Assembly (NCBI GenBank): GCA_029564595.1
Contig: JAKQPS010000018.1
Span: 15,920 to 79,919 of the forward strand
Direction of reading: 5' to 3'
DNA: 64,000 nucleotides
From: a bacterium
GTDB lineage: Bacteria > UBP15 > UBA6099
How positions within the stretch are numbered: the stretch's first letter is position 1; each line of letters begins with the position of its first letter. The notes below the pieces were generated by a model. That model searched no databases, was not told where the DNA came from, and worked only from the letters and a program-made list of their open reading frames with translations. The position numbers and the translations under genes were made by a program. Below, in pieces: positions 1 to 64,000 of this stretch.

Positions 1-1
1 G

Positions 2-229
2 TTCAACGAGGATGAATGTGAGATGAGCTTCAGCAGGGCGGAGAAGGAACGGTGCCGGATTATACGGGACTTCAATCGCATGTGCAAAGACCGAAAGATG
101 TACGTCAGTCTTGACACCCATTCTGGGTTGAAGACCATGAATCCCAGTTTCCCGATCAACTTCTGGTGGTACGAACCACAGCACCCGGATGATAAGGCGC
201 CCGTGAAGCAACGGCAGATAGATTGGTAA
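2..229 (+). CDS. Hypothetical protein, C-terminal part (cut by window edge)
   Basis: The reading frame is open from base 2 and ends with TAA at 227-229, so the gene probably starts before the window; an internal ATG lies at 23. Codons favour G or C at third positions, like the confirmed genes here, which supports real coding. The product is polar and basic and ends in a Trp-rich stretch (NFWWYEP) and a final IDW. I recognise no family. It lies in the accessory stretch left of the reverse transcriptase, but 1.5 kb of apparently empty DNA separates them, so a functional link is not indicated. Confidence 0.5.
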   Translation, partial: FNEDECEMSFSRAEKERCRIIRDFNRMCKDRKMYVSLDTHSGLKTMNPSFPINFWWYEPQHPDDKAPVKQRQIDW

Positions 230-285
230 TGGAAAAACATAGAACGATTACCCTCGTTGCGTTCAGCCGCTGATATGGGAATCAT

Positions 286-579
286 CTATAAGCTTCCGAA
301 GCTCTGAATCGACCACGGAGGAGCACGCCTCGTGAGTTCGAACACTTGCTTCAGAAAAGCCGCCTCTTTCTTCTTCGGCGTACCATGCCCCATCAGGATC
401 GTTGTTGCCGCATCTCGCACCTTGTTTCGGAAAGACTTAACGGCTTCGATGATCTTTTCGTGGTGGACTGTGGTGTGATCTTCTGCCACAATGCTGATCT
501 TCTTTGGCAGATATTCCCGGCCTAGTTCGACGCCTGCAATGTCCTGTTCCGCGAGCCGGACGGCTCCGGCTTCTATCAT
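286..579 (-). CDS. Hypothetical protein, possibly a 5'-truncated gene
   Basis: A 97-residue ORF with GC-biased third codon positions, and so plausibly a real gene or gene remnant. In frame upstream only eight more codons exist before TAG at 601-603, and no ribosome binding site precedes the ATG. Base composition turns AT-rich at about 600, so the 5' end of an older gene may have been lost there. A central segment (ILMGHGTPKKKEAAF) and a helix-rich N-terminus are visible; no family is recognised. Confidence 0.4.
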   Translation of the reverse strand: MIEAGAVRLAEQDIAGVELGREYLPKKISIVAEDHTTVHHEKIIEAVKSFRNKVRDAATTILMGHGTPKKKEAAFLKQVFELTRRAPPWSIQSFGSL

Positions 580-600
580 CAGCCAATGATTCGAAAGATA

Positions 601-1685
601 CTAAAATAAACAATGATTACAGATATAACGTCGTCAAAATAAACTCAGAACTTAGGTTCATTTGTATAGCAAGAGCGTCTGGATTATCTTGCTTCATGAT
701 CGACATCAAATGATATATTTTTCAGCGAAAAATGTTTTTTTCGTCCTTCAAGGAGAGGGAGACACCATTTTCGGGTTGAAAAACGACCCCAAAATAACCA
801 CAATCTATGATGTATGATGATTACTATATCGATTATTAACAATATTTAAAGAAAAAGGCAGAATATGGTAGTAATACTAGACATAATGTCTAATAAACAT
901 TGTTAGTGTGTCATGGACTTTTCATTTTATATGTCGAGGTTGGTCGAATAACGAGATTGTCGTCAAGAAGGTCTGTCGTGGTCATATTAGGCCCAGATGC
1001 CTCGAATATTCGGCGCCGGCGTCGGTGCGTAGCGTGCGCGTTGAGGTCAGATTTGGTTCTGCGAGGACTAAACATCCTTCTGCCGACTTTATCAAGCCTC
1101 ACGCGCCGCTTCCGTGCCACCCTCTGTACACATGGCCCGGCTCGGCTAAATGCCCGGTCATATCGGGGTAATATTTATGAAGGTCGACAGGAAGATTGTG
1201 GGGCAACTTTTTATAAGTTGGCCACTCGACGGCTCAAAATCGAAAAAACATACTCCCTAAGCTTTTAGCAGCGCTGGGACACCTCATTTCGCCATTTTAC
1301 GCCGTTTTACAGGATTTCCGGGTCCAACGTAACAACAATCCTAGGAATCGCCTGTTTTTGATTGTTTTTCTTGTAAGGCATGAAAGATATCTTGCGTTAG
1401 TGCTCGTAACAGCGAGCTAATCTGGTATAATAACTTGTTTTAATCTATGATACATGATTAACAGCCATATACAGCTTTGTGTTCGTCGCCTTAAGAGGTT
1501 TTTGGATACAAAATGCTTTGGCCGCATGACTGCATAATCGCAGAAATATTTTGGAACTGAAAAACCAGATAAAAAATACGAGAAAACAGGAGTTTTTCGA
1601 GTCATGAAGGCCGAAGACCCTAGGACATCGCTACAACTAGCTTTAATCGTTATGTGATATGTTCCAAAACCCCCAAAATCGGCGG
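601..1685. other. AT-rich stretch without a credible gene
   Basis: About 1.1 kb in which the longest ORFs (near 900-1268 on plus and 1417-1692 on minus) show no ribosome binding site, no codon bias and low-complexity Arg-rich or scrambled translations. I see no RNA gene, insertion-sequence end or repeat here. It contrasts with the GC-rich, gene-dense rest of the window and may be degraded horizontally acquired DNA. Confidence 0.5.
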
Positions 1686-1713
1686 TTGACAAATCTCAGG
1701 ATTTTATTATCAT
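1686..1713 (+). promoter_or_regulatory. Sigma70-type promoter of the RT-associated ncRNA
   Basis: A perfect -35 box TTGACA (1686-1691) is followed after 16 nt by TATCAT (1708-1713, five of six consensus bases). Transcription would start near 1720, just before the structured region that ends in a terminator at 2039. It is one of the best promoter matches in the window and has no ORF immediately behind it, which argues for a non-coding transcript. Confidence 0.65.
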
Positions 1714-1719
1714 CAGAGC

Positions 1720-2035
1720 GAGGTGTTTTTTTTTAGAGGTGATCCTATCCGCACGGGCGCCAAAACCATCGCCCGACAGAACCGGCCGAGACACAAACCC
1801 TCGGGCAGATGAACACTGATAAGATGTATTATCAGGGTTTCCGGGCGTGGTGAGGATTGCATCTGTATATAGAGTGTGCGAGATAGGATGAGTGAAGATG
1901 GTCGCTCGTGTGGCTCACCTCATTCGTGAAGGCCCAGCGGGACCCTGAAGCAGCTTAGAAGAAAAAGGCCTTTCACTCATTCGGACTCGCACACTCGCTC
2001 CCAAACCTACGGAACGATCTGCCTTCCGTTTATTT
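1720..2035 (+). ncRNA. Structured non-coding RNA upstream of the reverse transcriptase
   Basis: The segment lies between a strong promoter and an intrinsic terminator and contains no credible ORF. Its 3' half folds into a long stem: GAGTGTGCGAG (1872-1882) pairs perfectly with CTCGCACACTC (1986-1996), then a 5x5 internal loop, then ATGAGTGAA (1888-1896) pairs perfectly with TTCACTCAT (1972-1980). About 75 nt with smaller hairpins lie inside. The 5' half has CGCCCG (1770-1775) with CGGGCG (1842-1847), AAACCC (1795-1800) with GGGTTT (1835-1840), and the hairpin CTGATAA/TTATCAG (1816-1822/1829-1835). Alternative pairs are possible there (GGGCG 1755-1759 with CGCCC 1770-1774; GCCCGA 1771-1776 with TCGGGC 1801-1806). 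Size and position match ncRNA templates of retrons and DRT-type reverse transcriptases. That role is inferred; boundaries are estimates. Confidence 0.65.
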
Positions 2036-2039
2036 TTTT
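2009..2039 (+). terminator. Intrinsic terminator between the ncRNA and the RT gene
   Basis: ACGGAA (2009-2014) pairs with TTCCGT (2024-2029) around a 9-nt loop, followed by a T-rich tract to 2039. The ATG of the reverse transcriptase begins at 2040. Most transcripts from the upstream promoter should stop here as a free RNA, and the RT would be translated from read-through RNA or from another start. No Shine-Dalgarno sequence fits between the hairpin and the ATG. Confidence 0.65.
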
Positions 2040-3254
2040 ATGATACAACAGATAGCTTCCTCAGAGAATATTCAAGAAGCCTTTGCTCATGTTAAGAATA
2101 GAGCGCGCGATGTCGATCAAGGAGCTGGTGTAGATAACATAACCGTCGCGATGTTCGCTAAGCGATACACACTTTACGCAACGCAGATTCAGCGCGATCT
2201 TTTGTCCATGGCATATGAACCTAGTCCCGTTAGGCAGTTCCCAGTGGACAAGGCAACAGGCCTGCCTGTTCGGATTCCAATAATCGAAGCAAGCGAGCGT
2301 GACGATTGCCGCATTTTGGGGATTCCAACAGTTTTTGATCGTGTAGTCAGTACAGCTATTCTATCGATAATCGAACCGATATTCGAGGTATTGTTTGAGG
2401 ACTCCGTCCACGGATTCCGACCAACTCGGGGCCAGATCACAGCACTTAATCGGATTTGCTCATTTTTAAAACAAGGAATCATCAATATATTCGAGACAGA
2501 TATTGAAAGTTGCTTCCCAAGAATTCAGCATAGACTTCTACTCGAAAAAGTCTCTGCGACGACCTCAGACCCGGACTTAATCGAGCTGATCAGACGCATT
2601 ATCAGAGCGCCTATTGATACTTGTCCAAACGAACCGAACATATGCGGTCTCCATCAAGGCGGGAACATATCGCCGTTCCTATGCAATGTTTATCTGACCG
2701 ATTATGACCGAACAATGGCTGCAGCCGGTTTGAAAAATATCAGATATGCCGATGACATCATTTGTTTTTGTCATACGAAAGAGGAAGCGAAACAGGCAGA
2801 AGCGTTGTCTGAAAAGACGCTAGCGCCATTGGGCATGAATCATAAAGCAAAAAAGACAAACCAAGTTTCAGCCTACGAAGGATTCGTCTTTCTCGGCTAT
2901 GACATCAAGCTCATTGACGATGTAACAATAATGATAAAAGCCTCTGAAAAAGCTATAGTTAAACTGAACTTCAAAATCGACGAGGCACTCAAGGAATCCT
3001 CTTCTTCTAGCGCCCGAGATTGTGTCGAAGCTGTAAAAAATGTTGTCTCAGGTTGGTTAGGACATTACGGCGCAATCAATGACTCCGGGCAGATTCGGGA
3101 CATCAACGAGCAAATATCACTATCGATAAAACGCGGGATGAGTCGATACAATTACAGTGCAGTAGAACGCGGAGATGTAGCCGTGCCGAATATAGCTAGA
3201 ATGATAGCGGCGATTAAATATCGCAGAAAGCTCAGTAGCTTCCACCAAGAGTAA
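2040..3254 (+). CDS. Reverse transcriptase, group II-like/DRT-like, preceded by a structured ncRNA
   Basis: A 404-residue stand-alone RT. The fingers/palm blocks are in order: an N-terminal GAGVDNITV block (about 28-36), HGFRP (124-128), the metal-binding FETDIESCF (151-159, catalytic Asp154), HQGGNISP (205-212), the active site YADD (236-239) and FLGY (284-287). The C-terminal GWLGHYG (338-344) recalls the maturase X/thumb region of group II intron proteins. No D or En endonuclease domain follows, and I find no intron domain V downstream. Retron markers (NxxxH, VTG) and the DGR-type SQ motif are absent. The start has no visible ribosome binding site and sits on the terminator T-tract; the RT fold begins almost at residue 1, so no N-terminus seems missing. 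The gene may belong to an ncRNA-templated system such as a defence RT (DRT), but this is inferred from layout. Confidence 0.85.
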   Translation: MIQQIASSENIQEAFAHVKNRARDVDQGAGVDNITVAMFAKRYTLYATQIQRDLLSMAYEPSPVRQFPVDKATGLPVRIPIIEASERDDCRILGIPTVFDRVVSTAILSIIEPIFEVLFEDSVHGFRPTRGQITALNRICSFLKQGIINIFETDIESCFPRIQHRLLLEKVSATTSDPDLIELIRRIIRAPIDTCPNEPNICGLHQGGNISPFLCNVYLTDYDRTMAAAGLKNIRYADDIICFCHTKEEAKQAEALSEKTLAPLGMNHKAKKTNQVSAYEGFVFLGYDIKLIDDVTIMIKASEKAIVKLNFKIDEALKESSSSSARDCVEAVKNVVSGWLGHYGAINDSGQIRDINEQISLSIKRGMSRYNYSAVERGDVAVPNIARMIAAIKYRRKLSSFHQE

Positions 3255-3298
3255 ATATTTTTTGCTGATTAGAAGCAAGGAGAGTAATCCTGTTGGCA

Positions 3299-3451
3299 AT
3301 GTTCTACAGGAGCGTCGTGTTCAAGGAACTTGCCGTAAAAATGCCTAGCAAACGTACAAGTGCTACCCCATTATGCTACCCCATGATAATAATATATCCG
3401 TCATTAGTGATATATTTAGGTTTTACAAAGAGTCCCACTCTCTCCGTATAA
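3299..3451 (+). CDS. Possible 50-residue hydrophobic small protein downstream of the RT
   Basis: ATG (or TTG at 3293) lies behind AAGGAG at 3277-3282, with rather long spacing. The predicted protein has a basic N-terminal half and one hydrophobic stretch (CYPMIIIYPSLVIYLGF) that could span a membrane. Small membrane proteins are known as effectors in other RT-linked systems, but codon bias is weak and a tandem repeat crosses the frame, so chance is a real alternative. Confidence 0.18.
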   Translation: MFYRSVVFKELAVKMPSKRTSATPLCYPMIIIYPSLVIYLGFTKSPTLSV

Positions 3452-3624
3452 TAACTCTGAAGTGAATAAAGGCGATACGATATCATGTTTTGTTATGCGC
3501 CGCAGTTTGACGACGATGTTGCAGCGCGCGGTATTATCCCTGTTGTTTTATCCCGAATCCGTCGTTAGGATTCGGGAGCGATAGTTCAGAGCGGATGAAA
3601 TGCGGAACGCAAGACGCGTTTTTA

Positions 3625-3692
3625 CAGTAGGAGCGGGGTTGCCCCGCCCCAAATTATCGTAGTTATTGGGCGCGGAAACCGCGCCCCTACTG
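3625..3692. repeat. Bipartite palindromic repeat with CAGTAGGRGCG ends
   Basis: The ends CAGTAGGAGCG and CGCCCCTACTG are inverted copies with one mismatch. Between them lie two hairpins: GCGGGG with CCCCGC on the left, and GGGCGCGG with CCGCGCCC on the right. The element at 30128-30209 has the same architecture and the same GTAGGGGCG/CGCCCCTAC ends. It is probably a non-autonomous REP- or MITE-like element. No transposase is present nearby. Confidence 0.6.
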
Positions 3693-3961
3693 AACAAAAA
3701 AGGCGGCGTCAACGAAGCAGTTCGCCGCTGTGAAAACCGCCCCTGTTCGTCGGCTCTATCGACGAATCCGGGTTTATCGTCTCACGATAGAGATACGCTT
3801 TGAGCTTTATGCTTTAATGAATCCGAACCGGCATTGATTGCCTAACTGAAAGCATCCCGGTTGAAATTTATTAAAATGCTTGATAATTCTTCGCCCGTTA
3901 GAGTAAAGTAGTCTAGCCGGAGCGACCCGGCAGGTTATTAATAGATTACTTTCAGAGATTT

Positions 3962-3978
3962 GGGCGCGCGTCGCGCCC
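3962..3978 (+). promoter_or_regulatory. GC hairpin just upstream of the thiolase-operon ribosome binding site
   Basis: GGGCGCG (3962-3968) pairs perfectly with CGCGCCC (3972-3978) around a 3-nt loop, several bases before the CCGGAGGTG ribosome binding site of the gene at 3998. It could stabilise the leader or influence initiation, or be leftover repeat sequence. Confidence 0.3.
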
Positions 3979-3997
3979 GCACATCCGGAGGTGAAAT

Positions 3998-5143
3998 ATG
4001 GCAAGAAGAGTTGCCGTTTGCGCTGTGGCGCAGACAGGGTTCGTTTCCAACATGTGGCAAAAGCGTTTCCAGCAGATGTGCTTCGAGACTGTCGAAAGCA
4101 TTGTCAAACAGACTGGCGTCGACTGGAACGAGGAAACGGGCATCAGAAACATCGTGACATGTTCCGACGACGTTTTCGACGCGCGCACCATATCGGACAA
4201 CGGAATAACAGACGCCGTCGGCGCGCATTTCAGAGGCGAGGAGAAAACGGCTCAGGACGGCATCAACGCCATCGCTTACGCCATGGCGTGCATCATGTCC
4301 GGCCATGACGATGTCGTGCTCGTTGTGGGACACACGAAGGAATCCCAAACCGAAAGCCGGAACATGTGCTCTAACCTCGCGTTCGACCCGTTCTACTGCC
4401 GGGATCTGGGGCTAGACTTCGAAAAAGGCGCGGCGCTCCAAGCCAGAGCCTACGCGCTGAAATCTGGAATATCCGAAACGCAACTTGCAAAAGCTGTTGT
4501 CAACGCGCGGCGCAATGCCGCCAAGAATCCGCTCGCGAACGCGCGGGAACTGGTCACCGTCGAACAAGTTGTCAATTCTCCAATGTTGTGCGACCCGATT
4601 CGCGCTCTCCACGCGTACCCTGTTTCCGACGGGGCCGTCGCTATGCTGCTGGCGGCAGAGGACAAATATAAGGAATACACGGACAAGCCGGTATGGCTCA
4701 CAGGCTGGTCGAACTGCATGGACAGCTATTTCTTCGGAGATAGGGACCTTGCCTCGAATTTCTCTCTTAAGAAGGCGTCCGCCGCCGCGCTCAAGATGGC
4801 CGGGGTGTCCGACGCAAAGGGCGCGTTCGACGTTGTCGAGATAAACGACGCTTACGCGTATCAACTTGCAATGTGGGCCGAGGGCCTCGGCCTTTGCGAC
4901 GAGAACAAAGGCGGCGAATGGATAGAGAGCGGCATTCTTGAAACGGGAAAAATCAATCCGTCGGGAGGGATGCTGGCGGGCAATCCTATAATGCTGGGCG
5001 GGTTGGCGAGAGCGGCTGAAGCAGTTATTCAACTGCGTGGCGAAGCGGGCGAAAGGCAAGTCGCCGGAGCCAAGCGCGCTGTCGCTCAAGGCACGACCGG
5101 CCCTGCCGGACAACATCAGGCAGTCATGATTCTCGAAAACTGA
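3998..5143 (+). CDS. Thiolase-fold protein lacking the catalytic Cys and His (subunit 1)
   Basis: A 381-residue member of the thiolase/SCP-x superfamily; ATG follows GGAGG at good spacing. The fold is recognisable from GINAIAYAMA (about 88-97), VVEINDAYAY (279-288), NPSGGMLAGNP (320-330) and the glycine-rich C-terminus. In true thiolases the first region carries the nucleophilic Cys, the GHP motif a His and the C-terminal loop a second Cys. Here they read AQDG, AGNP and GTTGPAGQ, so all three are absent. Thiolase-like proteins without these residues occur in complexes with DUF35 proteins, for example the retro-aldolase Ltp2 with ChsH2 in steroid side-chain degradation; a C-C lyase or a scaffolding subunit is therefore more likely than ordinary thiolysis. 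It is first in a four-gene operon with a second such protein and two DUF35 proteins. The substrate is unknown. Confidence 0.8.
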   Translation: MARRVAVCAVAQTGFVSNMWQKRFQQMCFETVESIVKQTGVDWNEETGIRNIVTCSDDVFDARTISDNGITDAVGAHFRGEEKTAQDGINAIAYAMACIMSGHDDVVLVVGHTKESQTESRNMCSNLAFDPFYCRDLGLDFEKGAALQARAYALKSGISETQLAKAVVNARRNAAKNPLANARELVTVEQVVNSPMLCDPIRALHAYPVSDGAVAMLLAAEDKYKEYTDKPVWLTGWSNCMDSYFFGDRDLASNFSLKKASAAALKMAGVSDAKGAFDVVEINDAYAYQLAMWAEGLGLCDENKGGEWIESGILETGKINPSGGMLAGNPIMLGGLARAAEAVIQLRGEAGERQVAGAKRAVAQGTTGPAGQHQAVMILEN

Positions 5144-5159
5144 GCGGGAGGTGAAACCC

Positions 5160-6365
5160 ATGAAGAAACATAAAAAGAACAGAAACGTGGCGATAATCGG
5201 AATCGGGCAGACTCACCACTCGAGCCACCGAGAAGACGTCAATCAGCCGGAAATGATTCATGAAGCGGTGGAACGGGCTCTGAAGGACGCCGGGATCGGC
5301 ATCGAAGACGTGGACGCTCTGGTTCACGGCAACATGGAATTGTTCGAGATGGTGCATCAGCCCGACCTCTGGCACGTCATCGGCACAGGCGGCTACGGCA
5401 AAGCCTGTTACCGCGTCACCACAGGAGGAACGACCGGAGCCACCATCGTCGGCGTCGGAGACAATATCGTGGCTTCCGGTCTCCATGACATAGTGATGAT
5501 CATCGGGTTTGAGAAGCAGCAGGAAGGGCACACCACGGGCGGCATAACGAATATGGCTGACCCGCTCTGGGCGCGCAACCTGCAGACCGGAGCGCTGACA
5601 GGAGCCACAGCGGAAAAAACAATCAACGAGTTCGGCGCGGACAGAGCGAAGCGCGCCGCTATGAGGCTCCGCGTTACTCTGGACAAACACGCATCGCTCA
5701 ACCCGCACGCGCACCGCAACTTCGGACTTGACTACGACCAGATTGACGACCTCATGGTCAACTCCCCGCAGCTTGTCGGCGAATTGCGACTTATCCACAT
5801 GTGTTCTCAGAGCGATGGCGCGGTCGCCATCATCCTCGCCTGCGAAGAAAAAGCGAAAAAGATATCCAAGAAACCCGTATGGATACGCGACCATGTCACC
5901 GTCCATAGAGAAGAAACTTTCAACATGTTCGGCATCAACGAGAATCAGGAAGTCACCCACCACAACGCGGCGCGCAAGCTCTTCGGCCGCAACGGCATAA
6001 CTAATCCGAGGGAATATTTCGACGTGTTCGAGATGTACGACCCGTCCTCGTGGTGGGGCTTGGACTGGCTGAGGGAGTTCCTCCAACTCGAAGGAGACGA
6101 ACACCTTAAGATGGTGGAAAACGACGAGGTGTCAATAAACGGCTCGTTCCCGCTGAACCCGTCGGGGGGAGTCATATCGACGAATCCAATCGGGGCGACG
6201 GCGGCGCTGAGAGTGGCCGAAGCGGCCCTTCAGGTGAGAGGCGACGCCGGCGCGCATCAGATCCCGCGCGAGGTGAAACACGCCCTCGCATCCGGTTTCG
6301 GAGGCACTTTCTGGACCGTTCTGTTCATGCTTGAAAAAGACCTTGACTGGCAGGAGGCTGAGTGA
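5160..6365 (+). CDS. Thiolase-fold protein lacking the catalytic Cys and His (subunit 2)
   Basis: A 401-residue paralogue of the preceding gene, starting at ATG 5160 with GGGAGG 8 nt upstream (an in-frame GTG at 5151 is closer to that site and less likely). The region that should hold the nucleophile reads TTGGTTGATI (about 87-96), with Gly where Cys is expected. The His motif reads STNPIGATA instead of GHPIGATG. The C-terminus GFGGTFWTVLFML also lacks the second Cys. The conserved NPSGGV and the E/D-rich FDVFEMYD segment keep the SCP2-thiolase look. The pairing of two such proteins suggests a heteromeric complex with the DUF35 partners encoded directly downstream. Confidence 0.8.
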   Translation: MKKHKKNRNVAIIGIGQTHHSSHREDVNQPEMIHEAVERALKDAGIGIEDVDALVHGNMELFEMVHQPDLWHVIGTGGYGKACYRVTTGGTTGATIVGVGDNIVASGLHDIVMIIGFEKQQEGHTTGGITNMADPLWARNLQTGALTGATAEKTINEFGADRAKRAAMRLRVTLDKHASLNPHAHRNFGLDYDQIDDLMVNSPQLVGELRLIHMCSQSDGAVAIILACEEKAKKISKKPVWIRDHVTVHREETFNMFGINENQEVTHHNAARKLFGRNGITNPREYFDVFEMYDPSSWWGLDWLREFLQLEGDEHLKMVENDEVSINGSFPLNPSGGVISTNPIGATAALRVAEAALQVRGDAGAHQIPREVKHALASGFGGTFWTVLFMLEKDLDWQEAE

Positions 6366-6366
6366 C

Positions 6367-7527
6367 ATGGCCAAATACTTTGATGTAAGCGTGGAAGATA
6401 TTTTCAACACAATGGAAGCCCGGTTTCGCGTCGAAGGCGCGAAGGGCGTCAACGCCGTCCTCGCGTACGATATCTCAGGCGACGGCGGCGGCAAATGGCT
6501 GGTGGAAGTCCGCGACGACTCCGTTAAAGTCGCCAAGACGGACGACCTCTCCGGCTTCTCCGTCAAAACGTCAGCCGACGCGGAGACCTTCGTCGGCGTG
6601 AACATCGGCAAGATCGACGGCACGCAGGCTTTTATGTCCGGCAAGATAAAGATCGAGGGCGACATGGCGCTGGTCGCCGCGTCCGCCAAAATGTTCACCA
6701 GATATTCCCTGCCCAAGAAAAGCGCCGTCACCGTTCAGGGAATATTCGACACTCTGGTGGCGCGTTTCCAGCCGCAAAACGCCGCCGGACTGGATATCTC
6801 AGTGGGATACGACATCACAGGCGAAGACGGCGGACAGTGGACCGCCGTCATAAAAGACGGCAAATGCGCGCTCGAAACCGGTCTGCGCGACAACTGCGCC
6901 GTCGTCAACATCGTCAAAGCCAAAGACTACATCGATTTGATCCTCGGCAAGCTGGACCCGATGGTGGCAATGGGCGCGGGAAGGCTGAAACTTAAAGGCG
7001 ATATGAACGTGGCGATGCAACTGCCGAAAATATTCGCCAAGTTCGAGCCGCCCAAGGAAGAGGAAGAGCAGGAACTGATTGTCATAAAGAGAAATATATC
7101 GGTTGACATGAAGTATTCCACCGGGCCGGTGATGGGCAAGTTCTTCGAGGGGCTTATCGAAAAGAAGATACTCGCGAACAAGTGTCCGAAGTGCGGCCGC
7201 ATGCAGGTTCCGCCGCGCGAGGTGTGCGCGGAATGCCGCTGCTGGGCGGGCGACATGATAGAGGTCGGGCCGTCGGGCACGATAACTCTCATCGAGATCA
7301 TTTACTACTCCAGCCCCGACCCGCTCACGGGCGAAACCCGCGAGACTCCTTACGCTCAGGTTCACATATTGCTGGACGGCATCGGCACAGAAGAAACATT
7401 CTGGCATCTGCTGAAAAACGAGGACCTCGCGGACACCAAAAAAGGCGACCGCGTGCGCCCCGTGTGGAGCGACAAACGCGTCGGCTCCGTTCACGATATT
7501 ATTCACTTTGAAAGAATCAGAGACTGA
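6367..7527 (+). CDS. Double SCP2 domain fused to a DUF35 Zn-ribbon/OB-fold protein
   Basis: 386 residues from ATG 6367, preceded by AGGAGG and one base after the previous stop codon, so translational coupling is likely. Residues 1-110 and about 120-225 are two tandem SCP2 sterol/acyl-binding-type domains (compare IFNTMEARF and IFDTLVARF). After an acidic linker come a rubredoxin-like Zn ribbon (Cys273, Cys276, Cys287, Cys290) and an OB fold, the DUF35 pair. DUF35 proteins bind thiolase-family enzymes and help hold or channel acyl-CoA thioesters. The SCP2 part suggests that a hydrophobic acyl or steroid-like chain is carried to the thiolase-fold subunits. The three-domain fusion is unusual. 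Confidence 0.8.
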   Translation: MAKYFDVSVEDIFNTMEARFRVEGAKGVNAVLAYDISGDGGGKWLVEVRDDSVKVAKTDDLSGFSVKTSADAETFVGVNIGKIDGTQAFMSGKIKIEGDMALVAASAKMFTRYSLPKKSAVTVQGIFDTLVARFQPQNAAGLDISVGYDITGEDGGQWTAVIKDGKCALETGLRDNCAVVNIVKAKDYIDLILGKLDPMVAMGAGRLKLKGDMNVAMQLPKIFAKFEPPKEEEEQELIVIKRNISVDMKYSTGPVMGKFFEGLIEKKILANKCPKCGRMQVPPREVCAECRCWAGDMIEVGPSGTITLIEIIYYSSPDPLTGETRETPYAQVHILLDGIGTEETFWHLLKNEDLADTKKGDRVRPVWSDKRVGSVHDIIHFERIRD

Positions 7528-7553
7528 CGAGCATTCCGAAAGGAGCAACGGCC

Positions 7554-8012
7554 ATGACTGAAGAAAACAAGCATTGCTACATAAAAGAGGGCAAGCTCGC
7601 CCTGCCCTACCAGTATTTCGCAGGGCGCGTCGGCAGCAAGTTCCTTGTCTCGCTTCGCGACAAAAAGAAAATCCTCGGCGTGAAATGCGAAAAGTGCGGC
7701 AAAGTGTTTATACCCCCGCGCAAGACTTGCGAACGCTGCTTCGAGGATATATCCGAAAAATGGGTCGAGCTTTCCAACGAAGGCGAAGTGACCAACTTCA
7801 CCGTTGTGAGAACCGACGATAAGCACCATCCGAGAAAAGCGCCTTATGTTCTTGCCATGATAAAACTCGGCGGCGCGGACACGCCCATCGCGCACATCCT
7901 CGGCGGCGTAGACCCCGACTCGGTGAAAACAGGAATGAAAGTCAAAGCGGTGTTCGCCGACAAAGCCGTCAACACGATGTTGCAGATTGACAGGTTCGAG
8001 CCGGTCAACTGA
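7554..8012 (+). CDS. DUF35 OB-fold/Zn-ribbon acyl-CoA-associated protein
   Basis: A 152-residue protein with the standard DUF35 layout: N-terminal helix, Zn ribbon with Cys45, Cys48, Cys59 and Cys62, and a C-terminal OB fold (NFTVVRTDD, YVLAMIKLGG). It begins with ATG after GAAAGGAG and is the last gene of the thiolase-like operon. It probably pairs with one thiolase-fold subunit while the SCP2-DUF35 fusion pairs with the other; this pairing is inferred from gene dosage only. Confidence 0.8.
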   Translation: MTEENKHCYIKEGKLALPYQYFAGRVGSKFLVSLRDKKKILGVKCEKCGKVFIPPRKTCERCFEDISEKWVELSNEGEVTNFTVVRTDDKHHPRKAPYVLAMIKLGGADTPIAHILGGVDPDSVKTGMKVKAVFADKAVNTMLQIDRFEPVN

Positions 8013-8028
8013 TAACTAAATAGCGATT

Positions 8029-8658
8029 TTACCGTTCGGCGACGACTCTATTGACGAGCCGCCCAATGCCGTCTATCTCGACTGCCGCCTCGTCTCCCGG
8101 CGACATCGGACCGACTCCCGACGGAGTGCCAGTCGCTATAACATCGCCCTTCTCAAGCGTCATCACGCCGCTGACGAACTCGATTATTTTTTCCACTGTG
8201 AATATCAGATTGCCCGTGTGCGATTTCTGTTTTAGTTCCCCGTTCAGATAGCATCTCACGCCAACCGCTCCGGGGTCAATCTCGTCCGTAACCAACGGCC
8301 CGATGGGGCAAAAAGTGTCGAAACTTTTCGCCCGCGTCCACTGCCCGTCTCTTCCCTGCATGTGCCTCTCCGTCACGTCGTTGACGCAGGTAAAACCCTC
8401 AATGAAGTCCATAGCGTCTTCGGCGCGGACTCTCTTGCAATCGCGTCCAATCACAACGCCCAACTCGGCCTCGTAGTCCACCCGCGTCGCTCCCTTTGGA
8501 TAGACGATTAATCCGCCGTCGTGGATGACCGCCGTGGAGGGCTTTATAAATAGTATCGGCTCCTGCGGCAACGGCATGTTAAACTCCGTGGCGTGGTCTC
8601 TGTAGTTCAATCCAACCGCCACAACTTTCCCCGGCTTGTCTTTGTATTCTCTAATCAA
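8029..8658 (-). CDS. Fumarylacetoacetate hydrolase-family protein
   Basis: About 209 residues, a minimal FAH-fold enzyme of the acylpyruvate hydrolase/2-hydroxyhepta-dienedioate isomerase type. It starts with the typical VVAVGLNYRDHATEF, carries the metal-binding acidic segment VDYEAELGVVIGRD and GFTCVNDVTER, and ends with TGTPSGVGPMSPGD. I prefer TTG at 8658 because GGGAGG lies just upstream and the family starts close to this point; GTG at 8682 is the alternative. Members hydrolyse or isomerise C-C bonds in oxo-acids of aromatic or cyclic compound breakdown. It converges with the thiolase-like operon, so a shared pathway is possible but not shown. Confidence 0.85.
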   Translation of the reverse strand: MIREYKDKPGKVVAVGLNYRDHATEFNMPLPQEPILFIKPSTAVIHDGGLIVYPKGATRVDYEAELGVVIGRDCKRVRAEDAMDFIEGFTCVNDVTERHMQGRDGQWTRAKSFDTFCPIGPLVTDEIDPGAVGVRCYLNGELKQKSHTGNLIFTVEKIIEFVSGVMTLEKGDVIATGTPSGVGPMSPGDEAAVEIDGIGRLVNRVVAER

Positions 8659-8821
8659 GTTGCCCTCCCGCGCGCAGCGCACATCTTATATACCACACAT
8701 CCCTGCGCCGCACAACACCGGCGGCGCATCCGTATTTCGGCTGCGTATTGATTATCCCTCCTTATCATGATAAAAATAGTGGCGATAAATCGTTAAGGAT
8801 GAGATTCATCCGAAAGTCAGT

Positions 8822-10495
8822 ATGAACCAGATAGATTGGTCCCACATCGTTTTCAACCTGCTCGGCGGACTTGGCATTTTCCTTTTCGGCATCAAAACCA
8901 TGTCGTCGGGGATGCAGCAACTCGCCGGGAATCGAATAAAGCGGACATTCGACAAACTGACAAACAACCGGTTTGTCGGCCTGTTGGTCGGACTTTCCGT
9001 CACCGCGATTATACAGTCAAGCTCGGCTACGACCGTGATGATAGTCGGATTCATAAACGCCGGGCTGATGGAACTGTCCAGCGCTGTGGGCATCATCCTC
9101 GGCGCCAACATCGGAACAACTATAACTTCATGGATAATAGTGATAAAGATAACGCGCTATGCGATGCCTATAGTCGGCATAGGCGCTTTGCTGGCTCTTT
9201 TCTCAAAGAATAAACGAGTCAAGACATGGGGCGAGTCCCTGCTCGGCTTCGGACTTCTTTTCATGGGTCTTAAACTCATGGAGACGGCGTTCATGCCGTT
9301 GAGAGAGAACGAGCAGTTCATAACATTCTTCGCGCAATTCGGAGCGGCTAGCTTCCCGCAGATTCTCAAAAGCGTCCTCGCCGGCCTGCTGCTTACAATG
9401 ATCGTTCAGTCCAGTTCTGCGACAATCGGCATAACCATCGCCTTGGCGAATCAGGGGCTGCTGACCTACGAAGCCGCCGCCGCTCTCGTGCTCGGCGAAA
9501 ACATCGGAACCACCATCACCATGGAACTTGCTTCCATAGGCGCCAACATTTCAGCAAAAAGAGCCGCTCGCATTCATACGCTCTTCAACGTCATCGGCGT
9601 CACTTATATGGTTTTTGTCTTTCCATACTATATAAAACTCATCGACCACATCGTGCCGGGGGGAATGAACCATGTTGCTGCTGACGGCACGCGACCGTAT
9701 ATCGCCGCGCACATCGCCGCCGGACATTCCGTATTCAATATTTTCAACTCTCTGGTTTTTCTCTTTGCCGCCGGGCTTCTCATCAAGCTGGTGACTTTGC
9801 TTATCCCCGGCGACAAGGATAAATCCGATCACAAACTCGAATACATTGATTACAGTTTCATCTCCGCGCCGGCGATAGCTCTCGGCCAGTCGAAAAAAGA
9901 AATCATCAAGATGTCCGGCATGGTCATAGACATGTTCAAGTGGAACTCGGACATGCTGGTCACCCAGTCGCTCGACCAAGACAAAGTCGAGCGATTGTTC
10001 AAATACGAGAATATCACAGACTCTCTTCAGGCTGAAATCTCGAAGTTCCTCGCGCAACTTCTTCAGAGCGGCCCCGGCCCCGATCACGCGGAAGAAGCTC
10101 GCAGATATCTCAGAGTTACCGACGAGTTGGAATCTATCGGCGACTACTGCGAACAGTTGGCAAAATACTGCGTCCGCAAAGAACAGCAGAATGTGGTTTT
10201 CACTGAAAGCGCCTCTCAAGGACTGCTGGATTCGCATAGAGAACTGCTCGAATACCTTGAGATGTGCATGCTTTGTTTCATAGAAGAAAAAGCGCGCAAC
10301 CGACACGAGGCCGACTCAAGAAGCAAATCCCTTCAGAAAACAATAAAAAGGTTGAAGGACGACCATGTCGAAAGGCTTAACAGAGGCGAATGCGACGTCG
10401 TCCCCGGACTCCTGTACAACGACATTCTCACAGCATTCCAGAAAATTCGATCCCACTCCCACAACATAGCCGAAGCCATAATCGGATTGAAATGA
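8822..10495 (+). CDS. Na+/phosphate cotransporter with PhoU-like C-terminal domain
   Basis: 557 residues. The two inverted transport repeats each carry the hallmark QSSSAT (IIQSSSATTVMIVG near 62 and MIVQSSSATIGITIAL near 200), and the first is followed by GANIGTTIT. About nine hydrophobic segments fill residues 10-330; the cytosolic remainder is helical and PhoU-like. The family moves phosphate with sodium. The -35/-10 candidates TTGATT and TAAAAA, 17 nt apart, lie about 60-90 bp upstream. The convergent sensor kinase and the phosphonate-type binding protein beyond it suggest a small phosphate-related neighbourhood. Confidence 0.9.
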   Translation: MNQIDWSHIVFNLLGGLGIFLFGIKTMSSGMQQLAGNRIKRTFDKLTNNRFVGLLVGLSVTAIIQSSSATTVMIVGFINAGLMELSSAVGIILGANIGTTITSWIIVIKITRYAMPIVGIGALLALFSKNKRVKTWGESLLGFGLLFMGLKLMETAFMPLRENEQFITFFAQFGAASFPQILKSVLAGLLLTMIVQSSSATIGITIALANQGLLTYEAAAALVLGENIGTTITMELASIGANISAKRAARIHTLFNVIGVTYMVFVFPYYIKLIDHIVPGGMNHVAADGTRPYIAAHIAAGHSVFNIFNSLVFLFAAGLLIKLVTLLIPGDKDKSDHKLEYIDYSFISAPAIALGQSKKEIIKMSGMVIDMFKWNSDMLVTQSLDQDKVERLFKYENITDSLQAEISKFLAQLLQSGPGPDHAEEARRYLRVTDELESIGDYCEQLAKYCVRKEQQNVVFTESASQGLLDSHRELLEYLEMCMLCFIEEKARNRHEADSRSKSLQKTIKRLKDDHVERLNRGECDVVPGLLYNDILTAFQKIRSHSHNIAEAIIGLK

Positions 10496-10520
10496 CAGGC
10501 GATTGTATTTTTTCAGAAAT

Positions 10521-12398
10521 TCAGGCTCTTGGAAGAACAATTATTATCCGTGATCCGCGACCCGGTTCGGACTCAGCGGTTATCTTGCCTCCGTGCGCGG
10601 CCACGATATTGTAGCTTATCGCAAGCCCCATCCCTGTTCCCACGGCGGACTGTTTGGTTGTGAAAAAAGGATTGAAGATTTTTGAGAGGTCTTCCTGATT
10701 AATGCCGCAGCCAGTGTCTTCGATTACGATTTCAACACTATTTTCGTTCTGAGCAAGCCGGGTCGACGCTTTCAAGACCTTCCGTTCGGAATCCAGCATA
10801 GCGTGAGAGGCGTTCAGCATGACATTCAGAAATACCTGACGAAGCTTATTGTCGTCCGCGCTGACAATCAACGGCCCGCCCTCCCAGTAGTCCGGTTCGA
10901 ACGATATTCCCGCGTTCTTAAACTGATGCCTGAGCAGCGCGGCGGTTTTCGACACAATCTCGCCCGCGTCTACTTGCTCGAAAACATAGTCTCTTTCTTT
11001 AGCGAACGACATCAGGTCGTTCACCTTTTCCGCAATCCTGTCCAACTCCTCGAGAATAATTTCAGCTTCGGCCCTCAACTCCGGGTCCAGCCCCTCGCGC
11101 CGCAAAATCAACTGCACATACGTTGAAATAATAGCGAGAGGATTGTTTATCTCGTGAGCTATGCCTGCTGACAACTGTCCCATCGCTTGGAACCTGTCCG
11201 CCACAGCCATCCTCTGATACATAGATTTAATCTCATTGAGCCGCATCTCCAGCCTTGTCGTCATGTTCAGAAAGGATTCCGACAAATCCCCAATTTCGTC
11301 TCCGCGACGCGCGAACTTGTTCCGCAGATTTTCGAAAGAAGAGCGAAGCTTGCTCATGTCCTCGCTCGCCTCTTCGATGCTCGAATACTCGCCCGAAGCT
11401 TTCATCTCCCACACGCTTGAAGCAGTCTGCGCTATCAGCGCGAGCGGTCTTGTCATGTTGCGCGCCGTCAGAACCCCCGCCGCCGCCGCCGCTGCCGTGA
11501 ACCCCAGAATAATAAGCCCGAACAGATTCCGCGTGCGTTCCGCCGATTTCGTTATCGATTTCATCGAATATCCTATGCGGACCGCGCCCAGCGCCGTGTT
11601 CCCGTCTCTGCACAGCGCGGAGACTTCCACCATCCTGCCGCGTTCCTGAGTCTCTCCTATCTCCTGAACGATGAACGGCCTCAATAGGCTGACTTCCGCC
11701 GCGCCCGCAGCCAGCTCATCAGTGATGTATTCCTTAAATTCATCCGTCCTGTATTCGTAATAGACCTCGCCGGAAGGCCCTGTGACGATTGCGTAAAGCG
11801 CGTCTGAAGCCTCTTCAATCATCTTCCTGACCATCAGTTCGATCTGGAAAAAATCCTCCTCGGCAAGATGATGCGCGGCGAGCGCCGCTACCGCATATCC
11901 GAGAACGAGCAACTGTTCCGTTTCCTCGCTCTCAAGCGCGGGCCGGGGATCGAAATATACCTCGACTTCGCCTGTAATTACTCCTTCCGATTCTATTTTT
12001 GCCGCGACGCTTTTCAAATTTTTTCCATCGTCGCCGGGACTCTTCCTAAAGGAGTAAACCGTCGCGCCGTCCGCATTCCTGATATCGCAGCCTGAAAGAG
12101 CCGCGCCCGACTCGACCGCCCCCCGCAACAAGCCCTCCGCCACAAGCGCCGCCCTCTCTTCCTGCCCGGCGGACACCATCACGTTCGTCATCCCGTGCGA
12201 GATGGACGCCGCGAGTATTCTTGCGCTCCCCTCTCTCTGTTCCAGCCATATCCTCCTCGTCCTCATGTCTACGCCCTTATACACAATCGCAGCGGCTAGA
12301 AACACAACCACTCCGAATAGAGCGGACAACCGCGTCGCCGTGGCGAGCCTTATTCTTTTCACTCTCGTATCGTTCACGCGCGAACCGCCGTCTCTCAT
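10521..12398 (-). CDS. Membrane sensor histidine kinase (HAMP, HisKA, HATPase)
   Basis: 625 residues. One transmembrane helix near 23-42, a periplasmic sensor region of about 220 residues, a second helix (LFGLIILGFTAAAAAAGVL, near 290-308), a HAMP/linker with coiled coil, a DHp helix with phospho-acceptor His in SAGIAHEINNPLAI, and a catalytic domain with DTGCGI and GTGMGLAIS. No receiver domain or response-regulator gene adjoins it. The gene is divergent from a PhnD-like binding protein 150 bp away, a common pairing in which the binding protein may present the ligand to the kinase. Confidence 0.9.
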   Translation of the reverse strand: MRDGGSRVNDTRVKRIRLATATRLSALFGVVVFLAAAIVYKGVDMRTRRIWLEQREGSARILAASISHGMTNVMVSAGQEERAALVAEGLLRGAVESGAALSGCDIRNADGATVYSFRKSPGDDGKNLKSVAAKIESEGVITGEVEVYFDPRPALESEETEQLLVLGYAVAALAAHHLAEEDFFQIELMVRKMIEEASDALYAIVTGPSGEVYYEYRTDEFKEYITDELAAGAAEVSLLRPFIVQEIGETQERGRMVEVSALCRDGNTALGAVRIGYSMKSITKSAERTRNLFGLIILGFTAAAAAAGVLTARNMTRPLALIAQTASSVWEMKASGEYSSIEEASEDMSKLRSSFENLRNKFARRGDEIGDLSESFLNMTTRLEMRLNEIKSMYQRMAVADRFQAMGQLSAGIAHEINNPLAIISTYVQLILRREGLDPELRAEAEIILEELDRIAEKVNDLMSFAKERDYVFEQVDAGEIVSKTAALLRHQFKNAGISFEPDYWEGGPLIVSADDNKLRQVFLNVMLNASHAMLDSERKVLKASTRLAQNENSVEIVIEDTGCGINQEDLSKIFNPFFTTKQSAVGTGMGLAISYNIVAAHGGKITAESEPGRGSRIIIVLPRA

Positions 12399-12547
12399 TT
12401 CGACGCCTCAAACATCCCGGCGCTCATTGCCGCATGTCAACCACGCGGACGTTTTTAAGCGTAATATTAGTTTACACGGCGTCCCGCTAATTGTAAAATA
12501 TTAGAGAATACGAGAACGCAAATCATCTCTTGCGCGGCGGAGACGGA

Positions 12548-13513
12548 ATGTTCGGAATCTGCGCGGCATCCATAAGGGTAGGAACCATAAGGCGAGCGCT
12601 GGCCGCCGCGGCGGCGGTTTTGCTTTTCGCGGCGTCTTCAGCCGCCGCGGACACGGATAAAATTTCTTTCGACTTTCCCCTTCCGCCGTCCCTTCTCGGC
12701 GAAGGCTCTTCTCTTATCAACAAGCATCTTAGAGCGTTTCAATCCGCGTTGAAATCGGAAGCCGAGATAGAAATCAAGTTCGTCACGGACACTGATTCAT
12801 GGGACAAGGTTATAGCGCGGCTTGAAACCGAACACACGGATTTCGCGTGGATGCCGCCTTATTACTACGCGCGCGCGCGATATTTCAACCCGAAATCTTC
12901 CATCCGGCCTCTTGTCATTTACAAATCAGGCTCATCAATCAGGTCGCCTTCCTGCATTTACGTCAGGAAGGACAGCGGACACAAGAACATGCAGGACATT
13001 ATGGCCGGCCGCGTCCATCTCCCTGATGAATCCGCTTGGGCCGTTCTGAACGGCATTTTCGCGGACGACCCCGAACTTTCGAAATACAAAATCGATCCGA
13101 CAATCTTTTTCACCGGGTTCAAAGTTTTAAACCGGGAATCATCCGCCCGCGCTCTCATGTTCAAAACCACGGACGCCATCGTTCTCGAGCCGGAGTATCT
13201 TAAACACATCGTCTACGGAAACAAGCCTCTTGCGGACGGCATCGTTCCGCTCGTCTGCTCAAAACCGTTGCCGAATGTCATTATAGTCTATCGAAAAGAC
13301 ATGGATGAAAGGCTGGTGGAATCTCTAAGGCTGGTTCTGACCAACATGCACACTTACGAATCTTTCAAGAGCCTCCGCCATTACTTTAGAATTTCGAAAG
13401 GGATGTGGACGGACGCGGCGCACGAAGACCTGAAGCCGTGGATCGACCTTCACAAGGAAGCCGTCGCCGGCGATTGGGAAAATTCATACAGGAAAACTGT
13501 TCTCGGAAAATAA
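12548..13513 (+). CDS. PhnD-like phosphate/phosphonate-type substrate-binding protein
   Basis: 321 residues from ATG 12548 (GGCGGAG upstream; an in-frame TTG at 12530 is less likely). The N-terminal 35 residues form a signal peptide ending in an Ala-rich stretch (AASSAAADT). The mature protein has the two-lobe layout of PhnD/PtxB-type proteins: FVTDTDSWDKVIARLE, DFAWMPPYYYARA, SPSCIYVRKDSG and the ALMFKTTDAIVLE hinge segment. No permease or ATPase adjoins it, so it more likely serves the divergent sensor kinase than an ABC importer. The ligand is not predictable from sequence alone. Confidence 0.8.
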   Translation: MFGICAASIRVGTIRRALAAAAAVLLFAASSAAADTDKISFDFPLPPSLLGEGSSLINKHLRAFQSALKSEAEIEIKFVTDTDSWDKVIARLETEHTDFAWMPPYYYARARYFNPKSSIRPLVIYKSGSSIRSPSCIYVRKDSGHKNMQDIMAGRVHLPDESAWAVLNGIFADDPELSKYKIDPTIFFTGFKVLNRESSARALMFKTTDAIVLEPEYLKHIVYGNKPLADGIVPLVCSKPLPNVIIVYRKDMDERLVESLRLVLTNMHTYESFKSLRHYFRISKGMWTDAAHEDLKPWIDLHKEAVAGDWENSYRKTVLGK

Positions 13514-13635
13514 CCAGAAGACCGCGGCATAATCAAACACGTTCGGCATACAAACGTCGACACATTTCAACCCGCGTTCAAATTCAACCGCGAAGAAACA
13601 CGCCTATTCCGGATTTCTCATTCGAGAAACACGAA

Positions 13636-14799
13636 CTATTTCTTTTGTTTCGGATTTTTGAAGGCTTTCTTGCCGTACAGTTTTTTCAACTCCGGATTAG
13701 CCAGAGCGTTCCGCTTCAACTCCGCGGCAAGCGCCTCCCTCTTGTCCAACAGCCTTTTAAGCGGCTTCTCCCCGACGCTTTCCATCACGTATCTGCTCAA
13801 CAGAGGGAAAGTAATCGAGGCGCAGGAGTAAACCACTGTCTGATTGACGGTTTGCCCCTTCACCTTGCCCCAAGATTTCGCCTCCTGAGGCGTGGCTCCC
13901 GATAGGCCGCCCCACTGCGGCGTGTCGGTTGTTAGTTGGATAAAATAGTCGTGCCCGCCGATGTCGTCTTTCAGTATCTGCCACAGCGTGGGCTGCGTCT
14001 GAAGATAGAAATTCTTCGGCGAGCCTCCGCCCACTATCACAACTCCGTTCTTCTTTCCCTGCCTCACTATCGCCGTCGTCTCAACAACATCCATCACGGG
14101 GTCCACCACAATCCTTTTTCCCATGAAATACGGCAGTATCATGTTCATCGCTATGGAGGAATCTCCGGGGGACGAAGTGTAGATGGGCACGCCGTATGTG
14201 ACCGCTTGGGCGACCAGAGATTTTTCCGGGAACGGCGCGTCTTTCAGAACTTTTTCTCCCAACAGTTTGTGCAGGGAAGCGGATGAAACAGGGCCTTTGA
14301 ATTTGTGCTCGAACGACGCGTCCAAAACCATCGCGTCGGTTGGCAGCAGCGTGTCGTCGTCCATTATGTAAGTGTCGTATATCCTAGCGATGCCGCGCTT
14401 GTTCAGGAGCGCGTCGTCCACATGCGGAGATCCCTGAATGACCGGAAAATTAAACGCCCTGTGAAAATCGTGATAAAGATTCGCGCCGGTGGAAATTATC
14501 ACATCCACGAGGCCGCGCTTCATCAGTTCTATTATCGGGCCGCTCATTCCTATGGGAGTCATCGCTCCGGCCAGCGTCAGGGCGATGGTCGCCCCGCTCT
14601 CCGCCATCCGCCTGTATATGTCGCAAGCCTCGCCGAGCCTTCTGGCGTTGTATCCCGAAGCTCCAAACACATCGTCTATGAACTTTTTTACAGAGCCTTC
14701 CGCCATCACGTCCAACGGCTCTATCATTCGCCCGTGGTAGTTCCGGCATTTCTTTCTCTCTTTGTATTTCTTTCCATCCTTGCTCTTTGTGTCAGCCAT
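13636..14799 (-). CDS. Deoxyhypusine synthase-like protein
   Basis: About 387 residues from ATG 14799 (GAGGA upstream); TTG at 14865, overlapping the previous stop, would add 22. Family hallmarks: LTLAGAMTPIGMSGPI, STGANLYHDFH, TSSPGDSSIAMN, and the catalytic-loop region VVIVGGGSPKNF with the Lys that forms the imine intermediate in this family. Bacteria lack canonical eIF5A, so bacterial members usually act in polyamine chemistry (homospermidine synthase-like) or are uncharacterised. The basic N-terminal 45 residues and the Lys-rich tail are extra. It is cotranscribed with a TIM-barrel isomerase just upstream. Confidence 0.8.
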   Translation of the reverse strand: MADTKSKDGKKYKERKKCRNYHGRMIEPLDVMAEGSVKKFIDDVFGASGYNARRLGEACDIYRRMAESGATIALTLAGAMTPIGMSGPIIELMKRGLVDVIISTGANLYHDFHRAFNFPVIQGSPHVDDALLNKRGIARIYDTYIMDDDTLLPTDAMVLDASFEHKFKGPVSSASLHKLLGEKVLKDAPFPEKSLVAQAVTYGVPIYTSSPGDSSIAMNMILPYFMGKRIVVDPVMDVVETTAIVRQGKKNGVVIVGGGSPKNFYLQTQPTLWQILKDDIGGHDYFIQLTTDTPQWGGLSGATPQEAKSWGKVKGQTVNQTVVYSCASITFPLLSRYVMESVGEKPLKRLLDKREALAAELKRNALANPELKKLYGKKAFKNPKQKK

Positions 14800-14861
14800 T
14801 ATGCATGCGTCCTCTGATGATTTTGAAACTGCCGCGCCTCGCTTCCATTCGACCGCTTCGG

Positions 14862-15791
14862 TCAACCCTCATCTTCCTTAGCCGATCCTTCCAATCCTCT
14901 TAAAAACGCCACGCTTTCACAGACAGCCGATTCCTCCCGCTCGACCTGCCACGGCGGCAGGTTGCACTCTATGGAGAACAGGCCGTCGTACATTCTGTCC
15001 CTGAGTATCTCGACTATCTTGGGTATGTCTATTTCGCCCTGTCCGAGAGGCGATCCCAGCAGCATCGGCCCTGTGTGTTTCAAGTCCTTAATATGCGTGT
15101 ATGCCGCGTAAGGAGCCAGCCTCTCGGCGGTCAGCACGGGGTCCTCGCCGAGGAACAGCGCGTTCCCTGTGTCCAGCGTCACCATGAAGCTCTCGCTGTC
15201 CACTGCGTGAACTATCTGAAGCATTTCTCTCATCGTGTAATCAGAGTGGTTCTCCAAAGCGACGGTAAGCCCTTCGAGCGACGCGTCCCTCGTGAACAAC
15301 TTCAACCTTCGCGATACCTCTTTGATTTCCGCCTCTCGGTCCGTCACCAGATGAAACGGCTTGTGAAACATGTTAGGGATGATAAGCCCGCCGTAAACCC
15401 TCACTATGTCCGCTCCGAACTCGTGCGCGAGGTCGAACATCTCGTTTTTCATCTTTTCCATCGCCTGAAATATCACTTCAGGCAGCGAGAACGGCAAGCC
15501 GAATCCGAAAACCAACTCAAGACCGGATTCTCTCAGTTTGTCCCTAATCTCCTCGGGATTCTTGCGCATTTCCCGTTTCATCATGAAATAATCGAAACCC
15601 ACGCCGTCCAGCTTCAGTTCGGCTGCCTTGTCGACAACATCCATCAAAGTCATTTTGCCAAGCAGCATCGAGTTATGAAAACACCACTCGTCCAGCCCGA
15701 TTTTCATCGCGGGAAGCGCGTATTCTTCTTCCTCGACTTCTAGCGATTCATCAAGAGCGGTCTCCTGCCGTTCGATTTCTTCAAGCGTCAT
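14862..15791 (-). CDS. Sugar phosphate isomerase/epimerase-like TIM-barrel protein
   Basis: 309 residues of the xylose-isomerase-like/AP-endonuclease-2 barrel type. Visible blocks are KIGLDEWCFH (about 30-39), GVGFDYFMM, ADIVRVYGG, LTVALENHSDYTM (metal-binding Glu), SFMVTLDTGNALF (metal-binding Asp), YTHIKDLK and GLFSIECNLP (last metal-binding Glu). The N-terminal 28 residues are Glu-rich and outside the barrel. ATG follows GGAGAGG. The substrate is unknown; it forms an apparent operon with the deoxyhypusine synthase-like gene. Confidence 0.75.
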   Translation of the reverse strand: MTLEEIERQETALDESLEVEEEEYALPAMKIGLDEWCFHNSMLLGKMTLMDVVDKAAELKLDGVGFDYFMMKREMRKNPEEIRDKLRESGLELVFGFGLPFSLPEVIFQAMEKMKNEMFDLAHEFGADIVRVYGGLIIPNMFHKPFHLVTDREAEIKEVSRRLKLFTRDASLEGLTVALENHSDYTMREMLQIVHAVDSESFMVTLDTGNALFLGEDPVLTAERLAPYAAYTHIKDLKHTGPMLLGSPLGQGEIDIPKIVEILRDRMYDGLFSIECNLPPWQVEREESAVCESVAFLRGLEGSAKEDEG

Positions 15792-15952
15792 TGCGCCTCT
15801 CCATGTTCGCGCGCCGGGATTTGTCCGGCAAAATTATTTGCTCATGTTAACACATAGGCATCAACCAGTCAAACCGGCGGTCTATTGATATTCATCCTTG
15901 TTCATTGCGGACAAGCGATATTTTTGCCAATTCAGGTTCGCCAAAATAAAGA

Positions 15953-15986
15953 AAACCGCGGCGTCCATGTCGGTCCGCCGCGGTTT
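15953..15986 (-). terminator. Intrinsic terminator of the fibronectin-III/dockerin gene
   Basis: An 11-bp perfect stem, AAACCGCGGCG with CGCCGCGGTTT, has a 12-nt loop and on the minus strand a following TTTTCTTTATTTTG tract. It lies 43 bp after the stop of the large secreted-protein gene. Confidence 0.75.
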
Positions 15987-16028
15987 GAAATTCGAATCTG
16001 ACTTAATTACGCGCTCCCGCTGCCGGCG

Positions 16029-19000
16029 TCACGGAGTTCTTCTGTCGAACTCGGGGTCGCACAACATTGTGCTTGCCGACACCGGAACGGATTTTCCGAA
16101 GTTCTTCTTAAGAACGGCGAGGTCGGGCATGCCGATTTTTCCATTCATATCGAAGTCGACCGCGGGGTGGTACTTAGCGTCGCCGACTTGAGTGCCGAAC
16201 CTGTATTTGAGAGGATTCATGTTGGGCATACCCACCGTCGGGCTGCAAGTCGGGTTGCCGACATCGCCTCCGCCCGCCGTGGCGGCGTCGGGCGCGGTTA
16301 CGCCAGTTACGGCTGTCGCTGCCGTGGCGCTCAGAGTTCCCGCCGCAACAAGAGTCACAACGCATTCTCCCGCAGGCGCGCCCGCCGCGCATCCCATCAA
16401 GCCTGACGCGCTTTGATCCCACGTTCCTTCAGTGAATCTTACCTGCACGACATACTGCTTCGTCGGGTCCACGCAATCGGCGCATGTTCCGCTCCTCAAT
16501 CTGAATGTCGGTATCTCTCCGTCATTGTCCGTTGTCGCTGTTTTGACAATCGCTTTTGTCGTATTATCCACCACTTCAATAGTAACGCCGGGAACTCCAA
16601 CGGACGCCTTCTTGAAACCTGTCGCCTGCCCCGTCGCTACCAAGCATCCGGCGTCCCCGCTGTTGCATGTCTGTATCTCATAAGCGGTAATCGGAGTGTT
16701 AAGCGCTATCTCCACCGGACAAGCCTCGGGGTCTATCATGCAAGCGTCCTGCGTGTCCAATCTTACGGCATTTCCCGACATCGCTATCTGTGATTCTCCG
16801 CATGAGACTCCGGTGTAGCTGACGCCGAAATAGTAGTTGCCTGAGGATGTGACGGGAATGTTCGCGAAAGTTCTCGGCTCCTGCCCCAATTGCCTGTCAT
16901 ATTCGCCCGCAATCGGCGTAGATGACGTCAGCCTTCCGTAAGGGGTCAAGCAGGACGCCGGGTCCGAGCTGGTGCAAAGATACACATGGTATCCGGCTCC
17001 CATCCCGTCGTCGGCTGAGGAATTGGTCCATCCGGCCCTAGCCCCGAAATACGACGGCGCTATCTCGAATCCTTCTACCGCAGTCGGCACCGCACACTTG
17101 TCTGACGGATAACAATGGCCGCAGTTCGAAAGATCGGATGCCGAGTAAATGGAACTCGTGTTTGCGCTAGGATCCTTTGCGGTCGCGCAATAAATGTAAT
17201 CCGTATCTGACGTTACGTTTTCATCCATGTAGTTCAGCGTTGACAAAGAAGAGGTCGTAATCTTGGTGAAACTTCCTGCGGAGGCGCATGTTGCGAATTT
17301 TCCTTGGCATCTGTAAACATCGTAAGTGACGGGATTTTTATCAGTCACGGCGGTCCAAGTCGGAGTGCATGAGAACGAGTCGAACGGAATAGGCTCAATC
17401 ATTTCCGGCTTACCGGGAGGAGTGGTGTCAAGCGGGGTGCAAATTACGGCTACGGATGTCGGCGGCACCGTGCTGGCGCGGGAGAATTTGTCAAACATAT
17501 TGTAAGCGTACGCTCTGTAGCAGTATGGCGTGCCATTGACAAGAGCAGAGCTTGAATGATTGAATTCCGTGTCGCCGCCGGCCATGACTGTTCTGATAGG
17601 AGTGCCGCCGCCGGGTGTGGGCAACGTTGTGCATCCGCCTGACACTGACTCGGTGTGCATTATCTTATAACCCACAAGTTCGTCGGGTGTCGGATAATCG
17701 CAGTTTGCGAAAGGCCCGCCGCCGTCGCCCTCGTCGGCGCATACCTGACTCCAAGTCAGCACACATGTCTGTCCTGTCGGGTCAGCCGTCACAACCTGAT
17801 TCTCGGGCCACAACGGGGCGACGTCTGGAACGACCGATGTTATCGTGATACATTTCCGATATTGATAGATAGTGGCGAATGCGCTGCAGTTGGCCCCCGT
17901 ATTGGACGGGCATGTGCTTGCCGTCTTGCAATTGTCGCAAGCCTCAACCCAGAAACACCACTCTTGGTCCGTGCTTCCGAACGCGGTGTCGTTTGATAGA
18001 GACATCGGATTGAGCACAGCCGGATGCGCGATGAGACTTCCGTTCAACTTTGAGTAACCCACAGGCAGTCCGCCGCTATCCTCTCCGCATGAGGATGGGG
18101 TCGCTTTCTGACAGTAATAGACGTTGTAACCGCCGCCGAGCATGTCGTCATCGGCGCTGGGTTCCCAGTTGACAACCACGCCGTATTTTCCCATTTGAAG
18201 AACGACCGAAGGCTCTATCTTGCTGGGCGGCTTCAAGTCTTCGGGGATGCAGCTCGTGGGCGTCCAACTCGATTTATTGTCGCCGACATCTATAGCCCTG
18301 ACTTCATAACTGTACGTAGTCGCGTTTATGAGATCCGGATCGTCAAATGAGTTGGGAAGAATTGCGGTGGTGTTCAACTGAACTCCGCCTCTTCTAATGT
18401 CGAAACCGTAAAGAGACGGGTCGGACGCCTTGTCCGCAACCCAAGTGCAGTAACATTTTTCTTCCTGCCCGGAAGGCGTGCCGCAGTCGAAACTTGTGGG
18501 AGCCGCCGGGGCCACCCAGTCTTCCGGCGTGCATATTGCGGATGTCCATTGCGCTTGAACAGTTTCCTGATTGCCGGGTTCCGCCGTTGAGTTGAACGAA
18601 GAGAAGTAAAAGTATCTCGGATTACCGTTCAACTGATTGCCGGAACTGGGAATGTTATAAGTTTTGTTGTACAGGGCCGAGCTGTTTTCCGGGAAATTGC
18701 TTGCTCCGGACAGCGCGCCGACAAGAGTAGCGGTCGCCTTGTCGTCAACAGTGTTGTAGTAAACGTTATAGTAACTCGTGAACGATTTGTCCGGGGACGG
18801 AAGTATCTCGAAATTGCAGTTGTTTCCGCCCGGGGGAATAGTCGTTCCCTGTTTGATACAGGTGGAGGTGGTTCCCACGCCGCCCGTCTGGCATGTGGAC
18901 GATTTTAGAATCGGAGGAGCCGGTTTTCCCGGAGGAGCTACGGTAACGGACCTGTTTTCCTTAAGCATATCCAGACCGGGCGTGAGGTCGACCGCGAAGA

Positions 19001-20237
19001 ACGGCGTGCCGCCGGACAACTGAATCTTTCCGGTCAGGAACACCATCGTCGTGCTTTTGCTTGTCGAGCCGATAATTGATTTCCCGTTGGGAAGCGAATT
19101 CTTGGCGATAAACCTAAGCTCGCTGTTGGTGTATCCTATCTTCAGTTTTGTTTCAGTGTCTGTTCCCACGACGAGTTTGCATGCCAACGGGTCCGGAGTG
19201 TTCGGGTTGGTGACGCAGTCGCCGTTCCAGAGAACTTTTGCGAGGTTCGGGTCTATAGCTTCCGCTTTCGGAGCGAAAGATACCGCAAATGCGTTCGGGA
19301 AATAAACGTCTGCCGGGTTCGGGTCCGCTATATCCGGGTTGAAGAAAATCATTAGATAGCCTTCGATTGCTCCCGAACCGGATTGAGGCGGCTGTCCGCC
19401 CAGCTTTATTTTCGTGCAAACCACATCGTCCGTCGGCAGTTCTCCGTATCCTTTTCCGGAGCTGGCAGAGTAGCCTCCGATATCAAGTATCTGCCACCCA
19501 GAGACTACGGACTGGTCTCCGTTCGCGTCCGGCTCGCCGCAAGTGTCTCCAGTGGGGTCGTTGACGGAATAAGTCGTTCCGCAAGAAGGAGAACCGGTCT
19601 GGTTGTTCGAGCAACGCTCATAGCTGGACATCATGGTGCAGTTGTTCGTCGCCGCTGTTTCATAGTAGTTGTTCCATGATGTTATGCTTGTGCATGACGC
19701 GTTATCGGGGCTTGGAAGCTGGGAAGTGACGTTTCCTCTGCCGTCCACCGCCACGATGTAGTACGTGACAATATCCCCGACAACCGCCGTGCTAAGATCG
19801 ACTTGGCCTTCGAATTTTCCAGTGTCGGAGTTATAGGACATCGTCACCGGCGGTCTTGTGGCGGAAACCTCGTTAATATAGTAATACAGTTTAGGGTTTC
19901 CCTGCTTCAGACAGTTTCCCGTTCCGTTCGGGTTGGGAATGCAAGGTGGATTGGGCACAACGGTTGGGTCGGCCCTTCCCCACCATTCCGCCATTGCGCA
20001 GTCTTTCTGGTCGCAGTCCTCGCCGCAACAGGCCTGCATCTGTTCCTGTCCTTCGATGGTCGCGTACACCGTCATTACGGCGCCCTGCACAGCCGAAGAG
20101 TTTACTATCGCCGAAATCTTTGGCGTCTTCGGAATGGTTGGGATGTCAAACTCGAATTTGACATCATCCGCTATTGCTCCGCAGCTCAACAGAACCGCAA
20201 GCGCCAGCGCCGCTCCTGCTATTCGTATTCTTTTCAT
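16029..20237 (-). CDS. Large secreted fibronectin type III protein with C-terminal dockerin-like domain
   Basis: 1402 residues; ATG follows GGGGGAG. The signal peptide ends at LLSCGAIADD, where LLSC could serve as a lipobox. The N-terminal third has beta-rich Cys-containing modules (several CxxxxC and CCGEDCDQKDC-type clusters). From about residue 540 a run of Fn3-type modules follows, each with entries such as TSYEVRAIDVGD, YNVYYC and VWLxGWS-like edges and Pro-rich linkers (AAPTSFDC, PPSKIEPS, TPPGKPEMI). Near residue 1230 a carboxypeptidase-regulatory-like module occurs (VPGVTIEVVD). The last 60 residues contain DFDMNGKIGMPDLAVLKKNFG, split by family habit into a calcium-binding dockerin-like repeat. 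It is probably a cell-surface or exported adhesion or carbohydrate-binding protein. No cohesin partner is seen. Confidence 0.8.
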   Translation of the reverse strand: MKRIRIAGAALALAVLLSCGAIADDVKFEFDIPTIPKTPKISAIVNSSAVQGAVMTVYATIEGQEQMQACCGEDCDQKDCAMAEWWGRADPTVVPNPPCIPNPNGTGNCLKQGNPKLYYYINEVSATRPPVTMSYNSDTGKFEGQVDLSTAVVGDIVTYYIVAVDGRGNVTSQLPSPDNASCTSITSWNNYYETAATNNCTMMSSYERCSNNQTGSPSCGTTYSVNDPTGDTCGEPDANGDQSVVSGWQILDIGGYSASSGKGYGELPTDDVVCTKIKLGGQPPQSGSGAIEGYLMIFFNPDIADPNPADVYFPNAFAVSFAPKAEAIDPNLAKVLWNGDCVTNPNTPDPLACKLVVGTDTETKLKIGYTNSELRFIAKNSLPNGKSIIGSTSKSTTMVFLTGKIQLSGGTPFFAVDLTPGLDMLKENRSVTVAPPGKPAPPILKSSTCQTGGVGTTSTCIKQGTTIPPGGNNCNFEILPSPDKSFTSYYNVYYNTVDDKATATLVGALSGASNFPENSSALYNKTYNIPSSGNQLNGNPRYFYFSSFNSTAEPGNQETVQAQWTSAICTPEDWVAPAAPTSFDCGTPSGQEEKCYCTWVADKASDPSLYGFDIRRGGVQLNTTAILPNSFDDPDLINATTYSYEVRAIDVGDNKSSWTPTSCIPEDLKPPSKIEPSVVLQMGKYGVVVNWEPSADDDMLGGGYNVYYCQKATPSSCGEDSGGLPVGYSKLNGSLIAHPAVLNPMSLSNDTAFGSTDQEWCFWVEACDNCKTASTCPSNTGANCSAFATIYQYRKCITITSVVPDVAPLWPENQVVTADPTGQTCVLTWSQVCADEGDGGGPFANCDYPTPDELVGYKIMHTESVSGGCTTLPTPGGGTPIRTVMAGGDTEFNHSSSALVNGTPYCYRAYAYNMFDKFSRASTVPPTSVAVICTPLDTTPPGKPEMIEPIPFDSFSCTPTWTAVTDKNPVTYDVYRCQGKFATCASAGSFTKITTSSLSTLNYMDENVTSDTDYIYCATAKDPSANTSSIYSASDLSNCGHCYPSDKCAVPTAVEGFEIAPSYFGARAGWTNSSADDGMGAGYHVYLCTSSDPASCLTPYGRLTSSTPIAGEYDRQLGQEPRTFANIPVTSSGNYYFGVSYTGVSCGESQIAMSGNAVRLDTQDACMIDPEACPVEIALNTPITAYEIQTCNSGDAGCLVATGQATGFKKASVGVPGVTIEVVDNTTKAIVKTATTDNDGEIPTFRLRSGTCADCVDPTKQYVVQVRFTEGTWDQSASGLMGCAAGAPAGECVVTLVAAGTLSATAATAVTGVTAPDAATAGGGDVGNPTCSPTVGMPNMNPLKYRFGTQVGDAKYHPAVDFDMNGKIGMPDLAVLKKNFGKSVPVSASTMLCDPEFDRRTP

Positions 20238-20390
20238 TTTCGTCTCCCCCGTTTCGTCTAAAAAAACGACTCCGCCTTATTCTATAGCAAAATTCTTGCC
20301 AAAAACAAAGGATTTTCCATGTTTTAAAAGCGCTCTATTGTGCCTCATTGCTCCTAATCGTGCTGTTTGAAAATGCCTTTTTTTCTCCCA

Positions 20391-20431
20391 CCTGTGACTT
20401 TTTTGCGAATCGCCTGTGACTTTTTTGTCAC
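20391..20431. promoter_or_regulatory. Tandem CCTGTGACTTTTTTG repeats, possible operator
   Basis: The 15-mer CCTGTGACTTTTTTG occurs at 20391-20405 and 20413-20427, a 22-bp period or two helical turns. The second copy is also part of a palindrome GTGAC-N6-GTCAC (20416-20431) that touches the stop codon of the receiver-HATPase gene. It lies about 155-195 bp upstream of the large Fn3 gene (minus strand), where a regulator site would fit. The 3' location relative to the neighbouring gene also allows a role in RNA stability. Confidence 0.4.
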
Positions 20432-21348
20432 TATATCTGGTTTATCAACAACGGTTTGTTCTCAATATATTCCTGATTGAAGTACATAAAAATCAGCACT
20501 TCCGTCCTTTTATCCTTCTCGATGTTCACTATTAATTTGTCGCATAGATAGCGTGTCAGATAGATGCCCCTGCCGCCCGAAGCTATGAGGTCTTCCGGGC
20601 TTGGATTGACGCCTTTGTTTATCTGGCTCAATACCTTTTCTTTTGAAAGCGAGCCGCTGGAATCGTTTATTACCACTATGAGTTTTTTATCGTCCGCCCC
20701 GTATTGAATCACCACTTCCTCGGTGTCTTTGAGGGCGACGACTGAGCCTTTTTCATATCCGTAGGCGTGATAGATTGCGTTCGTGCCCATCTCAATGAGG
20801 CCGGTTTTCAGCCCGTAGAGTTTTTCCTCGTCTAGGTTGGGGCGCGCGAATTCGATTATGTCGTTGACGGCCGTCTTCAACATGGAAGTCTCTGTTATTT
20901 TAACTTTAACGATATTCGGAGAGCCTTCGAGGTAGTTGTCTATGCCGAAGATATTATTGCCGGTGATGAGGTTGTCCACCGTTCTGATAATCTCATCCGG
21001 GGGGTCCATCTTGCATATAATGTTGAAGACGCCTTTTTCGAGGGCCATCTTCATATAGTCGTCGATGTTGAATCCGGTAATCATCCCGGTGTTGATGCCG
21101 GGGTCGATTTTTTTGATGGCCTCAATCGTCTCGAAGCCGTCCATTCCGGGCATGTTGATATCTGTGAGCACGAACTGGAACAGGGGGTTGGGGTCTTCGC
21201 GGTCGGCTTCAAAAATTTTGACCGCCTCTTCCCCGGAAGCGGCAAAAACCGCGCTAAAATCTTCTTTTTTTGAAAAGATATCCTCAAAGAAGGCGCGGAC
21301 CGACCTTGAGTCGTCCACAACTAAAATGTGTTTCTTTTCTAAGGTCAT
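20431..21348 (-). CDS. Response regulator receiver fused to an RsbW-like HATPase
   Basis: 305 residues from ATG 21348 (TTG 21351 precedes it). Residues 1-125 form a receiver: HILVVDDSRSVR with acidic pocket, phospho-acceptor Asp in LTDINMPGMDG, and a final KMDPPDEI with the conserved Lys. Residues 165-300 form a GHKL ATPase of the anti-sigma-factor type: GLKTGLIEMGTNAIYHAYG (N box), VVINDSSGSL (in place of DxGxG) and ASGGRGIYLTRYLCD (G2 box). Such kinases phosphorylate STAS antagonists, and the adjacent upstream gene encodes a STAS protein, so phosphorylation of the receiver may switch a partner-switching module. No sigma factor is seen in the window. Confidence 0.85.
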   Translation of the reverse strand: MTLEKKHILVVDDSRSVRAFFEDIFSKKEDFSAVFAASGEEAVKIFEADREDPNPLFQFVLTDINMPGMDGFETIEAIKKIDPGINTGMITGFNIDDYMKMALEKGVFNIICKMDPPDEIIRTVDNLITGNNIFGIDNYLEGSPNIVKVKITETSMLKTAVNDIIEFARPNLDEEKLYGLKTGLIEMGTNAIYHAYGYEKGSVVALKDTEEVVIQYGADDKKLIVVINDSSGSLSKEKVLSQINKGVNPSPEDLIASGGRGIYLTRYLCDKLIVNIEKDKRTEVLIFMYFNQEYIENKPLLINQI

Positions 21349-21439
21349 CAATATGAGATAATTCCGGGAGAAAAACCGGATGTCCCGTCAGGGAGCCGGA
21401 GCGGCGGAGCCGATTCCGGGAATCCCGGCGCTGTGATTG

Positions 21440-21742
21440 TCATCGCACAGTAATAATCTTGTCGAGCCTAGTGGCTTTCATCACCTTGCGGATGTCGCTG
21501 TTGATATTGGTGAGAACGAACTTTCCTCCCTTTTCGGAAATGGCGGCGGCGATCTTGTTGAACATGCCGAGCGTCATGCTGTAGAGAGTCGTCACGTTGG
21601 ACAGGTCGAGGGAAACCTCGGTCGCGCCCGCTTCGATCTCTTTGACTATCGCCGCTTCCACCTCTTTATAGTTGTCGAAGTGGATTTCCTCTTCCGGCTT
21701 GATGTTTACCCTTGCGCCGTCCCTTTCTATCATCAGTTCCAT
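21440..21742 (-). CDS. STAS-domain anti-sigma factor antagonist
   Basis: 100 residues, the length of a stand-alone SpoIIAA/RsbV-type STAS domain. The core LDLSNVTTLYSMTLGMF contains the Ser normally phosphorylated by the partner kinase; the usual DS before it is YS here. It lies 92 bp upstream of the receiver-HATPase gene in the same direction, consistent with a kinase/antagonist pair. The start ATG has AAAGGAAATG upstream. Confidence 0.85.
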   Translation of the reverse strand: MELMIERDGARVNIKPEEEIHFDNYKEVEAAIVKEIEAGATEVSLDLSNVTTLYSMTLGMFNKIAAAISEKGGKFVLTNINSDIRKVMKATRLDKIITVR

Positions 21743-21813
21743 TTTTCATTTCCTTTCTATATCGTTCCCGCGACTTTCATATCCTAAACAAAACCGGCGA
21801 AAAAAACAATCCG

Positions 21814-22794
21814 TCAGGGCAACGGCCTCTCGCGTTCTTCCTTGTTGAGTTTTCTCCAGTTTTCGGCTTCGGCCTTGCCGGCGGTGTTTTCCGGCAGGAT
21901 GAGGGTTAACGCTTTGTGATGCACCTCGACTTCTATCGGCGTCATTCCCAATACTTCTCCGTCCACGTGGTAGTACGCGTTCGGGACTGTTTCGATGCGC
22001 ATTTTCTTGGCTCTCAGGTGGCCGGCGCTGAACTTGTCTACGAACCTGTAGTAGTCCCGCCTTCCGCGCGCGAAGTTGATAATCAGTTGTAGAATGCCGA
22101 TCGGCGACTTGTGCTGCAGAACGCAGACGTCCAAAAACCCGCTCTTGATCGAAAACTTCGATTTGATTCCGAGAAAACCGTCGAAGCTGGCCGCGTTGCC
22201 GACGATGGTGTTGAAGGTGGAGAACGTCACTTCCTTGTCCTCGTCGATAATAATCTTCATCACCTGACGGCCCTTGTCGAAAGTCTGCCTGAGCGCGGAT
22301 ATCACGTAAGCCAGAACGCCGACATACTTTTTGATTTTGGGATTGACCTGATAGGCGATCTTCGCCTCGATGCCGATGCCGAGCATCCAGATGTAATATC
22401 TTTCGCCCACCCTGCCGACGTCCACGCGGACGGGGATTCCTTCGAGCACGTTCTTGGTGGCTATCTGGATGTCGGAAGAGATTTTCATCTCTGAGCAGAA
22501 CACGTTGGTGCTGCCGTTGGGGATGATGCCCATGCGCGCGCCCGAATGAGCCAGCCCGTTGGTGACTTCGTTTACCGTGCCGTCGCCGCCGGCCGCGACC
22601 ACCGCATAGTATTCCCCGGTCTTCGCCGCCGCCGCCGCCAGTTCCGCCGCGTGCATCGCCCGCTCGGTTATCCCGAATACGACTTCTATCCCCGGTTCAT
22701 GCGTCTTGAACCACTTTTCGATCTCCTGTTTGGAAAAATCCAAACCTCTGCGTCCGGCCTTGCCGTTTAACACCACATAGACTTTTCTTCCCAT
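21814..22794 (-). CDS. Diacylglycerol kinase-family lipid kinase
   Basis: 326 residues starting at ATG after AAGGTGAG. The nucleotide-binding motif AAGGDGTVNEV (about 67-77) and the following GIIPNGSTNVF (family form PLGTAN) are typical of DagK/YegS/BmrU proteins, as is the C-terminal VDGEVLG. The family phosphorylates diacylglycerol, sphingoid or related lipids using ATP. The protein is soluble, probably membrane-associated. It lies just upstream of the STAS gene; 71 bp separate them, so cotranscription is possible. Confidence 0.85.
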   Translation of the reverse strand: MGRKVYVVLNGKAGRRGLDFSKQEIEKWFKTHEPGIEVVFGITERAMHAAELAAAAAKTGEYYAVVAAGGDGTVNEVTNGLAHSGARMGIIPNGSTNVFCSEMKISSDIQIATKNVLEGIPVRVDVGRVGERYYIWMLGIGIEAKIAYQVNPKIKKYVGVLAYVISALRQTFDKGRQVMKIIIDEDKEVTFSTFNTIVGNAASFDGFLGIKSKFSIKSGFLDVCVLQHKSPIGILQLIINFARGRRDYYRFVDKFSAGHLRAKKMRIETVPNAYYHVDGEVLGMTPIEVEVHHKALTLILPENTAGKAEAENWRKLNKEERERPLP

Positions 22795-22932
22795 GACTCA
22801 CCTTTCGCTCTGTTTTTTTCGTCGCGAATAGACGATGAAACATTCATATAAATACTGTCCTATGGCATTTCAAATTTAAATATACTAATGAAATGGGGAT
22901 TAAATCAAGTGAAAAATAAATTTTCCGCCGCT

Positions 22933-23892
22933 TCAAAGCTTGGCGGAGAGCATTCTCAGGGCTTCCATGCTTTCAATCAGGCGTCTGTCGATGATGTAGA
23001 TTTCGTTTCTGTCCGGATTTTTCAGGCAGTAGCGGTCTCCGCCCGGAGCGCCAATCGTGAATGTCTTATTTTCGCCGTTCGAGTATCCGAATTCGAGAGA
23101 ATAGGCAGGGTTGTCCAGACCGCACGAGGCGGCGTCCGAAGGCCCGGCAAACCCTGCGGCCTCTGAAAATTCCAGCGCCGACATCAGGTCGAGAGCCTCG
23201 TTCGCGCACTCTTTTTCCTTCGAGCCGGATATTCTCCAATCAAGGCCAGTGACCGACTGTTCTTTCTCCCCGCCGCCGTGTTTTCCTCTTTCGCACGACA
23301 CCGCAGCCGCGCCGAGCGCGGCCGTGACGCGCCGTATTTTGTCCCTTTCGAGCGGCTCTGTGAGGCTTTTGTCGCGCAGTCCATCGGCGGTGACTTCCAG
23401 ACTCTTTATCGTGTAGGATGAAACGAGGTAAACGGAGTCGCCGCCGGAGCGCGCCGCGTAGAAGTTGCCGCCCACGGGCGCGGCGTCGCCGACAACTATT
23501 TTTACGGTTTGACCGCTGTCCAGAGTAATTGCCGCTTCGAGCCGGGGACTGTCTAGCCCGAACTCTGCGGCGTCTTCCATTTTCCCGGCCACACCCTCGG
23601 ATTTTATCTCGCGCAGAGCGTCGAGCAACGTTTCGACGGCGAGTTTGTTAGTCCGCGCGTCCACCGGGCTGGCCAGCCGCCATGAGCCTTTTTTCTTTTC
23701 GATTTTCAAAGTCTCGCCGCCGAAAACTATTTCCAATGAAACTGCTTTTGCGGCGTCAATTTCCGCCACGACCGGTTTTTTCGCTTCGTCCGCGCGCTCT
23801 TTCCGAGATGGCCCTCTCTCTATGAAATATACATAAGCCGCAAGGGCCAGAAAAAGCGCGGCGGCGACTGCTGTCGCGGTGAAGCTCTTCAT
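22933..23892 (-). CDS. DUF4340 membrane-anchored protein
   Basis: 319 residues from ATG 23892 (CAGGAGG upstream), overlapping the preceding stop codon by ATGA. One N-terminal transmembrane segment (FTATAVAAALFLALAAYVYF) is followed by repeated DUF4340 units with the usual DGETLKIEKKKGSWRL-like, VYLVSSYTIKSL and EIYIIDRRLIESM sequences. The family commonly ends GldA/F/G-type operons; its exact role is unknown, perhaps a periplasmic partner of the ABC complex. Confidence 0.8.
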   Translation of the reverse strand: MKSFTATAVAAALFLALAAYVYFIERGPSRKERADEAKKPVVAEIDAAKAVSLEIVFGGETLKIEKKKGSWRLASPVDARTNKLAVETLLDALREIKSEGVAGKMEDAAEFGLDSPRLEAAITLDSGQTVKIVVGDAAPVGGNFYAARSGGDSVYLVSSYTIKSLEVTADGLRDKSLTEPLERDKIRRVTAALGAAAVSCERGKHGGGEKEQSVTGLDWRISGSKEKECANEALDLMSALEFSEAAGFAGPSDAASCGLDNPAYSLEFGYSNGENKTFTIGAPGGDRYCLKNPDRNEIYIIDRRLIESMEALRMLSAKL

Positions 23893-25376
23893 TTTGACCG
23901 CCTCCTGAACCATATCCAAGCGCCCGTCGCGGCGAGAGCCAGCGGAATAAGGGCGACGCAGATGATAAACAGACTGCCCCGCTGTTGAGCCGTCATTTCA
24001 AGCGGCCTGAAGTCCACCGGGCGCGGCCTTATCACAATCATATCTTCCTCGCCCGCCAGCCATGCCGTCGCGTTCATGAAAAGGTCCGCGTTGCCCGTGC
24101 CGCCCATAAGCTGCTTGATAATCCCGTCCATAGAAACGAGAGAATTCGACGGGAAATCCGCGTCGCCGAAAACAACAATTCGAGTCGAGGATTCCATCGC
24201 GGGGTCGGAGCCGTCTTCCCCGATTTCATCCTCAGGCGCGTCTTTTTCGGCAGGTTTCGGCTCTGAGAGTTTTTCCGCCGCCGCGCCGATGGACACCGGC
24301 CCTTCCAAGTCTGCCGCCGCGTCGAACGCGGGACGCGCCGTCTTCAGGTCGGTTTCTCCCCAACCCTTCGAGGTGGTTTTCAACAAAGAAAGCGTCTCTA
24401 CGCCGTCCCGCGTGGAACCGATGGGCGAAACGCTTCTTGCCCCTTGAAGAGTGACTGTCAATTTAGATTCGAGCAGTTTCGAGGTTATTTCGTGCGGCGC
24501 GAGTTCCGGAATAGGCGCGAGCGGGTCTTCTCCGAAGAACCTGCCGGGGTCGATTACCACGTCGTTGCCGACGGAGATGCCCCACTCGGCGAGCAGCGGC
24601 TCAAGTCCGGTTTCGACCGCTGGTTCTAGAAGAAAAAGCGCGCGCCCGCCGTTTGTGAGATATTCCTTTATCGCTTCAATTTCCAGATGCGGGAACATCT
24701 TCCGTGGCCCTAGAACGCCTATCGCCGCGCATTCGCCGGGAACCTTCTTGTCCACCGCCATATTTATCGTCTTGACTATGAAATTTTCGCCTTCCAGCAT
24801 CCCCCCGACCGCGCCGTAGTCCCCGCCCCCGGAGCCGTCTATGCCACCTTCTCCGTGCCCTTCGACGAAACAAATCGTCTTCTGCTCATTTGATGTCAGC
24901 GCTATGACCGCGTTCGTGAACGCCTGTTCGCCGGAAAACTCCGGCGGCGTCTCGCCTCCGTAAGGGTCGTAGCTGAACTTAAAAATATCCGACATGCCGA
25001 CGTTCTTTTTTTTGTCGCCCGCGATGAACACCACGCCGTAGTCCGACACATTCAGTTTTCTGGCTTCCGCAGGCCGCGCGGCTGGGTCTATCATCTCGAA
25101 CGTAAACTTTGGCGACACCCTCGAATACTCCTTCAAAATGTCTTCTATCATCGACGCGGGTATCGAACCTGTCTCAAAAAACGCCTTCGCCTCGACATCC
25201 GATTCGAGCGTGCGAAGAACCGCCGTCGTCTTGTCCGAAAGCGTGTTCAGCCCCATCTCGGAGAAATCTTTCCTGACGGGATTGCGGGCCGCCACGTAAT
25301 AAGCCATAAAAGCGATGCCCACCGCCAGAAAAGTCAGAACCGCGGAATTTATTCTATTCAGAGACCTTTTTTTCAC
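23889..25376 (-). CDS. GldG-like ABC-associated protein with periplasmic domain
   Basis: 495 residues from GTG 25376, which has AGGAGG nine bases upstream and lies 13 bp after the end of the permease gene. The longer in-frame ORF to 25628 runs through the permease gene and encodes Ser/Arg-rich nonsense, so it is rejected. A helix near 8-27 anchors it, and a second near 465-485 sits before the RRRSK end. The middle has a glutamine-amidotransferase-like fold of the DUF4350/GldG type (KTICFVEGHGEGG, GVLGPRK, LEPAVETGLEPLL). The insert at about 395-430 is acidic. It works with the ATPase and permease encoded just upstream. Confidence 0.8.
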   Translation of the reverse strand: MKKRSLNRINSAVLTFLAVGIAFMAYYVAARNPVRKDFSEMGLNTLSDKTTAVLRTLESDVEAKAFFETGSIPASMIEDILKEYSRVSPKFTFEMIDPAARPAEARKLNVSDYGVVFIAGDKKKNVGMSDIFKFSYDPYGGETPPEFSGEQAFTNAVIALTSNEQKTICFVEGHGEGGIDGSGGGDYGAVGGMLEGENFIVKTINMAVDKKVPGECAAIGVLGPRKMFPHLEIEAIKEYLTNGGRALFLLEPAVETGLEPLLAEWGISVGNDVVIDPGRFFGEDPLAPIPELAPHEITSKLLESKLTVTLQGARSVSPIGSTRDGVETLSLLKTTSKGWGETDLKTARPAFDAAADLEGPVSIGAAAEKLSEPKPAEKDAPEDEIGEDGSDPAMESSTRIVVFGDADFPSNSLVSMDGIIKQLMGGTGNADLFMNATAWLAGEEDMIVIRPRPVDFRPLEMTAQQRGSLFIICVALIPLALAATGAWIWFRRRSK

Positions 25377-25389
25377 TGTATCGGCCCTC

Positions 25390-26136
25390 CTAAAATCTCT
25401 TCGAATCAAGCCTTCTCGCCGTGAAGAAAAGGAAGAGAAGGATGAACGCGACGTAATAGACGACGTGGGTAGAGTCGATGACGCCCTTTTCGAAATCGAA
25501 ATAATGGTCGAGAACGCCCGCCGCTTCGAGCACGGAAGAGAGAGCCTTGGCGACCGCCTCCGCCGCCGCCGAGCCTGTGAAGCTGGCGGCCAGCGCGTCC
25601 ACCGCGCTCTGCGCGGCCCTAATGACAATCAGCAACAGAGCCAACCCGAAGGCCGACACCGCCGCCGCCGGCTGGCTTCGCGTCAGCGACGAGCAGTAAA
25701 CCCCAAGCGACGCCAGCGCCCCGGACAGCAGTAAAAGCCCGGCATACCCCGTCAGCGCGGGTCCCCAGTCCGGGTCGCCGTATATCCCGATTATCAGCGC
25801 GTACTGGCCGGACAGCGCGATTATCGCCCCCGCCAGAGCCATGACCGCCATGAACTTCCCCGCCACCAACTGCCCGGACGTCACCGGCGACGTCATCAGA
25901 AGCTCGTCCGTGCCGGACGCGAATTCCTCCGCGAACGACCTCATAGTCAGAAACGGCATGATGAAGATAAGCATTGTGGCTATCAGCCCGAACGCGCCTC
26001 TCATGCTCGCCTCTTCCATGCCTGCCACGAGCAGGAATGACGACACGCAGAAAAACACAGCCATGACGACGTACGCGAGCGGCGACATGAAAAGCGATTT
26101 GACATCTTTTTTGAATATATAGTAAGCGTTACTCAT
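25390..26136 (-). CDS. ABC transporter permease (GldF type)
   Basis: 248 residues with six hydrophobic segments (for example AYVVMAVFFCVSSFLLVAGM near 22-41 and LLLLSGALASLGVY). The segment MRSFAEEFASGTDELLMTSPV is the conserved coupling region of ABC-2 permeases of the GldF/NosY type. ATG follows GAGGAGG and overlaps the end of the ATPase gene by eight bases. It forms the membrane core of the cassette. Confidence 0.85.
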   Translation of the reverse strand: MSNAYYIFKKDVKSLFMSPLAYVVMAVFFCVSSFLLVAGMEEASMRGAFGLIATMLIFIMPFLTMRSFAEEFASGTDELLMTSPVTSGQLVAGKFMAVMALAGAIIALSGQYALIIGIYGDPDWGPALTGYAGLLLLSGALASLGVYCSSLTRSQPAAAVSAFGLALLLIVIRAAQSAVDALAASFTGSAAAEAVAKALSSVLEAAGVLDHYFDFEKGVIDSTHVVYYVAFILLFLFFTARRLDSKRF

Positions 26137-27085
26137 CGCTTGATGCCTCCTCGTCGGCGGTCAGTTTGATGAAGACGTCTTCCAAAGAAATGGAGTCGCG
26201 GGACAGTTCGAGCAGAGTCCATCCGGAAGCTGCGGTCTTGTGAAAAATAGAGCCGCGAGCGTCGAACCCCGCGCGGCAGGAGACGGTGAAACGCTCCGAA
26301 CCCGGAGCGACCTCCGACGCCGGCTCAACACCATCTACCCCGTCGATGGACATGAACGCTTGCGCGGCCTCGCCGGGCTTTGCCCCGGCGACCTCCACTG
26401 TCAGCGCGTCGCCGCCCCTGAGACGCCGCGCGAGGCCCTCCTGCGTGTCCACCGCCGCCACCCTGCCCTCGTTCAATATCACCACCCTGTCGCACGTCGC
26501 GCTAACTTCGGTCAATATGTGCGAGCTTAACAGTATCGTGTTCGTCTCGCTCAGTTCCTTAATCAGGTTTCGTATCTCGATTATCTGGTTTGGGTCCAGC
26601 CCGACCGTCGGCTCGTCCAATATGAGAACATCCGGGTTGTGAATCATCGCCTGAGCCAGCCCGACCCTCTGCCGGTAGCCCTTTGAAATGTTCCTTATCA
26701 GCCTCCCGGCCACATCCGCGACGCCTGTGCGCTCCATAACTTCGTCCGCTCGGGATGCGCGCGACTGTTTCGGAACTCCTTTTATCTCCGAAGCGAACAA
26801 AAGGTAGGACTTGACTGTCATATCGTTGTAGAGGGGAGGGATTTCGGGCAGATAACCGAGACGGCGTTTCACAGCGACGGGAGATTCGGCGATATCCATG
26901 CCGTCCAGCAGGACGCTCCCGCCGTCGGCGGGCAGATAGCCCGCCATGATCCGCATCAGAGTGGTCTTTCCGGCGGCATTGGGGCCGAGCAAGCCGAGCG
27001 CTTCGCCCTTTTCGAGCCGGAACGACACCCCGTCAACCGCCCGCAGGCCGCCGTAGTTCTTTGTGACGTTCTTTACTTCCAGCAT
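26129..27085 (-). CDS. ABC transporter ATP-binding protein (GldA type)
   Basis: 318 residues. Walker A is GPNAAGKTT, the signature is ISKGYRQRVGLAQ (SKGYRQR variant typical of this group), Walker B is VLILDEPTVGLDP and the switch His is in LLSSHILTEV. Residues 220-318 form the C-terminal extension usual for GldA/NatA-type ATPases. ATG follows GGAGGAAGG. It is the first gene of a four-gene operon (ATPase, permease, GldG-like, DUF4340). Such cassettes support gliding in Bacteroidota but also occur in non-gliding bacteria, so motility is not implied. Confidence 0.9.
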   Translation of the reverse strand: MLEVKNVTKNYGGLRAVDGVSFRLEKGEALGLLGPNAAGKTTLMRIMAGYLPADGGSVLLDGMDIAESPVAVKRRLGYLPEIPPLYNDMTVKSYLLFASEIKGVPKQSRASRADEVMERTGVADVAGRLIRNISKGYRQRVGLAQAMIHNPDVLILDEPTVGLDPNQIIEIRNLIKELSETNTILLSSHILTEVSATCDRVVILNEGRVAAVDTQEGLARRLRGGDALTVEVAGAKPGEAAQAFMSIDGVDGVEPASEVAPGSERFTVSCRAGFDARGSIFHKTAASGWTLLELSRDSISLEDVFIKLTADEEASSDE

Positions 27086-27312
27086 GGCCTTCCTCCGTCA
27101 AATCTATGAAAAACACATCGAAAATAATTTGCGCCAAACACTCCGTCAAAAAACCGACGGATGGAATTATAGCCGAACGCGCCGGAAATATTCCCTGCCC
27201 TTCATCATTTTTTGCTCCTTCGCTCCCGCCTGCGCGCCGCTTTTTCAATTCTCTTTCGACAGTTTTCGCTGTCAACTTGTTCCGAACGCTTAAAATTTTG
27301 CGGCTTTTTCAC

Positions 27313-27318
27313 TATAAT
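27313..27318 (+). promoter_or_regulatory. Sigma70 -10 box of the VKOR gene
   Basis: A consensus TATAAT stands 28 bp before the ATG of the VKOR gene. The -35 position (TTAAAA at 27290-27295) is weak. It lies in the divergent spacer to the ABC operon. Confidence 0.45.
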
Positions 27319-27345
27319 ATTTTGCGATAAGCAAGGAGAATGATT

Positions 27346-28038
27346 ATGAAAAAACGTCTGATTTGTCTGGGCCTCGTTGTGATTTTCTCCGTAGTCGGAC
27401 TTTATTCAGCCATTCATCTGGCGGAAATACACTATAAAAAACCGCATCATCAGTTGATGCTCATAGACACGCTGCCGTTCATGGAAAAGTGGTATCCGAG
27501 GGATCAGGTGGAGTCGGCGGTGAAAAGTCTGGAAGTTCTTGCGGACGTTAACACGATAAACCCGTTCGACAACCCGGATTTTGACCCATACGCCGCCGCT
27601 ATGAACGCGCCTGCGGCGACAGAGAAGTTCGTCCCGCAGGAATCCTGCGACATTTCGGAAGCGATAAGCTGCACAAAAGTGGACGACAGCGATTATTCAA
27701 AAATCGCGGGGCTGGCTGTGAGCGCGTATGGAATAATCGGTTACATCCTTCTCATCGGCCTTGTCATAATCCACGCCGCGCGCCGCATATCAAGGTCGGA
27801 CGTTTTTGTCTTCATGCTTTGGGTGGGCGCATGGCTCGGCATTTTGTTCTCGATATATCTGACCGTCGTCGAAGCCTTCTTCATCAAGAGTTTCTGCCCG
27901 TACTGCTTGGTGTCCGCAGCGGTCATGCTCGGCATTTTCATCTGCATGATAGCGGGATTCGGCTTTGAGCCTTTGAGGATGTTCCTTCGCGGAGAAATAT
28001 TCCCGACATCCCTGTTCATCAAGAAAAAACAAAGCTGA
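27346..28038 (+). CDS. Vitamin K epoxide reductase-family (VKOR) membrane thiol oxidoreductase
   Basis: 230 residues from ATG 27346, seven bases after AAGGAG; ATG 27340 is too close to that site. It has four hydrophobic segments after an N-terminal anchor. CDISEAISC (about 102-110) is the outer Cys pair and CPYC (about 185-188) the quinone-side CXXC, the signature of VKOR. Bacterial VKORs reoxidise DsbA-like proteins and thus support disulfide formation in the cell envelope. That fits the many Cys-rich exported proteins in this window. No fused thioredoxin domain is present. Confidence 0.85.
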   Translation: MKKRLICLGLVVIFSVVGLYSAIHLAEIHYKKPHHQLMLIDTLPFMEKWYPRDQVESAVKSLEVLADVNTINPFDNPDFDPYAAAMNAPAATEKFVPQESCDISEAISCTKVDDSDYSKIAGLAVSAYGIIGYILLIGLVIIHAARRISRSDVFVFMLWVGAWLGILFSIYLTVVEAFFIKSFCPYCLVSAAVMLGIFICMIAGFGFEPLRMFLRGEIFPTSLFIKKKQS

Positions 28039-28154
28039 AAACGCGCCCGGCAATTCATCGCTTGTGTCAGCAATAAATCAATACAACAGAAGCCGATTTT
28101 GCGAGAACGAAGTTCCGAAAATCGGCGACCAAACGTTTTTTGGGAAGGGGCGCA

Positions 28155-28188
28155 GGGAAACCAATTTTTTGCAAAAAAATGGTTTCCC
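28155..28188. repeat. Inverted repeat in the VKOR/GH57 spacer
   Basis: GGGAAACC (28155-28162) and GGTTTCCC (28181-28188) can form an 8-bp stem over an A/T-rich loop that is itself partly self-complementary (ATTTTTT/AAAAAAAT). There is no clear T-tract after it; it may weakly end transcription of the VKOR gene. The rest of 28039-28308 shows nothing else. Confidence 0.4.
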
Positions 28189-28308
28189 CGCACAAATATT
28201 TAAAAAATCTTTAAGCTCCCGCATCAACAATAATGACCGGGCGATTGATTTTTTCCTTCCATGACTTCAAAATGAGACTGCCATAAAGAATCGGAGCGGG
28301 CGGCCCTT

Positions 28309-29976
28309 ATGTCAAATTTCCACGGCAGTTTCATCCTCGTGCTGCACACCCACCTTCCGTGGGTTATGTACCATGAAGATTTGCAGGAAGGCTGGCTCAT
28401 GGAAGCCGTCGCCGAAACGTACATCCCTCAGTTGCTGTCTCTTCGGCGGCTGGTGGCCGAAGGCATTTCTCCAAAAATCACCTATACAATGTCTCCCGTC
28501 CTCGTTGAGCAGTTAAAGCTCGACCATTTCAAAGAGAGGTTCAAAACATACTGCCAATCCAAGATAGATGCCGCCAGAAACGACCGCGAGAACTTCAAGT
28601 CCAATTCCGAGCCGCATCTGGCATATCTTGCCTCCCGGTGGGAAGAATACTACTCGGCGACGCTTGAGACATTCACGAAAGAGTTTGCCGAAGACATCCC
28701 CGGAGCGTTCAAAGCGCTGAAGGACGCCGGGCATATCGAACTGATGACGTGCGGAGCGACGCACATGTATTTTCCCGCCGCCTCCGAGGACACTTCTATT
28801 CAGGCTCAGGTGCGCACGGCGGTAGAGTCTCACGTGGTGAGCTTCGGTTCCCAGCCGAAAGGCATGTGGCTGCCCGAATGCGGCTATCGGCCCGCCTGCA
28901 AGTGGGGGCCGCCCGTCGGCTCCAGATTCGGCGAAATTCCCTACTCACGCAAGGGCGTCGAAGAGTTCCTCAGCGAGGCCGACCTGAACTACTTCATCAT
29001 CGACAACCACCAGTTGATGAAGGCGCACCCGTCAGATTACGTCAAAGACCCCTTCTTTGCGTACAGAGCCGCCGGCGCTCAGACACCCAAACAGCCCGTC
29101 TCCGTTTTCGCGCGCGACATACAGCTTTCACTTCAGGTATGGCGGCACGAAGTCGGTTACCCCGGCGACGGCTCATACCTCGATTTCCACAAAAAACACT
29201 CCGACGGCCGCCTTCGCTACTGGAAAATCACCCACACCAAAGCGGACATGGCGTACAAAGACTACTATTACCCCGACGACGCCCTCGACCAGAAAGTAAT
29301 CGAACACGCCGGACACTACAAAAAACTCATCGCCGACAGCCTCAAGACTCATTACGACCACACCGGAACCGCCTCTATGGTCCTCACCGCTTTCGACACC
29401 GAACTGTTCGGCCACTGGTGGTTTGAGGGGCCTCAGTTCCTCTATAACGTCATTAAGTGGATTAACAGCGACCCGGAAATCCGGACGGAGACCTGCTCTG
29501 AATACCTCGCCAGAATGGAATCGAAGGCGGACGTCTATCTGCCCGAATCCTCTTGGGGAGCCGGATACGACTCGTCAACTTGGATAAACGAGAAAATCGC
29601 TTGGATAATCGACCGCGAATGCGACGCCGAACGGGATATGCAGAATCTTGCCCGCGAGTTTTTCCACACCACCGACGAGGAACTTATCAAAATCCTAAAA
29701 CAGTGCGCGCGCGAGATGATGCTGCTTTCTTCCTCCGACTGGAAGTTCATGATAACCAATAGCAGCGCGGCAGACCACGCCGAACGCCGCGTCGGCCAAC
29801 ACCATTCGGATTTCAAACGTCTTGCGGCTATGGCGCGCGGCTACGGGCGCGGAGACACGCTCTCTCAGGAAGACTGGTATTTCCTCGGAGACTGCATGGC
29901 GCGCAACCGGCTGTTCCCCGGCGTGGATTTCAAATGGTTCGCGAACCCGGCTTTCCCGGCGGTCGACTGCGGTTAA
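28309..29976 (+). CDS. Glycoside hydrolase family 57, 1,4-alpha-glucan branching enzyme-type
   Basis: 555 residues with the GH57 conserved regions in order: HTHLPWV (about 13-19), GATHMYFP, GMWLPECGY with nucleophile-position Glu190, and AFDTELFGHWWFEGP with acid/base Asp363, followed by the DUF1957-type helical C-terminus. Length and HTHLPWV favour a glucan branching enzyme (GlgB-like) over amylase. The protein is intracellular (no signal peptide). No other glycogen genes adjoin it. The start codon lacks a good ribosome binding site. Confidence 0.85.
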   Translation: MSNFHGSFILVLHTHLPWVMYHEDLQEGWLMEAVAETYIPQLLSLRRLVAEGISPKITYTMSPVLVEQLKLDHFKERFKTYCQSKIDAARNDRENFKSNSEPHLAYLASRWEEYYSATLETFTKEFAEDIPGAFKALKDAGHIELMTCGATHMYFPAASEDTSIQAQVRTAVESHVVSFGSQPKGMWLPECGYRPACKWGPPVGSRFGEIPYSRKGVEEFLSEADLNYFIIDNHQLMKAHPSDYVKDPFFAYRAAGAQTPKQPVSVFARDIQLSLQVWRHEVGYPGDGSYLDFHKKHSDGRLRYWKITHTKADMAYKDYYYPDDALDQKVIEHAGHYKKLIADSLKTHYDHTGTASMVLTAFDTELFGHWWFEGPQFLYNVIKWINSDPEIRTETCSEYLARMESKADVYLPESSWGAGYDSSTWINEKIAWIIDRECDAERDMQNLAREFFHTTDEELIKILKQCAREMMLLSSSDWKFMITNSSAADHAERRVGQHHSDFKRLAAMARGYGRGDTLSQEDWYFLGDCMARNRLFPGVDFKWFANPAFPAVDCG

Positions 29977-30127
29977 TTCCGCTTCGCCCGCCCCATCGGC
30001 AAGCTTTCTTGCTCGCCTAAATTATAAAATTTCTTATCGTCGTTGTTATTCATGCGCTGTTAAAAAATTGACGCTCATTCCCCGAACGGCGAAAAACGTG
30101 CACAGTCACAATGCGTTTCTGTCGTTA

Positions 30128-30209
30128 ATTCGTAGGGGCGACCCGCTGGGTCGCCCGGATAGGATGGCAATTTCTGAAGAGGGCGCCCCATCGGGTCGCC
30201 CCTACGAAT
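30128..30209. repeat. Bipartite palindromic repeat with ATTCGTAGGGGCGACCC ends
   Basis: The 17-bp terminal inverted repeats are perfect apart from the outermost base context. Each half also folds on itself (GGGCGACCC with GGGTCGCCC on the left; GGGCGCCCC region on the right). It has the same architecture as the element at 3625-3692, whose ends share GTAGGRGCG. Likely a mobile non-autonomous element. Confidence 0.65.
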
Positions 30210-30240
30210 AATGTTTTTGTTATCATTTATCCCGGTCCTA

Positions 30241-30293
30241 GGAAAATTGGGACATTCAGCGCGGCTTCTTCTCGATGAGTGGCCCCATTTTCC
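30241..30293. repeat. Palindromic REP-like element
   Basis: GGAAAATTGGGAC (30241-30253) is an imperfect inverted copy of GGCCCCATTTTCC (30281-30293). The inner GACATTC/GAGTGGC bases extend the stem. It resembles short REP-type palindromes bearing a GGGAC core near their ends. No transposase is nearby. Confidence 0.45.
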
Positions 30294-30451
30294 TCTCCCC
30301 CGCTTTTTTTTACTCGTTCATTCTTCCCAATACTAAGAAAAAACAGGCTTGTCCAGTGGTTTTTCAGCCCGAAATGGCGTTTTTTTATGTTTTAGGTTAT
30401 ATTCATCCGATGAAAAAAGGATATTATATATAAAATATTGAATGGACGGTT

Positions 30452-31630
30452 ATGCCTGTAAGAGTCATTCACACTGCTGATATACATTTGGGACGCCGGT
30501 TCCCCAGCCTCGACAGCGAGGCGGAAAAACTCCGCGCGGCGGATGTTGTTAATGTTTTCAATGAGCTGGCCGACTACGTAATCAAGAACAAAATCAACAT
30601 CCTCATGATAGCCGGCAGCCTGTTCGACAAGATGCATCCCAACCGGGAGACGGTTTCCACCGCCCTTTCTGCGTTCGGGCGCATCCACGAAGCGATGCCT
30701 TCTACCCGCATCGTTCTCACCCCCGGACAGGAGGAACTAGTGGCGGAGAAAGACGGCAGCTCGGACTGCGCCCTGTCGATATTCGACCACCTTTCATACG
30801 TGAAAGTGATGGGGACGACCGAAGACCCGGAAAAAGTTGTGTTCGAGTTCGAAGGTCAGAAAGTCATGATAGCGTCCAGCCAAGCGGCGTTCTTCTTCAG
30901 CGAGGCGTTCAGCCGCAGGCGCATCCCTCTTCCGAGGGACGCGGCGGGCATCTTCCTCATGTGCGCCTACTCCCGCAGACAGGGCCTCATCAACATCGAA
31001 GACGACCTCCTCAGGGAACGGGTACTAGACCCGCTTCGCGACCGGGGCTATCAATACGCCGCCCTCGGACACAAAAATAAATTCCAGACCCTTACCGCCG
31101 GAGACTTCACCGCCATTTACCCCGGCAGCCTCGAACGCTTCAATTACGAGCTTGACAGGGAACGGAAGTTCTTCGTGCAGTTCGAGGTGTCCGGCGGAAA
31201 GATTCAGCCGCCGACGCCCGTGCGCTCGTCCGCGCGCCCTCTCGAATATGTCAGCCTCACCTTCAGCGCGGGCGATGCCGATATCGCTAAATCCCTCGAA
31301 GACACTCTCCGCCGCGCTAAAAAAGAGAAGGCTCTTCACATCATCCTCAACGGACAGATAAGCCTCGCCGAATTTAACTCATTCATGAAGGGCGAGACGT
31401 TGAAGAAACTACGGGAGCAGTTCGCGTTCGTACACGTGGAAAACCGGCTGGCGCTGGTGGACGCGGGAGAGGAATACCGTTTCGACGCTCTCCGCGTGAA
31501 CTCTCCGGCGCAGGAGTTTGAAAGATACGTCGAACGGGAAATCGCCGCCGCTCAGGACAGGGGCGACGAGGTCAGACTGCTTAAAGAACTGCTCGAAATG
31601 GGAGTCAAGGAGATCGAGGAAGGCCTGTGA
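30452..31630 (+). CDS. YhaO/SbcD-like metallophosphoesterase with degenerate active site
   Basis: 392 residues of the Mre11/SbcD/YhaO fold. HTADIHLG (7-14, with Asp10 and His12) is intact. Other metal-ligand motifs are altered: the GDLFD motif is GSLFD (Ser56), the GNHD motif is GQEE (92-95), the GHxH motif is GHKN (His207 kept, Asn209), and the Asp/His-rich loop near 171 reads CAYS. With the bridging Asp and most His/Asn ligands gone, nuclease activity is unlikely. The next gene, overlapping by 4 nt, encodes a YhaN-like ATPase, so the protein probably remains its structural partner. Confidence 0.8.
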   Translation: MPVRVIHTADIHLGRRFPSLDSEAEKLRAADVVNVFNELADYVIKNKINILMIAGSLFDKMHPNRETVSTALSAFGRIHEAMPSTRIVLTPGQEELVAEKDGSSDCALSIFDHLSYVKVMGTTEDPEKVVFEFEGQKVMIASSQAAFFFSEAFSRRRIPLPRDAAGIFLMCAYSRRQGLINIEDDLLRERVLDPLRDRGYQYAALGHKNKFQTLTAGDFTAIYPGSLERFNYELDRERKFFVQFEVSGGKIQPPTPVRSSARPLEYVSLTFSAGDADIAKSLEDTLRRAKKEKALHIILNGQISLAEFNSFMKGETLKKLREQFAFVHVENRLALVDAGEEYRFDALRVNSPAQEFERYVEREIAAAQDRGDEVRLLKELLEMGVKEIEEGL

Positions 31631-34566
31631 TCTTAAAAGAAATTAAAGCTTCGAATTTCATGAGGTTCGAGAACTTCGCTCTCGGCGGCATGCCGGACAC
31701 CGGAGTGGTGGGAATATTCGGCGACAACGAGTGCGGCAAGTCTTCCATCGGCGAACTGATATGCTTCTGCCTGTTCGGACGCACCCCCAAGGCCCCGGAG
31801 GGCGACCCCAAAAAAATCATCAGGTGGGGACAGGACACCTGCTCGACCGAAATCACAGTGACCATCAACGGAACCACCGTCAAGGCGTCCCGACGGCTCT
31901 CCGCCGACGGCTCCACCGACGGCCGCATGATCGACACCTCGGACAACTCCCCTATCGCCACTTCATTCGACGAAATCGAACCGAAAGTCAACGAACTGCT
32001 CGGTTTCACTTTCCGCGAATTCAGATACTCGATGTTCATCGCGCAGAAAGAACTGGACATCATGCTCCACAGCGCTGACGACAGGCGGCTGGTGCTGAAC
32101 AACATGCTCGGCGTCGGTTTTATGGAGAAGATGGCTAAGAAGGTGGCCGCGAAACGCTCCGACAGAGAGCTTGAAATCAAATATATACGCGAACGATTCG
32201 AAGAGAAGAACGAAGTCCTCGATGTGTACCGCGCGCGCGAGATGGACATGGAGCGGCTGACTGAGAAAAGGGACAAAGCCGCCGCCTCCCTCACCGACAT
32301 CCTCAAAGAAAGAGACCGCGCGGTCTCCACTCTTTCCATGCTGGAAGACATCCGCAGGAAGGCCGAGCAGACGGAAGTGCTCGACATGCGGATAAAGAGC
32401 CGCCGGGAGCAACTCAAGAGGATAGAGCTTGAATGCGCCGCGCTTATGCGGGAAGCCGACCGCGTCCCCGCTATGCAGAAAGAATCGTTGGAAAAAGAGG
32501 CTCTCATCGCCGAATTTAAAGATGTCCGGCTGGTCGAAATAGAAGAACTTTTCAAAAAGATAGACGACTGGCGCGACATGGCGGCAAAGCGCGATCAGGT
32601 AAGCTCACAACTCGAACTTAAAGAGGCCGCCCTCTCGGACATCTCCCGCAAACTCGCTGAAATCAAAGCCGCCGAACAGGAAGGCCGCGAGTCCGAGGCC
32701 GAGCTTCTCGGCGTCGAAAATTTCCTCCGCGCCTACTCCGATCCCGACAGTCTCAGCCGCATGCGCTCTCAGCTTATGAAAGACATCGAGTTCCTCGAAA
32801 ACGAGTTGGAGCGCGTCAAAACCTCGTCCGTCCACGACGCCGACAAATCCGCCCAGTTGATAGACACTCTTGAAAAACAGCGCGACAGGATGAACAGGCA
32901 GATGTCAGCGGCTAACGTCGAAGAGATTGACCCGCTGAGCGTGGACAGGATGCGCAACGCCGAACTGAAACAGACTAGGTCGAGAGACATTTCCCTCGGA
33001 GCCGCGGGAGCTTCTCTCGCCGCCGGCGTGGCTTTGACTCTTGCAATGTCCAATACCACCATGCTCGTCGTCATGCTTGGAATGATTCCAGCGGCCGCAG
33101 CCGCAGCTTCTTTTCAGTCAAAACTTGCCCTCACGCGCCAAACTCTTCAGGACTTGCAGAGAAAGACCTACGCGTATGAAATAACTCGTCGCGGCGTCTC
33201 CGAAATGAGCGAAACACTCGACGACATCGAAACCCGTCTCTCCAAGATGAAATCGGACAGCGCATCGGCGGAAAAGATATCAAATGTGTTCTCTCTATTG
33301 CGGACGGACAGCTTCGAGTCGTTGAAAAAATCCATCGAAGTTCTGGACGAACACGGGCTGCGGGAGTTCGAGCGCGCTCGCGGCCTTATGAAAGACATCA
33401 TCGAGAAGTTTTCCCCTCTCCGCGCTATGGCGGGAGAAGGAAAGACATTCGTTCAGATAGCGAATATCGAGTCTTCGGATTTGCTGTCCGACAAACAACG
33501 CAGAGAATCCGACCTTAAAGCGAGACTCTCCGAGTTGAAAGATATTGTGGAACCGAAGATGCGCTTCATTGAGCAGTCCGAGGGGCTGCTGAACACTATC
33601 GGCGACATACGCGCCCAGATAGCCAGAATCGAATCGGGCATGATCGGTCTCGGAGTCACAGCCGACGACGAGCCGGAAGCGCGCCGCAGGAAACGCGAGA
33701 CGGAAATCCAACTCGAACAACTTGCACGCGAAATTGAAAACAACAACGTCGAAATCCAACGCATTGAGGCTCAGAAATTCGAGTCAGTCAGATTGGATAA
33801 AAAACGCCGCGAGATTATCGACCATATAGACGAAGATCTGATAAAGTTCTACGAACTGCGCGAGAACACGCACAAGATAGACTGCTCAGACAGGCGTTTC
33901 GCCGAACTGACATCTGAGCGCGAGGAAGCGGAAAGACAATCGCTGGAAGCGCGCGCGCAGATAAAGGAAATCGAGGCGGAAATGGGCGTCGTAAAAACCG
34001 ACCTCGACCGCGTTTCCCCTCTCGTCGATGAAATCAACGCCATTGCCGCCGAACTGAACTCGAAGGAAACTGTCATTCTGAAACTCAGGGAGCTTGAGAG
34101 CCTGTTCATTCAGACCGGACTCGACATAAGAAAGAGGATGATACCCCAGATAGAATCATATTTCGGGTGGGCGTTGCCCAAGATGACGCGCGGAAGATAC
34201 TGCAAAGTGCGCATCGCCGAAGACTTCAACATAAGCGTGTTCTCGGACGAAAGCGGCGGCTACGTGGAACTGGACTCTCTCAGCGGCGGGACGGTAGACC
34301 AGTTGCTTATTTCGCTCAGGCTCGCCTTCGCCCGAGCCGCCATCGCTCATTCCGGAGACTCCAGCCAGTTCCTTTTCCTCGACGAACCTTTCAGTTCCTT
34401 CGACGAACCCAGACGCGAGCTGTTCCTTAAACTTCTTGAAACCCTTAAAGGAACTTTCCAGCAGATTTTCCTTATCTCCCACCTGCCCGACTTGGAGGAC
34501 TTCGTAGACCATTACATCCGGGTGGACCTCTCATCCTCGCAGCCGGTCATCGTCAGTTGGGCGTGA
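31627..34566 (+). CDS. YhaN-like SMC/Rad50-type ATPase with a membrane segment instead of a zinc hook
   Basis: 979 residues from GTG 31627 overlapping the previous stop by GTGA, with GAGGAAGG upstream. Walker A is GDNECGKSS (32-40), the YhaN form (GPNEAGKS) rather than Rad50's GxNGxGK. Long coiled coils run from about 180 to 440 and 505 to 850. Between them near residues 453-500 lie two hydrophobic segments (GAAGASLAAGVALTLAM and MLVVMLGMIPAAAAAA) and no CXXC hook, so the tips may insert into the membrane. The C-terminal ATPase half has signature LSGGTVDQLLISLRLA, Walker B FLFLDEPFSSFDE and His in LISHLPDLED. In Bacillus the YhaO/YhaN pair has the same gene order. Confidence 0.85.
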   Translation: MILKEIKASNFMRFENFALGGMPDTGVVGIFGDNECGKSSIGELICFCLFGRTPKAPEGDPKKIIRWGQDTCSTEITVTINGTTVKASRRLSADGSTDGRMIDTSDNSPIATSFDEIEPKVNELLGFTFREFRYSMFIAQKELDIMLHSADDRRLVLNNMLGVGFMEKMAKKVAAKRSDRELEIKYIRERFEEKNEVLDVYRAREMDMERLTEKRDKAAASLTDILKERDRAVSTLSMLEDIRRKAEQTEVLDMRIKSRREQLKRIELECAALMREADRVPAMQKESLEKEALIAEFKDVRLVEIEELFKKIDDWRDMAAKRDQVSSQLELKEAALSDISRKLAEIKAAEQEGRESEAELLGVENFLRAYSDPDSLSRMRSQLMKDIEFLENELERVKTSSVHDADKSAQLIDTLEKQRDRMNRQMSAANVEEIDPLSVDRMRNAELKQTRSRDISLGAAGASLAAGVALTLAMSNTTMLVVMLGMIPAAAAAASFQSKLALTRQTLQDLQRKTYAYEITRRGVSEMSETLDDIETRLSKMKSDSASAEKISNVFSLLRTDSFESLKKSIEVLDEHGLREFERARGLMKDIIEKFSPLRAMAGEGKTFVQIANIESSDLLSDKQRRESDLKARLSELKDIVEPKMRFIEQSEGLLNTIGDIRAQIARIESGMIGLGVTADDEPEARRRKRETEIQLEQLAREIENNNVEIQRIEAQKFESVRLDKKRREIIDHIDEDLIKFYELRENTHKIDCSDRRFAELTSEREEAERQSLEARAQIKEIEAEMGVVKTDLDRVSPLVDEINAIAAELNSKETVILKLRELESLFIQTGLDIRKRMIPQIESYFGWALPKMTRGRYCKVRIAEDFNISVFSDESGGYVELDSLSGGTVDQLLISLRLAFARAAIAHSGDSSQFLFLDEPFSSFDEPRRELFLKLLETLKGTFQQIFLISHLPDLEDFVDHYIRVDLSSSQPVIVSWA

Positions 34567-34637
34567 AACAACCTCTTCAGAGACGTTTTATGAATATTTG
34601 CCGCGCGCGATACGATTACTGAAAGCGTTTCATAAAT

Positions 34638-36110
34638 ATGAGCGATTCCAAAGCTGAAAAAATAATCAGAATAACATCAATCATATTCGCGGCCCTGTTG
34701 CTCGCAGGAGCCGCTCTTTACCTTTTCGTTTTCGTCAACTTTTTCAAGAACGACGCGGTCTTAAGCGGCGGAGAGGACATAGTTCTCTACTGCTCCCGGC
34801 TGCTCGCCGGCGGCTATCAGATATATCATTCCAGTCCGGCCATCGATGCGCCTTTCTGTTACCCTATGTACCCTCCCGTTCACTATTACATCCTTGTTTT
34901 CGCTCACAAGCTGTTCGGCGATTCGCTTATAGTCGGTCGGCTGGTTTGTTTTTCGTTTGTCTTCGTTACCGCCGCTATGATTGGAATGATAGCGAATATC
35001 AGAAGCGGCAACAGGCTCGCGGGGCTTGCCGCTGCCGGCATCTTTCTTTTCTTCCATCCGATTTTGGTATGGTCGGGACAGAACCGGGTGGATATCACCG
35101 CTCTCATGTTCGCGGTTGCGGGCGCGCTATGGTATTTCAAATTTGAAAAATCAAGATTCGCTTATCTGTTCAGCGCCGTGTTCTTCGCGCTGGCCGTTTA
35201 CTCGAAACAGACTATGCTAGCGTGTTTCGCCGCGCTTGTTCTTTCCCTTTTGTTCTCGAACGCGAAAAGAGCCGTCGCTCTCGCCGCGACGTGGTCCGCT
35301 CTATCTCTTGCCGCCTTCTTATTGCTGAACTCGATTACCGACGGCGGATTCTATTTCCAGATGTTCGGGATGCATCAAGCCCCGATGTTGCCGGACCGCG
35401 CCTATGCTCTGCTTAAAATGATACTGTCGGACGGCATGTTTTTGGTTTTTACCGCATTGGCGCTGCTGACGTCTGCGACGCGCGGCAAACTCAAGTTTGA
35501 AACCGCCTTCGCTCTGGTTTCGTGGATATCCGCCTCGGCCGCCCTCTCTTACTACGGGTCTTCCGTGAACTATATGTTCGAAACATGCGCCGCATTATCC
35601 TTAGGCGCAGGCTGCGCAGTCGCCGGTTTCCGCGAAAACAAAGTGGCCAAAGCGATTGTTCTCGTCCTCGCCGTCGCGGCCCTTTCCCAGAGCGTTTTCG
35701 TCAACTTGCGGGAAATAAAAAATATCGCGATCGTCAATCCGAGACGGATTGAGCATGTCCGAGACTTGAAAACGGCTGCTGACAAGTTGAAATCCAGATA
35801 CTCTTCTGAGAACATGTTGCTTTACGACACAATGGAGCCGGCTCTCGAACTCAACTGGGATGTGAGGATGAACTACGTTGAATATTCAAAGATCGGCGGG
35901 GTAGACGATGACATCCTGATGCGTATGATAAGAAATAAACAGTGGGATGCGGTGGTCATGTCGTACGACATTGAGAAAGCCGTCGACACCTATCCGGTGG
36001 CCTTCCCTAAGTTTGCCAGAGAGCAACTGGAAGCCATCGACGACAATTACGTCGTCGACCCGGATTTCAAAAGCAACCAGAAGTCTTTCACTTTGTTTGT
36101 CCCAAGATAA
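34638..36110 (+). CDS. Multi-pass membrane protein, GT39/ArnT-like glycosyltransferase candidate
   Basis: 490 residues with about ten transmembrane segments, starting at 12-34. The first extracytoplasmic loop (SGGEDIVLYCSRLLAGG, about 54-70) carries an acidic residue pair at the place where GT-C glycosyltransferases hold the catalytic Asp; CYPMYPPVHYYIL follows, as in dolichyl-phosphate-mannose-type enzymes. The last 110 residues are soluble. Lipid-linked sugar transfer to envelope targets is the best guess. There is no clear ribosome binding site before ATG. Confidence 0.65.
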   Translation: MSDSKAEKIIRITSIIFAALLLAGAALYLFVFVNFFKNDAVLSGGEDIVLYCSRLLAGGYQIYHSSPAIDAPFCYPMYPPVHYYILVFAHKLFGDSLIVGRLVCFSFVFVTAAMIGMIANIRSGNRLAGLAAAGIFLFFHPILVWSGQNRVDITALMFAVAGALWYFKFEKSRFAYLFSAVFFALAVYSKQTMLACFAALVLSLLFSNAKRAVALAATWSALSLAAFLLLNSITDGGFYFQMFGMHQAPMLPDRAYALLKMILSDGMFLVFTALALLTSATRGKLKFETAFALVSWISASAALSYYGSSVNYMFETCAALSLGAGCAVAGFRENKVAKAIVLVLAVAALSQSVFVNLREIKNIAIVNPRRIEHVRDLKTAADKLKSRYSSENMLLYDTMEPALELNWDVRMNYVEYSKIGGVDDDILMRMIRNKQWDAVVMSYDIEKAVDTYPVAFPKFAREQLEAIDDNYVVDPDFKSNQKSFTLFVPR

Positions 36111-36159
36111 CGATATCCGCGAAAACATAATCCGGATTACGCGGGAAACAAAATTAGGT

Positions 36160-36165
36160 TATAAT
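36160..36165 (+). promoter_or_regulatory. Sigma70 -10 box before the Fe-S protein gene
   Basis: TATAAT 38 bp before ATG 36203, in the sequence GGTTATAATTG. The -35 region 17 nt upstream (TTACGC) is poor. Confidence 0.4.
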
Positions 36166-36202
36166 TGCGCGCGGACGATTATTCGGCCGGAGAGCGTTTT
36201 CT

Positions 36203-36988
36203 ATGACGATGCTTCATGACATAACGACGGAGGGAACGTCTTTTCAGAGGCGGGCTCTTTTCGTGTTCGCAAAATTCGTCGAACTGCCTCTTCTGAGATG
36301 CTCGTATCAGTTGTTGCGCGGCAGATGGAAATGGCTCGGTTCAAAACCGCTGTTCAAAAGAATCATGGGAGTCGTTTTGGCGAGGCCGCTGGCGCTGTAC
36401 GGCGATTCGGCTAGACCCGTCCCTTATAAAGAAATCGTCGAACATATAAACAGGCTCGACGGCGCCATCGCCGTCGGCGCTTGCCGATGCAGAATCTCCC
36501 ACCACTCTTGCCCTCATCCCTTAGACACGGATATCGTGATACGGACCGGGACGGAGGCGTGGCTAAAGGCGTTTCCGCGCGAGTACAGAGTGATTGATAA
36601 ACAGGAAGCCTTGAACATTGTGGGCAGATGCCATGAGCTTGGGATGTTCCACATGTTGTTTTTTCATTTCCCTTCGCATGGAAAAGCCGAATACGTCATC
36701 TGCAACTGTTGCGAATGCGGGTGCGTGCCGTACATAATCAACCGGGAATTGGGACAGGATTATTTTCCGCTTCTGCGCGGGCACAGCGTCGCGGTCACAA
36801 TCGACGATAAATGCGACGGCAGCGGAGAATGCGTGGCCGCCTGCCCCTTCGGACAAAGAGAAATCATCAACGGAAAAGGCGCAACGCTGGACTGTTTCGG
36901 CTGCGGGCTGTGCGCGGCGGCTTGCCCCGCCAACGCAATACGAATGAACCATACGGAGCATGACTGCCATGAACATCCTCATCAATGA
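36203..36988 (+). CDS. Ferredoxin-type 4Fe-4S protein
   Basis: 261 residues; ATG has GGAGAG nine bases upstream. The C-terminal 65 residues carry two 4Fe-4S binding motifs, CDGSGECVAACPFG (Cys pattern C-x5-C-x3-C, atypical first spacing) and CFGCGLCAAACPANAI (CxxCxxCxxxCP). Further Cys clusters lie upstream: ACRCRISHHSCPH (about 94-106) and CNCCECGC (about 173-180), so extra metal binding is likely. It probably passes electrons in a small redox unit with the next gene (DUF169), with which it overlaps. Confidence 0.75.
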   Translation: MTMLHDITTEGTSFQRRALFVFAKFVELPLLRCSYQLLRGRWKWLGSKPLFKRIMGVVLARPLALYGDSARPVPYKEIVEHINRLDGAIAVGACRCRISHHSCPHPLDTDIVIRTGTEAWLKAFPREYRVIDKQEALNIVGRCHELGMFHMLFFHFPSHGKAEYVICNCCECGCVPYIINRELGQDYFPLLRGHSVAVTIDDKCDGSGECVAACPFGQREIINGKGATLDCFGCGLCAAACPANAIRMNHTEHDCHEHPHQ

Positions 36989-37757
36989 AAAAAAATCCGA
37001 ACCTGTCGCGGCGGGCATTAAGACGAACCCCGGCGCGGACTGCCGTTGGCCGGACTCTGAAAGATATTCCGGCATCTCTTTTTGCGACGCTGTCAGAGCG
37101 GCTACCGAAGGCGATGGCAAGGCGTTTACCCTAGACTCCGAATCGATAACCGTTTGCAGGTGGTCAAAGGTGGTTCTCGGATTCAAGGAGCCTGACCCGG
37201 CGCTCGACCTTAAAGTGCAGCATAACCTTCCTTTCGGAACTGAATCTATACTTATCGCTCCGATATCCATGTTCGACGCGGAATGCCCTCCGGACACGGT
37301 TCTGATAAGAACGACGCCCGCCAAAATTAAAAAAATCATAAAGCTGGCCGGGGAATCCTCTCTGGCGGACGAACACGCGGACGATCTCAGCAAGTCCGCG
37401 CTCGCGGTGCTGTCGAAAAGCGGAAACTCCATCGAAAAAACCCGCGTCGAACTCGTCAACGGCGCTCTGGCGCGCCTCAACTCCCTCGAACAATGGCGCG
37501 ACTTCACTAAATGGATTTTTAAACATCAGTTGACCACTTATGTTTTCGATCTTCTTCTCGATAAATATCTCGCCAATATGTCCATGTGCAGGAATTCGAC
37601 CGTCATGCCTTTTCTGTCAGGAAAACTGAATGTCTCTTACTTCTGCACCGGGGGCATAGCTTGGGGCATGAACAGCCCCGACCACATGACATGCGGAATG
37701 CCTTATGAGATTTACGCGAGAATTGCGCCCCTTATTGCGGACGGCCCGCGAAGTTGA
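36969..37757 (+). CDS. DUF169-family protein
   Basis: 262 residues from ATG 36969 (GGAG ten bases upstream; ATG 36960 is nearly on top of that site). It has the spaced Cys of the family: CRWP, SFCDAV, TVCRWS, ECPPDT, MCRNS, YFCTGG and MTCGMP. The function of DUF169 (COG2043) is unknown. It overlaps the Fe-S protein gene by 20 bp, so the two are cotranscribed and may cooperate in an electron-transfer reaction. Confidence 0.7.
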   Translation: MNILINEKKSEPVAAGIKTNPGADCRWPDSERYSGISFCDAVRAATEGDGKAFTLDSESITVCRWSKVVLGFKEPDPALDLKVQHNLPFGTESILIAPISMFDAECPPDTVLIRTTPAKIKKIIKLAGESSLADEHADDLSKSALAVLSKSGNSIEKTRVELVNGALARLNSLEQWRDFTKWIFKHQLTTYVFDLLLDKYLANMSMCRNSTVMPFLSGKLNVSYFCTGGIAWGMNSPDHMTCGMPYEIYARIAPLIADGPRS

Positions 37758-37838
37758 ATTGAAGTTTTCACCAAAGGTTTTGAATTGCCTTTAACCGGCA
37801 TCCTTGCCATTAGGGGTTTATTGATATGTCAATTTGTG

Positions 37839-37844
37839 TATAAT
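37839..37844 (+). promoter_or_regulatory. Extended -10 promoter of the large outer-membrane-protein gene
   Basis: TGTGTATAAT (TATAAT at 37839-37844 with TG two bases upstream) lies 81 bp before ATG 37925. The -35 box is not clear, which an extended -10 allows. The surrounding 37758-37924 is AT-rich and carries no gene. Confidence 0.45.
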
Positions 37845-37924
37845 TATAACTTGTTTTATATATATATTTGAATGGAAACAATTGAATTGCGCAGAGAAAA
37901 ACTGACCGGGAGTTTTTTACGCGG

Positions 37925-40900
37925 ATGACATTTGAAAGATCACGCATCCGTGCCGCGCGCATATTTGCGATAGTGACTGCGCTTTTTTTCGCGACTGTTA
38001 TGTCCGTAGCAAGCTCAGCGTCAGCGGCTACGTCTGCTGACACCCCTCAGATAAAACCACAGATATTCCACGACGCCGCGCCGCAAAACCCTCAGTCCGA
38101 TGAACTATTAAAAATCATCGACGACATACTTAAAAAAGAAGAAGAAAAAGGCAAGGTGAAGCCTCCGGAATTCGACGACGTGATAGACAGCCTGATATAT
38201 CAATTGGAAAACGCCATCCCTGAAAGAGCGGAGGATTCGGCGGCTGTTAAGACAGCAGAAGAAAAACCGACTCCGCCGCCCGCCCCGCCGGCTCCGGCGA
38301 TGCCTAAAATTCAGGAACTATTGGATAAGCTGGACAAGGTGGGTGGCATCGAAACCGATCAATCCCCTACTGAAGAAGCCGAACCTGAAAAAGAAAAAGA
38401 AGCGGTCGCGCCGGAGATTATGGCCGAAAAGAGCGCGCCCCGCATCGAGCCTGAAAAACCAGTTCCCGCCGCAGCCCCTGCGGAATTGCCTGTGGCGGAA
38501 AAAGAGGAAAAGAAAGCGGCGACGCCCAAACCCGCGCCGGTTAAGCCAACCGAAGCCCCAAAAGCTTCCGAACAGTCGAAACCTTCACAACAGCCTGCAA
38601 CAGCGGCTCCTGCCCCAGTGAAATCTGCCGAAAAAAAGGATCAGACAATCTCTCCGCGCAGAGAACAGGCGGCAAAACGAGCTAAGACAGCAAAGCCCCC
38701 TGCCCCTGCCGCTCCTGCATCGAAAACGGAAACGCCTCAAAAAGAGAAAACCAAACCTGTCGAGAAGAAACCTGAAGAAAAGACGCCGCCGCCTGCTGAA
38801 CAAGTCCCAAAACAGAAACCGCAGACCGCTTCCGGTACAACTGAAAAAACCGAGGCTTCGCAAACGACATCAAGCGCAGCCGCCCCGCCCGCTTCAGAAC
38901 AGAGCGAAATAGACCGGCTTCTTCTTCGTCTGGAAAACTCCGCCGATGGAACAACGAAGGAAGAAATCAAAAAAGAAGAAACTGCTCCCCGCGCGCCGGA
39001 GAGAAAAAAACGCTCTCTCACAGTTCCTTCGACCATAATGTCATTCCCGGAAAGAGAGACGGTTGCGCCCGCCGCAGAGCCTGAGAAAACGGATAAAAAA
39101 AAAGAAAAATTGAAACGAAGCTCTGAGACGAAAAAGGCTGAACCGCCCGCCGCAACCGCCTCGCCGCCCGCCGTTTCTCCGCCCGCCGCGCCTGCCCCAA
39201 GGCCGTCGTCTCTGGTTTATCCCTCTGAACAGCCTGCCGCGCCCGCCACCGAACAAAAAAAAGATCAACCTGAAAAAGCAGCCGACAAGAAGACGAAAGT
39301 AGAACTTTCCGGATATAGGTATCTGAAATACAGAGCTTACGAGTCTTCGGGAGCCTCTCAGGAATTCATGTCTAGAGAAGGTTTGCGCAACGCCGGAGAG
39401 CGCATCGAACAGGGAACAGACATGACGGTGACAGCCTCTGTCGGAGACGACCTGAAAGTGACAGGGAAATTTTATGAGATGCCGCGCGAAGACAGGGACA
39501 TGACATTCGACATTCTGCGAGGGCATTATGGGTTGACATACGGCAATGTCTCGGTGTCGCTGGACGGTGGCGAGTTCGCTGGCGTTTCAAAGAGCGCGGA
39601 CGGCATCGGCCTTACATATGAAGACAGCAGAACAGACGTTACCGCTCTGATGTCAAAATCGAAAAGCCAGTCGGGCGTCGTAAGTTTCATGGGGCGCAAC
39701 ATCAAGGGGCCTTACGACCTGAACGCGCGAGACATAGTCGGCGGCTCGGTGAGCGTGACCGTCAACGACGAGGCCGCCCCCGCGTCGGATTACGTTCTGG
39801 ACGTCTTTCAGGGAACGATAACATTCAACAGGATTCTTAGCCCTGTGGACAAAGTGACTATTTCGTACGAAAAGAAGCTGACCGGAGGATTCAACGCGGG
39901 AGGACTTACCGGAATCGCCGCGAACAGAAAATCGGCAAACGGCAAATTCGCATACGGACTGACCCACGTGGTTCAACAGGCCAATCGTCAGGCGCGAAAA
40001 CTCACCGAGAGCGTTTCACTGGAAACGCCCGTTCTGATAATCGACGGCGGCAACTATTTCCTTCAGGTCCAGAACAGGTTTGTCGTCCGCAGCGACGCGA
40101 CCAACGGAACGGAAACAATCATAAAGAACAACAACGTCACGCTCCAGCCTAACATCGATTACAACTGGCTGGCGCAGCCGGGCATCGGCGCGCACGATAT
40201 CGAAAGGTTTTACGCGCAGGGAAGATTTCTGCTGCGGACGCCTCCCGACCCGGCGGACACTTTCGCCGTCAGCTATTCCTATTACACAGAAAACACTTCG
40301 ATACAGGAAACTATCAGAGAGCCGCTTGCGCTTGATGAAACCGGTTCGAGAGGATTTCCCGAAAAATTCACTATCTACTCCGGCTCCGAAAACATTTACG
40401 TCTGCTCGGACATCGACCTCAACATCTGCCCTATCCTGCTTTCGCCCGGAGCAGACTATGTGGTTCAAGAGAGGCTGAACAGGATAGATTTTCTGATACC
40501 GAGGAACGCCGCCGACGAATACATCAGGGCGGACTACTGGAGCTATCCCGACATCGGCTCTCTGGAGACCGACTACGACCACGTAGTGAACGACATCCGG
40601 CTGAAGTATCAGCCCAACAGCGACATAACCATAGAGTATGAGATGGCGACCAGCCTTGCCGACGTTTCCAGCAGGCCGATATCAGTGACCAGCCAAACTG
40701 TGAAAGTCATCGAGGCGGACCTCGATTGCCGCCTGCCGTCGAACGCGAAGGACTGCGTCTTCCCGCTCGGAAAGCCCGACATCGTCGCGAACACGGTTGT
40801 GCTGTACCTGAACGACACGGTGTCGCAGGAGTCCGTGCTGAAGCGAGGCTCTGACTACACCGTGGACAGCGTCAGAGGAGAGATCGCCCCTGCGATATTC

Positions 40901-42364
40901 CTTCCCGCGGGCACGACCATAATCGCCGACTACCAGTTCAACCCGGAAAGCCCGGACGAGCTTTCGAGGGGATACAAGCAGCGGATAGCCGGAGCATGGA
41001 AACGGGCCGGCACGGATTTCAAGTTCAGCCTCAACTCAGGCGACACCTACTACACTCCCATAGGCGGCGCGTCCGATTTCGAGGTCGGCAAACTCTCCAT
41101 GTCGCTGTCGCATAAAATCGGCGATACGTTGACGTTCAGCGCCGACCGGCTGAACGTTGACACCGCGCTCGACCTCGCCGACTCCAACAGGCGCTCAAGC
41201 GTCCAGACGCGGTTCTCTCTGGCAGGCTCGCTGGGATTCGTCTCCAACTTCAATCTCGGCTACCAAACGCGGGAGACTACAGACGACCTTTCCCCGGCCC
41301 AGACTGACGACAGCGACGACAAGCTCAACCTCACTATGGCGATGCCCCTGCCGTGGCTCAAAAACGCGGACATGACTCTCGGATACCAGACCGGCGAATA
41401 CAGCAACAACGTTACCGGAGCCGGAAACACGAACCAAAGCAACACAATCGGCATTAACTACAAGCCAACGTCCAAACTGGCCCTGACCACCATGTTCGTC
41501 GTCAACAAGCTGGATTCGGAGAGCGAGACCCTGACATTTTCCTCTATGAACCGCTCGCGGAAAATCGGAGTCAAATGGACGCCGTCCACTATGCTGACGC
41601 TGACGGCGGACTTGGACACGCAGCAGACGAGCGATTCGCGGCCCACTGTGGCTGACAGGGAAATAAACAGCTCGCGGCTCATGCTTTCCACCGCTCCGTT
41701 CGGAAACGTCAAATCGGTTGTGATATCTTATTCGCAACAGGACACGCCGAGCGCGACAGGCCCTTCGACGGGGAGCAAAACGACCACTTTCACCACCGGA
41801 TACCTTATCAACAAAGCCCTGACTTTCACTCCCGCTTTCGCTTTCACGGACTCCTACTCAGGAGACACATCCTCCACGAGCAGCCAGACACAGAACTACA
41901 AGCTCGACTTCAGACCTCCCGGAAAAACATATCACGCGGCGATCATGCGCAACCAGACGACTTCGGATGTGACCTCTGCGAGCGGAACCAACTCCTCCGA
42001 AAACTCCGGATGGAATCTGGCTCTGGGCTACGACCCCAGCAAATTTTGGAATTATTCCGTGAATCTTAAAATGGATTCCACAAGCTCCGGTTCGGCGTCC
42101 GATTTTGAGACATTCTCTTTTTCGGGCCGGGCGATGAACAAGCCCAAGGAAGGCCGCGCCAGATGGCTCAACCTTCAACACACCTCAAGGTCAGGCTCAA
42201 TTGGCGACACCGCTAGAATCCTCGAACTCGGCTCGGAAAGCAAGCTGTCTGAACTGATATCAATGAACTTCTCATACAAAATGTCGCAGCATTCAAGTTC
42301 AAGCAGAGAAGACAGCAATTACACCGGCCACATCATTGAAACAACTCTAAAAGCAAACTTCTAA
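37925..42364 (+). CDS. 1479-residue surface/outer-membrane protein with Lys/Pro/Glu-rich region and beta-barrel
   Basis: A signal peptide ends near residue 37 (SSASAATSADTP). Residues about 100-465 are low complexity, rich in Pro, Ala, Lys, Glu (EEKPTPPPAPPAP-type tracts), with little predicted fold; they may span the periplasm or peptidoglycan. From about 475 the protein is beta-rich: strand-like segments (DLKVTGKFYEMPRED, YGNVSVSLDGGEF), then units of the type DYVLDVFQGTITF, DYVVQERLNRIDFLIP and DYTVDSVRGEI, each followed by VxYxY-like strands. Similar units occur in SprA- and TonB-dependent-receptor-like proteins. Alternating hydrophobic strands from about 1010 end in a terminal Phe (TTLKANF), typical of outer-membrane barrels. 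Function unknown. Confidence 0.65.
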   Translation: MTFERSRIRAARIFAIVTALFFATVMSVASSASAATSADTPQIKPQIFHDAAPQNPQSDELLKIIDDILKKEEEKGKVKPPEFDDVIDSLIYQLENAIPERAEDSAAVKTAEEKPTPPPAPPAPAMPKIQELLDKLDKVGGIETDQSPTEEAEPEKEKEAVAPEIMAEKSAPRIEPEKPVPAAAPAELPVAEKEEKKAATPKPAPVKPTEAPKASEQSKPSQQPATAAPAPVKSAEKKDQTISPRREQAAKRAKTAKPPAPAAPASKTETPQKEKTKPVEKKPEEKTPPPAEQVPKQKPQTASGTTEKTEASQTTSSAAAPPASEQSEIDRLLLRLENSADGTTKEEIKKEETAPRAPERKKRSLTVPSTIMSFPERETVAPAAEPEKTDKKKEKLKRSSETKKAEPPAATASPPAVSPPAAPAPRPSSLVYPSEQPAAPATEQKKDQPEKAADKKTKVELSGYRYLKYRAYESSGASQEFMSREGLRNAGERIEQGTDMTVTASVGDDLKVTGKFYEMPREDRDMTFDILRGHYGLTYGNVSVSLDGGEFAGVSKSADGIGLTYEDSRTDVTALMSKSKSQSGVVSFMGRNIKGPYDLNARDIVGGSVSVTVNDEAAPASDYVLDVFQGTITFNRILSPVDKVTISYEKKLTGGFNAGGLTGIAANRKSANGKFAYGLTHVVQQANRQARKLTESVSLETPVLIIDGGNYFLQVQNRFVVRSDATNGTETIIKNNNVTLQPNIDYNWLAQPGIGAHDIERFYAQGRFLLRTPPDPADTFAVSYSYYTENTSIQETIREPLALDETGSRGFPEKFTIYSGSENIYVCSDIDLNICPILLSPGADYVVQERLNRIDFLIPRNAADEYIRADYWSYPDIGSLETDYDHVVNDIRLKYQPNSDITIEYEMATSLADVSSRPISVTSQTVKVIEADLDCRLPSNAKDCVFPLGKPDIVANTVVLYLNDTVSQESVLKRGSDYTVDSVRGEIAPAIFLPAGTTIIADYQFNPESPDELSRGYKQRIAGAWKRAGTDFKFSLNSGDTYYTPIGGASDFEVGKLSMSLSHKIGDTLTFSADRLNVDTALDLADSNRRSSVQTRFSLAGSLGFVSNFNLGYQTRETTDDLSPAQTDDSDDKLNLTMAMPLPWLKNADMTLGYQTGEYSNNVTGAGNTNQSNTIGINYKPTSKLALTTMFVVNKLDSESETLTFSSMNRSRKIGVKWTPSTMLTLTADLDTQQTSDSRPTVADREINSSRLMLSTAPFGNVKSVVISYSQQDTPSATGPSTGSKTTTFTTGYLINKALTFTPAFAFTDSYSGDTSSTSSQTQNYKLDFRPPGKTYHAAIMRNQTTSDVTSASGTNSSENSGWNLALGYDPSKFWNYSVNLKMDSTSSGSASDFETFSFSGRAMNKPKEGRARWLNLQHTSRSGSIGDTARILELGSESKLSELISMNFSYKMSQHSSSSREDSNYTGHIIETTLKANF

Positions 42365-42402
42365 ACCAAATTTTTAACGAGAATAATCCGGAAAATAGGA
42401 TT

Positions 42403-42529
42403 TATTCCATCGTTACCAAGGTCTCCTTGGTAACGGATTGACCGAAAGCTCCGCTTTCTCGTTTTCCTTTATATCTGCGTTGCCAAGGAGACCTTGGCAA
42501 CGATGAGCGAGAGACCCTAGCAACGATGA
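42403..42529. repeat. 127-bp direct repeat, copy 1, with two hairpins
   Basis: Identical to copy 2 (42648-42774) at 127 of 127 bases in my reading. It contains two perfect 11-bp hairpins with 3-nt loops, CGTTACCAAGG-TCT-CCTTGGTAACG (42411-42435) and CGTTGCCAAGG-AGA-CCTTGGCAACG (42478-42502). The second is close to the reverse complement of the first. Origin unknown; the perfect identity suggests recent duplication. Confidence 0.85.
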
Positions 42530-42550
42530 GTGATGTTTGATCGTTGTTTG

Positions 42551-42646
42551 AGAGAATCGGCCACATACGGTCTTGAAGAACAGCATAAGCGAAAAACGGG
42601 GACTGGCAGCGCGCATCTCAGCGATGCCTGTACCCGCTTTTCGCGC
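42551..42646. repeat. REP-like palindrome, copy A (GCGAAAAACGGGGAC core)
   Basis: Related to 43774-43870 at most positions. Inverted ends GCGAAAAACGGGGAC and GTACCCGCTTTTCGC form a stem; the inner GGCAGCGCGC and GCTGCC/ATGCC bases extend it. The GGGGACxGGC core is the type seen in REP-like palindromes. It lies between the two 127-bp repeats. Confidence 0.6.
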
Positions 42647-42647
42647 C

Positions 42648-42774
42648 TATTCCATCGTTACCAAGGTCTCCTTGGTAACGGATTGACCGAAAGCTCCGCT
42701 TTCTCGTTTTCCTTTATATCTGCGTTGCCAAGGAGACCTTGGCAACGATGAGCGAGAGACCCTAGCAACGATGA
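42648..42774. repeat. 127-bp direct repeat, copy 2
   Basis: Same sequence as copy 1 (offset 245 bp). The two copies flank the REP-like element copy A, so the whole 42403-42774 block looks like repeat-element-repeat. Together with the promoter at 42837 this block fills the 542-bp gap between the two outer-membrane protein genes. Confidence 0.85.
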
Positions 42775-42836
42775 TTAATCCTAATGATGGCAACGCGATT
42801 CAATGAATATCTTTCATGGTTTCGCAACTTTGCTTA

Positions 42837-42865
42837 TTGACACAATGGTTTAAAATGAATAACAT
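42837..42865 (+). promoter_or_regulatory. Sigma70-type promoter of the 285-residue barrel gene
   Basis: TTGACA (42837-42842), 17-nt spacer, TAACAT (42860-42865, four of six). It begins 42 bp before the ATG at 42907, just past the repeat block. Confidence 0.6.
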
Positions 42866-42906
42866 ACACATTAAGAAGCTCTGAAAATCATTTTATAAAG
42901 AAAGCG

Positions 42907-43764
42907 ATGGTAATAGCGTTGGAAAAAGCGTTCATCCCCTTGTTTGCCGTTATGGTTTTGCTATTCGGAGTTCCGCGCGCGGTTTTCGCCTCCAGCCCTC
43001 AATCCGACCGGAGCTATTCCACGCCTCTTTTTGTTCCCGAAGCTCTGACGCTGGAGCATAATCAGCCGGACCCCGAAAAGCGAATCGGCGTCTCAATCGG
43101 AACAAGCTACGCGCAATTCGGACGGATAGCCAACGTGCCGTCGGCGGACGTTCACATAAGGGCCGAGGGCGCGAACTACCACGCTCTCGCGAGCGTAGCC
43201 GGGTTCGACGTCTCGTATGTCAAGCAGGACTACAGGCTGACGAGAGTTTCCGGCAAGACAAAGAACGTGGCGAAACACGAGGCGGATATAATCGGGGTCG
43301 GATGGGAGTCAAGCCCCGGACTTTTTCGGCTTCCTTTGAATGGAGGAATCGCTCTCGGCTCCGTTATGTATTTCGACGACAATGGAGCCGGGAGCCAGAA
43401 CTTCGCGCAACACCGGGCGGCATACACGTTCAGGCATGGCAACCGCGTTTCCGGGCGCGTCGGCGCCAACTGGACCACCGGAGACGTTGAGAACCTTTCC
43501 GGCGCTCTGGCTTCGGTTTATTATTCCGTCGGCGACGAATTGACTCTTTACGCCGACTACAACTCGAAGGATATCCACAAGCTCGTGTTCAACCGGGTTA
43601 TCCTCCCTTCGGAGGGAATCGACTGCTCGACATGCGGCGACGACGCTCTGTCTGTGGGGATGTCGTTCAAGATACGCGGATACGCGAGAGCCGTAATAGG
43701 TTTTTACGATGTGGATGACCTTATGGCTCCGATGGCCGGAATTTCCACTTTCAAGGAATATTGA
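42907..43764 (+). CDS. Small outer-membrane beta-barrel protein
   Basis: 285 residues. An N-terminal signal peptide (about 1-28) is followed by many short amphipathic strands with alternating hydrophobic and polar residues (IGVSIGTSYAQFG, HIRAEGANYHALASV, ASVYYSVGDELTLYADY), as in outer-membrane barrels of about ten to twelve strands. There is one CSTC motif near 233-236. The protein ends with a Tyr, an aromatic end usual for such proteins. No specific porin or adhesin family is recognised. It may work with the large surface protein encoded upstream. Confidence 0.6.
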   Translation: MVIALEKAFIPLFAVMVLLFGVPRAVFASSPQSDRSYSTPLFVPEALTLEHNQPDPEKRIGVSIGTSYAQFGRIANVPSADVHIRAEGANYHALASVAGFDVSYVKQDYRLTRVSGKTKNVAKHEADIIGVGWESSPGLFRLPLNGGIALGSVMYFDDNGAGSQNFAQHRAAYTFRHGNRVSGRVGANWTTGDVENLSGALASVYYSVGDELTLYADYNSKDIHKLVFNRVILPSEGIDCSTCGDDALSVGMSFKIRGYARAVIGFYDVDDLMAPMAGISTFKEY

Positions 43765-43773
43765 ACGTATGAT

Positions 43774-43870
43774 AAGAAAATCGGTCACATTAGGTCATGA
43801 TGAACAGCAAAAGCGAAAAACGGGGACCGGCAGCGCGCGTTTCAGCGGCTGCCTGTACCCGCTTTTCGCG
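43774..43870. repeat. REP-like palindrome, copy B (GCGAAAAACGGGGAC core)
   Basis: Second copy of the element at 42551-42646, with the same inverted ends GCGAAAAACGGGGAC and GTACCCGCTTTTCGC and diverged inner bases. It lies directly downstream of the barrel gene. The remaining spacer to 44111 contains a GTTAA/TTAAC inverted pair near 44078 and no gene. Confidence 0.6.
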
Positions 43871-44111
43871 GTTCCTGCGGGATTGGCGCTATCAATTGTG
43901 ACAAAAATGCCGCATGTTAGTCGCAAAAATGTCACAGTCTGGTGAAAATGAGCCGAATTCGAACAAAACTATTGTCAACTTTTACATGCTTTTGCCCGCT
44001 TTTGCAACGCGGTTTTCTCCGCGCGGTTGGCATGGTTCTTGCCCTACATTTGCAAAAGCGCCAAAAAGCTATTCGCTGTTAAGTCAAATATTAACTAAGC
44101 CGAGGTGTCTG

Positions 44112-47100
44112 ATGAATAAATCGAGGATGATTTGCGCGGGACTGTTGTGTCTGATTCTAGCGGCGGCAGGTTGCGGGGGCGGCGGAGGCAGGGGAACGCT
44201 GCTGCCGAGTCAGCCGGGCGCTCCGGCGGCGAATAAGTTGTCCCGCGTCATCGGCTATGTGTATGACGGCGACGGTCGGCCTGTGTCCGGCGTTCGAGCG
44301 CAATCGGTCACTACGGCGCGGGGCGTGCGCGTCGCGGCTGCGGGCGGTGGCGCTTCCGCCGTTTCGGACGCCAACGGCATGTTCTATTTCTCCGTTTCCT
44401 CTTCTCCGGCTGAAAACGAGCGCATCGTCCTCAAACTCTCCAAAGGCGGCTATGTTGACAACCATGTTGTTTACCGGGTTCGATACTCCGCCGTTGAGAA
44501 CGAGGATTTGCTGATGCCCGTCAGGATGTTGCGCGCGCCGGGAAGCGAGTCGCCTGAGACCGCCACAGTGGCGGAAGTCAGGCGCGCGAACGGCACGACC
44601 GCGATTTTCACGCCGACGATAGTGACCGACCCCGACAGCGGGCTGCCTGTGGCAAGAACAGTCGTCACCATCGAAGACGACATCCAAGAAGTGTCATTCA
44701 AGCTGCCGTCGCCGGCAAACACGAATGTGTCGTCCGTGACGTTCACCATCGGGGGCGCGGTGTCTGCTGGCAGGTCCGCCGGACGGGTTCTGGGCAGCGA
44801 GGGCGGCTCGATTCAGGTCACAGGTTCGCTGTTCTATGGCGACCCGACGGACCCCAAGGCTCTTGAGGTGTTTCCGGGCGAGTTCCTGACGAAGGACAAT
44901 GTCCCCAGCAGCGCGGCGCGCAGAACAGCGGGCAGCGGGGGCGGCGGCGAAGGGGTTCTAGTCACAGCCGGGTTTACCCAGATAAAGCTAACGGATTCTT
45001 CGGGAGACGAGATAACTTCATTCGCGGACGGCGCGGAGGTCGGCGTTGTGATGCGGGTTCCCGACGGCGTCTTCAATCCCGACACCGGGGCGACTGTGGC
45101 CGAAGGCGACAACGTGCCGATTTTTACTTATGACGAAGCAGCCGGAGAATGGAAAGTCGAGTATAACAGCAACGGGACGATCAAGCGCGGAACAGTGATG
45201 CGGGACACCGACGGCCTCTACGTGCCCTTCACCACCGACCACCTTTCTTGGTTCAACCTCGATTGGAAGGGCCTTCGATGCCCCGACGGCCATCCCGCCA
45301 TCAAAGCGGTTGATGATACGGGAGCTTATTTGACGAGTTTTTCTGTTTCAACTTTACATAGTGATTCCGCATTTTGGACATACCCCATGCAGACCAATGA
45401 CGGCATAGCAGAGTTCATGAGCGCTCCGGCTGACATCCCGTGGAGCATTCGGGTTTGGGCGGAAGGTTTCTATAGCGACACTGTTAGTATGATTGGATGC
45501 AATGACGTTACCATTCCTATGCATCGACTAAATGGCACAAGAGTTTACGCGAATGCCACATGCGGAGGCCGCGCTTACTCTGATGTCAATATTTATGCGT
45601 ACAAGGAAAATATTCGAGTAGGCTCCCAAAAAGCCTTACACGGCACAGCATCTCTATTGCTCCCTCCCAATACTGAAGTAACGATATACGGCATATCAAC
45701 TGACAGTTGCAAGGACATTAAGAGCGATTTATTGACGACCACTAACGCATACACTGCGCAATCAGTGCAATTGTTATTTGACAATGCTTGCTGTCCAACA
45801 AACAGCTACGATGAGCCTCTGCGTGTTTCAGGCCTAACGCCTGCCAAAGCGATAGGTGTTAATCCAGAAGCGTCAGTAAATGGAACCATAGTTTTCTCCA
45901 AACCCGTGATGTATCCAATTTTCTTTGATATGCCTCTCACAATCACGCTCAAACAGGGAGCAGACACTATTCTTGATAATGTTGCGGCTTCGACTCTCGG
46001 AACCGTTTCATGGCCTGACGCATCTGTAGGAACCGCTCAGACACTTTCATTCACTGTCGCCCGCGCAGACGATATTCAAGCGGGAAAAACTTACTCCTTC
46101 ACCGTCGGCCTTGCCCCATCATACATTATCGCAGATGACGGCGCGGAGCTCGAACTCTCTTCCTATCTTTCCTCAACATCGGGCGTCGTCTCATACACTG
46201 CCGCAAGCGTCACTGGCTCATTCTCCACAGTGTCTGACGGAACCAACAGGCTGCCCGAACCTGTCCCCGGGCCGGACAAAGACGCCGGAATCGGAGCGCT
46301 CGTCACACTTGACGGCTCCGAAAGTTCAGACCTCGACGGAGACCCGCTCACGTTCGACTGGGAACAGGTTTCAGGGCCGTCTGTCGTCATTTCAAACTCT
46401 ACCTCCGCCGTTGCGACGTTCACCCCGTCCACCGCCGGCGTTTATGTCTTCAAACTAACTGTCAACGACGGCAATGGCGGAATAGTAAGCGCTCAGACAA
46501 CAGCCACCGTCTGCAATATCTTCTGCGGAACTAACGCGGACTGCGACGACAGCGACCCGCTCACGTCCGATGTGTGCGAGAATCCAAACACATGCAGCGC
46601 GGAATGCTCGAACACAACATGCTCGGCTGAATGTTCGTCAGACTCCGATTGCGACGACAGCGACCCGAACACAGTTGACGAATGTTCCGCCCCCGGAACT
46701 TGCGAAGCCGCCTGCGTCAACTGCATACCCGCGTGCGAGAACAACTCTCAATGCAATGATTCCGACCCGCTCACATTTGACACATGCGAGAACACGAACA
46801 CATGCGCCGCCTCTTGCGTCAACACGCCCATAGAATGCAATACGGACACGGACTGTTACGGGGGAACCCCAGCCTGTATTAATGGCGGACTACTTTCTTC
46901 TGATTGCGTTGTTTGTGTAAATAATTCACACTGCGATGATTCAGCCCCGTTAACATGGGATGTGTGTGAGAATCAAGGACAAATCAACGCCTATTGTTCA
47001 AACACGCCTTGCGAAGCCGCCTGCTATTCCGCTTCCGATTGCAATGACGGAAACCCGGACACGAATGATATGTGCTTCGCTCCAGCCTCATGCGAAGCGG

Positions 47101-48188
47101 AATGTTTATCCTTTTCAAATTTAAACGTAATCTCGGCAGGATACTCACATTCATGTGCAATCCACACGAACGGAACCGTCAAATGCTGGGGAGATAATAG
47201 CTATGGTCAACTTGGCGACGGCTCGACGACGAATTCATTGGTGCCTGTAACAGTAACAGGCATTTCTAACGCCGTATCCGTTGATGTAGGTTTTTATAAT
47301 CACACCTGCGCGGTTCTTTCAGACGGACAGGTCAAATGCTGGGGATATAATGGACATGGTATACTTGGCGACGGCACGACAACAAGTTCATACATGCCCG
47401 TGACCGTAACAGGCATTTCTAACGCCTCATCCGTTTCAGCAGGCGGAAATCACACCTGTGCGGTTCTTTCAGACGGACAGATCAAATGCTGGGGAAATAA
47501 TTCAAATGGTCAATTTGGAGACGGCACGACGACGGCTTCATCCGTGCCCATAGCTGTAACTGGCATTTCTAACGCTTCATCCGTTTCAGCAGGTGATCTT
47601 TACACCTGCGCGGTTCTTTCAGACGGACAGATCAAATGCTGGGGATGGAATGATTTCGGTCAACTTGGCGACGGCACTACGACGGATTCACTCGTGCCTA
47701 TATCCGTAACAGGCATTTCTAACGCCGTATCCGTTGCGGTAGGAAACGGTTATTTACCACATTATACTCACACCTGCGCGGTTCTTTCAGACGGACAGGT
47801 CAGATGCTGGGGGAATGGTGGCTATGGTCAACTTGGGAACGGCACGACAACCGATTCATCCGTGCCTGTAGCCGCAACAGGTGTTTCAACCGCAGTATCC
47901 GTTGATGTAGGTTTTTATCACACCTGCGCGGTTCTTTCAGACGGACAGGTCAAATGCTGGGGATATAATATGTATGGTCTGCTTGGGAACGGCACGACGA
48001 TAAGTTCAAAAGTGCCTTTATATGGAACAGGCATTTATAATGCCATATCCATTTCGGTAGGAGGCGATCACACCTGCTCTGCTCTTTCAGATGGTCTGGT
48101 TAAATGCTGGGGAAATAACAGCAGTGGTCAACTTGGCAACGGCACAACGACGGATTCGCTCGTGCCTGTATTAGTCAACCCGTTCTAG
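44112..48188 (+). CDS. Large RCC1/PKD/Cys-rich surface lipoprotein
   Basis: 1358 residues from ATG 44112 (GAGGT upstream). A longer upstream frame to 43914 crosses non-coding sequence and is rejected. The signal peptide ends at LILAAAGC and is followed by a GGGGG stretch, a lipoprotein type. Next comes a carboxypeptidase-regulatory module (VIGYVYDGDGRPVSGVRA), later a PKD-like domain (GSESSDLDGDPLTFDWEQ, about 720-800) and a run of Cys-rich repeats built on DCDDSDPxTxDxC (about 805-1005). The last 345 residues hold seven RCC1-type blades, each with HTCAVLSDGQxKCWG and GQLGDGTTT, a complete seven-bladed propeller. It is probably anchored at the cell surface with an adhesive role. Confidence 0.85.
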   Translation: MNKSRMICAGLLCLILAAAGCGGGGGRGTLLPSQPGAPAANKLSRVIGYVYDGDGRPVSGVRAQSVTTARGVRVAAAGGGASAVSDANGMFYFSVSSSPAENERIVLKLSKGGYVDNHVVYRVRYSAVENEDLLMPVRMLRAPGSESPETATVAEVRRANGTTAIFTPTIVTDPDSGLPVARTVVTIEDDIQEVSFKLPSPANTNVSSVTFTIGGAVSAGRSAGRVLGSEGGSIQVTGSLFYGDPTDPKALEVFPGEFLTKDNVPSSAARRTAGSGGGGEGVLVTAGFTQIKLTDSSGDEITSFADGAEVGVVMRVPDGVFNPDTGATVAEGDNVPIFTYDEAAGEWKVEYNSNGTIKRGTVMRDTDGLYVPFTTDHLSWFNLDWKGLRCPDGHPAIKAVDDTGAYLTSFSVSTLHSDSAFWTYPMQTNDGIAEFMSAPADIPWSIRVWAEGFYSDTVSMIGCNDVTIPMHRLNGTRVYANATCGGRAYSDVNIYAYKENIRVGSQKALHGTASLLLPPNTEVTIYGISTDSCKDIKSDLLTTTNAYTAQSVQLLFDNACCPTNSYDEPLRVSGLTPAKAIGVNPEASVNGTIVFSKPVMYPIFFDMPLTITLKQGADTILDNVAASTLGTVSWPDASVGTAQTLSFTVARADDIQAGKTYSFTVGLAPSYIIADDGAELELSSYLSSTSGVVSYTAASVTGSFSTVSDGTNRLPEPVPGPDKDAGIGALVTLDGSESSDLDGDPLTFDWEQVSGPSVVISNSTSAVATFTPSTAGVYVFKLTVNDGNGGIVSAQTTATVCNIFCGTNADCDDSDPLTSDVCENPNTCSAECSNTTCSAECSSDSDCDDSDPNTVDECSAPGTCEAACVNCIPACENNSQCNDSDPLTFDTCENTNTCAASCVNTPIECNTDTDCYGGTPACINGGLLSSDCVVCVNNSHCDDSAPLTWDVCENQGQINAYCSNTPCEAACYSASDCNDGNPDTNDMCFAPASCEAECLSFSNLNVISAGYSHSCAIHTNGTVKCWGDNSYGQLGDGSTTNSLVPVTVTGISNAVSVDVGFYNHTCAVLSDGQVKCWGYNGHGILGDGTTTSSYMPVTVTGISNASSVSAGGNHTCAVLSDGQIKCWGNNSNGQFGDGTTTASSVPIAVTGISNASSVSAGDLYTCAVLSDGQIKCWGWNDFGQLGDGTTTDSLVPISVTGISNAVSVAVGNGYLPHYTHTCAVLSDGQVRCWGNGGYGQLGNGTTTDSSVPVAATGVSTAVSVDVGFYHTCAVLSDGQVKCWGYNMYGLLGNGTTISSKVPLYGTGIYNAISISVGGDHTCSALSDGLVKCWGNNSSGQLGNGTTTDSLVPVLVNPF

Positions 48189-48272
48189 CCCGCATGTTTC
48201 TCCCATGCGAGTTGGGAATGTAGAAAAGCATTGCTGAACAATCTTGCTTGAACCATGAAAACGGATTCGGGG

Positions 48273-49148
48273 TTATTTGATGTCGCGGGCAAGCCTGAAC
48301 CCGATGCTTTTGTCCCTGATGTCCGCGCGCACGCCGCGCCTGTCTGCGACGCGGCAGTATTTGACCGGCCTGTCCCAACTTCCGCCGCGAACAACTCTGA
48401 ACCTTCCGGTGTCCGGCCCCGCCGGGTCCGCGGCCTCCCCGGTCGGATACGGCCCGAGCCAACTGCTCGTCCATTCGTACACGTTGCCGTGCATGTCGTA
48501 AAGGCCCCAAGCGTTCGGCTCCTTGCCGCCCGCAGGCTGTACGCCTGAGCATTGGGGTTGCGCGCCGGCGGACAGCATTTCGCAGCCGGGATAGTCCGCC
48601 GCGCTGTTGCCGCAATGCCATCCGGCGCGGTCGAGCGCGGGGTCGGACGCGCATGACTCTTCGGTTATGTCGCCCGTGTGGAAAGCGGACGAGGCTCCCG
48701 CCCGCGCGGCGTATTCCCATTCGGCCTCGGTGGGCAGCCTGTAGCCGCCGCCGTGTTTCTCGTTGTACCGGACGATGAACTCCTGAACGTCATCCCATGA
48801 GACGTTTTCGACAGGGCAGTCGTCGCCGCAGTTTTTGAAATGCGAAGGGTTTGCCCCCATTATTTCCGTCCATTGCTTCTGAGTCACCTCTTTAACGCCA
48901 ATCTTGAAGCCCTTGCTGATTACGACGTGGAACTGGGTTTCGTCCGGTTCGCGTCCAAGCTCGGACTGGGGCGACCCCATAGTGAACGACCCGGCGGGTA
49001 TGAGGGCGAAGTCGTCTGAGATTGCGGGTTTGCCATTGGCGCGGCGGGGTTTCTGTTTCTGCGCGTCTCTGCCGCTGCACCCGGCCGTCAATGCCGCCGC
49101 GCAAATGGCCGCCAGCAGAATCATCGCGTGTCTTTTTGTTCCGCTCAT
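48273..49148 (-). CDS. Formylglycine-generating enzyme/SUMF1-like lipoprotein
   Basis: 291 residues from ATG 49148 (GAGGCGG upstream). The signal peptide ends at AALTAGC with Cys as lipid anchor. The catalytic-type domain has FALIPAGSFTMGSPQSE, PVENVSWDDVQEF, YRLPTEAEWEYAARAG, NAWGLYDMHGNVYEWTSSW and RVVRGGSWD, the usual FGE-fold order. The copper-coordinating Cys pair of active FGEs is not obvious: the late region reads KYCRVADR where active enzymes have a Cys near that position, so activity is uncertain. Many such proteins serve non-sulfatase roles. Confidence 0.8.
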   Translation of the reverse strand: MSGTKRHAMILLAAICAAALTAGCSGRDAQKQKPRRANGKPAISDDFALIPAGSFTMGSPQSELGREPDETQFHVVISKGFKIGVKEVTQKQWTEIMGANPSHFKNCGDDCPVENVSWDDVQEFIVRYNEKHGGGYRLPTEAEWEYAARAGASSAFHTGDITEESCASDPALDRAGWHCGNSAADYPGCEMLSAGAQPQCSGVQPAGGKEPNAWGLYDMHGNVYEWTSSWLGPYPTGEAADPAGPDTGRFRVVRGGSWDRPVKYCRVADRRGVRADIRDKSIGFRLARDIK

Positions 49149-49287
49149 ATTCGGGCCGCCTCGAAGGTTATAGTCAGAAAGATAATAGCCGAACGGCTCC
49201 GGGGCGGTCAACCTGATTCTTTTCGCGCGGGCGAAATATCAGTTTGAGGAAAGGGCGCGCCCGCCGCAAGCGCGCGCGGCGCGGCGG

Positions 49288-50706
49288 TTATCGCGGGCGA
49301 AGGTCGAATCTGGCGAACGCTTCGATGTGCGCCGTGTGTGGAAACATGTCAACCGGGATAACTCTTTCGAGGGAGTATCCTGCTTCGATGAGTTCGACGG
49401 CGTCTCTTGCGAGAGTGGACGGGTTGCAGGAAATGTAGAGCACTTGACGGGGCCGCGCCTCTGCGACGGCTTTGAGGACTTTCGGGTGCATGCCGACTCT
49501 GGGAGGGTCTACCGAGACGATGTCAGGGGGGGCTTGGGCGCATTGTTCGGCAATAACTTTTTCGGCCTCGCCCTCCACCATCTCGACGTTGGAGAAGCCG
49601 TTGAGCCGGATATTTTCGCGTCCGTCCGCCACCGCGTCGGGGTTGCTCTCGATGCCTATCACCCTGCCCGCGCGCCCGGCCAGCAGCATCGCTATGGGGG
49701 CCATGCCGGAATAAATGTCGTACGCCGTCTCCCCGCCGGAGGTCTCCGCGTTGTCAATCAGCAGCCGATAGAGTTTTTCGGACTGCGCGTGGTTGGTCTG
49801 AGCGAAAGAGGCGGCGGATATCTTGAGTTTCAGCCCGCAGACCTCGTCGATAATGTGGTTTTCGCCGCTGAGAACCCTTTCCTCGCCCGAAACGGCAATT
49901 CCGGAGAGGGAGTCGTTTATCCGCCACAGGAGGCTTTTGACTTCCGGAAAGCCCGAAGCGACAGCGTCCGCGTACTCGCGCGAATATTTGTCAAAGTCGC
50001 CGGTGTGAGTGACGACGCAGGCCATGACGTCGCCTTTGGATGAAGCTCTGACCACTAAGTTGCGCATGAGGCCTTCATGTCTCCGCGCCCAGTGATGAGT
50101 CAGGCCTCTGGCGGAGGCGAACGCCCTAGTCATGTTGCGCAATTCGCACAACCGCGGGGCCTGAAGGTGGCAGCGGTCCACGTTGACCACCCTGTCGAAA
50201 AAGCCGGCGCGGTGCATGCCGAGGCTCAGCGAGCCGCCCGCGCCATCACCGAAGGTGTATTCCATTTTGTTTCTGTATTCCCACGGGCATTCCATGCCGA
50301 TGATGGGTTCCACCGGCGGGTTGGGGACGCGCGCGATGCGTTCTAGGCAATCGGAGACCTGACGGCGTTTCCATTCGAGCTGAAGATGATATGGATAGTT
50401 CTGCCAGACGCAGCCGCCGCAGAGGCCGCCGGTCGGGCCGCCGAAATGCGCGCACCTCGGCTCCACCCGGTCGGGAGATGCGGAAACGAGGCTGTCCGCG
50501 CGGGTTTCGATGTAGCCGCGTTTGCGCCGCGTCACTGTGGCCTCTACGACGTCCCCGGGGACACCGCCCCTGACGAACGCCACAATGCCGTCGTCCGCGC
50601 GGGCGACGCCCGAACCGCCGAACGCCAGACTGTCTATCTTCAGCGTCAGCTTATCCCCTGTCTTGGGACGGCGCGCTTTGGTTTGTTTGTTTTCAGATTC
50701 TTCCAT
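49288..50706 (-). CDS. RumA/TrmA-type (uracil-5)-methyltransferase
   Basis: 472 residues from ATG 50706 (GTG at 50739 is possible). TRAM domain at about 20-75 (GDKLTLKIDSLAFGGSGVAR), Fe-S-type Cys cluster CAHFGGPTGGLCGGC (about 84-98), SAM-binding YDIYSGMAPIAML, DPPRVGMHPK and the catalytic SCNPSTLARD. The second SAM motif GSG is replaced by SGM. The family methylates uracil-5 in 23S rRNA (RlmD-like) or tRNA; the substrate is not resolvable here. Confidence 0.85.
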   Translation of the reverse strand: MEESENKQTKARRPKTGDKLTLKIDSLAFGGSGVARADDGIVAFVRGGVPGDVVEATVTRRKRGYIETRADSLVSASPDRVEPRCAHFGGPTGGLCGGCVWQNYPYHLQLEWKRRQVSDCLERIARVPNPPVEPIIGMECPWEYRNKMEYTFGDGAGGSLSLGMHRAGFFDRVVNVDRCHLQAPRLCELRNMTRAFASARGLTHHWARRHEGLMRNLVVRASSKGDVMACVVTHTGDFDKYSREYADAVASGFPEVKSLLWRINDSLSGIAVSGEERVLSGENHIIDEVCGLKLKISAASFAQTNHAQSEKLYRLLIDNAETSGGETAYDIYSGMAPIAMLLAGRAGRVIGIESNPDAVADGRENIRLNGFSNVEMVEGEAEKVIAEQCAQAPPDIVSVDPPRVGMHPKVLKAVAEARPRQVLYISCNPSTLARDAVELIEAGYSLERVIPVDMFPHTAHIEAFARFDLRPR

Positions 50707-50793
50707 ATTTGCCTTTTCGTTTTTCCCGCCGCTATTCACTCGCGGCGCGCATAAGTATATTATATGTGGCGAACACTGTTAAGGAGGCGCGAG

Positions 50794-51561
50794 ATGATAA
50801 TCGACAAGTTCAGGCTCGACGGAAAGAAAGCCATAGTGACGGGAGCAAGCAGGGGAATCGGACAAGAGATAGCCATCGCGCTGGCGGAAGCGGGCGCGGA
50901 CGTGGCGGTGTGCGGAAGGAAGCCGGAGACGCTGGAGCCGGTGGCGCAGGAAATAAGGGCGAGAGGCCGGGAGGCGCTGCCTATTGCCTGCCATGTGGGC
51001 AAGTCCGACCAGATAAAGCCGTTTCTCGACGAAGTTTACGCCAAATTCGGCAAGGTCGATATTTTGGTGAACAACGCGGCGACGAACCCTATCTTCGGGC
51101 CGACGCTGAACGCCGACGAGAAGGCCTTCGACACGATAATGGCAACCAACCTCAAAGGGCCGTTCCTGTTGTCGCTCGAAGTGGGCAAGAGGATGCTGAA
51201 AGAGAAGACGCGCGGAAGCATCATAAACATATCGTCGATAGCCGGAATCACGCCGGGCATGGGGTTGGGAGTGTACTCGGTGAGCAAGGCCGGGCTGATA
51301 ATGCTGACTAAGGTGCTGGCGCACGAGTGGGGCGCGGCGGGAATCCGTGTCAACTCGGTCGCCCCCGGCGTGATTAAGACGAAGTTCAGCGCCGCCCTCT
51401 GGAGCAACGAAGCGATACTGAACGAAGTTAAAAAGGGATACCCGCTGGGCAGGATCGGCGAGCCGGACGAAGTGCCGGGCGCGGTCGTGTATCTGGCGTC
51501 TGACGCGTCGTCGTTCGTCACCGGGCAGACCATTCTTGTGGACGGCGGCGGCAGGATGTGA
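50794..51561 (+). CDS. Short-chain dehydrogenase/reductase
   Basis: 255 residues from ATG 50794 with AGGAGG upstream. Classical SDR: TGASRGIG (about 17-24), NNAAT (about 89-93), catalytic Ser in NISSIAG, YSVSK (Tyr-x-x-x-Lys) and PGVIKTKF. The C-terminal FVTGQTILVDGGGRM is typical of the FabG-like group. The cofactor is likely NAD(P)H. The neighbours do not define a substrate. Confidence 0.9.
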   Translation: MIIDKFRLDGKKAIVTGASRGIGQEIAIALAEAGADVAVCGRKPETLEPVAQEIRARGREALPIACHVGKSDQIKPFLDEVYAKFGKVDILVNNAATNPIFGPTLNADEKAFDTIMATNLKGPFLLSLEVGKRMLKEKTRGSIINISSIAGITPGMGLGVYSVSKAGLIMLTKVLAHEWGAAGIRVNSVAPGVIKTKFSAALWSNEAILNEVKKGYPLGRIGEPDEVPGAVVYLASDASSFVTGQTILVDGGGRM

Positions 51562-51704
51562 CGGGAAGTTCCGTCGGGTTTTTTCACCGTTTGACGGCTT
51601 GTCGCCCGCAATTCGCTGTTTCGTGATAAAATGTCCGAAAAGACGCGGGCCTGAGCAGTGTTATTTTGGCGACATGAAAGCTGTTCGGGCGCGGGGAGGC
51701 AGAT

Positions 51705-52337
51705 ATGACCGAATCAGCGGCGCAGGCGTTGGCGATTCTCAGAGACCCGTCTCAGTTCAAATGGTATGTCATTCCGATTCTGACTCTCGTGGTTTACGTT
51801 TACGCCAACGAAGCGCAGAAGAAGAACTGGAATGTCATTTTTGCCGGGCTGACATATTTCGCCCTCGATATATTCATAGAGATAGTCAATTCGCTGATAT
51901 TCCATTTCACGCAATACGCGCCGGCGTGGGGCACGCCCGGAGCCACCGCATATCTGTTGATGATTGGCATGAACATAGAGATATTTTTCATGTTCGCCAT
52001 AGTCGGGCTAGTCATGGCAAAGTTCCTGCCCGAAGACAAGAGCATGAGAATCCTCGGAATCCCCAACAGGGCGGTCTTCATAGCGTTCGCCGGGGCGATC
52101 TGCGCTGCGATAGAATGCGCCCTCAACTATACCGGCGCGCTGACATGGGAGTACCCGTGGTGGAACACTGGCCCGGCGGCAATTGTAATTTTCGGCGGCT
52201 ACTCCCTGTTTTACACCATCTCTTTCAAGGTGCACGACATGAAGCAGCGCAGCTCGCAGATACTGGCGGTCGGAAGCCTGCTGGCGCTCGACCTGATTCT
52301 GATTGCGATTTTCATGGGCGCGCTCAAATGGATTTGA
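51705..52337 (+). CDS. Uncharacterised membrane protein with six transmembrane segments
   Basis: 210 residues; ATG follows GGGAGG. Hydrophobic segments at about 22-35, 46-66, 82-104, 120-140, 152-170 and 188-207. A Glu in the second (FALDIFIEIVN), a Glu in the third (NIEIFFMF) and a Glu in the fourth (AAIECALN) may be buried. I do not recognise the family. It is flanked by an SDR and an FMN reductase gene but no operon is certain. Confidence 0.6.
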   Translation: MTESAAQALAILRDPSQFKWYVIPILTLVVYVYANEAQKKNWNVIFAGLTYFALDIFIEIVNSLIFHFTQYAPAWGTPGATAYLLMIGMNIEIFFMFAIVGLVMAKFLPEDKSMRILGIPNRAVFIAFAGAICAAIECALNYTGALTWEYPWWNTGPAAIVIFGGYSLFYTISFKVHDMKQRSSQILAVGSLLALDLILIAIFMGALKWI

Positions 52338-52375
52338 TTTGTGACATCATATATTGAAAACTGGCGGAGGAAAGC

Positions 52376-52969
52376 ATGAAAATAGTGACGCTGATGGGAA
52401 GTCCCAGAAAAAAAGGCAACACGGACAAAGTTCTCTCCCTATTTGAAGCGAAAATGAAGGAGAACGGACATAGGGTCGAGAGGATAAACATAGCGGGGAA
52501 GAAAATAGCAGGATGCAGCGGATGCTGGGCGTGCGCGAAAGCGAAATCGGCTCCCGGCTGCGCAATTAAAGACGACGCGATCCCTGTTTTCAAATCCATG
52601 ATGTCGGCTGACGCGATAGTTTACGCAACGCCGTTGTACTGTTGGGATTTCACATCGCAGATGAGAGCGCTTATCGACAGGCACGTATGCCTCGTTTCAG
52701 GATTCGAGACCCCGGCGCACGCGTCCGCGCTTGAAGGAAAAACAACCGCGCTGCTGGTCACTTGCGAGGGACCGGTCAAAGACAACGCCGACCTCATTCA
52801 GATAATGTTCGACCGGCTGAACGGATACGGGAAAAGCTGTGTGGCGGGCAAATTCATCGTGCCCGGATGCGTCTCGCCTGAAAGCATCGGACCCAAGGCG
52901 GAGAAGACAGCCGTAAAAATGGTTGCGGCGATGGAAAAAACAGCCCTTAAACGCTCAAAGTCTAAATAG
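52376..52969 (+). CDS. NADPH-dependent FMN reductase/iron-sulfur flavoprotein-like
   Basis: 197 residues. Flavodoxin-fold start MKIVTLMGSPRKKGNTDKVL with the phosphate-binding SPRKKGNT, then a CSGCWACAKAKSAPGC cluster (47-62) of the kind that binds a 4Fe-4S centre in Isf-type flavoproteins, and YATPLYCWDFTSQMRALIDR for the flavin. The family shuttles electrons to quinones or ferredoxin-like acceptors. ATG follows GGAGGAAAG. Sits immediately after the membrane protein gene. Confidence 0.85.
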   Translation: MKIVTLMGSPRKKGNTDKVLSLFEAKMKENGHRVERINIAGKKIAGCSGCWACAKAKSAPGCAIKDDAIPVFKSMMSADAIVYATPLYCWDFTSQMRALIDRHVCLVSGFETPAHASALEGKTTALLVTCEGPVKDNADLIQIMFDRLNGYGKSCVAGKFIVPGCVSPESIGPKAEKTAVKMVAAMEKTALKRSKSK

Positions 52970-53104
52970 GCGTCAAATCTGTTGTGACAAGACAAGTTTT
53001 CGGTAAAACGCTTGTTTTCAAGCTCAGGAACAAGTTTGACGAAGAGCTTACGCGGAAGTAAAATGTATTGAGTGATATTGTAAATTCCAAAGGGGATGAT
53101 TCTA

Positions 53105-55000
53105 ATGAATAGAAGAATGCTGAGAAACATTCTTGCGGCAATAGTTCTATGCCTCGGCGCGGCGCTGGCCACAGGCTGCGGCGGCGGCGGCGGCGCGACA
53201 GGCGGCGGAACCCCGGTAGTGAATCCCCCGGCGGACAACAACCAGACTGTGACGCGCACCATCGCGGGCACGGTGTACACCTCGTCCGAGCAAAGCGGCT
53301 CGCGCGCGGCCTCCAGAACCGCCGATGACATTCCGGTGACCAACGCGGCCCTCAAAGCCTATAATGTGACCGACGCGACGAAAACCAACCTCATCACCGC
53401 AGGCGGAACCACAGGAGCGAACGGCGTTTTCTCCGCCACTATTACGATACCGAAAAACACAACACCCAGCATTATTATTGAAGCGCTCATCGGCCCCGCC
53501 GGAGACGCGGGAAACATAAAACTGGCCGTCGAAAGCATCAGCGCCAACAGGACAGGACTTCTCGCAGATAAAGGCACGACAAGGAAAGCCGTGATTTTCG
53601 AGCTGATTCCGGATGTCGCTATGAACACAATCAGCGGCGTTGACAACCTGATGGCCGGAGAGGGAATCGACGCCACTGCGTCGATAACGAACGCGACTCG
53701 GGCGAGAGAACTAGTCAACTACATGTCTTCCATCATTACCGCCTGCCCGAATGTCGGCGCAAACCCGGATTACGACTGCATTCACACACAGATAGGCAAC
53801 ACGCTGGCCGCCACCAACTTGGACGCAGAGGTTGAAAAACTTGTCGAACGCTTGGACACGGCAGCCAAGGTCGCGCTCGGAATCGCAAGCATAAATGAAA
53901 TCATAGCCAACCTCATTGAGCCGGATTATTCGCGCGCGCAGGTGGACGCAATCGTGGAGGTTTTCACGGACGCGGGAGAAAGCGCGCTGAGCACACTGAA
54001 CAATATCGACACGAAACCCAAAGCGGCGGAGTTGTGCGCGGCGATGTCGGACGTCGTAGACGTCTGGGATGCGGCGCACGCGAATACGACCGCAAAGAGG
54101 CTTGCCGTCAAAGACAAGGCGATGGCGGTAAGAAACGGCGAGATTTTCACTTACAGCGACGTTTACAGCGCGATGGGGCTTCTCCGCTCCGGAATGGCGC
54201 AGAAGATTTCCCCGAATGCCGCGGCGGCAGCATCAACGCTTACCACTTCAAACGATATCAACTCAATTATTAGCGCATACGACATCATCCGGGGGATGCT
54301 GATTGAGGTGATGGTAAAGGAAGCCGGAGCGACGCGCGACGAAGCGGCAGACGCCGTCGAAGGACTTCTTGAAGTCCTCGCCGACCTCGGAGAATCTTCG
54401 AACGGAACAGCCTCCTTCGACGCGATAATGGACAACTGGGTGGTAAGCTGGGAGGACGCCACTCTGGCGACCAATCTGATGACAGCTCTCTTCCCGATGG
54501 AAATGGATGTGCGCGCGAAGACCGACCCGCTTATGCTGCTTGCGCATGACATAGCGGATTTGCCGCCCGGATTCTCCGACGCGCAACTTGAGGCAGTCCT
54601 TCTGGACTATCTATCACCGGCGACAACCGCCGCCGCAATGACCCTCTACAACAACAACAAAGGCAAGAACTGCCAGTTCGGCTACACCTTCCCGCCCCTC
54701 TCAATAACTTCCACAGACTGCCCGGACAAAGAGGAAGTCATCAGCCTTATCGAGACTCATTACGAGAAAGACCTGCCCAAGCTCCGCGCGGTCGTGGACG
54801 GAGTTGAAGCGTGGGTGAATCACCCGGACAACGCGATCAACCTCCTCGGTTTGGGGAACTCTTTCAGCAAAGTTGAAACGGTGTACAATTCAATGAAGGC
54901 GTCCACATCAAACAAGAATCAGTTGAGCGAGGCTCTGAATATCGCGGGAGTGAAACCCGAACTTTTCTGGCTCGCCATCAATCTGGAACCTTACATGTGA
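53105..55000 (+). CDS. Gly-rich lipoprotein, cell-surface candidate
   Basis: 631 residues from ATG 53105 (AAAGGGG upstream; ATG 53096 is on top of that site). The signal peptide ends at ALATGC, followed by GGGGG and an ATGGG linker, the same pattern as the lipoprotein at 44112. Residues 45-140 are a carboxypeptidase-regulatory-like beta module (RTIAGTVYTS, GANGVFSATIT). The rest is helical with no recognised domain; two CPNVGANPDYDC and NCQFGYTF-type Cys sites occur. Function unknown. Confidence 0.6.
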   Translation: MNRRMLRNILAAIVLCLGAALATGCGGGGGATGGGTPVVNPPADNNQTVTRTIAGTVYTSSEQSGSRAASRTADDIPVTNAALKAYNVTDATKTNLITAGGTTGANGVFSATITIPKNTTPSIIIEALIGPAGDAGNIKLAVESISANRTGLLADKGTTRKAVIFELIPDVAMNTISGVDNLMAGEGIDATASITNATRARELVNYMSSIITACPNVGANPDYDCIHTQIGNTLAATNLDAEVEKLVERLDTAAKVALGIASINEIIANLIEPDYSRAQVDAIVEVFTDAGESALSTLNNIDTKPKAAELCAAMSDVVDVWDAAHANTTAKRLAVKDKAMAVRNGEIFTYSDVYSAMGLLRSGMAQKISPNAAAAASTLTTSNDINSIISAYDIIRGMLIEVMVKEAGATRDEAADAVEGLLEVLADLGESSNGTASFDAIMDNWVVSWEDATLATNLMTALFPMEMDVRAKTDPLMLLAHDIADLPPGFSDAQLEAVLLDYLSPATTAAAMTLYNNNKGKNCQFGYTFPPLSITSTDCPDKEEVISLIETHYEKDLPKLRAVVDGVEAWVNHPDNAINLLGLGNSFSKVETVYNSMKASTSNKNQLSEALNIAGVKPELFWLAINLEPYM

Positions 55001-55016
55001 GGCGGCGGGCGCGTTA

Positions 55017-55652
55017 ATGTTCAAAAACAAAACACTTGCTACGTTAGTTGCGGTTGCGATAATTGTTTCAGCGGCGGCTTTCGCCGCGCGGTCGAACGCG
55101 GAAGCGGCGAAAACCTTTCCCGCGCAGTTCGAACGTTTCACCAAAATATACCCCCAATCGATATGGGACAGAGGAAAGCGCGTCTCCTTCATGTACGGAA
55201 AGCGCTCGACGATACCCGTCGGGCTGGAACTGCCGGTCGTCCGAGGCGACGAAGTCATAGGCATCTTCAAGTGCTCTTCCATAGGAACGATGAACATTCA
55301 CGGGTACTTCGGCTCGCACTCCAAAGACATCATTTTGAAAAAGAGCGACGCGATACTGTCGCCGCTCCCCGACGCCCTGCCCGTCAGAAACCCTAACAAC
55401 AGCATCGGAACCACCCTGTTCGCGTCGCAAACCGCGACAAAACTTTGGCTTGTGGTCGACCGAGGCTCAGGCGACGGCTTGGACGCCGATTCCAAAGCCG
55501 CCGCCTTTCTGGACGGGGTTTACGTCGGATACTACACAATATCCTTCCTCGGACGCTCCATTTCATACGGAACCCTAGCGCGGGAAGCGATATTTCCGCT
55601 CCACCGCCTCGACGACATCGTCATAGACTTCTCCCAGCGCCCTGAGCAATGA
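55017..55652 (+). CDS. Small exported protein of unknown function
   Basis: 211 residues. An N-terminal signal peptide (about 1-28, FKNKTLATLVAVAIIVSAAAFAA) precedes a beta-rich domain with few Cys. It begins 17 bp after the lipoprotein stop, so the two are cotranscribed and the lipoprotein/exported pair may form one surface unit. No family is recognised. Confidence 0.55.
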   Translation: MFKNKTLATLVAVAIIVSAAAFAARSNAEAAKTFPAQFERFTKIYPQSIWDRGKRVSFMYGKRSTIPVGLELPVVRGDEVIGIFKCSSIGTMNIHGYFGSHSKDIILKKSDAILSPLPDALPVRNPNNSIGTTLFASQTATKLWLVVDRGSGDGLDADSKAAAFLDGVYVGYYTISFLGRSISYGTLAREAIFPLHRLDDIVIDFSQRPEQ

Positions 55653-55920
55653 CAAGCCGCGACTCTTTCGCGCGATTTCCAGTCTGACAACAATACCCGG
55701 GCGCTTCTTTATTGCGCGGCATCATCTTATGTCCTACTGACAGCAAAACCTTGAAAATCAGCGATTTTCGGCTTGCCGGCGGGCGAATTTGCGAGCGCGC
55801 TGGAATTACTGAAAAAAAACATTGTGACCGAGCAGCATTTGTGATATTGTGCGGGCAAAGCATCATGCCCCTGAGGGGCGGGAATTGAAAACCGGACGCC
55901 GCGCATGGAGGAATGCGACT

Positions 55921-57075
55921 ATGTTGAACTTTGATTTGTCAGAAGAACAGAACATCATCAGAAGCACAATACGGGATTTTGCGGAGAACGAGATAGCCCC
56001 GATCGCGCGCGAACTGGACGAGAAAGAGGAGTTCTCCTTAGAACTGACAAAGAAAATGGCGGGCGTCGGCCTGTTCGGAATGTTCCTGCCCGAAAAATAC
56101 GGCGGGTCGGCGATGGATTACACGTCGTACATCATAGCGGTCGAGGAAGTGGCGAGGGTGGACGGCTCTCAGGCCGCAACCGTGGCGGCGGGCAACTCTC
56201 TCGGCATCGGCCCCATCTACTATTTCGGCAGCGAGAAACAGAAGATGGATTGGCTGCCGAAACTCTGCAGCGGCGAAGGGCTGGCCGCGTTCGGGCTTAC
56301 GGAGCCGGAGGCAGGCTCGGACGCTCAGGCGTCCAAGACGACCGCCAAACTGCGCAACGGCGAATGGGTCTTAAACGGCAGCAAAATATTCATCACAAAC
56401 GCGGGCACGGAGATGTCGCTGGTGTCCACCATTCAGGCTATCACGGGCACGCGCGAGGACGGTCGCAACGAAATGAGCTGCATCCTCGTGCCGAACGGCA
56501 CTCCCGGCTTCGAGGCGAAAACAATGCACGGGAAGATGATGTGGCGCTCGTCAAACACGTGCGAGCTGTATTTCGACGACTGCCGCGTGCCGGAAGAAAA
56601 CATTCTCGGACGGCGCGGAGACGGTTTCAAACAGATGCTCGAAACGCTCGACGGCGGCAGGCTGAGCATAGCGGCTATGGGCCTTGGCGGCGCTCAGGGC
56701 GCTTTCGAAAAAGCTCTCAAGTATTCTCAGGAAAGATACCAGTTCGGAGTGCCGATCTCGCGCTTTCAGGCGAACGCCTTCAAACTCGCGGACATGGCCA
56801 CCGAAATCGAGGCCGCAAGAAACCTTCTCTACAAGGCTTGCTGGCTGAAAAGCAAAGGAAAACAGTATTCAAAGCTGGCGGCGATGGCGAAACTATATTG
56901 CTCGGAAGTGATGAGCCGCGTCGTCAATCAGGCCGTTCAGATTCACGGCGGATACGGACTGATGAAGGAATACGACATAGAGAGATACTACCGCGATCAG
57001 AAGCTGCTCGAAATCGGCGAAGGCACGTCCGAAATCCAGCGGATTGTCATATCGCGCCATATAGGTTGCAGATAG
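55921..57075 (+). CDS. Acyl-CoA dehydrogenase
   Basis: 384 residues from ATG 55921 (GGAGG upstream; the in-frame start 55849 lies in non-coding sequence). Standard ACAD layout: N-terminal helical domain FDLSEEQNIIRSTIRDFAE, GLTEPEAGSDAQ (about 132-143, FAD contact), and the C-terminal IHGGYGLMKEYDIERYYRD with catalytic-position Glu in IGEGTSEIQR. The substrate is unpredictable; a short/branched acyl-CoA type fits length and the IGEGTSEIQ form. No electron-transfer flavoprotein is nearby. It could serve the thiolase-like operon's pathway, but it is 50 kb away. Confidence 0.9.
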   Translation: MLNFDLSEEQNIIRSTIRDFAENEIAPIARELDEKEEFSLELTKKMAGVGLFGMFLPEKYGGSAMDYTSYIIAVEEVARVDGSQAATVAAGNSLGIGPIYYFGSEKQKMDWLPKLCSGEGLAAFGLTEPEAGSDAQASKTTAKLRNGEWVLNGSKIFITNAGTEMSLVSTIQAITGTREDGRNEMSCILVPNGTPGFEAKTMHGKMMWRSSNTCELYFDDCRVPEENILGRRGDGFKQMLETLDGGRLSIAAMGLGGAQGAFEKALKYSQERYQFGVPISRFQANAFKLADMATEIEAARNLLYKACWLKSKGKQYSKLAAMAKLYCSEVMSRVVNQAVQIHGGYGLMKEYDIERYYRDQKLLEIGEGTSEIQRIVISRHIGCR

Positions 57076-57145
57076 CTGCGCAGCCCGGCTTTTTCACGCC
57101 GCATATACCCATGCCAACTATACGGCTTCGCATGCGTTGGTTATG

Positions 57146-59815
57146 CTATTTCTTGCCGTCCGACAACTCCAGAAGATAGGTTCCGATTTCCCACTTGGAG
57201 AGAGAAGCCTGCGCGGTTCCGGCGTTGACGCGGAGCGCGCCGCCCTTTTCGTCCTCGGTGATATTCGTCTTTCTCGCGCGGGCAATAGCCGGGCCGGGAT
57301 TGCTGAATCTTAGTTTCGAGCCGTCGCCGAGCGCGTCATAAACGCGCGCCACAAGCGCGTCGGATTTCTCCGCTTTCTTCAAAGCGACCATGATTGCGGC
57401 GGCGTCTTCCCCCGCGCTGAAAAGAGATGCCGACCTTCCGAGCGGCCCTTTGGCTTTGCACCTCGCAAGCGCAACCGCAGGCGTATTGAACTCGACCCCC
57501 GCGCGCGGCAATGAGGCAGCCTTCCAGTCTCCGGCGTGCGGATATATCGCGTATCTGAAAGAGTGCATGCCGCGCTCCCAGCATTCTGCGGGCTTGGTCA
57601 TCGCGATGAAAGGAGCCAGATGGTCCGGCGTGAACACGCCTTTCATGCTCATCCCGCCCTCGCTAGACCATTCTCTGAGAGTTATCCCGTGATGCTCGTA
57701 GAGCGCCCATTCGGCGTGTCCGAGTCCCTTCTTCATGATTTCTTTAGCCTCCACGGACGCGCGAAGGATGCTCGCCATATTGCGCGCAAGATACCTCAGG
57801 TACGCCGCCGAGAAAACAGAAACGCTCCTGAACAGAACCAGCCCCATGCAGTCTGTTTCCGCGTCCATTCCGGGATTGCCGGAGTTCAGGACGGCGAGGC
57901 CGCGTTTCCCGCTTGAAATGTCAACCCAGTTCTGCGCGCACCAGTGTCCGGGATTGCGCGGCTCGGAATAGAAAGGCGTCTCGAACACAGGCTTCCCGCC
58001 CGCCGCCGCGCCGAACATCGCCTTGACGCGCATGTCCCTTCCTTTGAAATCGATGTCCGTCTCAAAGTCAACGCGGCGCGAACCCGCTTCAAGATAAACG
58101 CGCTGAACGCGGTCCATGTCTTTGTGTCGGCCTCTCGCCTCGAACCCTGCTCGCACAGGCCCGCTCTCGATGAGCCTTATCGTTGACCTGTAGCGTTTGC
58201 CCTCCCACGCCTCTCCCGTCTTCTGCACAGTCCACAGGTTGCCCGCGTCCTCTTCGGCCAGAAGCTCGTTGCCCAGATAGCGCGAGCAGTCGAGCGTTTC
58301 CCGCCCCGTCTCCTTGTCAAACACGGACACCAAGCAGCCTGTGCGCGGGTCCAGAGTCACCCTGAGATATTCATTTTCCATGCAGAGTTCAGAAACGCTC
58401 AGGTCCGAAGGTTTCGGAACTCCCCCGCGCTGCGATTTTGCTCTCGGTTTGATGTTCAAGACCGCAAAGCCCATCGCGGGAAGAATCGCATGAACAAGGA
58501 CATGGCCGTCCGAGAGCTGGCAATGCAGAGGCTCGCCCGCCGGGCCGACCGCCGAGAATGTTTCGCAGTCCGCTATGTCCCCCAAGCTTTCCGTCGGGAT
58601 GCGAAGCAATGCGCGCCGCTCCCAGTTAAGACTGTTGAAAGCGACGAAAGGAACTCCCGCCCCGCGTGTGTCCGCGAGCGCGGCTAGTTTTTCGCGCGCC
58701 GCCGCTCCAGCTTCTTCTATCGCCGCCATCGCCTCGGAGTATCTCCTCAGCGTGTTGCGGTAAACTTTATCCGTGCCAGTGCCGCATACGATATCGTGAA
58801 AATCATTTGTCAGAATCAGTTCCCACGCGGAATCAAGTTTCTCCTTCGGATACTCCGCGCCGCGAGACCACGCGATAGCAGACCACTTTTCAGCGTCCAT
58901 AATCGCGTATTGCGATTTTCTGCAGAGGCGTTTAACCTTTTCCCTTGACTCGTAGCAACCGGTCAACAGCGGATTCAACTCGCCGGAGACTACTGGAAAT
59001 TCTCCGCCCGACTCTTCGCGAAGCTCATCGAAGAAACGCCTCGGCAGCGAAAACTCCACTTTCGGAGAGCCGCCGCCCGCCCGCCACTTGCTCAACATAT
59101 TCGACCACTTCCGCGCCGGCGGCGTGAAGTCCGAGCCGAAGGGGAACATGAGAGTGGAAGAATCCGTCCGGTCGCCCTCATAGTCCGCGCGGGTAAGCAG
59201 TTCGCTCTTGAACGCCGCGAAGCTTGCCGCGCTGAGAGAAGGCGGCGAGAACCCTATGTAATGCGCCGCCCACCAGTTGCTCAACAGCTTCGTGCCGTCC
59301 GGCGACTCCCACAAGAAATGAATCGGCTCCGCCGAGTCCCTCCAGTTCTGCACGCCGCGCGCGAACACGAACTGCCGCATCCCGGCCCGCGCCGCTATCT
59401 GCGCGAACTGCGCCGGATGCCCGAATCCGTCTATCTCCCAGGCAGTTTCCACCTTCCCGCCAACTTCGTCCTCAAGGAATTTTTTTCCATAGACATACTG
59501 CCGGGCGAGAGCTTCCCCAGTCGGGATGTTTTCGTCAGGGGAACACAACGTTCCGCCGACAAGCTCTATCCGCCCCTCTTTCACATAGCGGGATATCTTC
59601 TCGCGCGTCTCCGGCCTCGAACGCCAGTAAGGCCGAAGCGCAAGCGCCTGATCTATCACATAGGTGAACTCCTCGTCGGCGTCCAACATTTCCAGCGCCC
59701 TGTCCAGAATCTCCGCGACATCCTCGTTGTATCCTTCCTCAGTCTTCCACCACTCGACATCGAAATGATAATGCGGAACCGCGTGTATCTTTTTTATCCT
59801 GTTCTTTGCGCTCAT
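57146..59815 (-). CDS. Glycoside hydrolase family 38 alpha-mannosidase
   Basis: 889 residues; ATG follows GGGGAGA. GH38 hallmarks: HAVPHYHFDVEWWKTEEGY (metal-ligand His pair and Asp, about 11-29), VGGTLCSPDENIPTGEAL, WEIDGFGHPAQ (nucleophile-type Asp near 148) and the C-terminal beta-sandwich with LVSVFDKETGRE and GLYEHHGITLREWS. No signal peptide, so intracellular. Length and these motifs agree with bacterial/archaeal mannosidases. It degrades alpha-mannosides from N-glycan-like or glycoconjugate material. Confidence 0.85.
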   Translation of the reverse strand: MSAKNRIKKIHAVPHYHFDVEWWKTEEGYNEDVAEILDRALEMLDADEEFTYVIDQALALRPYWRSRPETREKISRYVKEGRIELVGGTLCSPDENIPTGEALARQYVYGKKFLEDEVGGKVETAWEIDGFGHPAQFAQIAARAGMRQFVFARGVQNWRDSAEPIHFLWESPDGTKLLSNWWAAHYIGFSPPSLSAASFAAFKSELLTRADYEGDRTDSSTLMFPFGSDFTPPARKWSNMLSKWRAGGGSPKVEFSLPRRFFDELREESGGEFPVVSGELNPLLTGCYESREKVKRLCRKSQYAIMDAEKWSAIAWSRGAEYPKEKLDSAWELILTNDFHDIVCGTGTDKVYRNTLRRYSEAMAAIEEAGAAAREKLAALADTRGAGVPFVAFNSLNWERRALLRIPTESLGDIADCETFSAVGPAGEPLHCQLSDGHVLVHAILPAMGFAVLNIKPRAKSQRGGVPKPSDLSVSELCMENEYLRVTLDPRTGCLVSVFDKETGRETLDCSRYLGNELLAEEDAGNLWTVQKTGEAWEGKRYRSTIRLIESGPVRAGFEARGRHKDMDRVQRVYLEAGSRRVDFETDIDFKGRDMRVKAMFGAAAGGKPVFETPFYSEPRNPGHWCAQNWVDISSGKRGLAVLNSGNPGMDAETDCMGLVLFRSVSVFSAAYLRYLARNMASILRASVEAKEIMKKGLGHAEWALYEHHGITLREWSSEGGMSMKGVFTPDHLAPFIAMTKPAECWERGMHSFRYAIYPHAGDWKAASLPRAGVEFNTPAVALARCKAKGPLGRSASLFSAGEDAAAIMVALKKAEKSDALVARVYDALGDGSKLRFSNPGPAIARARKTNITEDEKGGALRVNAGTAQASLSKWEIGTYLLELSDGKK

Positions 59816-59989
59816 ATCGTTCTCCCCGGAATAAATGCTTCTTAAGTCTCTTATTCATATTACTTCCGCGCCGAGACTTTTGGCAATAGACGAATGCCCG
59901 CAAAAACAAAGCCGCGCGCCGGAAAACATTTTATTGATAATCCGGCGTTTCTCTGTTAATCTCTACTTCACATCATCACGGAGGCTAGA

Positions 59990-60700
59990 ATGAGAAAGCT
60001 AACAGTCCTTCTTGCGTTCATGACACTCTTGGCGACCGGAGCGGTATCCGCAATCGCCGAACAATCCGCGCCCTCTTCCCGCGCTATCCCTCAAGAAATA
60101 TCAAGGTTCAACATCAAGGACATATACGGAAGAATCATTCCCGCCGAGCAGCTCGAAGACTGGATAATCGTCTACGGGTTCGGCAACGAAAAAAACGCCA
60201 TGACGATGGTCGGCTGGCTGAAAGAGATAACGCTCGCTTATCCGGACACCAAAGGCGTAATGTTCGTCTGTATCGCCGAAACAAGCAAGTATCCAAAAGT
60301 AATGGGGCCGATGGTCCGGCGCGTGCTCAAAAAAGAATACGAGCAGGAACTTGAGACTCTGGGAAAGAAGCTTGAGGAAAAAGGTTTCAAGCAGGAAAAA
60401 CCGCTGGACGAAAAATACATTATGATAGCGGACACTAGCGGAGCGTACTATAACCACTTCGGAATAGGAGACGGCAAGGACGACGCGCACGTGTTCATAT
60501 TCGACGGCAACCATGCCCCGCGCGCCTACTTCAGCGAATACTCGGAAGAAATGAAGACGACGCTCGCCAGTCTTCTTGCCGAGCGCGAGGAAAAACAGAA
60601 GTTCGCGGCCATTCAGATGAGCGCGAAAAAGAAAAACATATTTAGGAAATACGCTCTGATTGGAGCAGCCGTCGCGGCCGGCGTTTTGCTCTTCGACTGA
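59990..60700 (+). CDS. Exported thioredoxin-fold-like protein with C-terminal hydrophobic tail
   Basis: 236 residues. The signal peptide covers about 1-23 (LLAFMTLLATGAVSAIAEQ). The mature part has a redoxin-like order (RFNIKDIYGRIIP, WIIVYGFGNEKN, VMFVCIAE, HVFIFDGNHAPRAYF), but lacks a CXXC pair, having only one Cys, so redox chemistry is unlikely. The tail KYALIGAAVAAGVLLFD could be a transmembrane anchor. ATG follows GGAGG. Function unknown. Confidence 0.55.
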   Translation: MRKLTVLLAFMTLLATGAVSAIAEQSAPSSRAIPQEISRFNIKDIYGRIIPAEQLEDWIIVYGFGNEKNAMTMVGWLKEITLAYPDTKGVMFVCIAETSKYPKVMGPMVRRVLKKEYEQELETLGKKLEEKGFKQEKPLDEKYIMIADTSGAYYNHFGIGDGKDDAHVFIFDGNHAPRAYFSEYSEEMKTTLASLLAEREEKQKFAAIQMSAKKKNIFRKYALIGAAVAAGVLLFD

Positions 60701-60769
60701 AAACCGCGAAACTATTTAGAGATTTGCTGAATTCGACGACATAGACGAAAAAATGTGGAGGACACACTA

Positions 60770-60955
60770 ATGGCGACAAGTTGGGAAAGCTTGAAGGGAA
60801 TGGTGGAAGCCGGTTCCTCGGATTATTACAAGTTCATGGAAGGAAACAACGCCGCCGGAACGCGCGTGCGCAAATCTCTCATGGAAATCAAGAAGTACTG
60901 CGACCAGATGAGAAAAGACATTCAGGACGAGAGAAACAGCCGCGCGGAGAAATAA
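60770..60955 (+). CDS. Histone H1-like Hc1-family protein
   Basis: 61 residues from ATG 60770 (GGAGGA upstream). The sequence YYKFMEGNNAAGTRVRKSLM (23-42) followed by a basic helix matches the Hc1-type N-terminal signature (kF-EGN-AAGtRaRk). It lacks the long Lys/Ala tail of chlamydial Hc1, so it is a short form. Hc1 proteins bind DNA and condense the nucleoid; short homologues occur in many bacteria. It lies 70 bp after the preceding gene. Confidence 0.75.
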   Translation: MATSWESLKGMVEAGSSDYYKFMEGNNAAGTRVRKSLMEIKKYCDQMRKDIQDERNSRAEK

Positions 60956-60967
60956 AACCCGCGCGCG

Positions 60968-62296
60968 TCACTCCAGCGTGTATATCTGGTTCAAATAATT
61001 TATTGCGAACTCTTTAGCCGTCGCGCGGTCGGGCAGCGTAGCCATAACTCCGTACATGACGGCTTCCTGCGACAGTTTTTTAGCGTCGATGCCCCTGACC
61101 TCTTCCACAGCCGCCGCAAGATCGGCTATAAACGCGTCCGCCACCACTGAATGGAACGGCGATACCGTCATGTGCAGACTGGCCGGAAGTTGCTGCTTCT
61201 CGACAAGCCAGTTCTTCTCCTTCAAGGCGTCCGAGAGAGCATAGACGTTCACGGTGTCGCTCGCGAACGCGAACACCGACGCAGATGGAGAGCCGAGAAC
61301 CTTCATATCCGGCATCGCGTTTATCTCTTCAATCAGCTTGCGGGTGGTCTTCATCGCGATGTCCGCCAGCTTCATATAGCCGCTTTCGCCGAGGAAGTTC
61401 ATCACCGCCCACGCTGCGGCTATCGCCCCGCCGGGACGCGCTCCGGACAATGTGGATGTGCCATATACCCCGCCCGGAAAATCCGCGTGCGCGAAATATT
61501 GTTTCTTCCGCCTCTCGCTGTCCCTGTAGAGTACCGCAGAGCAACCCTTAGGACAGAATCCGTATTTGTGGAGGTCGGCCGACATCGATGTAACGCCGGG
61601 AACGCTGAAATCGAAAGCCGGAACTTCATATCCGAGTTTAGAAACGAAAGGCAATATTAACCCGCCCAGACAGGCGTCCACATGCAGCCAGATTCCGCGC
61701 TCCTGCGCAATCTCTCCCAATTCCGAGATGGAATCGACCACCCCGTGAGGATACGTCGGAGCGGAAGCCACTATGAGAATTGTGTTCTCGTTCAGCTCGC
61801 CTTTCATGGCGTCCACATTTGCCCTGAAATCTTTGCCCACCGGAACCCTCACCGGTTTCAATCCGAGATAGTGGCAAGCCTTATCCCACGCGGGATGCGC
61901 GGTCGAAGGGGCCAGAAGTTCCGGGGCTGTGACGCCGGGCCTCTTCTCGCGGGCATAGTCCCTTGCGGTCTTCACCGCCATAAGGATGCTCTCGCTGCCT
62001 CCGCAGGTCAGGCTGCCCACCGTCTTAGCGTCTCCGCCCAGCAACCCTGCTGTCATCGCGATGACTTCCGTCTCCATCTTCTTAAGGCTCGGAAACGCGA
62101 AGGGGCTTAATCCATTTTCCATGAAATACATCGCATACGCTTCCTTGGCCACTTCCAGAACGGTGTCTCCCGCGTTGTATATCAGGCTGAACATCCGTCC
62201 GTTGCGCCAGTCGGCGTCTCCGCTTTTCATCTCGTTCATTTTCTCGAAAAGCAATTTCCGGGGAGTCCCTTCCTTCGGCAGTCTAAGCTCTTTCAT
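60968..62296 (-). CDS. PLP-dependent decarboxylase/sphingosine-1-phosphate lyase-like enzyme
   Basis: 442 residues from ATG 62296 (GGAGG upstream; longer start 62350 unlikely). Group II PLP-decarboxylase fold: TCGGSESILMAVKTARD (about 95-111), substrate-binding STAHPAWDKA, VDACLGGLILPF (Asp for the pyridine ring), and the PLP Lys in SMSADLHKYGFCPKG. The family includes glutamate/tyrosine decarboxylases and sphingosine-phosphate lyase; the length and SADLHKYG motif are like the lyase branch. Bacterial members often act on phosphorylated amino alcohols or amino acids. It is convergent with the Hc1 gene. Confidence 0.8.
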   Translation of the reverse strand: MKELRLPKEGTPRKLLFEKMNEMKSGDADWRNGRMFSLIYNAGDTVLEVAKEAYAMYFMENGLSPFAFPSLKKMETEVIAMTAGLLGGDAKTVGSLTCGGSESILMAVKTARDYAREKRPGVTAPELLAPSTAHPAWDKACHYLGLKPVRVPVGKDFRANVDAMKGELNENTILIVASAPTYPHGVVDSISELGEIAQERGIWLHVDACLGGLILPFVSKLGYEVPAFDFSVPGVTSMSADLHKYGFCPKGCSAVLYRDSERRKKQYFAHADFPGGVYGTSTLSGARPGGAIAAAWAVMNFLGESGYMKLADIAMKTTRKLIEEINAMPDMKVLGSPSASVFAFASDTVNVYALSDALKEKNWLVEKQQLPASLHMTVSPFHSVVADAFIADLAAAVEEVRGIDAKKLSQEAVMYGVMATLPDRATAKEFAINYLNQIYTLE

Positions 62297-62658
62297 GATA
62301 AACCTCCGCTGTCCGTCATTCGTTGCCAACGAAACGTAAGCATAACACAATACGCCCCTTTCATGCTATCCGCATGGCAAATCAGAGCCGGATTGCGGCA
62401 GCAAAAAACTACTGAAATCTCAAATCGACATTTAGCGCGCGGAAAATATTGTTAACTCGAATTTTTAACGCGGAGCGATCCCAATTTAGCCTTTTGGCGT
62501 TGCTGAAAAATAAATATTGTATCGGATACGCTTATTTCGCTATTTTCATGTATAATAATAATAGGAAAAATCAATAGCGCAGATAAGCTCGATTACTAAA
62601 ACTGATGATTGAGGCCGCTTTTTTCAATTATTTAGGTAGCTGAATAAATAAATAACGC
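62297..62658. other. AT-rich intergenic region, no gene seen
   Basis: 362 bp with no credible ORF. An isolated extended -10 box (TGTATAAT) sits near 62549-62556, with no clear -35. It may serve a leader for the following small gene or a short RNA, but I see no hairpin of note. Confidence 0.4.
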
Positions 62659-62687
62659 TTGACAAATGATAACAGTTTGAATACGAT
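62659..62687 (+). promoter_or_regulatory. Sigma70 promoter of the small protein gene
   Basis: Consensus -35 TTGACA (62659-62664), 17-nt spacer, -10 TACGAT (62682-62687, four of six). Transcription would start near 62694, leaving a short leader with AAGGAGG at 62714-62720. Confidence 0.7.
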
Positions 62688-62724
62688 GGAATGGAAATTA
62701 TGGATTATAGGTTAAGGAGGAAAT

Positions 62725-62922
62725 ATATCAGCTTCAGTATCCAGCGTATCAGCCAACATGGGCAACGCGGGAGTTTCGGGCGGCCCCGGCCAAGCGAAGA
62801 GCATTGTGGAAGGAACGCTATATGAATTTCAGAAGGCAAAGGCGGAAGCTGCCGCGCCTCTGAAGATTCCGGATGCCCGAATCGCATTCGCATTGGGAAG
62901 CGGCATAGATTTGACTATTTAG
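62725..62922 (+). CDS. Small protein of about 65 residues, possible non-standard AUA start
   Basis: Behind a strong promoter and a perfect AAGGAGG (62714-62720), the only open frame reads ATA (62725) TCA GCT, and continues to TAG 62920-62922. TAA lies immediately before in frame, so the start cannot be further left. The first ATG in frame is 62758 (54 residues, but 37 nt from the site). The translation begins ISASVSSVSANMGNAGVSGG and ends ALGSGIDLTI; the N-terminal Ser/Val alternation and the ILVEGTLYEF-like helix recall small YjfB-like proteins, a weak resemblance. A GAAAGCC/GGCTTTC-type hairpin follows. If the true start is not AUA, the 54-residue form is the fallback. Confidence 0.6.
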   Translation: MSASVSSVSANMGNAGVSGGPGQAKSIVEGTLYEFQKAKAEAAAPLKIPDARIAFALGSGIDLTI

Positions 62923-63033
62923 GAAGGTTGACGGAAGGAAAAGCCAGATCGCGGCTTTCATTGATGATAAAAGGCTCTAATTCAAAAGAGTTATGGACAA
63001 TGAGAAGGGATGCCGTTATCCTTTCATAAGTGG

Positions 63034-63107
63034 GCGCCCGTAGCTCAGCTGGATAGAGTGCGAGACTCCGAATCTCGAGGCCAGGCGTTCGAATCGCCTC
63101 GGGCGCA
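63034..63107 (+). tRNA. tRNA-Arg (CCG)
   Basis: 74 nt. Acceptor stem GCGCCCG/CGGGCGC with discriminator A; D arm GCTC/GAGT-type; anticodon stem CGAGA/TCTCG with loop CTCCGAA, anticodon CCG (reads CGG, Arg); T arm AGGCG-TTCGAAT-CGCCT. CCA is not encoded. Confidence 0.95.
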
Positions 63108-63164
63108 ATTTATAAAGGTGTGTTGTTAGCAACAACAAAATATTATAAAGTGAGGGTGGTATCT

Positions 63165-63440
63165 ATGGAAATGGGCGCATTTTTGAGGAAGCAACGCCTC
63201 AAAGCAGGGTTCACGATTCAGGACATTGTCGATATGGCCGGAAATCAGATCGACAAAACGACTGTTTCGAGAATCGAGCGCGATGAGAGGAAACTCTCAC
63301 TGAAGGCCGGTTACTATTTTTCACAGATTTACGAAATTCCCCTCGAAGAACTAGCGAGGAAGGAACTCGGCGCTTCAGCATCCCGCATCAAGAAGATCAA
63401 ACCCACGAAGCGGGCGCGCGGCCGCAAAAAGAAAGCTTAA
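63165..63440 (+). CDS. XRE-family helix-turn-helix regulator
   Basis: 91 residues from ATG 63165 (TTG 63120 would add 15). Helix-turn-helix at about 6-45: FLRKQRLKAGFTIQDIVDMA, then TTVSRIERDERK. The tail is Lys/Arg-rich (KIKPTKRARGRKKKA), suited to DNA. It starts 58 bp after tRNA-Arg and has its own terminator. It may regulate its own or nearby genes. Confidence 0.85.
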   Translation: MEMGAFLRKQRLKAGFTIQDIVDMAGNQIDKTTVSRIERDERKLSLKAGYYFSQIYEIPLEELARKELGASASRIKKIKPTKRARGRKKKA

Positions 63441-63477
63441 TCTAAAGACTGCGGTCACGATTAGTTTCAACATGCAT

Positions 63478-63510
63478 AAAAAGCCCTTGGTCAGGGGCTT
63501 TTTTTTATTT
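63478..63510 (+). terminator. Intrinsic terminator of the XRE gene
   Basis: AAAAAGCCC (63478-63486) pairs with GGGCTTTTT (63495-63503) around an 8-nt loop and continues into a T-rich tract. Confidence 0.85.
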
Positions 63511-63557
63511 TCTCATGTGAAATATTTCTCAAAGCATTGTTTTATCATACTCAACGA

Positions 63558-63586
63558 TTGCTAATTTTTTAATTTTGTGGTAGTAT
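63558..63586 (+). promoter_or_regulatory. Sigma70-type promoter of the last gene
   Basis: TTGCTA (63558-63563), 17-nt spacer, TAGTAT (63581-63586), each matching four of six consensus bases. It lies 46 bp before the ATG at 63632. Confidence 0.5.
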
Positions 63587-63631
63587 TTCAGACCATCTAT
63601 TAATAAATTGCTATCTAAAAGGAGACAGGTT

Positions 63632-64000
63632 ATGAGAGGAAAGGCGATGTTTGCGGCGGCGCTGGCAGTTTGCGCGGCTATGTTCGGGTCGGCGGCGTTG
63701 TGCGCTTCCGGGCCGGTGAAGATTTCGACGATGACGCGAGTGGAGTCTCACAGCAAGATGGACGACGGTTCGGGCAACTACGGCAGCGAGGTTCTCGGCT
63801 ATCAGATGGTTTCTCTGTTCCGCGAGTTGGACAAGGGGACTATCGGCGGGGCGTTCTATATGAACAGGTTCAGCCTCGACGAGGGAGAGACGATGAGCCA
63901 TATTATGGGCGTGAATCTCACTCAGGTGTTCTGCCCGAAGGTGATCGGCACCGCGGGCTACACGCATACGATCAATAAGGAGCGGGGACTGACGGCGGAG
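63632..64000 (+). CDS. Exported protein, N-terminal part (cut by window edge)
   Basis: ATG follows AAAAGGAGACAGGTT. The first 123 codons are in the window. The signal peptide is about residues 1-30 (MFAAALAVCAAMFGSAALC-type, ending before ASGPVK). The mature start has alternating strands (GGAFYMNRFSLDEGET, HIMGVNLTQVFCPKV), compatible with an outer-membrane beta-barrel. No family is recognised from the part seen. It has its own promoter. Confidence 0.7.
   Translation, partial: MRGKAMFAAALAVCAAMFGSAALCASGPVKISTMTRVESHSKMDDGSGNYGSEVLGYQMVSLFRELDKGTIGGAFYMNRFSLDEGETMSHIMGVNLTQVFCPKVIGTAGYTHTINKERGLTAE

Follow-up and report, generated by a model that had tools for sequence, protein, structure and literature searches.

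A free-standing group II-lineage reverse transcriptase preceded by a putative self-terminated two-domain RNA suggests a so far undescribed ncRNA-linked system

The cassette and its genomic setting

The window, by which we mean the whole 64,000-nucleotide stretch of DNA analysed, contains a cassette that runs from a promoter through a folded untranslated stretch and a terminator to a reverse transcriptase (RT) gene, with every element at the coordinates that an earlier note on this DNA had claimed for it (Table 1). The promoter is the top-ranked of 14 sites within 5 kb, where shuffles lead one to expect 6.4. The terminator hairpin occupies 2009-2029 and has a 9-nt loop, for which reason it was missed by the standard terminator scan, where loops of only 3-8 are allowed; a hairpin scan recovered it, together with a T-rich tract reaching 2039. 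Among the ATGs of the window or of the contig that holds the homologue described below, only 0.9-1.6% have a terminator-like hairpin equally near. The RT open reading frame that follows is intact. On reading the sequence of both loci, no ribosome-binding site is evident between terminator and ATG for either RT gene.

Table 1 Features of the cassette and its surroundings, in window coordinates.
Feature	Position	Strand	Basis
DUF3800 gene, 3' end (C157:15198-16148), last of the DrmD-like helicase/Mod/Res/DUF3800 cluster	1-229	+	
Putative sigma-70-like promoter for the ncRNA, TTGACA-16-TATCAT	1686-1713	+	Consensus scan, 11/12 positions
Putative structured ncRNA, ends paired GAGCG/CGCTC	1716-2000	+	MFE z; closing stem mean P 0.8
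U9 run that separates domain I from the closing stem; not conserved in the homologue	1726-1734	+	Sequence; homopolymer scan
ncRNA domain I, 132 nt (putative)	1734-1865	+	Pair probabilities; z -3.7; domain comparison with homologue
ncRNA domain II, single long hairpin (putative)	1872-1996	+	Pair probabilities 0.92-0.94; z -4.5
Intrinsic terminator with stem ACGGAA/TTCCGT; the T-rich tract after it abuts the RT ATG	2009-2039	+	Hairpin scan
Reverse transcriptase, 404 aa, group II-like	2040-3254	+	ORF translation, profiles, structure matches, alignment, tree
RT motifs: motif A DIESCFP; HQGG; YADD	2499-2519; 2652-2663; 2745-2756	+	
Right edge of island; from 3864 on, sister genomes G003 and G002 are syntenic again	3863-3864		blastn vs sister contigs

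The cassette lies in a genomic island. Everything from the contig start to window position 3863 is missing at the corresponding place in the sister genomes G003 and G002 (blastn), and none of the three genomes of the same genus has the RT. To the left of the cassette, the island carries genes for a DrmD-like SNF2 helicase, a type III Mod, a type III Res and a DUF3800 protein (C157, locus L027, 6033-16148, ending at window 229), which possibly form a single defence system of their own. The same island also holds, in a row, genes of the PD-(D/E)XK nuclease, ADP-ribosylglycohydrolase, ARPP-1 and FGE-sulfatase types (L027 2260-5872).

The ~1.4 kb upstream of the promoter (window 600-1680) is without convincing genes. 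Two more locally stable folds occur there, at z about -3.6 (130-nt window from 991) and about -3.8 (130-nt window from 1511), and an Rfam match to EGFOA-assoc-1 at 1398-1621 was judged to be due to chance (20 bits against a gathering threshold of 224.5). Also in the gene-poor stretch ahead of the cassette, 68 bp at 516-583 share 88% identity with C157:14933-15000, at the 3' end of the gene for type III Res, and are apparently a decayed partial duplicate. Beyond the RT gene, the palindrome-rich segment 3547-3777 has a 90% identical copy elsewhere near the same locus in G002 (L039 3446-3677) and looks like a dispersed repeat. Much further along, at ~47300-47940, 22-mers are repeated at least three times at spacings that are multiples of ~150 bases; this may be a repeat protein gene.

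The reverse transcriptase

The best NCBIfam model for the RT is TIGR04416 (group II RT/maturase), which aligns from residue 9 to residue 365, in the thumb/X region, with a score of 244 bits against a cut-off of 300. The homologous RT likewise remains below this cut-off (236.5 bits), and seven other group II-like RTs score 369-450 bits. The nearest solved structures are those of group II intron RTs, with G2L4 far weaker; an AlphaFold model made from a six-row alignment has a mean pLDDT of 52.6 and was set aside. The YADD motif is intact. In the alignment both RTs carry HQG and CFP, in contrast to PQG and F(Y/F)D or the like at these positions in the group II RTs examined, and the maturase domain PF08388 is absent from the window RT and below cut-off in its homologue.

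In a tree that took in retron, DGR-like and group II RTs plus one DRT2 RT, the window RT and its homologue form a fully supported pair (100/100) that falls outside the retron and DGR-like clades (100/99 each). A long stem (1.27) leads to the pair on the group II side; within that side, supported as a clade at 49/32, the placement of the pair is unsettled. The earlier note had read the protein as carrying group II-like motifs and an X-like C-terminus unlike those of retrons, and this description is borne out by the profile and the tree, with an X region that is degenerate.

We detected no Rfam match to group II RNA domains (D1-D4, DV) at E values up to 10 around the window RT or its homologue. 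With the same library, most of the intron RTs examined do show D1-D4 or DV. The window RT is therefore a free-standing enzyme of group II lineage with no intron around it; an intron boundary enclosing the ORF, which the earlier note had named as evidence that would speak against its reading, was found at neither locus. One could still suppose a group II intron, degenerate or of an unusual type, with an RNA too diverged to be recognised, given that group II RT/maturases are nearest by both profile and solved structures. However, the missing RNA domains, the absence or sub-threshold score of PF08388 and the position of the RNA upstream of the gene, enclosed by promoter and terminator, all argue against an intron of this kind, and we judge it very improbable.

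Assignments to other known classes were tried and rejected. The retron model scores 37.7 bits against a cut-off of 235, and the Drt2 model 43.5 bits against 390. The Drt9 model, at 68 bits, scores under what ordinary group II RTs obtain. The PADLOC model for UG17/DRT10 gives 130 bits, a match we regard as generic because ordinary group II intron RTs score higher (159-168 bits), and there is no SLATT gene beside the RT: its annotated neighbours are the DUF3800 gene and a thiolase-like gene, with no notable ORF between. For a diversity-generating retroelement, the motif is HQGG..SP rather than an SQ-type motif 4, and no template/variable-type repeat pair was found around the RT. For a CRISPR-associated RT, no cas1 was found among the island proteins scanned and no array-like repeats in the island, where the sole CRISPR-type trace is a PD-(D/E)XK protein that weakly matches Cas4, ~13 kb from the RT. 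Separately, L003 (1-2454, minus strand) encodes an RT fused to TPR-like repeats and to a further region that is possibly primase-like, preceded by a Cas6-like ORF, all named by sequence reading.

The upstream RNA

The region between promoter and terminator is predicted to fold strongly. The stretch 1715-2045 has a minimum free energy of -116 kcal/mol (z -2.9), equalled by none of 100 shuffles, and 1720-2009 has a z of -3.9, with 1 of 200 shuffles as good. Each half stands out by itself against dinucleotide shuffles, with 1733-1868 at z -3.7 and 1868-2003 at z -4.5 (0 of 200 as good in each case). In the predicted structure the whole RNA is closed by a rather weak 5-bp stem (1716-1720/1996-2000), within which lie two domains. 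The second of these begins with an 11-bp helix (1872-1882/1986-1996) and continues with one of 12 bp (1886-1897/1971-1982) that contains 9 consecutive Watson-Crick pairs. These are the 11-bp and 9-bp stems that the earlier note had described as closing the RNA: both exist, but they close its 3' half only. The RNA has stop codons in every sense frame.

The main rival explanation takes up this layout, in which promoter, leader, terminator and gene are ordered as in an attenuated gene. The RNA would then be a structured 5' leader whose attenuator limits RT expression, and the RT a free-standing enzyme with a host role, for example in break repair in the manner of G2L4, that needs no dedicated RNA; intron-less group II-like RTs domesticated for DNA repair are already known (PMC12337344). 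However, ~290 nt in two closed domains is large for such a leader, and neither a leader peptide nor a known riboswitch is evident in it. The RT also has none of the YIDD, AQG and RT3a insertion of G2L4, and its patchy occurrence in islands does not fit a host repair enzyme. We hold this explanation to be possible, if on the unlikely side.

The homologous locus

A single homologous RT, 52% identical, was found on contig C160 of genome G005 (JAJRTR010000182.1, MAG Dive96_bin1.91), from the same order as the window genome, in a sparsely sampled phylum for which seven genomes were covered. No homologue beyond this pair came from searches, by protein or pair profile, of viral collections, GTDB, plasmids, phages and several hundred genomes; because GTDB was scanned only once, with two N-terminal patterns, more distant members may have been missed.

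The upstream DNA of the two loci shares no sequence similarity. An alignment of the RNA cores is no better than shuffles, and one 5' match between the upstream regions is equalled in 48 of 500 shuffles and conflicts with the structural correspondence. The layout, in contrast to the sequence, is repeated in the same order at the homologue: an end-closing stem, a first domain, a second domain, a terminator and the RT ATG, with an extended -10 element, TGCTATAAT, ~390 nt upstream of the RT. The end-closing stem (CGCAAG/CTTGCG) adjoins the terminator on its upstream side; the first domain, from -294 to -163, is exactly 132 nt long, as is domain I in the window; the terminator is an 8-bp hairpin followed by a pyrimidine-rich tract up to the ATG; and the second domain and terminator lie at matching distances from the ATG at the two loci. 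Among 1000 shuffles of the homologue, 3.0% had a closing stem with a first-level domain of 126-138 nt and 1.4% had both of these adjacent. The closing stem of the homologue has a mean probability of 0.57 in a trimmed fold and changes with the ends chosen for the stretch to be folded. For this reason, and because the criteria were set after the window fold had been seen, we treat the match between the two folds as supportive and not conclusive. Homologous RTs lacking any conserved upstream RNA had been named in advance as evidence against the system, and the sole homologue instead repeats the arrangement of ncRNA, terminator and RT.

A template signature common to both RNAs was sought among U-tracts, endless ORFs and repeats, and none was found. 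A DRT9-like U-tract template is represented by the U9 run in the window only. A DRT2-like endless ORF is precluded by the stops in the window, and one open frame of 90 codons occurs at the homologue locus (L002) only. For a DRT10-like A-B-A' template, the candidate repeats are ACTCGC (period 8) in the window and, in L002, GTAGGAG (period 13), located between the domains; they are not common to the two loci and are possible by chance. The cDNA product is thus not predictable, since no DRT-type template signature is shared.

The homologue adjoins genes for an HTH_17 (excisionase-like) protein and a tyrosine integrase at a tRNA-Ala, with a restriction-helicase ORF some 9 kb away (HsdR-like by sequence reading). 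An ADP-ribosylglycohydrolase-like ORF, also named by sequence reading, lies near it as well (L025 3504-4649). These integrase and excisionase-like genes, along with the absence of the window island from sister genomes, might indicate that the RT has its role in moving an integrative element and not in defence. However, at the window copy the 20 kb to the left of the island edge showed no recognisable integrase, a tyrosine integrase does not require an RT, and the same kind of island also carries defence genes. We consider a role in mobility improbable.

Proposed system

We infer from the two loci that the RT partners with the upstream RNA. This pairing is favoured by the strong local fold, the terminator abutting the RT ATG at both loci and the repeated architecture, and a system of this type is further favoured by an RT that is intact and 52% identical between loci, the lack of intron RNA and the island settings. 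Against it count that there are two members only, with RNAs that do not align, that they share no template signature and that neither gene has an evident ribosome-binding site. On balance, we see about an even chance that the cassette is a two-component system in which a domesticated RT of group II lineage works with a separate ncRNA, some 290-320 nt long, that is probably its template or scaffold, and in which the two probably act in defence. The idea of an ncRNA-dependent, perhaps defensive RT put forward in the earlier note is in part upheld, by an intron-free group II-like RT in a defence-type island and by a layout repeated at its sole homologue.

In the system we propose, the promoter would produce the ncRNA, ending at the terminator directly ahead of the RT gene, and read-through past this terminator would supply the RT mRNA. 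The RT would bind the folded ncRNA as a scaffold and probably use it as a cDNA template, as in DRT2, DRT9, DRT10 or retrons. The resulting cDNA or ribonucleoprotein would probably act against phages, by analogy with DRT2, DRT9 and DRT10 (PMC12483538, PMC12632851), and the system would travel in defence or integrative islands. More tentatively, it may represent a class of domesticated group II-lineage RTs templated by a self-terminated two-domain ncRNA, antiviral or cDNA-producing; such a class, which we likewise offer with reserve, would make DNA from ncRNA templates along a path separate from those of UG/DRT enzymes and retrons. As the cassette is small (~1.6 kb) and self-contained, it is directly testable in E. 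coli, and if the proposal is true it adds a new RT-RNA pair in which to look for unusual cDNA products.

Comparison with known systems

The ncRNA-templated defence RTs in the literature considered belong to the UG group or to retrons. DRT2, DRT9 and DRT10 combine a UG-group RT with an upstream ncRNA, whereas the RT described here is on the group II side, has no SLATT or other partner gene and shares none of the U-tract, endless ORF or repeat templates with its homologue. Retrons, which pair an msr-msd RNA with an RT, resemble the cassette in having an RNA closed by its own ends, with a long hairpin inside, directly upstream of the RT; they differ in that the present RT is outside their clade, a terminator separates RNA and RT gene and the end pairing is weak.

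G2L4 and other free-standing group II-like RTs share with the window RT a group II-like enzyme without intron RNA. G2L4 has YIDD, AQG and a 9-aa RT3a insertion, and no ncRNA has been reported for it (PMC12337344), whereas the window RT has YADD and HQG and shows no insertion in the alignment; among the G2L classes, this comparison covers G2L4 alone. Group II intron RT/maturases are similar in giving the best profile match, from RT0 to thumb/X, and in their YADD, and dissimilar in that the window RT scores below the family cut-off, has HQG and CFP motifs, sits on a long branch and is without intron RNA. The cassette is therefore best described as a candidate variant among the ncRNA-linked RT systems that is not DRT10, a retron, G2L4 or a group II intron, and it suggests a system, not described before, whose RNA serves an enzyme that makes DNA. 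If this is true, an RT of group II lineage with a stand-alone ncRNA in place of its intron would illustrate the step from a self-splicing element towards RNA-directed cellular DNA synthesis.
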